Assembly: GCA_913048575.1 (NCBI GenBank)
Contig: CAJWWJ010000005.1
Coordinates: forward strand, 1-33,063
Origin: an uncultured Halieaceae bacterium
GTDB taxonomy: Bacteria; Pseudomonadota; Gammaproteobacteria; Pseudomonadales; Halieaceae
DNA: 33,063 bases
Direction: 5' to 3'
Each line of letters opens with the position of its first letter. The stretch's first letter is position 1. The notes below the pieces were generated by a model. The model had not been told where the DNA came from, did not search any database, and saw only the letters and a program-made list of their open reading frames with translations. This document shows, piece after piece, positions 1 through 33,063 of the stretch. The translations under genes and the position numbers were made by a program.

Positions 1-722
1 GCCAACGTGCTGCCGACCTGCCCCGCGGTATGTTTCGCCATCTCATCCGGAATCGGACTCGGCGTGCCTGCCGCTTCGGCCATCAACTGCACTTGGCAAC
101 TACGCTCCAGTGTCACATACCACCAAAGGGCTTCATCAACCGACTCCCCTACGGTCAGATGCCCGTGATTTTTTAGCATGATGGCTTTTTTATCACCCAA
201 CGCGCCCGCCAGTCGCTCGCCCTCGGTCATCGAGACCACCACACCCGTGTAGTCATCCAAGAGCGCCAAATCATCATAAAAGGCACACGCATCTTGGGTC
301 AGCGGATCCAATAAACGCCCCAAGGACGACCAGGTTTTTCCGTAAACTGAGTGTGCGTGAGCGGCGGCAGTGACTTCTGGACGCGCCCGATGAATTTGGC
401 TGTGAATCGTGAAGGCCGCGCCATTTAACAGCCCCTCCCCGTCCAACACGTCGCCATCATGACTGACGCGAATGAGGTCCGAGACACGCACCAATTTAAA
501 CGAGCGCCCCATTGGGTTCACCCAAAATGTCTCAGTATCGATCGGGTCTCTCACCGTGATATGGCCGGCGACGCCCTCATCAAAGCCAAACTTGCCGAAT
601 AATCTGAGTGCCGCAGCCAGTCGTTGCTTCCGAAACAAACGCTCGGCGACAGGGTCTAAGTTAGACGACGACATATCAGCCAAATCAGCATTCATCACTA
701 GCTCATTAACCTGTTCACCCAT
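1..722 (-). CDS. Class II aldolase/adducin family protein (partial, 3' end outside window)
   Basis: This reading frame is absent from the ORF track because it runs off the window, but it is open for 240 codons from an ATG at 722. The protein has the class II aldolase/adducin look: an early GFDEGVAGHIT segment, a metal-binding AAAHAHSVYGK segment and a later KNHGHLTVG segment supplying a third histidine. In this family (L-fuculose-phosphate aldolase, ribulose-phosphate epimerase, adducin head) these histidines bind the divalent metal. The substrate cannot be told from sequence; many relatives are uncharacterised. A GGGAG Shine-Dalgarno lies about 9 nt before the ATG, inside the end of the HxlR gene. 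The start is 2 nt after that gene's stop, so the two are almost certainly cotranscribed. The C-terminus is missing only because the window ends. Confidence 0.88.
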   Translation of the reverse strand, partial: MGEQVNELVMNADLADMSSSNLDPVAERLFRKQRLAAALRLFGKFGFDEGVAGHITVRDPIDTETFWVNPMGRSFKLVRVSDLIRVSHDGDVLDGEGLLNGAAFTIHSQIHRARPEVTAAAHAHSVYGKTWSSLGRLLDPLTQDACAFYDDLALLDDYTGVVVSMTEGERLAGALGDKKAIMLKNHGHLTVGESVDEALWWYVTLERSCQVQLMAEAAGTPSPIPDEMAKHTAGQVGSTL

Positions 723-724
723 CG

Positions 725-1276
725 CTATTCGCTCCCGTTATCGCGCCAAAATTGAGCAGCGCCTCTCGCCACTTCACCATCGGAGGGAATGTTCTGCCCT
801 TGCTCAGCTAAGTCCTCCAGATAGGCAGTGAGAATCGTGCCCCGTTGCACCGATACCTCCTCAGGCCTCAGTGCTTCTCCACATTGATCACAGCTGAGCA
901 CCGAACGCGTAATCTTGCCGCATCGACTGTGACGATAATGCTCGGGTGGACCATTCCCATCGTCCAACCAGTCATCACCCCACTGACTCAGTGTCATCAA
1001 GACGGGATAAAGCGCCAATCCCTTGCGGGTCAGACGATACTCGTAGCGAACCGGTCGATCCATGTAGGCGACTCGCGTCAGCACGCCCTCTTCTACCAGT
1101 TTGCGCAATCGCTCCGACAGCCGATGACGCGTGACACCCAGACTGCGCTGAAAGGCATCGAATCGACGGGTACCACGAAAGGCGTCACGGATGATCAGTA
1201 ACGTCCATCGTTCACCAAGAATCGAGAGTGCTCGGGCCACCGAGCACACCTGTTGATCAATTTCTTCCCATTTCAT
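725..1276 (-). CDS. HxlR-family winged-helix transcriptional regulator
   Basis: A 183-residue protein with the HxlR signature from residue 10: CSVARALSILGERWTLLIIRD, then FDAFQRSLGVTRHRLSERLRKL and a wing region with YEYRLTRKG. HxlR proteins are small DNA-binding regulators, some of which sense aldehydes, quinones or redox state through cysteines. This one has an extra C-terminal half of about 80 residues with three cysteines (CGKITRSVLSCDQCG) that resembles a small zinc-ribbon or thiol sensor. That reading is inference. It is the first gene of a pair with the aldolase-family gene 2 nt downstream, so it probably controls its own operon. The ATG follows a pyrimidine-rich stretch (TTTTCCTT) with no Shine-Dalgarno. 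No better start exists, because the conserved domain begins only about 10 residues in. Confidence 0.88.
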   Translation of the reverse strand: MKWEEIDQQVCSVARALSILGERWTLLIIRDAFRGTRRFDAFQRSLGVTRHRLSERLRKLVEEGVLTRVAYMDRPVRYEYRLTRKGLALYPVLMTLSQWGDDWLDDGNGPPEHYRHSRCGKITRSVLSCDQCGEALRPEEVSVQRGTILTAYLEDLAEQGQNIPSDGEVARGAAQFWRDNGSE

Positions 1277-1306
1277 AAGGAAAAGAGTGCGCGTCTGCTA
1301 GGACAA

Positions 1307-1342
1307 ACGCAAGCGCGGGCACACCAGTGCCCGCGAAAGCGT
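1307..1342 (-). terminator. Strong stem-loop after aceA, probable intrinsic terminator
   Basis: CGCGGGCAC and GTGCCCGCG form a perfect 9-bp stem with an ACCA loop at 1314-1335. An outer ACGC/GCGT pair extends it across a 3x3 internal loop. Read on the minus strand it follows the aceA stop by about 20 nt and ends in a short TTTGT tail. The tail is weak, so termination is likely but not certain. The hairpin also lies in the leader of the HxlR gene. Confidence 0.55.
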
Positions 1343-1359
1343 GAGATTGGCGTAACGTA

Positions 1360-2955
1360 TCAGCCAAACTGGTTCATGGTGTTATCGTCGCCGGCGGCTT
1401 TGAGCGCTGCATCGCCGGAGAAGTACTCCTTATGGTCGTCGCCCATATCGGAGCCCGCCATGTTCTGATGCCGAACACAGGCGATACCTTGACGAATTTC
1501 TTTTCGCTGAACCCCAGCAACATAGCCCAGCATTCCCGCTTCACCAAAATACTCTTTGGCGAGATTATCGGTCGATAGCGCCGCCGTATGATAAGTCGGC
1601 AACGTAATCAGATGGTGGAAAATACCGGCTTCACGCGCCGCATCTCGCTGGAAGGATTGGATCTGTTGATCCGCCTCTCGCGCCAGATCGGTCTCATCGT
1701 AACGGGCATCCATCAAGGCAGCGCGCTCGTAAGCGGCCACATCTTGGCCTGCCTCAGACCAGGCGTCAAAAACCTGCTGGCGGAAGCTCAAGGTCCAGTT
1801 AAACGAGGGGCTGTTGTTATAAACCAGCTTGGCACTCGGAACCGCTTCCCGAATACGATTGACCATTGATGCGATCTGACCAACGTGAGGCTTCTCCGTT
1901 TCGATCCAGAGTAAATCAGCGCCATTTTGCAAAGAGGTAATGCAGTCGAGCACCACCCGGTCCTCACCAGACCCTTTGCGGAACTGAAACAAACCCGAGG
2001 CAAGACGTGCAGGCCTGAGCAATTTACCGTTCGCTTTGACAACGACATCACCATTGGCAATATCGTCGGCACTGTCGATGTAATCTCCATCGAGGAACCC
2101 GTTGTAAAGATCCCCTAAATCTCCTGGCTCCTGAGTCACTGCAATCTGCTTGGTTAAGCCGGCTCCGAGAGAATCAGTCCGCGCGACGATGACACCGTCT
2201 TCGACACCAAGCTCTAAAAAGGCGTAGCGAATCGCTCGAATCTTTGCGATGAAATCAGCATGGGGAACCGTCACTTTGCCATCTTGGTGGCCGCACTGCT
2301 TTTCATCAGAGACCTGGTTCTCAATCTGGATTGCACAGGCACCGGCTTCAATCATGCTGCGCGCTAGCAGATAAGTTGCCTCCTCGTTGCCGAACCCCGC
2401 ATCGATATCAGCAATGATCGGCACAACGTGAGTTTGGAAAGCGTCGATTTGACTGACGATAGCCTGAGCTTCGACGTCATTACCCGCCTTACGGGCCTTG
2501 TCTAGACCACGAAACAACCCACCCAGCTCACGGGCGTCCGCCTGCCGAAGGAAAGTGTAAAGCTCCTCGATCAATGCAGGCACGGACGTTTTCTCATGCA
2601 TCGACTGATCGGGCAATGGCCCAAATTCGGAACGCAACGCGGCGATCATCCAACCCGACAAGTAAAGGTAGCGCTTATCGGTATTACCAAAGTGCTTCTT
2701 AATCGAGATGAGTTTTTGCTGGCCAATAAAACCGTGCCAGCAGCCGAGGGACTGCGTGTACTGACCAGGATCCTTGTCATAGTCACCCATGTCTTTGCGC
2801 ATGATCGCAGCCGTATAACGGGCGATATCGAGCCCCGTCTGAAAGCGATTTTGAAGTCGCATACGCGCTGCATGCTCGGGGCTGATATCCGACCATCCGG
2901 CGGTCTGACCACAAGTTGATTCAAGCGCCTTAATGGTGTCTGCGTAATTAGACAT
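1360..2955 (-). CDS. aceA: Isocitrate lyase, long Pseudomonas-type form
   Basis: Isocitrate lyase splits isocitrate into glyoxylate and succinate, the first step of the glyoxylate shunt, allowing growth on acetate, fatty acids and other C2-yielding substrates. The product is 531 residues, about 100 longer than the E. coli enzyme and the size typical of the Pseudomonas-type subfamily. The catalytic loop is KQCGH with the cysteine at residue 221, where E. coli has KKCGH. Other family blocks are visible: IADIDAGFGN, GACAIQIENQ and VYNNSPSFNW. The ORF track starts 35 codons upstream, but the ATG at 2955 is preferred because GGAGAG lies just before it and the family N-terminus begins there. Malate synthase is not in the window. 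Transcription is divergent from purE, with its own candidate promoter at 3008-3035. Confidence 0.96.
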   Translation of the reverse strand: MSNYADTIKALESTCGQTAGWSDISPEHAARMRLQNRFQTGLDIARYTAAIMRKDMGDYDKDPGQYTQSLGCWHGFIGQQKLISIKKHFGNTDKRYLYLSGWMIAALRSEFGPLPDQSMHEKTSVPALIEELYTFLRQADARELGGLFRGLDKARKAGNDVEAQAIVSQIDAFQTHVVPIIADIDAGFGNEEATYLLARSMIEAGACAIQIENQVSDEKQCGHQDGKVTVPHADFIAKIRAIRYAFLELGVEDGVIVARTDSLGAGLTKQIAVTQEPGDLGDLYNGFLDGDYIDSADDIANGDVVVKANGKLLRPARLASGLFQFRKGSGEDRVVLDCITSLQNGADLLWIETEKPHVGQIASMVNRIREAVPSAKLVYNNSPSFNWTLSFRQQVFDAWSEAGQDVAAYERAALMDARYDETDLAREADQQIQSFQRDAAREAGIFHHLITLPTYHTAALSTDNLAKEYFGEAGMLGYVAGVQRKEIRQGIACVRHQNMAGSDMGDDHKEYFSGDAALKAAGDDNTMNQFG

Positions 2956-3007
2956 GAAGTCTCTCCGGCTAAGATCACCGCTACCGCAACGGTGAATAAG
3001 GGTGGGG

Positions 3008-3035
3008 AGTTTAGGCACCAGAGTGCCATTTTCAA
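3008..3035 (-). promoter_or_regulatory. Candidate sigma-70 promoter of aceA with an inverted repeat in the spacer
   Basis: On the minus strand TTGAAA (-35, 5 of 6 consensus bases) is separated by 16 nt from TAAACT (-10, 4 of 6). Transcription would start about 45 nt before the aceA ATG. The spacer contains a perfect inverted repeat, GGCAC-TCTG-GTGCC (3014-3027), well placed for a regulator to block or remodel the promoter. The regulator is not identified. Confidence 0.5.
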
Positions 3036-3102
3036 AACAAATAGAAACCATATCTGCCATTCACTGAAAAAATGATCCGCCATGGCCCAGTCCACGCCGC
3101 GC

Positions 3103-3131
3103 TTTAAGTTATTGCGATTTCCCCCTAGACT
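3103..3131 (+). promoter_or_regulatory. Weak candidate promoter of purEK
   Basis: TTTAAG and TAGACT are separated by 17 nt about 50 nt before the purE ATG. Both boxes match the sigma-70 consensus only partly (3 of 6 and 4 of 6). I offer this as the best candidate in the gap, not as a firm call. Confidence 0.3.
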
Positions 3132-3140
3132 CCGCCCTTG

Positions 3141-3158
3141 CTTGCGTTTCGACGCAGG
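3141..3158 (+). other. Small UUCG-loop hairpin in the purE leader
   Basis: CTTGCGT and ACGCAGG can pair (one T-G wobble) around a TTCG loop, a very stable tetraloop in RNA. It lies about 25 nt before the purE start. It does not match the PurR operator consensus well, so it is more likely an mRNA structure than a repressor site. Confidence 0.4.
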
Positions 3159-3182
3159 ACGGACTTGTCAGGAGAGCAAGGC

Positions 3183-3665
3183 ATGAGTGAGCCATTGGTT
3201 AGCATTATCATGGGTTCACAGTCTGACTGGAGCACCATGCAGGCTGCGACCACCGTGTTATCAGAGCTGGATATTCCCTTTGAATCCAGCGTCGTATCAG
3301 CACATCGAACACCCGCTCGGCTGGTGGAGTTTGCTGAGAGCGCCGCTGCACGGGGCATTAAGGTGATCATTGCCGGCGCAGGCGGTGCAGCCCACCTTGC
3401 AGGCATGGCCGCCGCTATGACCCACCTTCCGGTCATTGCCGTACCGGTTTCAAGTAAACATCTTCAGGGGATGGACAGCTTGCTGTCGATGGTTCAAATG
3501 CCGCGCGGTGTCGCGGTAGCCTGCCAGGCCATTGGTGAACCCGGTGCATACAACGCGGGTTTGCTGGCAGCTCAGATTTTAGCGACCTCAGATGCAGCTC
3601 TGTCTCACTCTATTCAGCATTGGCGATCGCAACAAACCGCCGGTGTCCCGCACTCGGTCGACTGA
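3183..3665 (+). CDS. purE: N5-carboxyaminoimidazole ribonucleotide mutase
   Basis: PurE moves the carboxyl group of N5-CAIR to C4 to give CAIR, a step of de novo purine synthesis specific to bacteria, fungi and plants. The 160-residue product has the class I hallmarks: IIMGSQSDW near the N-terminus, SAHRTP with the catalytic histidine at residue 41, [13 protein letters not shown], and [20 protein letters not shown]. The ORF track begins 15 codons earlier. The ATG at 3183 is chosen because the family N-terminus starts there and AGGAGAG precedes it. The stop overlaps the purK start by one base, so PurE and PurK, which act in sequence on the unstable N5-CAIR, are translationally coupled. Confidence 0.96.
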
Positions 3666-4780
3666 TGCGTATTGCGATTGTCGGCTGTGGCCAACTGGCG
3701 AGAATGCTGGCGCTTGCGGGTTGGGAAATGGGCCATCACTTCACCTTTTTAGCAGATCCCGGCGAGGGTACACGTTGCGTTGAAGGTCTCGGGCCGGTCC
3801 TCTCCAGCGACCAATACCAGTCTGGCGAAGCGCTCTTTGAAGCATTGGGCCGCCCAGATGTGGTCACAGTGGAGAAGGAGCATGTCGATGTGGCGTTGCT
3901 GGAATCGCTCTCGAACTACTGCCGAGTGGCACCGAGCGCCGACGCCATTCGAATATGCCAGCACCGCGGTCGTGAAAAGACGTTATTGCAATCACTGGAT
4001 ATCGCAACTGCCCCCTTTCACGTGGTGACCGATGCAGCCTCGCTGAGCGAGGCTGTGAACACCTTGGGTTATCCCGCTTTCGTCAAATCATGTGAGCAAG
4101 GTTATGACGGGCAAAATCAGTGGCTGCTGCAGAATACTGATGAACTGGCCGCGCTGGCACTGAAGATGCCAACCCTACCCCCACTGGTTGTAGAGGGCGC
4201 CATCCGTTTTGATCGTGAGCTCTCGTTAATCGTGGCGCGATCTGTGAGTGGCGATACCGCCATGTATCCCTTGACGGAAAATAGACACCGAGAGGGTATC
4301 TTGCTGACCTCAGAGGTGCCTGCAGCCAATATTTCACAGCAGACTCAACAGCAGGCAACCGATATTGCCAACCGACTACTGGATCATTGGTCTTATGTTG
4401 GGGTGCTCTCCATCGAGCTCTTTGACGAAGCTGGCGTACTGCGAGTCAATGAACTGGCACCGAGAGTTCATAACAGTGGGCATTGGTCGCAGGACGCCGG
4501 GGTGACCTCGCAATTTAGCAATCACTTACGCGCGATCACCGATACGCACCCGGGCGGCACGATCCCAGCTGGCTATGCCGGCATGGTCAATTTATTGGGC
4601 AGAGGGGCCGACGCGGCACTGCTACAAGCGAGCGATACCGCCCTGCACTGGTATGACAAATCGATTCGAGGCCGCCGAAAAGTCGGGCATATCAACCTGC
4701 AGTCTCCGGAGCGTGAGCAGCTACAACAGAGGCTTAGCGCGTTGGAAGCCGCTTTGTATCCGGAAGGCGCGCCCCTCTAG
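3665..4780 (+). CDS. purK: N5-carboxyaminoimidazole ribonucleotide synthase
   Basis: PurK uses ATP and bicarbonate to carboxylate AIR to N5-CAIR, which PurE then rearranges. The 371-residue protein is an ATP-grasp enzyme. It opens with [15 protein letters not shown] (preATP-grasp fold), continues with the ATP-binding GYPAFVKSCEQGYDGQNQW segment around residue 140, and has the metal- and phosphate-binding ELAPRVHNSGHWSQ motif near residue 265. The start used here shares its A with the purE TGA stop. The ORF track start is 15 codons upstream inside purE and would add residues foreign to the family. Length is normal. It is the last gene of a two-gene operon facing der. Confidence 0.96.
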   Translation: MRIAIVGCGQLARMLALAGWEMGHHFTFLADPGEGTRCVEGLGPVLSSDQYQSGEALFEALGRPDVVTVEKEHVDVALLESLSNYCRVAPSADAIRICQHRGREKTLLQSLDIATAPFHVVTDAASLSEAVNTLGYPAFVKSCEQGYDGQNQWLLQNTDELAALALKMPTLPPLVVEGAIRFDRELSLIVARSVSGDTAMYPLTENRHREGILLTSEVPAANISQQTQQQATDIANRLLDHWSYVGVLSIELFDEAGVLRVNELAPRVHNSGHWSQDAGVTSQFSNHLRAITDTHPGGTIPAGYAGMVNLLGRGADAALLQASDTALHWYDKSIRGRRKVGHINLQSPEREQLQQRLSALEAALYPEGAPL

Positions 4781-4824
4781 TCCACGCCCCACCTAGCCAC
4801 TGAGTGAGCCGCCGCCATCGAAAC

Positions 4825-4838
4825 GTTGGGAGACCAAC
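4825..4838. other. Short hairpin between convergent purK and der
   Basis: GTTGG-GAGA-CCAAC is a perfect 5-bp stem with a GNRA-type tetraloop in the 98-bp gap between the convergent purK and der genes. It has no adjacent T-tract on either strand, so a terminator role is only possible. CCTAGCC (4792-4798) and GGCTAGG (4865-4871) flank it and could pair over a long loop. Confidence 0.3.
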
Positions 4839-4878
4839 CCACAAGCCATCTGAGCATGAAGCGGGGCTAGGCTTACGA

Positions 4879-6306
4879 TTACCGGTCTCGCTTTTTCTGT
4901 CGGGCCTTTTTTTCAGATTTTTTGATATGGCTCATCATCCGCTGGCGCCGCTGCACTTGCCGTTGAGTCAATTTATTGCGCTTACCAGAATAGGGATTAC
5001 TGCCCGATCTCAACTCGATACGAATCGGCGTGCCGTGGAGTGCCAACTCACGGCGAAAGATCTTCTCAAGGTAACGCCGATAGCTTGACGGCAGTGCATC
5101 TGTTTGCGTGCCATGAATGACCACGACGGGTGGGTTTTGCCCACCGGCATGAGCATAACGGAGCTTAACCCGCCGACCATTCACCATCGGCGGCGGATGG
5201 GTTGCCACCGCATCCTCTAAAATCCGGGTCAATCGCGGCGTACCCAGTGCACGCGTCGCGGCGTCGTGGGCATCGTGTATCGAGCCATACAGCTTGCCCA
5301 CCCCAGAACCATGCAATGCTGAGATAAAGTGGATATCCGCATAGTCAATGAACTGGAGTCGGCGCTTCAGTTCAGAGCGAATCCAATCGCGCTCATCAGA
5401 CTCAACGCCATCCCACTTGTTCAAGGCAATCACCAATGCTCGCCCTGCATCTATACACTGTCCTAGCAGATGCAAGTCTTGCTCAACAATCCCCTCATGG
5501 GCATCCAGCGTCAGGATCACCACCTGCGCATCGGCGATGGCTTTGAGGGTTTTGACAATCGAGAATTTCTCTACTGTTTCGCGCACATTTTTGCGCTTTC
5601 GAACGCCAGCAGTGTCGATCAACGTATAGCGCCTGCCGCGGCGCTCGTAATCGATATAAACGCTATCACGAGTCGTCCCAGGCTGATCAAAGACCACCAC
5701 ACGCTCTTCACCTAACATGCGATTCACTAAGGTTGACTTACCCACGTTAGGCCGGCCCACAATCGCGACACGAATGGATTGTCCGTCGGCATGAACTGCC
5801 TCAGCCGCCTCTTGCTCAACCCAGGGTATCAACACCTGCGTGATCAGCTGCCTCACACCGCGGTTATGGGATGCCGCAATCGTATGGATCGGCTCAACGC
5901 CTAGCCGATAAAAATCGCTGGCGGCGATGTCTTCCCCCACTCCGTCAATTTTGTTGATAACAAGATGAAAGGGTTTATTGTGCGAACGCAAGTACTGCAC
6001 CAGCGCTTCATCGCCGGGATGCACTCCAGCACGACCATCCACTAACAGCAACACGACATCTGCCTCATCGATAGCCACCATCGACTGACTGGCCATCGCC
6101 GCATCAATTCCCAGCTCCTCGCCACTGATGCCGCCGGTATCAATCACAATAAAGCCAATATCATCGATTTTGCCTTGCCCATATTGCCGGTCTCGAGTGA
6201 GACCTGACAAATTAGCGACCAAGGCATCCCGGCTGCGCGTCAGCTGGTTGAATAAGGTAGATTTGCCAACATTAGGGCGCCCTACCAGGGCGAGCACCGG
6301 TAGCAT
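4879..6306 (-). CDS. der: Ribosome biogenesis GTPase Der (EngA)
   Basis: Der is an essential GTPase with two tandem G domains that helps mature the 50S ribosomal subunit. The 475-residue product has the first P-loop [14 protein letters not shown] at residue 8 with DTGG and NKID motifs, and the second [14 protein letters not shown] near residue 184 with DTAG and NKWD. The C-terminal KH-like domain ([20 protein letters not shown]) follows. The tail is strongly basic, ending in [14 protein letters not shown], as is usual for rRNA-binding Der proteins. The start lies 1 nt after the bamB stop, the conserved bamB-der arrangement, and translation is probably coupled because no clear Shine-Dalgarno is seen. 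Confidence 0.97.
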
Positions 6307-6307
6307 C

Positions 6308-7480
6308 TTAGTCTCGCGATTCGACGTCGTAGGCTTTTAGAGCACCGTCATTGGTATAAACAAAGAGGCGGTTACCCTTGGCAATCATGTCTGCCCGCGC
6401 GCCACCAGAATCCACCTTGATGCGGCCTACAATTTCGCCGTCTACCTGAGACAGAAAATGCAGGTATCCCTCAAAATCCACTACCGCCACGTAACTGTTA
6501 ATGGGAACTGGCCGGGATAACTCACGAAAGCCAAGATCAATATTTTGCCAGCGAACGCCTTGTCCGTTTCTGAGATACGCACTCACGGTACCGTCATCGT
6601 CCGCGACATAAACATTGCCAAATCCCACCCCAACGCCAGACACCGATGACACACTGCGCTGCCAGAGTTTACGGCCCGATCGCGTGTCGATCGCGGCGAG
6701 TCTTCCTTGGTAACTGGCAACATAAAGATCGCTGCCCTGTAAGGCCATGGAGCCATCGATATCCACAATGCGTTCGATTTCAGAGGTCCCCTGAGGAATG
6801 GCAATCCGCGCCTCCCAAGCAACATTACCCGAACGCAAGTTAATGGCGACCAATTTACCATCAGCAAAGCCAGCTACCGCATTGTCGCCAATGATCATGG
6901 GAGTCCCGGTACCCCGTAACGTCAGTACCGGTACGTCACTCATATAGGTCCAGCGGATGGCTCCCGTGTCGTAATCGAAACCCATGAGCTTGCCATCATA
7001 GGTCTGTGCGACCACGAATTTTCCATTCCCTTGCGGCGCAGACAGCACTTCGCCTGAGACAGAAGCGCGCCAGATCTCCGCACCACTATCCGCTGAAAGG
7101 CGCATCACTGATCCCTCCGATGCCCCCACAAATAAACTGTCTGCGTGGTGCCCAACACCACCCGATAACGCTAGCTCAACGTCACGCTTCCACCGGACGC
7201 GTCCGGTAGCCGCATCGACACTCGCCACCTCGCCCTCGGCCGACGCACTAAAAATATTGCCATTGACCAACAGCGGATTGATTTTATAGAGCCCATCGCC
7301 TTGACCATCACCAATGCCACGGGACCAGGCATTTTTTACCTTAACCTGCTCATCAATTTTTTGAAGCTCAACTGGCTCGCGCGGATCATAATCGTCGTCG
7401 CTAAACCAACCCTTTACGGTGCTGCATCCGGTCATAATGGACAAACTCAAAATGAGTAATAAGCGGCCGGCAGATTTCAT
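6308..7480 (-). CDS. bamB: Outer-membrane assembly lipoprotein BamB
   Basis: BamB is the beta-propeller lipoprotein of the BAM complex, which inserts beta-barrel proteins into the outer membrane. The 390-residue protein begins with a lipoprotein signal peptide; the lipobox IMTGC puts the acylated cysteine at residue 19. Repeated PQQ-type blades are visible (for example [44 protein letters not shown]), as expected of an eight-bladed propeller. The asparagine/aspartate-rich [10 protein letters not shown] linker follows the lipid anchor. The ATG overlaps the yfgM stop by one base (TAATG) and der starts 1 nt after its own stop, so the three are a tight translational unit. Confidence 0.95.
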
Positions 7481-8157
7481 TAGCTCGCCTCTCCAGTCGG
7501 GTTACCGTCAGCTGCAACCGGCACGCGAGTCTCTAACGTGCGGACTTTGTTGTCGAGCACGGCACTCATCTGCCCCAGCTCAACCGATGCATCGCGCCCG
7601 GCACGATACGCCATCAGCGCTTCCTCGGTCTGACCACCGGCTAGGTGAATGTCGCCAACCGCTTGAAAATAAGCAATGGGATAGGCCGAGCTGCCCTGAG
7701 CCAAAATGGCCAGCGCCTCAGCCTCTTTATCCTGTGCTGCTAGGACTCGTGCGAGGCGCAGTTGAATCAATTGACCAAAGTCGTCTCTCGTATTGCCGGC
7801 ACTCAATGCCCATCTCAGAGCGGTTTCTGCGGTGGCTAAATCATCGGCTTCTACTGCCACTCGTGCCTGTAACATAGCGCCAAAACGCGCATAGGCCGTG
7901 CCGGCGTGTTCCTCCTTCAAAATCTCGGCAACAGCCTCAAGCTGTTCAGGGTCTCCGCCTTCAAGCTGTGTCGACAACATAGAGGCGTATAAATCTGAGG
8001 CCGCCTCCACCTGTGAGCTCGAGTAGTCTTGATATTGCTGCCAGCCGAGGGTTCCCAGCCCGGCCACCGCTACTGCACCGACGAGGCCCTTGCCATTTTC
8101 GTCCCACCAGCGCTTGAGGGCCTCTAAATCGGCCTCGTCCTGCATATGGTCTGCCAC
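7480..8157 (-). CDS. yfgM: YfgM-family membrane-anchored TPR protein
   Basis: YfgM proteins are inner-membrane proteins with a periplasmic tetratricopeptide domain; the E. coli member associates with the SecYEG translocon and periplasmic chaperones. The 225-residue product starts with the family signature EADLEALKRWWDENGK, followed by one membrane segment (about residues 25-40, GLVGAVAVAGLGTLG) and helical TPR-like repeats to the end. The start is a GTG. AAGGAG lies 7 nt before it, whereas the first in-frame ATG four codons later would be too far from that site. It sits in the conserved hisS-yfgM-bamB order, 31 nt after hisS, and overlaps bamB by one base. Confidence 0.9.
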   Translation of the reverse strand: MADHMQDEADLEALKRWWDENGKGLVGAVAVAGLGTLGWQQYQDYSSSQVEAASDLYASMLSTQLEGGDPEQLEAVAEILKEEHAGTAYARFGAMLQARVAVEADDLATAETALRWALSAGNTRDDFGQLIQLRLARVLAAQDKEAEALAILAQGSSAYPIAYFQAVGDIHLAGGQTEEALMAYRAGRDASVELGQMSAVLDNKVRTLETRVPVAADGNPTGEAS

Positions 8158-8164
8158 CGTATGA

Positions 8165-8170
8165 CTCCTT
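8165..8170 (-). promoter_or_regulatory. Ribosome binding site deciding the yfgM GTG start
   Basis: AAGGAG on the minus strand is 7 nt from GTG (8157) and 19 nt from the alternative ATG (8145). This spacing argues for initiation at GTG. Confidence 0.7.
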
Positions 8171-8188
8171 TTTTGAGCGCGCTACCAA

Positions 8189-9469
8189 TCAGGCGCTGTC
8201 TACTTCGTTTAGATACTCTGACAGGAAGGAGACGAGCTCCGCATCTGCTATTGTTCGCTGCTCGTTTTCGCCTCTGAGGGGTTTCAGCGTCACCGTACTG
8301 GCGGCTAACTCTGCCTCTCCATAGATCAACGCCAGTGAGGCGCCGCTTTTATCGGCGCGCTTAAACTGACTTTTAAAACTGCCACCTCCGAGGTGCTGAA
8401 CAATCTCGAGCTCGGGAAACTCGCCACGCAACGCATCGATCCTCGGCAACGCGTGCGCAAGGGCCGCAGTATCTGCCGTTATGACGTAAAGGTCGACTGG
8501 GTGCGAGACATTAATGTCTAGCGCCTGCATGAGCAAGATCAGCCGCTCGAGCCCGACTGCAAAGCCTGCCGCTGGCGTTTGTTTGCCCCCAAATAGCGCT
8601 ACGAGGCCGTCATACCGTCCGCCACCACACACTGTACTTTGAGCACCTAACAGCGTCGTGGTCCACTCAAACACGGTCTTATTGTAATAGTCGAGCCCCC
8701 TGACTAACCGCGGATTGACAGTGTACGCAATATCTAGCTCAGCCAAATACTGCAGCAAAGTCTCAAATTCTTCGCCTGTTGCTGCGTCGAGGTAGTCTGG
8801 TAACGAAGGCGCCCCTTCGAGCACAGCCTGCGTGCCCGGATCTTTACTATCGAGAATGCGTAAGGGGTTACTCTCCAGTCGCCGCTGGCTGTCGGCATCG
8901 AGAGAATCTCGGTGCTCAGACAGGTAGGCAACCAGCGCCTCACGGTACTTTGACCGATCAGCACTATCACCAATACAGTTAATCTCTAGCGTGAGCGCAT
9001 CGTCCACCCCCAGCCGCCGCCAAAGTTGGCGACACAGGGCAATCAGCTCTGCATCTTGATCCGGGGTCGCCACACCAAATGCCTCGACACCCAGCTGGTG
9101 AAACTGACGCTGTCGGCCTTTCTGCGGTCGCTCGTAGCGAAACATGGGGCCGGTATACCATAACTTTTGTGGCGTGATGGCCAAGTTATGCTGCACGACA
9201 GCCCGAACACACCCGGCGGTGCCCTCTGGCCGCAGCGTCATACTTTTTTCATTGCGATCGTCAAAGGTATACATTTCTTTTTCGACGATATCGGTGACCT
9301 CACCAATCGAACGGGCAAAGAGCCCGGTCGTCTCGATAATAGGCAGTCGAATTTCTGCGTAACCGTAGCCGGACAAAACCTCCAGCGCGGCCGTCTCCAT
9401 CGACTGCCACAAAGGCGTCTGCTCTGGCAGGATGTCCACCATCCCGCGGATCGCTTGGTATGTCGTCAT
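8189..9469 (-). CDS. hisS: Histidyl-tRNA synthetase
   Basis: Charges tRNA-His with histidine using ATP in the cytoplasm. The 426-residue protein shows the class II synthetase motifs: motif 2 within LWYTGPMFRYERPQKGRQRQF, the histidine-specific blocks RGLDYYNKTVFEW and GGGRYDGL, and motif 3 around GFAVGLERL. The C-terminal anticodon-binding domain starts near residue 325 (VDLYVITADT). Length matches the bacterial family. It begins 9 nt after the ispG stop and has no clear Shine-Dalgarno, so it probably depends on upstream translation. The ispG-hisS-yfgM-bamB-der order is widespread in gammaproteobacteria. Confidence 0.97.
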   Translation of the reverse strand: MTTYQAIRGMVDILPEQTPLWQSMETAALEVLSGYGYAEIRLPIIETTGLFARSIGEVTDIVEKEMYTFDDRNEKSMTLRPEGTAGCVRAVVQHNLAITPQKLWYTGPMFRYERPQKGRQRQFHQLGVEAFGVATPDQDAELIALCRQLWRRLGVDDALTLEINCIGDSADRSKYREALVAYLSEHRDSLDADSQRRLESNPLRILDSKDPGTQAVLEGAPSLPDYLDAATGEEFETLLQYLAELDIAYTVNPRLVRGLDYYNKTVFEWTTTLLGAQSTVCGGGRYDGLVALFGGKQTPAAGFAVGLERLILLMQALDINVSHPVDLYVITADTAALAHALPRIDALRGEFPELEIVQHLGGGSFKSQFKRADKSGASLALIYGEAELAASTVTLKPLRGENEQRTIADAELVSFLSEYLNEVDSA

Positions 9470-9478
9470 AGCAAAATA

Positions 9479-10606
9479 TCAGTGGGTGCTGGAAATAATA
9501 TTGGCCTCGCGCTCAGCGCGCTTCGCCTCAATAATCTCTGCTCGCTCTCGGATGACTGATTCAAGGTGGTCGACAAAATCCTGATTGCTGACTTTGTGGT
9601 CCGGCTCACCGCCGATATAAATCAGATTACTCGGCGTCGCACCGGTCAAGCCAACGTCGGCTTCGCGCGCTTCACCAGGCCCATTCACGATGCAGCCAAT
9701 GACCGCAACGTCCATCGGCGTTCGGATATCGTCAAGACGACTTTCCAAGGTGTTCATCGTGCTAATCACATCAAAGTTCTGCCGAGAGCAACTCGGGCAG
9801 GCAATAAAGTTGATGCCATTTGCTCGCAACTTGAGACTCTTGAGAATCTCGAAGCCGACTTTGACTTCCTCGACAGGGTCAGCGGCTAAGGAGACGCGAA
9901 TGGTGTCTCCAATGCCCTGCATGAGCAACATACCCAAACCCACCGCTGATTTGACAGTGCCACCGCGAGTACCACCTGCCTCGGTAATGCCCAGATGCAA
10001 CGGCTGCTCGATCTGTTGAGCTAGTTTTTGATAGGCCTCCACCGCCATAAAGACTTCTGACGCCTTAACGCTGACCTTAAAATCCTGAAAATCATGACGA
10101 TCTAGCATCTCAATATTGCGCATTGCTGATTCCACTAACGCCTCGGCATTCGGCTCGGGATACTTGCGCAGTAGGTCCTTACCCAATGAACCCGCGTTCA
10201 CACCAATGCGAATGGGAATGCCCCGATCCTGACACGCAGCAATGACTTCTTTCACTTTTTCTTCGCGACCGATATTACCCGGATTAATTCTCAAGCAATC
10301 CACACCGTATTCGGCCACTTTTAAGGCGATCTTATGATCAAAATGGATATCGGCGATCAGTGGAACATCCACTCGTGCACGAATGTCGCGAAATGCCTCT
10401 GCCGCTTCCATACTCGGCACAGACACTCTGACAATATCGGCGCCGGCTGCCGAAATGGCATTCACTTGGGCGACGGTCGCGTCAACGTCACAGGTTTCCG
10501 TATTCGTCATGCTTTGCACCGCAATCGGCGCATCTCCGCCAATGGGGACATTCCCTACGTATATCTGCCTGCTGACTCGGCGCTTTATCGGCGACGGCTG
10601 CTTCAT
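9479..10606 (-). CDS. ispG: 4-hydroxy-3-methylbut-2-enyl diphosphate synthase
   Basis: IspG (GcpE) reduces MEcPP to HMBPP in the MEP isoprenoid pathway. The pathway feeds quinones and undecaprenyl carriers and, in a phototroph, carotenoids and the bacteriochlorophyll tail. The 375-residue protein has the family N-terminus with [14 protein letters not shown], the LRINPGNIG strand of the TIM barrel, and [4Fe-4S] ligands at C270, C273 ([11 protein letters not shown]) and C305 with E312 ([10 protein letters not shown]). These positions are the ones I recall for the E. coli enzyme. It follows pilW after 43 nt, in the place where rodZ is normally found between them. Confidence 0.97.
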
Positions 10607-10649
10607 GGCTATTATTCTCCCCGTACTCAGCTATCGTGCCGAGCTTTGC

Positions 10650-11462
10650 TTATCGATTCTGCCTCTCTTCCCACAACCTATATTCAGACGAATCTGGATA
10701 CAAGCTTCGCAATGCCAACTCGTAACTACTGAGTGTATCCGTATCACCCGCAGCACGAGCAATTTCAAGCCCGAGCAGCAGACCTCTTGGCGATTGCGTC
10801 GGGGCGGTTGCTCGGTAATCGCTATGATACCGCGCAGCTTCGCCAGTATCACCCGCTTCGAGTCGGAGAAATCCCATCTCTAATAACGCCACTGAATTAC
10901 GCCGATCCATCGATAATGCTCGCGTAAAAGCCGCCTCCGCCTCTTTTTTTTCGCCCAACTGCAATCGACTCAAGCCCAAGTTCACGAACGCCATTGGCCG
11001 GCCGCTATAGAGCGTATCGCCTGTCACCCGCTTAAACTCTCGCTCAGCCTCGACAAATCGCCCCTGAGAATAGAGGAATGCAGCATAATTATTGCGCGCC
11101 CTGGACAGGGAGGGATCAACCTGTAAGGCCGCCTGAAACTGCGCCTCAGCCAGCACATTTTCACCTGTGCTTTGGTACACCAACGCAAATGCCTCGAAGA
11201 CTTCAGCGCTATTGGGGTCAATTTGCTGAGCCAGCTCTAAGTTTCGCTTCGCATTTTCCCAATCACCCACCCCAATATACTGCCTCGCAAGGGAGACGCG
11301 CTTCTCCACTGTTGCGTCGGGGTCCGCTGACATCTGAGTGCCGCCGCTGTATTCCGTCACACAACCCGACAATGCTGCCGCCACACTCCCGAGGGACAGA
11401 CACAGAAAAATCGACGAGATCGACTTCACCACCAAGGACTGCACGATTACTGAGTGGCTCAT
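10650..11462 (-). CDS. pilW: Type IV pilus biogenesis/stability lipoprotein PilW (PilF)
   Basis: PilW/PilF is an outer-membrane lipoprotein of tetratricopeptide repeats that helps the PilQ secretin assemble, so type IV pili can form. The 270-residue protein has a rather long signal peptide ending in the lipobox LSGC (cysteine 34). TPR motifs follow, visible as ARQYIGVGDWENAKRNLELA, AFALVYQSTGENVLAEAQF, NNYAAFLYSQGRFVEAEREF and NLGLSRLQLGEKKEAEAAF. No other pilus genes are in the window; the position between rlmN and ispG is the usual one in Pseudomonas and relatives. A GAGG element lies about 8 nt before the ATG. Confidence 0.92.
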   Translation of the reverse strand: MSHSVIVQSLVVKSISSIFLCLSLGSVAAALSGCVTEYSGGTQMSADPDATVEKRVSLARQYIGVGDWENAKRNLELAQQIDPNSAEVFEAFALVYQSTGENVLAEAQFQAALQVDPSLSRARNNYAAFLYSQGRFVEAEREFKRVTGDTLYSGRPMAFVNLGLSRLQLGEKKEAEAAFTRALSMDRRNSVALLEMGFLRLEAGDTGEAARYHSDYRATAPTQSPRGLLLGLEIARAAGDTDTLSSYELALRSLYPDSSEYRLWEERQNR

Positions 11463-11492
11463 CCTGTTACCCTCGCTCCAACTTGGTGAGCC

Positions 11493-12644
11493 TCATTGCA
11501 ACAGGCTGTGATCACCACGTCCAGCACGATGCCGCGCAGATCGCCGTGTGCGATCTACCACCTCTCCGACCAACTGACCGCAGGCGGCGTCGATGTCGTC
11601 GCCTCGGGTTGTTCGCACCGTGACGACAAATCCCGCATCGACCAACACCTGCCAGAATCGCGTCACCGCATTCCCACTCGGCCGCTGATAGCCCGAGTTA
11701 GGAAAGTCATTAAAAGGGATTAAATTGATCTTGCAGGGATAATCCCTGAGCAACTCAGCCAGCTCACGAGCCTGTTCAACACTGTCGTTCACGCCTGCCA
11801 GCAGCGTGTATTCAATAGTGACCACCCGTTTTTTGTCCGTTTGCGCATCGAGATACGCCTTAGCTGACGCCAATAAGCGTGCAATCGGGTATTTGCGGTT
11901 TATGGGGACAATCTCATTGCGCAGCGCGTCATTGGGGGCATGGAGGGATACTGCGAGGCTCACGTCGGCCCATTCAGCCAATCGATCCAAGTTAGGCACC
12001 ACGCCGGACGTCGATAACGTGACCTTCCGCTTGGATAAACCGTAGGCTAAGTCGTCGCACATGAGATTCATCGCGGCGACCACGTTGTCAAAATTAAGCA
12101 AGGGTTCGCCCATGCCCATCATAACCACATTCGTCACAACACGCCCTTTGCCAGACTGCCACGCTTGATAAGAATTGATCGCCAACCAAACCTGACCAAT
12201 AATTTCTGCTGCACTGAGATCTCGCTGGAAGCCCTGTTTACCGGTAGAACAGAATGTGCAGTCTAGACTGCAGCCCACCTGAGACGACACACATAAGGTC
12301 GCGCGGTCGCCCTCGGGAATCAGTACCGCCTCTACCAAGCTGCCACCCTCGACAGCAATCGCCCATTTGCGGGTGCCGTCCTGTGAGTCTTGTTGCTCAG
12401 CAATACGAGGCGGGGTGATCTCTGCAATATCGGCAAGACGCGCTCGCAACGCCACACCCAGATCCGTCATGTCAGAAAAATCCAGCACACCTCTATGGTG
12501 AATCCATTTCATCACCTGCTGCGCGCGAAAGCGCTTCTCTCCCAGATCGAGAAAAAAAGCTTCCAGCTGGACCCGGGTCATTCCCAATAGGTTGACCCGT
12601 TCCCCACTGGGAGTGGTGGCAATCAGCTGATCCAACGCTGTCAT
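11493..12644 (-). CDS. rlmN: 23S rRNA A2503 / tRNA A37 C2-methyltransferase RlmN
   Basis: RlmN is a radical-SAM enzyme that methylates C2 of A2503 in 23S rRNA and of A37 in some tRNAs, using a methylated cysteine intermediate. The 383-residue protein holds the radical-SAM cluster motif [15 protein letters not shown] with cysteines 125, 129 and 132. The conserved C118 precedes it, and the C-terminal DIDAACGQL carries the second catalytic cysteine. The [14 protein letters not shown] and [15 protein letters not shown] blocks complete the barrel. It starts 21 nt after ndk and 30 nt before pilW, forming part of one operon. Confidence 0.96.
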
Positions 12645-12665
12645 GGCGCCGCACCCCGCTGAGAT

Positions 12666-13091
12666 TCAGCGTGGGCAGATCTCGCTTGAGGCAAAGAAAT
12701 AGCTGATCTCCCGCTCCGCCGAGGCTGCAGAATCAGAGCCGTGAACGGCATTAGCATCAATAGATTGCGCAAAATCGGCCCGTATCGTGCCAGCTGCTGC
12801 TTCCTGAGGGTTGGTTGCGCCCATCAGCTCGCGGTTGCGACCAATAGCACCCTCGCCCTCAAGCACTTGCACCACGACAGGACCTGACGTCATAAAGGCG
12901 ACCAAATCCGGATAAAAAGGGCGCTCTTTGTGCTCGGCATAAAAACCACCCGCCGCTGCATCGGATAGGTGCAGCATCTTAGCTGCGACCACTTGCAGGC
13001 CTGCTTCCTCAAATCGGCTGATGATTTGACCGATGGCGTTTTTCCCCACCGCATCAGGTTTGATTATCGATAAGGTGCGTTCCACCGCCAT
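12666..13091 (-). CDS. ndk: Nucleoside diphosphate kinase
   Basis: Ndk balances nucleoside triphosphate pools by transferring the gamma-phosphate between nucleotides through a phosphohistidine. The 141-residue protein begins [17 protein letters not shown] and has the active-site NAVHGSDS with histidine 117. The ATG at 13091 is chosen over the track's GTG start four codons upstream, because that GTG is part of the GTGGAG Shine-Dalgarno and the family N-terminus begins at 13091. It has its own good promoter (13146-13174) although it lies 101 nt after fdx, so the ndk-rlmN-pilW group can be expressed apart from the isc operon. Confidence 0.96.
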
Positions 13092-13145
13092 GTATTTCTC
13101 CACTCTTCGCTGTGTTGTCTAGGGGTGATGTCCCCGCGGGCGCGG

Positions 13146-13174
13146 AGTATAAAACGTTTATACGGCAGTGTCAT
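13146..13174 (-). promoter_or_regulatory. Sigma-70 promoter of ndk
   Basis: On the minus strand ATGACA (-35, 5 of 6) and TATACT (-10, 5 of 6) are 17 nt apart, placing the start about 48 nt before the ndk ATG. The -10 box lies at the edge of an AT-rich inverted repeat, GTATAAA-ACG-TTTATAC (13147-13163). This could be an operator or just promoter composition. Downstream, GGGG/CCCC (13122-13135) can form a small leader hairpin. Confidence 0.65.
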
Positions 13175-13192
13175 GGCAACAATGCCCGTGCC

Positions 13193-13531
13193 TCAATGCC
13201 GCTCCGACGCATGATTAATGGTGTATCTCGGTATCTCCACAACAAGATTTACGGTCCCCACTGGCGCCTGACAGGACAAGCGAGATTCAGGCTCCAGGCC
13301 CCACGCTTTATCCAAAAAATCCTCTTCCAACTCATCGGCGTCGGCCAGCGAGTCAAATCCTTCTCGAATAATCACATGGCAAGTAGTACAGGCACAGGAC
13401 ATCTCACAAGCGTGCTCGATATCAATATCGTGGCGCAACAACGCCTCACAGACGCTCTCTCCAGGCTGCGCCTCAACTACTGCCCCCTCAGGACAAATGT
13501 CGTGATGCGGTAAAACAACGATCTCAGCCAT
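13193..13531 (-). CDS. fdx: ISC-type [2Fe-2S] ferredoxin
   Basis: The adrenodoxin-type ferredoxin of the ISC system supplies electrons for cluster assembly on IscU. The 112-residue protein has the ligand pattern C42-x5-C48-x2-C51 (ACEMSCACTTCHV) and the distant C87 in RLSCQAP. The acidic patch between them (ADADELEEDF) is the usual docking surface for partners. It follows hscA by 11 nt and closes the isc operon; the iscX gene that often comes next is not present before ndk. Confidence 0.95.
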   Translation of the reverse strand: MAEIVVLPHHDICPEGAVVEAQPGESVCEALLRHDIDIEHACEMSCACTTCHVIIREGFDSLADADELEEDFLDKAWGLEPESRLSCQAPVGTVNLVVEIPRYTINHASERH

Positions 13532-13542
13532 GCTTGCCTCTT

Positions 13543-15411
13543 TTATTCAGCACTTTCGGCGTCCAGTTGACCCACTGATATGCCCCGGAGTGCGCTTTGA
13601 ATACTGCGATCCATTCTCCGCGCGGCAAACGTCTCACTCGCGCGTCCTAATTTTTCTGTGTGCTCGCGGAGGCTATCGACGTCAGTCTGCAGCAATACCT
13701 GCTCTAGTCGCGCCATCTCTTCCTGCAATACCTGCGCTTCGTCGCTGTCCAGCAAATCACCATCTTGTGCCAAGGCAGCGCGCAGCCCCTCGAGCAGCGC
13801 CTCCGCTTCAACACCCGCTTCTGCCAGCTTCCTCGCCACCATATCCTCGGCCGCAAACTCATAGCTGGCTTTCAGCATGTCAGTGATATCAAGCTCATCC
13901 AGACCAAACGCTGGCTTGACTACGACTTCGCTGCGCGCACCAGTTTGCTGCTCCACTGCCGACACTTCTAGGATACCGTCAGCGTCGACTCGGAAGGTCA
14001 CCTCTATCCGCGCCGCACCCGCAACCATGGGCGGAATTCCCTTGAGCTCAAAGGTTGCCAGTGAGCGACAATCCGCAACTCGTTCTCGTTCACCCTGGAC
14101 AACGTGAACCACCAAACCGGTTTGCCCATCTCGTGCCGTCGTAAATTCTTGAGCCCGCGCAATAGGGATCGTGCTGTTTCGATCGATAATACGTTCTGCT
14201 AACCCACCATAGGTCTCAAGCCCCAGGGATAAAGGAATAACATCCAGCAATAACGCGTCGTTATCGCTCCGATTGCCAATCAAGATATCGGCCTGCCTAG
14301 CTGCGCCCATCGCCACGACCTGATCCGGATCGAGAGTGCTCAACGGCGTCTGGCCAAAGCACGCTTCTACAGCCTGAGCAACAGCGGGCGTGCGGGTTGA
14401 GCCACCGACCAGCACCACCCGATCAACCGACTCAACGCCGGCGTCGTTTAATGCCTGCCTGCAGGCTATGAGCGTGCGCTCAATATAGGGCCCAATCAAA
14501 GTCTCTAAGGTATGCCGTGTCAGTGAGAGCGGCGGCACATTGCTGCCCAAGCCGCTACCGTCAATCTGGACATCGGACGATTCACTCAATGCCTGCTTGG
14601 CATGCCGAGCAAGACTCAATAAGGTGCGACGCTGCCGCGATGTGGGGTCCGTGATGCCCAACTCGGTCATCGCATACCGGGCAATTTCACGATCAAAATC
14701 ATCCCCGCCCAAAGCGCTGTCACCGCCAGTGGCGAGCACCTCAAACAAGCCTGCGCGCATTCTAAGGATAGAGATATCGAAGGTACCCCCACCGAGATCA
14801 TAAACAGCGAGCAAAGAGGATTCTTCCGCCTGCTCATCCAGACCATAGGCCACTGCCGCTGCGGTGGGTTCATTCAGTAAGCGCAACACCTTAATCCCGG
14901 CCAATTCGGCTGCCTGACGCGTGGCTTGGCGCTGCGCGTCATCAAAATAAGCTGGCACGGTGATCACCGCACCCGCAATCGGGCTATCAAGATGAGCCTC
15001 AGCGCGGATCTTAAGTGCGTCAAGAATGGCAGCAGAGACCTCTACGGGCGTTTTTTTACCCTGATCCGTTGCAAACGCCAGCGCTCCGTCAGTCGTCAGA
15101 CTGGCGTAGGGATCATCGACAACCTCCTCGCGTGCGCGGCCCAACATACGCTTCGCAGACGCGATGGTATTCTCAGGTTGCTCATTGGCTAACGCCAAAG
15201 CTGCGTCACCCACTTGAGTCGACTCAGCACCGTAGTGCACCACCGACGGTAGCGACGGCTGACCTAACTCATCCTCAAAAACGCGCACCTGCGCACCGTC
15301 GAACTGAGCAATCAAACTATTCGTAGTCCCCAGGTCGATACCCACTGCGATGCTGCGCGTTAGGCTCAGGTCCGGCGATTCGCCTGGCTCCGATATCTGA
15401 AGAAGCACCAT
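13543..15411 (-). CDS. hscA: Fe-S cluster assembly chaperone HscA
   Basis: HscA is the specialised Hsp70 that, with HscB, drives release of the cluster from IscU by binding its LPPVK motif, which is present in the IscU encoded here. The 622-residue protein shows the actin-like ATPase domain with GIDLGTTNSLIAQF near residue 24, VYDLGGGTFDISIL and VLVGGSTRTPAV. A substrate-binding domain starts near residue 390 (LLLDVIPLSLGLETYGG). Length and motifs fit HscA rather than DnaK, which is supported by the position between hscB and fdx. The ATG directly follows the hscB stop. Confidence 0.96.
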   Translation of the reverse strand: MVLLQISEPGESPDLSLTRSIAVGIDLGTTNSLIAQFDGAQVRVFEDELGQPSLPSVVHYGAESTQVGDAALALANEQPENTIASAKRMLGRAREEVVDDPYASLTTDGALAFATDQGKKTPVEVSAAILDALKIRAEAHLDSPIAGAVITVPAYFDDAQRQATRQAAELAGIKVLRLLNEPTAAAVAYGLDEQAEESSLLAVYDLGGGTFDISILRMRAGLFEVLATGGDSALGGDDFDREIARYAMTELGITDPTSRQRRTLLSLARHAKQALSESSDVQIDGSGLGSNVPPLSLTRHTLETLIGPYIERTLIACRQALNDAGVESVDRVVLVGGSTRTPAVAQAVEACFGQTPLSTLDPDQVVAMGAARQADILIGNRSDNDALLLDVIPLSLGLETYGGLAERIIDRNSTIPIARAQEFTTARDGQTGLVVHVVQGERERVADCRSLATFELKGIPPMVAGAARIEVTFRVDADGILEVSAVEQQTGARSEVVVKPAFGLDELDITDMLKASYEFAAEDMVARKLAEAGVEAEALLEGLRAALAQDGDLLDSDEAQVLQEEMARLEQVLLQTDVDSLREHTEKLGRASETFAARRMDRSIQSALRGISVGQLDAESAE

Positions 15412-15936
15412 TTAACGACCCCGCGAGCCCGTGGCATCAACTAACTTTTCGAGGTAACACATCTCCTGCCAGTAGCGGGAAGCCTCCTGCCATGCTGCTT
15501 TCTGCGCTGCCTCCGCAAAGCGATCTCGGCTGGCACCGTAGTGCTCATCGATTTCGTCCACCAGAGTTTGGTGTTCCACCTGATCAAGCTCGGCAATCGT
15601 TTCCAAACGCTCACGCAACAGTATTTGCGTCATCAGAAACTCCGCCCCAACGCCTTCACGTTCGGCTGTCTGGAGATCGACGCCACTGTGTTGCAGTAAA
15701 TATTGCGCCCGGCTGACCTCACCCTGAAGGGTGCGATAGCCTGCATTAATGTCTGCGCAGAGTTGCGCCGCCACGCGTTGCTCAACTTGCGGCTTTCCGG
15801 CGTAACGATCAGGGTGAAACTGTGACAGTAAGGAGTGATACACCTGCTCCAATGTAATCTCGTCAACCGTGAAACTGGGTTCAATGTTGAATAACGAAAA
15901 GTAGTCGCGCGCCACTGCGCCCGCCGTCGCGTTCAC
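15412..15936 (-). CDS. hscB: Fe-S co-chaperone HscB
   Basis: HscB is the J-protein that delivers IscU to HscA and stimulates its ATPase. The J-domain carries DYFSLF near the N-terminus and the essential HPD motif at about residues 41-43 (SQFHPDRYAGK). The C-terminal three-helix IscU-binding region follows, with DINAGYRTLQ and RAQYLLQ. The track starts at a GTG inside iscA. I place the start at the GTG at 15936, 2 nt after the iscA stop, giving 174 residues, close to the E. coli size. A third GTG at 15915 is also possible, since the conserved domain begins only at ARDYF. No strong Shine-Dalgarno settles it. Confidence 0.88.
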   Translation of the reverse strand: MNATAGAVARDYFSLFNIEPSFTVDEITLEQVYHSLLSQFHPDRYAGKPQVEQRVAAQLCADINAGYRTLQGEVSRAQYLLQHSGVDLQTAEREGVGAEFLMTQILLRERLETIAELDQVEHQTLVDEIDEHYGASRDRFAEAAQKAAWQEASRYWQEMCYLEKLVDATGSRGR

Positions 15937-15938
15937 GG

Positions 15939-16262
15939 TCAGACCGTGAAACTCTCGCCGCAACCACACTCCCCTGCTACGTTGGGGTTACGAAACTCTA
16001 GGCCCTCGTTAAGGCCCTCTTTCGCAAAGTCCACCACCGTCCCGTCTAGATAAACAAGACTTTTGGGATCCACAAACACTTTGACCCCATCGGACTCGAA
16101 AGCCGTGTCCTCTGGCTCAGCCTGATCGACAAATTCCAACACATACGCCAGCCCAGAACATCCCGACGTCTTCACTGCAATGCGGATACCCTCGCCCTTG
16201 CCGCGACTGGATAACTGTCGGCTTACGTGTTGCGCCGCTTCATTAGTGAGACTAATGGCCAT
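15939..16262 (-). CDS. iscA: Iron-sulfur cluster assembly protein IscA
   Basis: A-type carrier protein that passes Fe-S clusters from IscU to target enzymes, notably [4Fe-4S] proteins such as IspG and RlmN also encoded here. The 107-residue protein has the three family cysteines at C35 (TSGCSGLAY), C99 and C101 (GECGCGESF). Its start codon directly abuts the iscU stop with no gap, indicating coupled translation. Confidence 0.95.
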
Positions 16263-16646
16263 TTAGCTATCCTGCTTCTCACGATAGTTTTGCACGGCGG
16301 CTTTAATCGCGTCCTCCGCCAATACAGAACAGTGAATCTTCACCGGCGGCAGCGAGAGCTCTTGCGCGATTTCTGTATTTTTAATCGAGGCGGCCTCGTC
16401 TAAATTTTTACCTTTCACCCACTCGGTCAATAGCGAACTCGATGCAATAGCTGACCCACATCCATAAGTCTTGAACTTAGCATCCTCAATAATGCCATCG
16501 TCACTGACCTGAATTTGCAATCGCATGACGTCGCCGCAGGCTGGAGCGCCCACCATTCCCGTGCCGATGCTCTCGTCTGCTTCATCAAACTTGCCAACGT
16601 TACGAGGGTTTTCGTAGTGATCAATTACTTTGTCACTGTATGCCAT
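16263..16646 (-). CDS. iscU: Fe-S cluster scaffold IscU
   Basis: IscU is the scaffold on which [2Fe-2S] clusters are built from sulfur supplied by IscS. The 127-residue protein carries the three cluster cysteines C37 (PACGD), C63 (YGCGSA) and C106, and the HscA-recognition motif LPPVK at 99-103, at the numbering known for E. coli IscU. A good Shine-Dalgarno (GGGAGA) lies 7 nt before the ATG, 30 nt after iscS. Confidence 0.97.
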   Translation of the reverse strand: MAYSDKVIDHYENPRNVGKFDEADESIGTGMVGAPACGDVMRLQIQVSDDGIIEDAKFKTYGCGSAIASSSLLTEWVKGKNLDEAASIKNTEIAQELSLPPVKIHCSVLAEDAIKAAVQNYREKQDS

Positions 16647-16676
16647 GGTTATCTCCCTGAGGCCTAGAAGGCTGTC

Positions 16677-17909
16677 TTAATGCGCAGCCCATTCAATTGT
16701 ACTGAGGTCAACGCCGTCCTGGAACATGTCCCAGAGAGGCGAGAGCTCTCGTAATTTTTCTACCGCATGGCGCACACACTGCACGGCGTGATCCACTTCG
16801 GCTTCTGTTGTAAATCGACCGAAACTAAAGCGCAAAGAGCTATGCGCCATCTCGTCATTCAGCCCTAGCGCGCGCAGCACGTAAGAAGGCTCCAAACTGG
16901 CTGAAGTACAGGCCGAGCCACTCGAAATAGCCAAATCTCGCAGTGACATAATCAGCGATTCTCCCTCGACAAACGCAAAGCTCACGTTGAGTGCGCCCGG
17001 CAGGCGTTGCTCTCGATCACCGTTAATGTAGACCTCTGGAATGTCACTGATGGCGTCCCAGAATCGCTCACGAAGCGCCTCCAACTGCGCGGACTCTGTC
17101 GCCATTTCCTCGTGCGCTATCCGCGCGGCCTCGCCGAAGCCCACCAGTTGGTGTGTTGCCAAGGTGCCCGACCGCATGCCGCGCTCGTGGCCACCGCCAT
17201 GCATCTGTGCTTCTAGGCGAACACGAGGCTTGCGGCGGACATAGAGTGCTCCCACCCCTTTTGGCCCATACATTTTATGCGCCGACATCGACAATAGATC
17301 GACCTTCATCTGCTCCATATCAACCGGTATCTTTCCCACCCCTTGGGCGCCGTCTACATGAAATAGCACACCTGCAGCGCGGCATATTTCGCCGATACCT
17401 GCGATATCGTTGACGACACCAATCTCGTTATTAGCGTGCATCACGCTTGCCAAAATCGTGTCCTCGCGGAGCGCCGCTTGCACCATCTCAGGCGTTGTCA
17501 GCCCTTGCTCATTAGGATCAAGATAGGTGACCTCATAGCCCTCACGCTCGAGCTGGCGACAGGTATCCAGTACCGCCTTATGCTCAATTTTCGAGGTAAC
17601 AATATGCTTACCCTTCTTGTGATAAAAGTGCGCTACCCCTTTGATCGCCAAATTATCGGACTCAGTGGCACCCGAGGTCCAAACGATCTCGCGAGGATCT
17701 GCATTGATGAGCTCTGCGACTTGACTACGCGCATTCTCAACAGCTTCCTCTGCCTGCCAACCAAAGACGTGGGAACGCGATGCCGCATTACCATAAACAC
17801 CCTCGGTCGACATGCAGGCGGTCATCGCAGCAACCACTCTCGGATCGACTGGCGTCGTCGACAGATAGTCGAGATAGATGGGTATGTTGACAGTCACTGG
17901 TGCATTCAT
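16677..17909 (-). CDS. iscS: Cysteine desulfurase IscS
   Basis: IscS is the PLP enzyme that removes sulfur from cysteine and delivers it as persulfide for Fe-S clusters and thiolated tRNAs. The 410-residue protein has the PLP-binding lysine in [12 protein letters not shown] (K212) and the mobile sulfur-carrying loop [17 protein letters not shown] (C334). Both are offset by 6 from E. coli because of a longer N-terminus. The C-terminal [10 protein letters not shown] segment, which contacts IscU in homologues, is kept. It lies 78 nt after iscR, with a palindrome in the gap. Confidence 0.96.
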
Positions 17910-17926
17910 TGCTCTTTATCTCACTC

Positions 17927-17940
17927 GAGCCAATTGGCTC
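17927..17940. other. Perfect 14-bp palindrome between iscR and iscS
   Basis: GAGCCAATTGGCTC is an exact palindrome 17 nt before the iscS start. In RNA it could fold as a GAGCC/GGCTC stem with an AATT loop; in DNA it could be a dimer-binding site. In E. coli, structure in the iscR-iscS gap stabilises iscR mRNA when RyhB removes the rest of the message. A similar role here is inference. Confidence 0.5.
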
Positions 17941-17987
17941 ACTCTATTTACGGTGACAGGTTGCTCTATCGAACCACCCTGAATAAG

Positions 17988-18449
17988 TCATCCTAAGGAC
18001 AACGTTTGCAATAGGCCCTCCACCGGTCGAGAAGCGGTCCGCTCCCTCTGGCGCCGTTCCATCAGATCACCGAGACTGATCTTGCTCAGAAAATCATGTA
18101 TCTGGCCCGACAGGTCTTCCCACAGATCATGTGTCAGACAGGTCTCTCCCTGGTGGCAGTTACCTTTACCCTGACAATTGGTGACATCAACCGCTTCGTC
18201 TACCGCATCAATGATCTGCGCGACAAAAATGTCGGTGCCACTCCTCGCTAACCGATAACCGCCCCCGGGACCCCGAGCACTGATCACCAATTGTTTACGC
18301 CGAAGCTTGGCAAATAACTGCTCCAGATAAGACAAGGATATCTCCTGTCTTCCCGATATATCTGCCAGAGACACCGGCTGGGGACCGCCATTAATAGCGA
18401 GATCCAACATTGCCGTGACCGCATAGCGTCCGCGTGTAGTTAACTTCAT
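17988..18449 (-). CDS. iscR: Fe-S sensing transcriptional regulator IscR
   Basis: IscR is an Rrf2-family repressor that holds a [2Fe-2S] cluster and shuts down the isc operon when clusters are plentiful. The 153-residue protein starts MKLTTRGRYAVTAMLDLA, contains the winged-helix segment ISLSYLEQLFAKLRR, and has the cluster ligands C92, C98, C104 and H107 (NCQGKGNCHQGETCLTHDLW), the same numbering as E. coli IscR. The track adds 12 residues upstream, but those lie over the operator/promoter, so the ATG at 18449 is used. It is the first gene of the isc operon and is preceded by its own type 1 binding site. Confidence 0.96.
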   Translation of the reverse strand: MKLTTRGRYAVTAMLDLAINGGPQPVSLADISGRQEISLSYLEQLFAKLRRKQLVISARGPGGGYRLARSGTDIFVAQIIDAVDEAVDVTNCQGKGNCHQGETCLTHDLWEDLSGQIHDFLSKISLGDLMERRQRERTASRPVEGLLQTLSLG

Positions 18450-18464
18450 GGTCGAGATTGTCCT

Positions 18465-18489
18465 ATTCCTGAGTATTTTAGTCAAGAAT
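18465..18489 (-). promoter_or_regulatory. Type 1 IscR operator overlapping the iscR promoter
   Basis: Read on the minus strand, the 25-mer beginning ATTCTTGACT and ending AGGAAT matches the type 1 IscR consensus ATASYYGACTRWWWYAGTC(RRSTAT) at 22 of 25 positions by my alignment. It overlaps two possible promoter elements. TTGACT could be a -35 (17 nt from GACAAT), which would give an almost leaderless mRNA. TAAAAT could be a -10, which would leave a leader of about 20 nt including AGGA. Either way holo-IscR bound here would block transcription. Confidence 0.75.
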
Positions 18490-18502
18490 AGCGGAAAGTG
18501 GT

Positions 18503-19243
18503 TTAATCTTTTGAGCGGCTGGCCGCATTTTGGGTTTCGGTGAGTATGCCGCGCAGAATATTAAGCTCCATTTCGTCGAGTCGAACCCGATTAAATAAGC
18601 GGTTTAACCTCGGCATTAATTGCTTTGGCGCCGCGGGGTCCAAAAACCCGATGTCGACCAAAGTGGTCTCAAGATGCTCATAAAATCGCGCCATATCCTC
18701 CGCTTTGGAAAAGGGTGTGTCCCAATCGGCGTCTTCGGGCACCCCTGCCTGTCCGCCCATCTGCAACATCCGTAACTCATAGGCGACAATTTGCACCGCC
18801 ATCGCCAGATTCAAACTCGAATACGCTTCATGAGTGGGAATGTGACAGTGCAAATTGCATCGCTGCAACTCCTCGTTCAGCAATCCGCGATCCTCGCGAC
18901 CAAATAAAACGGCCACCCGCTCGGTAGACGAATGTTGTGCAATACGCTGAGCACATTGCCGCGCGTCCTGAATCGGCCAAGGGATGCGCCGGGCCCTCGC
19001 ACTGGTACCGACCACAAACTGACACTCAGCGATAGCCTCATCGAGCGTTTCTACCACACGCGCGTTTTCCAGGATTTCGCCCGCTGATGCAGCGCGCCAA
19101 ACGGCCTCTGGTGCAGGGTATTTCAGTGGTGCTACGAGGGTGAGGCGCGTCAAACCCATATTTTTCATCGCGCGCGCAACGCCACCAATATTGCCACTGT
19201 GGGTGGTATTAACTAAGACAATGTCGATGTTCTCGGCATTCAT
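18503..19243 (-). CDS. trmJ: tRNA (cytidine/uridine-32-2'-O)-methyltransferase TrmJ
   Basis: TrmJ methylates the 2'-hydroxyl of nucleotide 32 in the anticodon loop using SAM. The 246-residue protein is a SPOUT methyltransferase: IDIVLVNTTHSGNIGGVARAM at the start, and the trefoil-knot SAM-binding elements VAVLFGREDRGL and HIPTHEAYSSLNLAMAVQ. The C-terminal helical extension of about 80 residues is typical of TrmJ. It lies 53 nt upstream of iscR in the same direction, a conserved neighbourhood. In Pseudomonas cysE lies between them; here it does not. AGGGA precedes the ATG. Confidence 0.94.
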   Translation of the reverse strand: MNAENIDIVLVNTTHSGNIGGVARAMKNMGLTRLTLVAPLKYPAPEAVWRAASAGEILENARVVETLDEAIAECQFVVGTSARARRIPWPIQDARQCAQRIAQHSSTERVAVLFGREDRGLLNEELQRCNLHCHIPTHEAYSSLNLAMAVQIVAYELRMLQMGGQAGVPEDADWDTPFSKAEDMARFYEHLETTLVDIGFLDPAAPKQLMPRLNRLFNRVRLDEMELNILRGILTETQNAASRSKD

Positions 19244-19436
19244 ACTGTGGTGTCCCTAGTGTGGTCTGCCCGACTCAAGTCAGGTCGCCAAAAGAGCAGT
19301 CAGGGCCTCGCTGACGTCGGGACCCTGCCGACCCAAGCCGTGTCGTGAATCGATATTCGCACAGAGTTTAGCAGAGGCGTATCCGCGTCCCTCTCCCCCT
19401 GTTATCATCCGCCGCCACACCAGCTCGAGATACGGC

Positions 19437-20234
19437 ATGGAACCGACCGCCACCATGGCACTGCGCGCCGCCCGCAAAGCGGGAGACCTGATCATGCGTG
19501 CCTCCGACGACATGGATCGAGTCGGCTTTCGTCACAAAGCAGCTGCAGATTACGTCACCGACGTTGACATCGCGGCAGAAAAAGAAATTCTGTACCACCT
19601 CAATAAAGCCTACCCAGAGCATCGCTTCCTATGCGAGGAAAGCGGTGTATCGGGCAATGACGACTCCGAGTACACCTGGATCATCGACCCACTAGATGGC
19701 ACCAGCAACTTTATGCGTGGCATACCGCATTACGCTGTCAGCATCGCCTGTGTGCATCGCGGCAAGATTGAGCACGCCGTGGTTTATGATCCCGTCAGGC
19801 GCGAAGAGTTTATTGCCTCGCGAGGCCGGGGTGCACAGCTCAATGGTCACCGTATCAGGGTCTCCGATCGCAAAGAGCTTCAAGAGGCCCTGCTGGGCAC
19901 TGGCATCCCTTTTTTAGGGCACTGCGATGAGCACTTGGACTGGTATACCCAATCGCTCGCTGCAGTGACTGGCCGCTCAATGGGCTTGCGGCGCGGTGGC
20001 GCAGCCTCCCTTGATCTAGCCTATGTTGCGGCAGGCAGGCTAGACGGTTTTTGGGAAATGGGACTCAGTGAGTGGGATATCGCTGCAGGGGCGCTCCTGA
20101 TCCGAGAGGCTGGCGGATTGATCACTGATTTATCGGGAGGGGAGCACTGGTATGACAGCGGCAACGTGGTCTGTGGTAACAGCAAGCTGATGCGCCAATT
20201 ATTACCCCTTGTACGGTGGTCAGACACAGGCTGA
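19437..20234 (+). CDS. suhB: Inositol-1-monophosphatase family protein SuhB
   Basis: SuhB dephosphorylates inositol-1-phosphate and in E. coli also joins rRNA antitermination complexes. The 265-residue protein has the lithium-sensitive phosphatase metal sites: CEESG (E67/E68), IDPLDGTSNF (D84, D87) and the C-terminal EWDIAAGALLIREAGG. The start MEPTATMALRAARKAG matches the family. It is divergent from trmJ across 193 bp, as in Pseudomonas, with a possible extended -10 (TATCAT at 19403-19408) but no clear -35. It is convergent with secF. Confidence 0.94.
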   Translation: MEPTATMALRAARKAGDLIMRASDDMDRVGFRHKAAADYVTDVDIAAEKEILYHLNKAYPEHRFLCEESGVSGNDDSEYTWIIDPLDGTSNFMRGIPHYAVSIACVHRGKIEHAVVYDPVRREEFIASRGRGAQLNGHRIRVSDRKELQEALLGTGIPFLGHCDEHLDWYTQSLAAVTGRSMGLRRGGAASLDLAYVAAGRLDGFWEMGLSEWDIAAGALLIREAGGLITDLSGGEHWYDSGNVVCGNSKLMRQLLPLVRWSDTG

Positions 20235-20275
20235 GCATCCCTCATAAGAGATGACCGGGACAACCGACGACCGGA

Positions 20276-21190
20276 CTAAGGCAGCATGCCCTCCTGGTCC
20301 GCTCCCTCTCGCTCTGGCACCATGACATCCTCTTTGCTCACGCCAAGCTGCAGTAAGGTGGTGGAGGCCACATACATCGACGAGTAGGTCCCCACAGTCA
20401 CACCCACTAGCAGCGCTACCGCGAAGCCGAAAATCATTTCTCCGCCGAATAACGCTAGCGCAGCCAAGACCAAAAGTGTGGTTAGCGATGTCACCAACGT
20501 TCTACCCAAGGTCTCTGTCAGCGAGATGTTAATCACATCAATCGCTTCAGCCCGCCTGATTTTGCGCAAATTTTCTCTTATCCGATCGGACACGACGATC
20601 GTGTCATTAAGCGAGTAACCGACTACCGCCAGCAGCGCAGCAAGCACTGTTAGGTCAAATTCTAGACCCGTCAGTGAGAAAAACCCCAACGTCACGATCA
20701 CATCATGAGCGAGTGCAAACACCGCCCCCAAGGCAAATTTTATCTGGAAACGAAACGCAACATAGAGCATTACTAGACCCAACGCCGTCAGCATCGCGAT
20801 GCCCCCGTCGTCCCTCAGCTCATCCCCCACCTGCGGCCCGACAAACTCAATGCGGCGCAATTCAATCGCCATATCGCTACTGCTGCGCAGTTTATCCACC
20901 ATCAGCGCGCCCTGCTCATCGGAATAACCGTCAGGCAACCGCACCAAAACATCTCGGTCTGTACCAAAGCTGACTACTACCGCGCCTTCATAGCCCTCCT
21001 CAGCCAACACAGATCGAATCGAACTCAAATCGGCGCTGTCACTATAAGCCACCTCGATCAACGTACCGCCTGTAAAATCAAGGCCCCAGTTCAATTGCTG
21101 CAGGCTCAAAGAGGCGACAGCCGTGACAATGGCTAAGCCCGATAAGGCGATGGCGACCCAGCGCCACTTCATGAAAGGAATTGGATTCAT
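20276..21190 (-). CDS. secF: Protein translocase subunit SecF
   Basis: SecF and SecD form the RND-like pair that uses the proton gradient to pull proteins across the inner membrane after SecA/SecYEG. The 304-residue protein starts with one membrane helix, then GLDFTGGTLIEV, the family signature. A short periplasmic domain follows, then a block of five membrane helices from about residue 130 (GGIAMLTALGLVMLYVAFRF) including VGYSLNDTIVVSDRIREN. Its ATG overlaps the secD stop by 4 nt (ATGA), so both are made in equal amounts. Confidence 0.96.
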   Translation of the reverse strand: MNPIPFMKWRWVAIALSGLAIVTAVASLSLQQLNWGLDFTGGTLIEVAYSDSADLSSIRSVLAEEGYEGAVVVSFGTDRDVLVRLPDGYSDEQGALMVDKLRSSSDMAIELRRIEFVGPQVGDELRDDGGIAMLTALGLVMLYVAFRFQIKFALGAVFALAHDVIVTLGFFSLTGLEFDLTVLAALLAVVGYSLNDTIVVSDRIRENLRKIRRAEAIDVINISLTETLGRTLVTSLTTLLVLAALALFGGEMIFGFAVALLVGVTVGTYSSMYVASTTLLQLGVSKEDVMVPEREGADQEGMLP

Positions 21191-23094
21191 TCCGCTGCCC
21201 CCTGTCGCGCGACCTTGGCTCCGCCGACGCCCCCAATTGACAGCGCCTGCACCCTTCGGCCGCCATAAAATAAATTCACCAGTGCTCTCGTGCCAATAAT
21301 GGAGGACAACATCGAAGTGATAATGCCGACTGACAGTGTGACTGCAAACCCTTTGACCGGACCTGTCCCGATTGCATACAGAATGATCGCCACAATCAAG
21401 GTGGTGATATTGGCATCGAGAATCGTGACAACCGCACGGTCAAAACCCTGACCAATCGCTGTTTGAGGTGGGGCGCCGCCCCGAATTTCCTCTCGAATAC
21501 GCGCAAAGATCAACACATTGGCATCAACTGCCATGCCGACGGTCAATACGATCCCGGCGATACCTGGCAGTGTCAGTGTGGCGCCAAGCAACGACATAAT
21601 GGCCACTAATAGGACAAGATTGCCGCTCAGGGCAAGCACTGCCGCAACGCCAAAAACCCGGTAGTACAGCATCATAAAGATAACGACGAGGGCCAACCCG
21701 ACTTGCACTGATTTTGTGCCCAAGCGGATATTTTCGGCCCCTAGAGAGGGCCCGACCGTGCGCTCTTCGACAAAAGTAATCGGCGCTGCCAGTGCGCCGG
21801 CCCGCAACATCAGCGCCAGCTCTGACGACTCTCCGGGGTTGTCCAGCCCGGTTATCTGAAACTGCGCGCCCAGCGCCGACTGAATCACCGGCGCAGTCAG
21901 CAGTTTCTTTTCGTCATAGGGAATCCGTTTGGCAACTTCTTCTCCGGATTCCGTCATCTCGTAACGCGTCCGATACTTGCGCTCGATAAACAATACGCCC
22001 ATGCGTCGCTTCACGTTGGCACGCGTCGCCCGCGACATCAGCATCCCACCTTCACCATCCAAACTGATGGAGACATTGGGCTGGCTGTTCTGATCAAAAC
22101 CAGCCTGCGCGTTGGAAACACTCTCACCTGAGATAATCACATCGCGCTCTAGCCACTCAGTCATGCCCTCGCGACCCGCGCTGCGATACTCAAACCGCTG
22201 TCGTTCCGATATCGGAGCATTGGCCTCGGCAACGAGCCGGAACTCCAGATTAGCCACCTTGCCCAAAATGCGCTTCGCTTCTGCTGTATCTTGAATACCA
22301 GGCAGCTCGACAACAATGCGGTTGCGGCCTTGCCGCTGCACTAACGGCTCAGACACACCTAACTCATTAACGCGATTACGAATCGTGGTCAGATTTTGGG
22401 TTACCGCATAGTCCACCAGTTCGGTAATCGTTTGCTCGGTAACGTCCGCGTATAACAACCAAGCATCCGTCTCATCGACTCGATCGAGGAATAACTCAGG
22501 GTAAAGCTCGGCAACCAGCTTACGTGCTGCCTCCCGATCGGCCTCGGCCCGAAATTGCATCACAGCGCGCTGGCCATCGAGACTGACTCGTCCGCGAACC
22601 CGCTCTTCACGCAGCCGCTTTTTAATACCGATCTCGTACTGCTCAAGCCGCCGCTCCGTTGCCGCGGCAACGTCAACTTCTAGCTTAAAATGAACGCCTC
22701 CGCTCAAATCAAGGCCTAGCTTCATGGGCGTTGCACCGCCTTGCAGCAACCAGTCTGGTGTCGTCGGTGCCAAATTGAGCGCCACAATAAATCCGTCACC
22801 GAGCTCCCTCGCCACGACGGCCTGAGCCCGCAACTGCTGATCACGATCGGTCAATCTCAACAGCGCAGACTTACCCTGTTCCTGAATGACCTCGCCAAAA
22901 AAGGGGATTCCCGCATCGGTTAGCGCCTGCTCAGCACGACCTAGTATGGGCCTGTCGATCATTTGAGAGCTGCTGGCGCCGGCAATCTGCAATGCAGGGT
23001 CGGGGGCATATAAATTGGGCGCGGCGTAAAAGAAGCCTCCGGCGACCACAATGAGGATCAACACATTTTTCCAAAGGGGGTAATGATTTATCAT
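21187..23094 (-). CDS. secD: Protein translocase subunit SecD
   Basis: The larger RND-like partner of SecF. The 635-residue protein has an N-terminal membrane helix, the GLDLSGGVHFKLEVD signature near residue 126, a large periplasmic P1 domain, and six C-terminal helices. The conserved GIVLTVGMAVDANVLIFARIREE and AIGTGPVKGFAVTLSVGIITSM segments are present. Length is normal for gammaproteobacteria. The gene lacks its usual upstream neighbour yajC and follows purL instead. No good Shine-Dalgarno is seen. The ATG overlaps, as ATGA, the stop of a reading frame that passes through the 15-bp tandem repeat, so initiation may depend on coupling or an unstructured CA-rich leader. Confidence 0.96.
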   Translation of the reverse strand: MINHYPLWKNVLILIVVAGGFFYAAPNLYAPDPALQIAGASSSQMIDRPILGRAEQALTDAGIPFFGEVIQEQGKSALLRLTDRDQQLRAQAVVARELGDGFIVALNLAPTTPDWLLQGGATPMKLGLDLSGGVHFKLEVDVAAATERRLEQYEIGIKKRLREERVRGRVSLDGQRAVMQFRAEADREAARKLVAELYPELFLDRVDETDAWLLYADVTEQTITELVDYAVTQNLTTIRNRVNELGVSEPLVQRQGRNRIVVELPGIQDTAEAKRILGKVANLEFRLVAEANAPISERQRFEYRSAGREGMTEWLERDVIISGESVSNAQAGFDQNSQPNVSISLDGEGGMLMSRATRANVKRRMGVLFIERKYRTRYEMTESGEEVAKRIPYDEKKLLTAPVIQSALGAQFQITGLDNPGESSELALMLRAGALAAPITFVEERTVGPSLGAENIRLGTKSVQVGLALVVIFMMLYYRVFGVAAVLALSGNLVLLVAIMSLLGATLTLPGIAGIVLTVGMAVDANVLIFARIREEIRGGAPPQTAIGQGFDRAVVTILDANITTLIVAIILYAIGTGPVKGFAVTLSVGIITSMLSSIIGTRALVNLFYGGRRVQALSIGGVGGAKVARQGAAE

Positions 23095-23123
23095 CGCTTC
23101 ATTGTCATTGTCGTCGTTGTCAT
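23091..23123 (-). other. Possible 10-codon leader ORF overlapping the secD start
   Basis: In the frame that ends in TGA over the secD ATG, the last start codons read MTTTTMTMKR. The frame is open back into purL but shows no family features there. There is no Shine-Dalgarno before either internal ATG. If translated it would couple to secD; if not, it is a by-product of the repeat. Confidence 0.2.
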
Positions 23124-23131
23124 TGTCGTCG
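23102..23131. repeat. Perfect 15-bp tandem repeat (two copies) before secD
   Basis: TTGTCATTGTCGTCG occurs twice head to tail with no mismatch, followed by TTGCCG. On the secD mRNA it reads as a C/A/G-rich sequence poor in U. The number of copies could vary by replication slippage, in steps of exactly five codons. Confidence 0.9.
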
Positions 23132-23205
23132 TTGCCGTGGTGACGTTAGGTCTCTGAAATAGGCGCGGAGTGTACCGACTCAATGGCCGCAACACCACGC
23201 CGATA

Positions 23206-26200
23206 TCACCCGAGCCAGACGCGCGCATTGCGAAATAACCGCATCCAGCCCGAGTCCTGATCCCATTCAGAGGGTCGCCAAGACATCTGCGCCGCACGAA
23301 AGACGCGTTCCGGATGGGGCATCATAATCGAGACTCGACCATCGCTATTGCACAATCCAGTGACTCCGCCCGGCGAACCATTGGGATTGAAAGGGTAATT
23401 TTCTGTCACATTTTGGTGGTGATCGATAAAACGCAGTGCGACTAAACCGGCCGCCTCAAGCGCGCTGGCAGTACTCGTCTGTGAAAACTGAGCGCGTCCT
23501 TCACCATGTGCCACAACAATCGGCAAATAGGAGCCCTCCATGCCTTTGAGCAAAACAGACGGCGAGGACTCAATTCGCACCAACGACAGGCGCGCTTCGT
23601 ACTGCTCAGAATGGTTGCGAGCAAAACGTGGCCAGTGATCGCTCCCCGGGATGATCGACTGTAACGCGGACATCATCTGACACCCATTGCAGACACCCAA
23701 CGAAAAAGTATCTGTTCTGGCAAAAAACTGCTCAAAGCGCGCCCTGACAGCATCATTAAACAAAATACTCTTTGCCCATCCCTCGCCAGCGCCCAGCACA
23801 TCGCCGTAAGAGAAGCCGCCGCAAGCCGCCAAACCATGGCAGTCAGTCAAATCCTGCGTGCCCGCCATCACATCACTCATATGAACATCAACCGCCGTAA
23901 ATCCTGCCCGATCAAATGCCGCGGCCATCTCCATCTGACCATTCACCCCTTGCTCTCGCAAAATGGCCACTCGAGGCCGACTGCCAGTCGCAATAAAAGG
24001 GGCCGCAATGTCCTCATCACAATCGTAGGTCAACGCCGCCGACAAACCGGGATCAGCTTGCTGGATCGCAGCCAATTCCTGATCGGCACAGTCGGCATTA
24101 TCACGCCGCCGCGCAATCGCATGGCTGGTCTCACTCCACAGCGCCTGCAACGCCCCTCGATTGCTGTCCATCAGTTCAAACTGCGGAGTGTTCACGACAA
24201 TACGTTCGTCCAGTCGCGGCGTTCCCACAGAGGACACCATGCCCTCGAGGCCCAACTCAGCCGCCAGTGACACGATCGCGTCGACGTGCTGCTTGGCTAC
24301 CTGAATCACGGCACCAATCTCTTCTGAGAAAAGCCTCGCAACCGCGGCTTCGTGATCCACCGCTAGGTCGACCTGTAACCCACAACGGCTCGCAAACGCC
24401 ATCTCTAATAGCGACACCAGCAATCCACCATCGGACCGATCGTGATACGCCAAAATCCAGTCTTTCGATTTTAGCGCCAACAAGAAATTAAACAGTGCTC
24501 GCATGTCTTGTGGCATGACGTCTGGCGGTGTCTGTCCCAACTGATTCCATACCTGAGCCAACACCGAGCCCCCAAGGCGGTCTTGTCCACGGCCGAGATC
24601 GATCAGTAACAGCACCGTATCTTCGCGCGGCGACAGTGCTGGCGTCAGTACCTTACGGACGTCACCACACGGCGCAAATGCGGAAACAATTAAGGAAACC
24701 GGAGCGGTCACAGCGCGATCCTGCCCTGCGTCCTGCCAGGCGGTCCGCATCGACATAGAGTCCTTGCCCACGGGAATCGTAATCCCCAACGCAGGACAAA
24801 ATTCAAGCCCTACCGCCGCCACGGTGTCATACAAGATCGCGTCATCACCGGCATGATCCGCTGCACACATCCAATTCGCCGACAGCTTGATATCGTCTAG
24901 CGATGCAACCGGCGCTGCTAACAAATTAGTGAGAGCCTCGGCCACCGCTATACGTCCCGAAGCAGGGCCATTGAGCAAAGCAACGGGCGTCCGCTCGCCC
25001 ATTGCCATCGCTTCTCCCTCATGCGAATCCAAAGACACCGTTGTCACCGCACAGTCAGCAACGGGAACTTGCCAAGGCCCCACCATTTGGTCGCGCGCGA
25101 CCATCCCTGTCACGCTGCGGTCACCGATCGTGATCAAAAAGCTTTTTGAACCCACCGCAGGGAAGGTCAATACCCGCTCTACCGATTCAACTAACGAAAC
25201 GCCTTGGTGATCAAAGGCATCGCCCAGCATGGAGGGACGGTTGGTACGACGATGCATTTTGGGGGGCTTACCAAATAACAGCGACATGGGCAGATCGATG
25301 GGCAGGCTTGTAAATGCGTTGTCAGTTAACGCCAAATGCATCGCTTGCGTCGCTTCGCCCACGACCGCAAAGGGGCAGCGCTCTCGTTCACAGATCTGCT
25401 CGAAGACTGCTAATTGCTCGGGCTCGACAGCCATGACGTAACGCTCTTGAGACTCGTTACACCAGATTTCGAGCGGCGTCATGCCGGGCTCATCGTTGGG
25501 AATATCGCGAAGCTCAAAACGCCCGCCCCGTCCGCCGTCTTTGACCAGTTCGGGCAGGGCATTGCTCAAGCCACCCGCGCCGACATCATGAATAAACGCA
25601 ATGGGATTGTGCTCGCCTAGGCTCCAGCAGGCATCGATCACCTCCTGACACCGGCGTTGGATTTCCGGGTTTTGTCTTTGTACCGAGGCAAAATCGAGAT
25701 CCTCAGCACTGTCACCGCTGGCCATAGATGAGGCAGCGCCGCCGCCAAGGCCAATCAGCATGGCCGGCCCGCCCAGTACGATGAGTTTCGCACCGGCAGA
25801 GTACTCCCCTTTTTCAACGTGTTCTTGCCGGATATTGCCATAGCCGCCTGCGATCATAATGGGCTTGTGATAACCGCGAACTCCACTGACCTCATCCGAC
25901 TCAAAAGTCCGAAAATATCCCGCAATATTAGGGCGACCGAATTCGTTATTAAACGCGGCGGCGCCAATGGGGCCATCGATCATGATCTGCAGTGGCGAAA
26001 CGATGCGACCCGGCCTGCCATAATGAAGCTCCCAGGGTCGAGGCAGCTCGGGAATCTCCAGGTGAGAGACGGAAAACCCTGCCAATCCGACCTTCGGGCG
26101 CGAACCGCGGCCCACCGCACCCTCATCACGAATCTCTCCTCCCGCGCCCGTGCCAGCGCCCGCAAAGGGTGCAATAGCGGTCGGGTGATTGTGCGTCTCT

Positions 26201-27078
26201 ACTTTCATCAACAGGTGAATGGCTTCGTTGTTAAAGCGCCAGACTTGATCAACTGGATCAGGATAAAAGCGACCTGCAGTATGACCAGCCACAACAGCGG
26301 CGTTATCGGAGTAAGCCGATAACACATTCTCCCCCCCCACCTCGTGGGTATGCCGGATCATAGCGAACAGGGAATGGGTTTCATCAACCCCATCAATTTC
26401 CCAACTGGCATTGAAAATTTTGTGCCGGCAATGCTCTGAGTTTGCCTGTGCAAACATCATCAATTCGATATCGCGAGGATTTCGGCCAAGCGTCTCGAAG
26501 GCCTCGGCAAGGTAATCCAATTCGTCGTCGATCAACGCCAAACCCAGTTGCAAATTAGCCGCTTCGAGTGCCGGCTGCCCAGCACCCAGCAGGTCAACCT
26601 CGGTATAGGTCGCCGGTTCGGTGCGATCAAAGAGTGAGGCCACGGCATCCATTGTATCGACAACCGTTTCCACCATACGATCGTGAATGACCGCATCCAG
26701 TGCGCTGCAATCGTCTCCCGGCCGAAGACCATCGACGCCGACCACCGTCACTCGCTCAACACGTTGTACCTCTGCAAACCCGCAATTACGGGCGATATCG
26801 GTGGCTTTGCTCGACCAAGGTGAAATAGTGCCCAGGCGCGGCATGACGATGCGCTGCCCGGGTCGGGTGAGCATGCCAGCATCGGCTATCGCGGCGGTGC
26901 CAGGTTGCAACAGCGCGGCCAGTCGCGGTGCGTCAACCGACCCTTGCGCAGCAACATCAACCGCATAGGCGTAAACCACCTCACGCAGTTGCCAGTCTCC
27001 TTCCAATGCGGCGATTTCCGCCGCAAGCAGCTGAAAACGCGCGTTGGACAACGCGGGGGATCCGGGCAGGACAAGCAT
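23206..27078 (-). CDS. purL: Phosphoribosylformylglycinamidine synthase (single-chain PurL)
   Basis: PurL converts FGAR to FGAM with glutamine and ATP, the fourth step of purine synthesis. The 1290-residue chain is the large gammaproteobacterial type with the PurS-like, synthetase and glutaminase parts fused. The synthetase part shows [18 protein letters not shown] near residue 210 and [12 protein letters not shown] near 310. The C-terminal glutaminase has the nucleophile in [10 protein letters not shown] (C1130) and the partner residues in PHPERVF (H1255, E1257). An AGGA Shine-Dalgarno is 8 nt before the ATG. It is followed after 111 nt by secD in the same direction, and is divergent from mltF. 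Confidence 0.97.
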
Positions 27079-27107
27079 CTGGAATTCCTGAACAACTGGG
27101 CAGCCGG

Positions 27108-27113
27108 ATTATA
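27108..27113 (-). promoter_or_regulatory. Perfect -10 box of a candidate purL promoter
   Basis: TATAAT on the minus strand, preceded by GGGG, lies 29 nt from the purL ATG. No convincing -35 is seen 16-18 nt upstream, so it may need an activator. An imperfect inverted repeat, CCCTT-N8-AAGGG (about 27115-27132), lies where a -35 contact would be and could be a regulatory site. Confidence 0.5.
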
Positions 27114-27211
27114 CCCCTTCGGTGATTAAGGGTGCACACCTCCCGACGTGCGGAGGCAACGAAACCTTCATTATTGTGTCACCCGCCAGCAGGACCCTCT
27201 ACACTTACCCC

Positions 27212-28630
27212 ATGGCGACTCGCTTTCCACTCATTATCTTAATGGCGCTGCTCTGTAGCTGCCAAGACACGTCGGATCTCGCACCCATAGCGCCAGGGGG
27301 TGAGCTCATTATGCTGACACGTAATACGCCAACCACTTACTATTTTGAGGGTGACAACGAAGCCGGCCTCGACTACGAACTGGCGCGGGCCTTTGCCGAG
27401 CAACACGGTATGACGCTGCGGGTAAAGGTAGCGTTCAGCCTACCCGAATTGTTTGCCATGCTAGCTCGGGGCGAGGGACACTTTGCCGCTGCCGGCCTCA
27501 CTCAGAGTGCTCAACGCGATAAACAATTTCAGGCCTCTTTACCCTATCTACGACAGCAGGCACTCGTGGCATATAAATCAGGAAAGTTACGTCCTCGATC
27601 GCTGCCACAGTTGGTTGACCGTGATTTAGTCGTGGTCGCGGGGAGTGCTCATACCGAACTCTTAGAGGGCCTTCAGGTCGAGTTACCTCAGTTGTCATGG
27701 CGAGAAATACACGCCGTTGATTCGCTGGAGTTGATGCAACTGATTACTGAAGAAAAAGCGGAGCTAGCCGTCGTAAATTCCCTGACGTTAAGTGTTGAAC
27801 AGCGCCTCTTTCCCAGAATGGTGGCGGGGTTGGAGGTCGGCGAGCCTGCACCGGTAGTCTGGTATTTGCCTGACTCTGCTGAAGACACAACATCACTGGA
27901 TCTGATCAACCAATTTATTCAGCAGGCCCACCAAAACGGAGACCTCGCAAAACTAAAAAGACAGTACTTTGGGCGCTACGAACATGCATCGCGCGTTGGT
28001 TCGCTGACTTTTCAGCGGAAAATAGCCACCGACCTACCTCTCTGGCAACCGCTGATCCAAACGGTGGCACTGGAGTACCAAATGGACTGGCAACTGCTGG
28101 CCGCCATGGCTTATCAAGAATCTCATTGGAATCCCAAAGCACGATCTCCCACAGGTGTGAGAGGCATGATGATGCTCACTCGCAGTACTGCCGACGAGTT
28201 GGGTGTTGAGGACCGGACGAACGCACAGCAGAGCCTTCGCGGCGGCGCTCGATTTTTTAAAAACCTGCTCAGACGACTCCCCGCAGATATAGAGGAACCC
28301 GACCGGACGTCAATGGCATTAGCCGCCTATAACATTGGCATGGGTCATTTAGAGGACGCCAGAATCATAACGCAGCAGGCTAGCGGTGACCCGCATTTTT
28401 GGCCGGATGTGAGAGCTCAGCTGCCCCAACTGCAGCATCCCGAGTTTTTTCCCCTGACTAAATTTGGCTTCGCCGAAGGGCCGCAAGCGGTGACTTATGT
28501 TGACAATATTCGTCATTACGAAGGGATGTTGAAACTACAGGCACTGCCAGAGAGTCGCATCGCACCGCCAATAGAAGTGGACACACTGCTGCCCGAATCG
28601 CTGCGCTCCATCACACTGCCCGTGCTTTGA
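27212..28630 (+). CDS. mltF: Membrane-bound lytic transglycosylase MltF
   Basis: MltF cuts peptidoglycan glycan strands to give 1,6-anhydro ends and sits on the inner face of the outer membrane. The 472-residue product has a short lipoprotein signal ending in LLCSC (cysteine 17). A periplasmic solute-binding-like domain follows (about residues 30-260), then the lytic transglycosylase domain with catalytic glutamate 303 in AYQESHWNP, the GVRGMMMLTRSTA block and AAYNIGMGH. The track start is 30 codons upstream; the ATG at 27212 gives a normal lipoprotein signal. A GTG at 27176 is possible. The purL-mltF-tadA order is also known in Pseudomonas. Confidence 0.93.
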   Translation: MATRFPLIILMALLCSCQDTSDLAPIAPGGELIMLTRNTPTTYYFEGDNEAGLDYELARAFAEQHGMTLRVKVAFSLPELFAMLARGEGHFAAAGLTQSAQRDKQFQASLPYLRQQALVAYKSGKLRPRSLPQLVDRDLVVVAGSAHTELLEGLQVELPQLSWREIHAVDSLELMQLITEEKAELAVVNSLTLSVEQRLFPRMVAGLEVGEPAPVVWYLPDSAEDTTSLDLINQFIQQAHQNGDLAKLKRQYFGRYEHASRVGSLTFQRKIATDLPLWQPLIQTVALEYQMDWQLLAAMAYQESHWNPKARSPTGVRGMMMLTRSTADELGVEDRTNAQQSLRGGARFFKNLLRRLPADIEEPDRTSMALAAYNIGMGHLEDARIITQQASGDPHFWPDVRAQLPQLQHPEFFPLTKFGFAEGPQAVTYVDNIRHYEGMLKLQALPESRIAPPIEVDTLLPESLRSITLPVL

Positions 28631-28638
28631 GCGCTCAA
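28627..28638. other. 12-bp palindrome at the mltF stop
   Basis: TTGAGCGCTCAA is an exact palindrome covering the mltF stop codon, in the 16-bp gap before the convergent tadA. It has no loop and no T-tract, so it is not a typical terminator. It may be chance. Confidence 0.3.
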
Positions 28639-28646
28639 GTGGCTGA

Positions 28647-29105
28647 CTACCGCCGCGCCTTGAAAAAGGCTCGTAATATCGCCGCCGCCTCTGTCTCCTC
28701 CAATCCTTCCCGCCACTGCACCCGATGATTCAACAGCGGATTATCGAGCGTCTGAGCCGCACTAATCACTGCTCCAGAGCGCGGCTCACGCGTGCCGAAG
28801 ATCAGCGTTTGAACCCGCGCGTGAATCAAGGCACCACAACACATCGTGCAGGGCTCCAAGCTGACATACAGCGTGGTACCCGGCAACCGGTAGTTGCCCT
28901 CTCTGACTGCCGCGTCGCGCAACACCCTGATCTCTGCGTGCGCCGTTGGATCATGGAGCTCAATTTGCGCATTACCGCTATTGGCGAGCACGCGGTGATC
29001 ACGGGTCAATACCGCGCCTACGGGCACCTCGCCGCGAGTCGCCGCACGGCGTGCCTCGTCTAGCGCCAAGGTCATACATTGCCGATCCCACTCGCTGAAG
29101 CTCAC
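28647..29105 (-). CDS. tadA: tRNA-specific adenosine deaminase
   Basis: TadA converts A34 of tRNA-Arg(ACG) to inosine so that it can read several codons, and is essential in most bacteria. The 152-residue protein has the zinc-dependent deaminase motifs HAE (H56, E58) and PCTMCCGA (C86, C89), with MTLALDEARRAATRGEVPVGAV at the N-terminus, as in the family. Its start overlaps the preceding DNA glycosylase stop by 4 nt. It is convergent with mltF, 16 bp apart. Confidence 0.95.
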   Translation of the reverse strand: MSFSEWDRQCMTLALDEARRAATRGEVPVGAVLTRDHRVLANSGNAQIELHDPTAHAEIRVLRDAAVREGNYRLPGTTLYVSLEPCTMCCGALIHARVQTLIFGTREPRSGAVISAAQTLDNPLLNHRVQWREGLEETEAAAILRAFFKARR

Positions 29106-29752
29106 AGCGGCGCCTCACTGTAAAAGTGCCAACACAACAATGCTAGAGCGCTACGGTGGGGCGAGAACACGGCACCGCGCGCAATGACTTTTTTCTCATC
29201 GGGTCGGTCTGGCCACGCCATGATACGGCCAAACCCCACTCGGACAGCCAGATCACCGCTAGGCCAAACATCGGGACGTCCCAGCGCAAACATCATGTAC
29301 ATATGCGCTGACCAACGGCCCAACCCTTTTACCCCAGTAATGGCCGACTCAACCTCAGCATCGCTCAAACGAGGCAGCTCCTTAAGGGGCAGGGCATTGG
29401 AAGTCACTGCCTCCGACAACGCTTGTAAATACGCTATTTTTTGCCGCGATAATCCGGCCTCTCGCAACACTTCTGGGGAGAGTGATTGCACCGAAGACGG
29501 CGTCAGCTCTGCGCCTGCCGCGGCCTCAACACGCGTGGTGATGGTCGCTGCAGCTTTAGTCGAGAGCTGCTGCCCGATAATGATGCGAGCCAGCGACCCG
29601 AATGAGTGATCGCGCCGTCGCGGTGCCGGGTAACCCACCTGACTCAGCGCGCCTTGTATTGGCGCGTGATCCTGTGACAGTTGGTCTAAGGCACGCCTGA
29701 TGTGGCTATCCGTTAATGCGAAGCGTGTCGTCATCGCTGAGCTAACGTCCAT
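29102..29752 (-). CDS. DNA-3-methyladenine glycosylase (AlkA/HhH-GPD family)
   Basis: A base-excision repair glycosylase of the helix-hairpin-helix superfamily that removes alkylated purines. The 216-residue protein has FGSLARIIIGQQLSTKAA, then the HhH-GPD motif ITGVKGLGRWSAHMYMMFAL and the catalytic aspartate in WPSGDLAVRVGFGR. The short length means it lacks the N-terminal domain of E. coli AlkA and resembles the compact 3-methyladenine glycosylase II type. The ATG at 29752 directly follows the NnrU-family stop. A second ATG at 29734 is possible, and neither has a strong Shine-Dalgarno. It overlaps tadA by 4 nt. Confidence 0.9.
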   Translation of the reverse strand: MDVSSAMTTRFALTDSHIRRALDQLSQDHAPIQGALSQVGYPAPRRRDHSFGSLARIIIGQQLSTKAAATITTRVEAAAGAELTPSSVQSLSPEVLREAGLSRQKIAYLQALSEAVTSNALPLKELPRLSDAEVESAITGVKGLGRWSAHMYMMFALGRPDVWPSGDLAVRVGFGRIMAWPDRPDEKKVIARGAVFSPHRSALALLCWHFYSEAPL

Positions 29753-30301
29753 TCAGCCATGAACGGGGTATCCGAGCCAACCGTGAACGTAGCCAACCAG
29801 CCCATAAATGACGATAGCGGCACTCAAGGCACCCACCTCGGGCGCCCATGCGATCGGGCTTTGCTCCCGCACCGGCGGTTCTTCTTGCCGATTAATCAGT
29901 ATCACGGCCAGCACCGCCCAGATCAGTAGACCACCAAAGAGCGTCAGTGATGCAAGGTCCCCATTGACTAACAAATGCGCGACAGCCCAAAGCTTGATCG
30001 CGGTCAATTGCGGATGCCGGATGAAACGGCTGATGCGCGCACCGATAATTGAAGCCGCGATAATGTAAAAGCTGACTAGCACCAGCAGATTGTTGATGCC
30101 AACCAGGGTACTCTGCCGCGCCCACCATATGGGTCCTTCAGCCGGCTGATAACCGAGGATCATCAGGACGACCGACAGGACAATCGATACAGCTACCAGC
30201 GGTCTGCCAGCACTGCCCAATCGAGACCGCCATCCCGGTGCCACTCGCTTCATTAAATGGGCGAGACTCCATAGCAAGACGCCTGATCCCAACAATCCCA
30301 T
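29753..30301 (-). CDS. NnrU-family integral membrane protein
   Basis: A 182-residue membrane protein with about five hydrophobic segments. The hallmark of the NnrU family is the block RFIRHPQLTAIKLWAVAHLLVNGDLASLTLFGGLLIWA. NnrU was named from denitrification gene clusters, but its role there is not well defined. The same fold contains plant zeta-carotene isomerase (Z-ISO), a heme protein of carotenoid synthesis. No denitrification genes are nearby, so the name should not be read as function. GGGAG lies about 9 nt before the ATG. It heads a tight minus-strand group with the DNA glycosylase and tadA. Confidence 0.85.
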   Translation of the reverse strand: MGLLGSGVLLWSLAHLMKRVAPGWRSRLGSAGRPLVAVSIVLSVVLMILGYQPAEGPIWWARQSTLVGINNLLVLVSFYIIAASIIGARISRFIRHPQLTAIKLWAVAHLLVNGDLASLTLFGGLLIWAVLAVILINRQEEPPVREQSPIAWAPEVGALSAAIVIYGLVGYVHGWLGYPVHG

Positions 30302-30356
30302 GATTACCGCTCCCAGTCCTGTTAGTCACCGGCGTCCGCGCCCATACCCCCTAGCA

Positions 30357-31130
30357 CTATTTTTTTGCTGCTCGCTTGCGCAGTGCCGCCAGGCGCTCAC
30401 CCATCTGACTGTAGTCGACGGTTTTAGCGAAGACATTACCTCGCTCGCCCTCTAGCATTAGCGCATCACCCAAGTTTTGTTTTGCACCATCATTCATAAG
30501 CGCCTTCAAAGCGATCACGGCGTTGGCATCGCCGTCGGCAACTTGGGCTGCACTGGCCAGCGTCTCGTCCATTAAGTTTTCTGGGGTGCAAACGCGATTC
30601 ACCAAACCCCAGGCCTCAGCACGATGCGCATCAATAAAATTACCCGCTAAACTCATTTCACGGGCACGGTTGATGCCGATGATTCGAGTCAATTTTTGAG
30701 ACAGGCCCCATCCCGGTAAAATACCCACCCGCGCATGCGTATCGGCAAAACGAGCCTCGGTGCTGGCAAACAAGTAGTCACACGCCAGTGCCAATTCAAA
30801 TCCACCCGTGACCGCTGCGCCGTTGATCGCGCCTATAATCGGTTGAGGACACTGCTCTAATGCGACAACAATAGGTGAGGCTGGGCCCAGCCCCATCCCT
30901 GTTGAGAGCATTTCCGGCTCATCCGATAAAGCCTTTAAATCGACGCCGGCGCAAAAACTGCGGCCCGCCCCAGTGAGGACAATAGCGCGCACCGTCGTCG
31001 AACTGGCAAGCTCAGTAAAGGTGGCCGTAATCGCCTCAGAAAGGGCTCGATTCAGCGCATTATTAGCCTCAGGACGGTTCAGGGTGACCAGTGCGACGCC
31101 CGACCGCTCTTCTACCGTTACAACAGACAT
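30357..31130 (-). CDS. Enoyl-CoA hydratase/isomerase (crotonase) family protein
   Basis: A 257-residue crotonase-fold protein acting on acyl-CoA thioesters. The oxyanion-hole segments FCAGVDLKAL and GAAVTGGFELA are present. Aligned by eye to rat mitochondrial enoyl-CoA hydratase, the first catalytic glutamate is kept (E112 in GGFELALACDY). The second (E164 of rat) is replaced by histidine 132 in ADTHARVGILPGWG. So hydration by the classical two-glutamate mechanism is doubtful, and isomerase, hydrolase or another activity is possible. The start at 31130 is favoured over the track's ATG four codons upstream because GGAG lies 6 nt before it. No partner beta-oxidation genes are adjacent. Confidence 0.9.
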   Translation of the reverse strand: MSVVTVEERSGVALVTLNRPEANNALNRALSEAITATFTELASSTTVRAIVLTGAGRSFCAGVDLKALSDEPEMLSTGMGLGPASPIVVALEQCPQPIIGAINGAAVTGGFELALACDYLFASTEARFADTHARVGILPGWGLSQKLTRIIGINRAREMSLAGNFIDAHRAEAWGLVNRVCTPENLMDETLASAAQVADGDANAVIALKALMNDGAKQNLGDALMLEGERGNVFAKTVDYSQMGERLAALRKRAAKK

Positions 31131-31260
31131 ACTGCTCTCCATGGCGACTCATTGGTCTGCGCGCTTAATAACCCTCTCGGCACAAAAATCAGATACCGTG
31201 CAGCGAGAATAGCGTCATTCACCGAGTAGGCTCATTTAACCAAAGTGCCGACGGCCAAAC

Positions 31261-32328
31261 TCACCAGGCGGGTTGCATACAAACTTGTTCGGGCATGACA
31301 TTGGGCTGAGTCGGCAATAAATATAATCGGGCAAAGGTCAGCCCAAACAGGGCGCCCAAGCCCAGCCGCTTCGCCTTAGCCGCGATACCAGGTTTTTCTT
31401 CCAGCGCGTCGCGAGCCATTTGCAATTCTCGCATTCGCTCGAGCCCAGCGCGGAAACGCGGGTCATCGGTATTCAGTGTCAGTGGGAAAACCTGTCGTGA
31501 AATCTCGGTCGTGATGTCAAAAACTTGATAGTCAAATTCTGTGACATCCATACCAAAGGCCTCATAGAGCTTCGGTCGAGCATGATCTCTGACATACATC
31601 GTCGAGTACACCGCGACCAAAAAGAAACGAATCCAAAGCTTGTTCATGCCTCGCAATAACTTTGGATCCGATCTCATAATGAGGGCGAACGCCTCACCGT
31701 GAGAAAACTCGTCATTGCACCATTCCAGAAACCATTTAAAGATCGGATGGAAGCGCTGTTCTGGATGCCGCTCAAGATGCCGGAAGATGGTGATATAACG
31801 CGCATAGCCAATTTTTTCGGACAAATAGGTGGCGTAGTAAATAAACTTAGGCTTAAAAAAGGTGTACTCCTTCTCGCGCTTCAACACGCCCAAATCGACC
31901 GCCACACCCAGTTTGTTTAACGCTTTATTAATGAAACCCGCATGGCGAGACTCGTCTCTCGCCATGTAGCGCATCAATTTAGCAATATCGGGGTTACTCA
32001 CATTTTTTTCAATTTCTTGGTAGAGCACGCAACCGGAGTATTCAGCCGTAATCGACGATACCAAAAAATCCAGAAATTCCTCTTTGAGTGCTGGATCCGC
32101 TTCTAAAATCGCCGGATCGTACTCATAGTTTTGCTTGAAGTGGCCTCGATTCGTATCGAGTTCGAAAGCGCGCATCATCTGATCCCATTCTGCTCGAACC
32201 GGCGTGACATCGATGTGCTCCATCGCCGGATAGTCCGTGCAGTAAAATCGAGGTGCTAACGCCCTGCCTTCCAAGGCTTGCTGGGTCGTTAGATTGACCG
32301 CAGCGTCATCGTTGATTAACTCACTCAT
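31261..32328 (-). CDS. acsF: Aerobic Mg-protoporphyrin IX monomethyl ester (oxidative) cyclase
   Basis: AcsF is the oxygen-dependent diiron cyclase that closes the fifth ring of bacteriochlorophyll, forming protochlorophyllide. The 355-residue protein shows the diiron ligands: AEYSGCVLYQEIEKN, ARDESRHAGFINKAL (E125, H128) and CNDEFSHGEAFALIMRS (E207, H210). The early RGHFKQNYEYDP segment is also typical of AcsF. The track includes 16 extra residues; the ATG at 32328 follows a clear GGGGG Shine-Dalgarno. The family requires O2, so this is a mark of aerobic phototrophy. No other photosynthesis gene is in the window. The downstream neighbour is a crotonase gene, not puhE or hemA, and the upstream divergent neighbour is a BLUF photoreceptor. 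Confidence 0.95.
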   Translation of the reverse strand: MSELINDDAAVNLTTQQALEGRALAPRFYCTDYPAMEHIDVTPVRAEWDQMMRAFELDTNRGHFKQNYEYDPAILEADPALKEEFLDFLVSSITAEYSGCVLYQEIEKNVSNPDIAKLMRYMARDESRHAGFINKALNKLGVAVDLGVLKREKEYTFFKPKFIYYATYLSEKIGYARYITIFRHLERHPEQRFHPIFKWFLEWCNDEFSHGEAFALIMRSDPKLLRGMNKLWIRFFLVAVYSTMYVRDHARPKLYEAFGMDVTEFDYQVFDITTEISRQVFPLTLNTDDPRFRAGLERMRELQMARDALEEKPGIAAKAKRLGLGALFGLTFARLYLLPTQPNVMPEQVCMQPAW

Positions 32329-32391
32329 CGTATTTCCCCCATCTGTCTTTAACGCCCTCTGCGCGTTATTTAACAAGTTCCCGCAGCAAAG

Positions 32392-32421
32392 TGTCTAACT
32401 TTTTTACCACATATATGTCAA
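32392..32421 (-). promoter_or_regulatory. Candidate promoter of acsF
   Basis: On the minus strand a perfect TTGACA (-35, 32416-32421) is 18 nt from TAGACA (-10, 32392-32397, 3 of 6). Transcription would begin about 55 nt before the acsF ATG. The poor -10 and long spacer suggest a regulated promoter. The -35 lies within the left arm of the PpsR-like site. Confidence 0.5.
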
Positions 32422-32433
32422 TTTTATTTGACT
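32416..32433. promoter_or_regulatory. PpsR/CrtJ-like operator between acsF and the BLUF gene
   Basis: TGTCAATTTTATTTGACT fits the PpsR/CrtJ consensus TGT-N12-ACA in its extended form TGTC-N10-GACA, with one mismatch in the last base. PpsR sites in photosynthesis promoters commonly overlap the -35 box. Here the left arm contains the acsF -35 (TTGACA, minus) and the right arm contains TTGACT, a possible -35 for the BLUF gene (plus). A second TGT...ACA pair at 32392-32411 has a 14-nt spacer and is a weaker candidate. No ppsR gene is in the window. Confidence 0.55.
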
Positions 32434-32467
32434 ATTGGCCCGGTAGCAAGCAATCTGCGCGAAAGGA

Positions 32468-32494
32468 GTCACCGCGTTGCGGCGACCTAACGCG
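32468..32494 (+). other. Alternative hairpins in the BLUF gene leader
   Basis: GTCACCGC-GTT-GCGGCGAC (32468-32486, one A-C mismatch) and CGCGTT-N10-AACGCG (32473-32494) are mutually exclusive stems just before the BLUF start. A strong AAAGGAG (32462-32468) lies upstream of both and is not spaced for the BLUF ATG. Alternative folding is visible; a regulatory role is inference. Confidence 0.35.
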
Positions 32495-32511
32495 TCACCA
32501 GCAGGGGCACC

Positions 32512-32997
32512 ATGTCAAATAATATGGCCCAAGAAGACTCCCACACAGAGTATAGCGGCTCGGAAGCACCTGAAAATGCTGTCTTCCATCTGTGCTACGT
32601 CAGCACAGAAACCGAACACTTCACTCAGGAAGATCTCGTTGCGCTGCTGGGCGTCGCACGTACCGCCAATACCGAGCACGACGTGACGGGTTTACTCCTC
32701 TATCGAGAAGGCTCTTTTTACCAACTGCTCGAGGGTAAACAGACAGCGGTAAACCATATTTTTGAAGTGATCAAACAAGATCCTCGACACAAAGATGTGC
32801 GCATCTTGTTCAGCGGCGAAACGGAAACCAGAGAATTCTCAGACTGGCGAATGGGGTTTTTGAATCTAGATGGCGTGAACCCGGAAGCGCTTGCAGGCTT
32901 TTCAAATTTTCTAGAGGTGGACGCACACCCGCAGGAATTTCTCGAAGAGTTAAGCCGTGGAAAGCGCCTCGCGCTGATGTTCAGGACGATGCTTTAG
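32512..32997 (+). CDS. Short BLUF-domain blue-light photoreceptor
   Basis: BLUF domains bind FAD and respond to blue light by rearranging hydrogen bonds around the flavin. The 161-residue protein has the domain at about residues 24-118 with every photocycle residue present: Y29 (LCYVS), N53 (ARTANTEHDVTG), Q71 (FYQLLEG), W112 and M114 (SDWRMGF). Each is exactly 8 higher than its counterpart in AppA (Y21, N45, Q63, W104, M106). A short C-terminal tail of about 45 residues follows, with no output enzyme domain. It is therefore a stand-alone sensor that probably works by protein-protein contact. AGGGG lies 4 nt before the ATG. It is divergent from acsF, sharing the 183-bp regulatory gap with the PpsR-like site. 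Confidence 0.95.
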   Translation: MSNNMAQEDSHTEYSGSEAPENAVFHLCYVSTETEHFTQEDLVALLGVARTANTEHDVTGLLLYREGSFYQLLEGKQTAVNHIFEVIKQDPRHKDVRILFSGETETREFSDWRMGFLNLDGVNPEALAGFSNFLEVDAHPQEFLEELSRGKRLALMFRTML

Positions 32998-33063
32998 CCC
33001 GAGACCGGAACTGCGGCCGCCAGACGCCCAGCGCGACATTAGCGGTCGCAACCAAACCAATCA
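32981..33063 (-). CDS. Possible C-terminal end of a minus-strand gene (partial)
   Basis: A frame open from the window edge to a TGA at 32981 encodes 26 residues: a hydrophobic stretch (IGLVATANVALGVW) and a basic end (RPQFRSRAKASS). This resembles the last membrane helix and cytoplasmic tail of a membrane protein. It would overlap the BLUF 3' end by 17 nt, convergently. It is too short to identify or to be sure it is coding. Confidence 0.3.
   Translation of the reverse strand, partial: IGLVATANVALGVWRPQFRSRAKASS

Follow-up and report, generated by a model that had tools for sequence, protein, structure and literature searches.

A conserved tandem PpsR-type operator between acsF and a short BLUF photoreceptor gene in a Luminiphilus-like member of the Halieaceae

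The stretch of DNA analysed here (the window, 33,063 nucleotides) is the entire contig C5 of a 202-contig, 1.98 Mb assembly that is 84% complete. The assembly represents a Luminiphilus-like Halieaceae MAG of the OM60/NOR5 clade with a photosynthesis gene cluster (PGC), a true ppsR and both pufL and pufM, and its closest named relatives are uncultured Luminiphilus (AcsF identity 95-99%). The acsF gene for the oxygen-dependent Mg-protoporphyrin IX monomethyl ester cyclase (355 aa; TIGR02029, 512.4 bits against a cut-off of 192.5) lies on the minus strand at 31261..32328, and downstream of it is an enoyl-CoA hydratase gene (30357..31142, minus strand), which is the neighbour of acsF in the lineage that carries the acsF-BLUF pair outside the PGC. 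On the plus strand at 32512..32997 is the gene for a short single-domain BLUF protein of 161 aa without an effector domain (PF04940, E 3.5e-30, residues 25-115 only). The acsF ATG at 32328 (minus) and the BLUF ATG at 32512 (plus) enclose a gap of 183 bases (32329-32511), and the divergent pair and gap length described in the initial annotation were thus borne out, with the gene identities given by TIGR02029 and PF04940.

The gap holds two PpsR-type palindromes in tandem, neither of which is assigned to a strand. Operator B (TGTCAATTTTATTTGACT, 32416..32433) is the better half and reads TGTC-N10-GACT, one mismatch from the extended palindrome TGTC-N10-GACA, just as had been claimed; its outer TGT...ACA appears as TGT...ACT, and the GACT end is fixed across the window's lineage. 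The earlier description of a single palindrome was correct as to this site and missed its weaker partner, operator A (TGTCTAACTTTTTTACCA, 32392..32409), which has two mismatches and is degenerate in the window (TGTC...ACCA) as well as in a few relatives (L055, L061, L062 and L069). The operators are separated by 6 nt, with a start-to-start distance of 24. With a matrix made from 31 sites in the PGC promoters of three relatives, from which the acsF gap was left out, operator B scored 20.7 bits, the best value in the 33 kb, and operator A 11.5 bits. The two together have 32.2 bits, against about 10 for the highest-scoring unrelated pair of the window, and the gap ranks first by 22 bits. A perfect TGTC-N10-GACA also occurs at 2937-2954, where it is part of the coding region of the gene at 1360-3060; having 13.6 bits and no tandem partner, it was set aside as probably due to chance.

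Chance could likewise be invoked for a palindrome in an AT-rich gap, as 126 of 5000 dinucleotide-shuffled copies of the gap (about 2.5%) contained a site with no more than one mismatch and 718 such sites occur in the genome; the bare motif is by itself weak evidence. However, just one of the 5000 shuffled copies reached the matrix score of the single site, and none that of the tandem pair (0/5000). When the gap was aligned among relatives, as the initial annotation had proposed, the palindrome proved to be kept: 19 successive columns (32416-32434), including all 18 positions of operator B, are invariant in the 20 nearest genomes, while the other gap columns average 57% (0/10000 permutations). 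The two palindromes together have at most 4 mismatches out of 16 in 47/57 gaps, which come from several genera and two further families. Coincidence is already contradicted by this conservation across genera and would appear to be a negligible explanation of the site. Perfect copies of the palindrome are present in four relatives (L028, L029, L070 and L074), a different family of the same order has a near-perfect pair (TGTCAATTGCAATTGACA, L029), and operator A matches better in relatives, for example TGTCAGTCTTTTTTAACA (L021). The AcsF of the genome that carries this last copy (G306) is 87% identical to that of the window, yet the genome is assigned to a different family of that order; either it is misbinned or misplaced, or the gene was transferred.

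The genes on the two sides of the operator are inherited together. Among 140 Halieaceae genomes acsF was found in 58, and BLUF is divergent from it in 55/55 loci where both genes are fully visible, three of these being from other families of the order, at a distance of 133-312 bases between tblastn anchors. The seeming exceptions (G451, G456, G462 and G468) are all contig ends, and in G484 acsF is cut by the contig start and the BLUF gene is on a different contig.

A ppsR homologue, whose absence from the genome would have told against the initial annotation, is present at C12:17744-19054 (TIGR02040, 384.7 bits against a curated cut-off of 275.4), where it adjoins bchF and bchG, and its product has PAS domains and a Fis-type HTH. 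Like sites had been expected at other photosynthesis genes, and tandem PpsR-type sites were indeed determined in the host PGC at crtI, crtE/crtC, bchF/ppsR, bchG and bchI. These pairs are separated by 7-8 nt (start-to-start 25-26), as compared to 6 nt in the acsF-BLUF gap of the window and 6-8 nt in those of relatives. We scanned 435 kb, comprising 145 kb of own contigs (the window and seven stretches of other contigs) and 290 kb from the contigs of three relatives around acsF, and pairs of at least 15 bits were confined to crtI, bchI, an ATP-grasp gene near the PGC, crtE/crtC, bchF/ppsR, bchG, a second bchF upstream region (C158) and the acsF-BLUF gaps. The pair at the ATP-grasp gene (C7, 11301-11343, L010; 19.2 bits) is directly upstream of it, and this gene is possibly an unrecognised PpsR target.

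The second bchF region belongs to another bchF-bchN-bchB-bchH stretch (C158 1-4864, L018), which resembles the C12 copy without being identical to it and has its own bchF operator at 4647; two related strains seem to be mixed in the assembly. The host also carries a second, unlinked BLUF gene (C96:3200-4800, L163) near-identical to that of the genome G445 (L167), the AcsF of the two genomes being only 86% identical, which hints at strain mixing again or at recent exchange.

The gap thus resembles the PpsR/CrtJ tandem operators of purple-bacterial bch, crt and puc promoters and of Congregibacter litoralis KT71, a member of the same clade (PMC2654016), in its palindrome, tandem layout, promoter overlap, the presence of ppsR in the genome and recurrence of the motif at other photosynthesis promoters. 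The palindromes of this operator type read TGT-N12-ACA, or TGTCA-N8-TGACA in extended form. The gap differs from them in spacing (6 nt against 7-8 nt) and in lying, in this lineage, away from the PGC between acsF and BLUF. In KT71, 15 PpsR sites have been reported, 12 of them tandem (PMC2654016), and tandem TGT-N12-ACA sites bound by PpsR overlap promoters and repress them (PMC10890935). PpsR would by analogy bind and repress at the gap.

The TGT-N12-ACA outline is also that of TyrR boxes, and a regulator of TyrR/PhhR type might therefore use the site instead. Against this, no TyrR-type HTH above the cut-off was found in the genome (84% complete), and the high-scoring tandem pairs are confined to photosynthesis genes and the acsF-BLUF gap in the stretches scanned; we consider such a regulator very improbable and PpsR the likely ligand.

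The position of the pair relative to the PGC varies among relatives. In four single-contig relatives acsF-BLUF lies within the PGC, about 4 kb from ppsR. In the window's lineage acsF is followed by the enoyl-CoA hydratase gene and not by the PGC, and in three relatives of this lineage the contigs showed none of nine other PGC genes sought over 116, 79 and 95 kb on which acsF lies. The pair seems to have left the PGC as one unit, operator included, a direction suggested by linkage to the PGC being the more widespread state. That the operator is invariant even outside the PGC argues for selection on the operator itself as against hitch-hiking with the cluster.

The arms of the palindrome had been described as overlapping a TTGACA -35 box for acsF and a TTGACT -35 box for BLUF. 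Both hexamers are there (minus 32421-32416 and plus 32428-32433, respectively), but the -35 role was not upheld, as they come with the palindrome (TGTCAA...TTGACA), have no -10 box 16-18 nt off and were both absent from a promoter scan. As such hexamers are automatic with any TTGACA-type PpsR palindrome, they are not independent promoter evidence. The simple scan instead returned TTGCTA-17-TAAAAT at 32449..32421 on the minus strand. Its putative -10 box TAAAAT (32421..32426, minus) is within operator B, with at least 4/6 matches to TATAAT in the same register in 49/57 gaps and an exact TATAAT in 4. The putative -35 box TTGCTA (32444..32449, minus) has its CAAG core beyond operator B; this CAAG block is located to the right of operator B at 13 nt in 48/57 gaps and at 12 nt in 4, and seven of the nine columns at 32444-32452 are invariant in 20 genomes. 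Other relatives have TTGAAT/TATAAT with a spacer of 16. The conserved acsF promoter is in all probability TTGNNN-17-TANNNT with its -10 box inside operator B, such that PpsR bound to B would cover the -10 box and PpsR bound to A the region just past the start. Repression of acsF by PpsR would then take place in the same redox and light conditions as that of other photosynthesis genes.

On the BLUF side, no convincing sigma-70 promoter was found in the window, which makes repression of the BLUF gene less certain than that of acsF. The operator may serve acsF alone, with BLUF a passive divergent neighbour outside PpsR control and a sensor for another partner: the readable conserved promoter elements point to acsF, and short BLUFs in other systems have unrelated targets, PixE and Fur among them (PMC5955987). 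One group of relatives, however, has a TATACT box directly adjoining operator B towards the BLUF gene, a BLUF of this type occurs in the family only with acsF, and it stays divergent from acsF where the pair sits outside the PGC. Taken together we regard control of acsF alone as unlikely. We favour, with a probability of about 0.8, a PpsR operator acting on acsF at the least and probably also on the BLUF gene, whose transcription likewise leads away from this short gap. The earlier proposal of one PpsR-like factor acting on both genes is sustained to this extent: the PpsR-type operator, ppsR and the conserved divergent pair strongly support a putative shared control, and its BLUF half is probable.

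The BLUF protein has the features of a photoreceptor, namely a PF04940 domain with the Tyr/Asn/Gln/Trp/Met photocycle residues. Y29, N53, Q71, W112 and M114 are invariant in 15 aligned acsF-linked homologues, and we take them to be equivalent to Y21, N45, Q63, W104 and M106 of AppA. The AppA-type architecture (BLUF followed by a C-terminal SCHIC domain) was looked for, and within the 161 aa the BLUF domain alone was found. Close homologues (E < 1e-30) occur only beside acsF, apart from G484 and the contig-edge cases, and genomes without acsF have distant BLUF proteins only. The acsF-linked BLUFs form one group separate from the other BLUFs of the family, with a support of 90/80 that is not decisive. 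They carry a family-specific C-terminal tail (..EFLEELSRGKRLALMFR, 32929..32985, plus strand) which was not seen in the unlinked BLUFs of the family and whose conservation around LSRGKRLALMFR equals that of the BLUF core (mean top-residue frequency 0.70 vs 0.64 in 23 representatives of <75% identity). Being conserved as the core and absent from unlinked BLUFs, the tail suggests a conserved partner, and LSRGKRLALMFR is a candidate partner-binding segment. Structure prediction was confident for the BLUF core and gave the tail a pLDDT of about 33-51, and it adds nothing on the tail.

PpsR itself may be that partner. The BLUF protein would most likely exert its feedback by touching PpsR directly, and the conserved tail is perhaps the part involved. 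Its occurrence with acsF only and its conserved tail lend this idea new support. The SCHIC domain is AppA's other PpsR-contacting part, and its absence here counts against this reading. It is not needed in principle, as short BLUFs that bind and antagonise a repressor are known (BlsA-Fur, PMC5955987). The step from BLUF to PpsR is on balance a tentative proposal, somewhat short of even odds. The fuller model, in which a short BLUF with a clade-specific tail conveys the blue-light signal directly to PpsR of the Halieaceae, does the job of AppA without SCHIC and closes a loop through the operator it has in common with acsF, is possible at slightly longer odds.

The sign of such a loop would depend on the active state of the sensor. 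The AppA of Rhodobacter lifts repression by PpsR in darkness or low light (PMC5955987); in OM60/NOR5 bacteria blue light lowers pigment synthesis, and no appA-like gene was found in Congregibacter litoralis, the model of the clade (PMC2654016, PMC3666943). If the dark state relieves PpsR, the loop would be a double-negative switch, and if the light state strengthens PpsR, it would be a damping loop. The loss of pigment in blue light would fit a dark antirepressor with its switch-like double-negative loop, and a light-state corepressor would fit equally.

Three known systems help to place the locus. With AppA-PpsR of Rhodobacter sphaeroides it shares a BLUF sensor and PpsR on the same pathway and the BLUF photocycle residues; unlike AppA, the BLUF here is 161 aa without SCHIC, its gene lies beside acsF under a PpsR-type operator, and its interaction with PpsR is putative. 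LdaP of Dinoroseobacter shibae, a blue-light LOV antirepressor of PpsR (PMC10890935), would be alike, if the loop is real, in joining a blue-light receptor to PpsR in an aerobic phototroph; it has a LOV in place of a BLUF fold and was tested experimentally, and the role of the BLUF here is putative. BlsA of Acinetobacter, a short BLUF that antagonises Fur (PMC5955987), is the mechanistic precedent, a BLUF that lacks an effector domain and targets a transcription repressor; its partner Fur and its pathway differ from the system here.

Several elements have been published for the clade, namely ppsR and tandem PpsR sites in the PGC (PMC2654016), acsF near BLUF (PMC3176799) and, for Congregibacter in 2009, the proposal that a single-domain BLUF works via PpsR (PMC2654016). 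What is new here is the operator in the acsF-BLUF gap with its strict conservation, the KT71 equivalent of which may already be among the sites of PMC2654016. Also new are the survival of the operator outside the PGC, the reading of the acsF promoter, the joint inheritance of acsF and BLUF, and the tail of the BLUF protein.

Aerobic phototrophs of the OM60/NOR5 clade are widespread in the sea. The question of their blue-light response is narrowed to a single pair of proteins and a single piece of DNA by a 42-base operator linking pigment synthesis with a BLUF that was found only with acsF and bears a conserved tail, and this strict pairing of operator and sensor offers a concrete test of blue-light pigment shut-off in bacteria without AppA.
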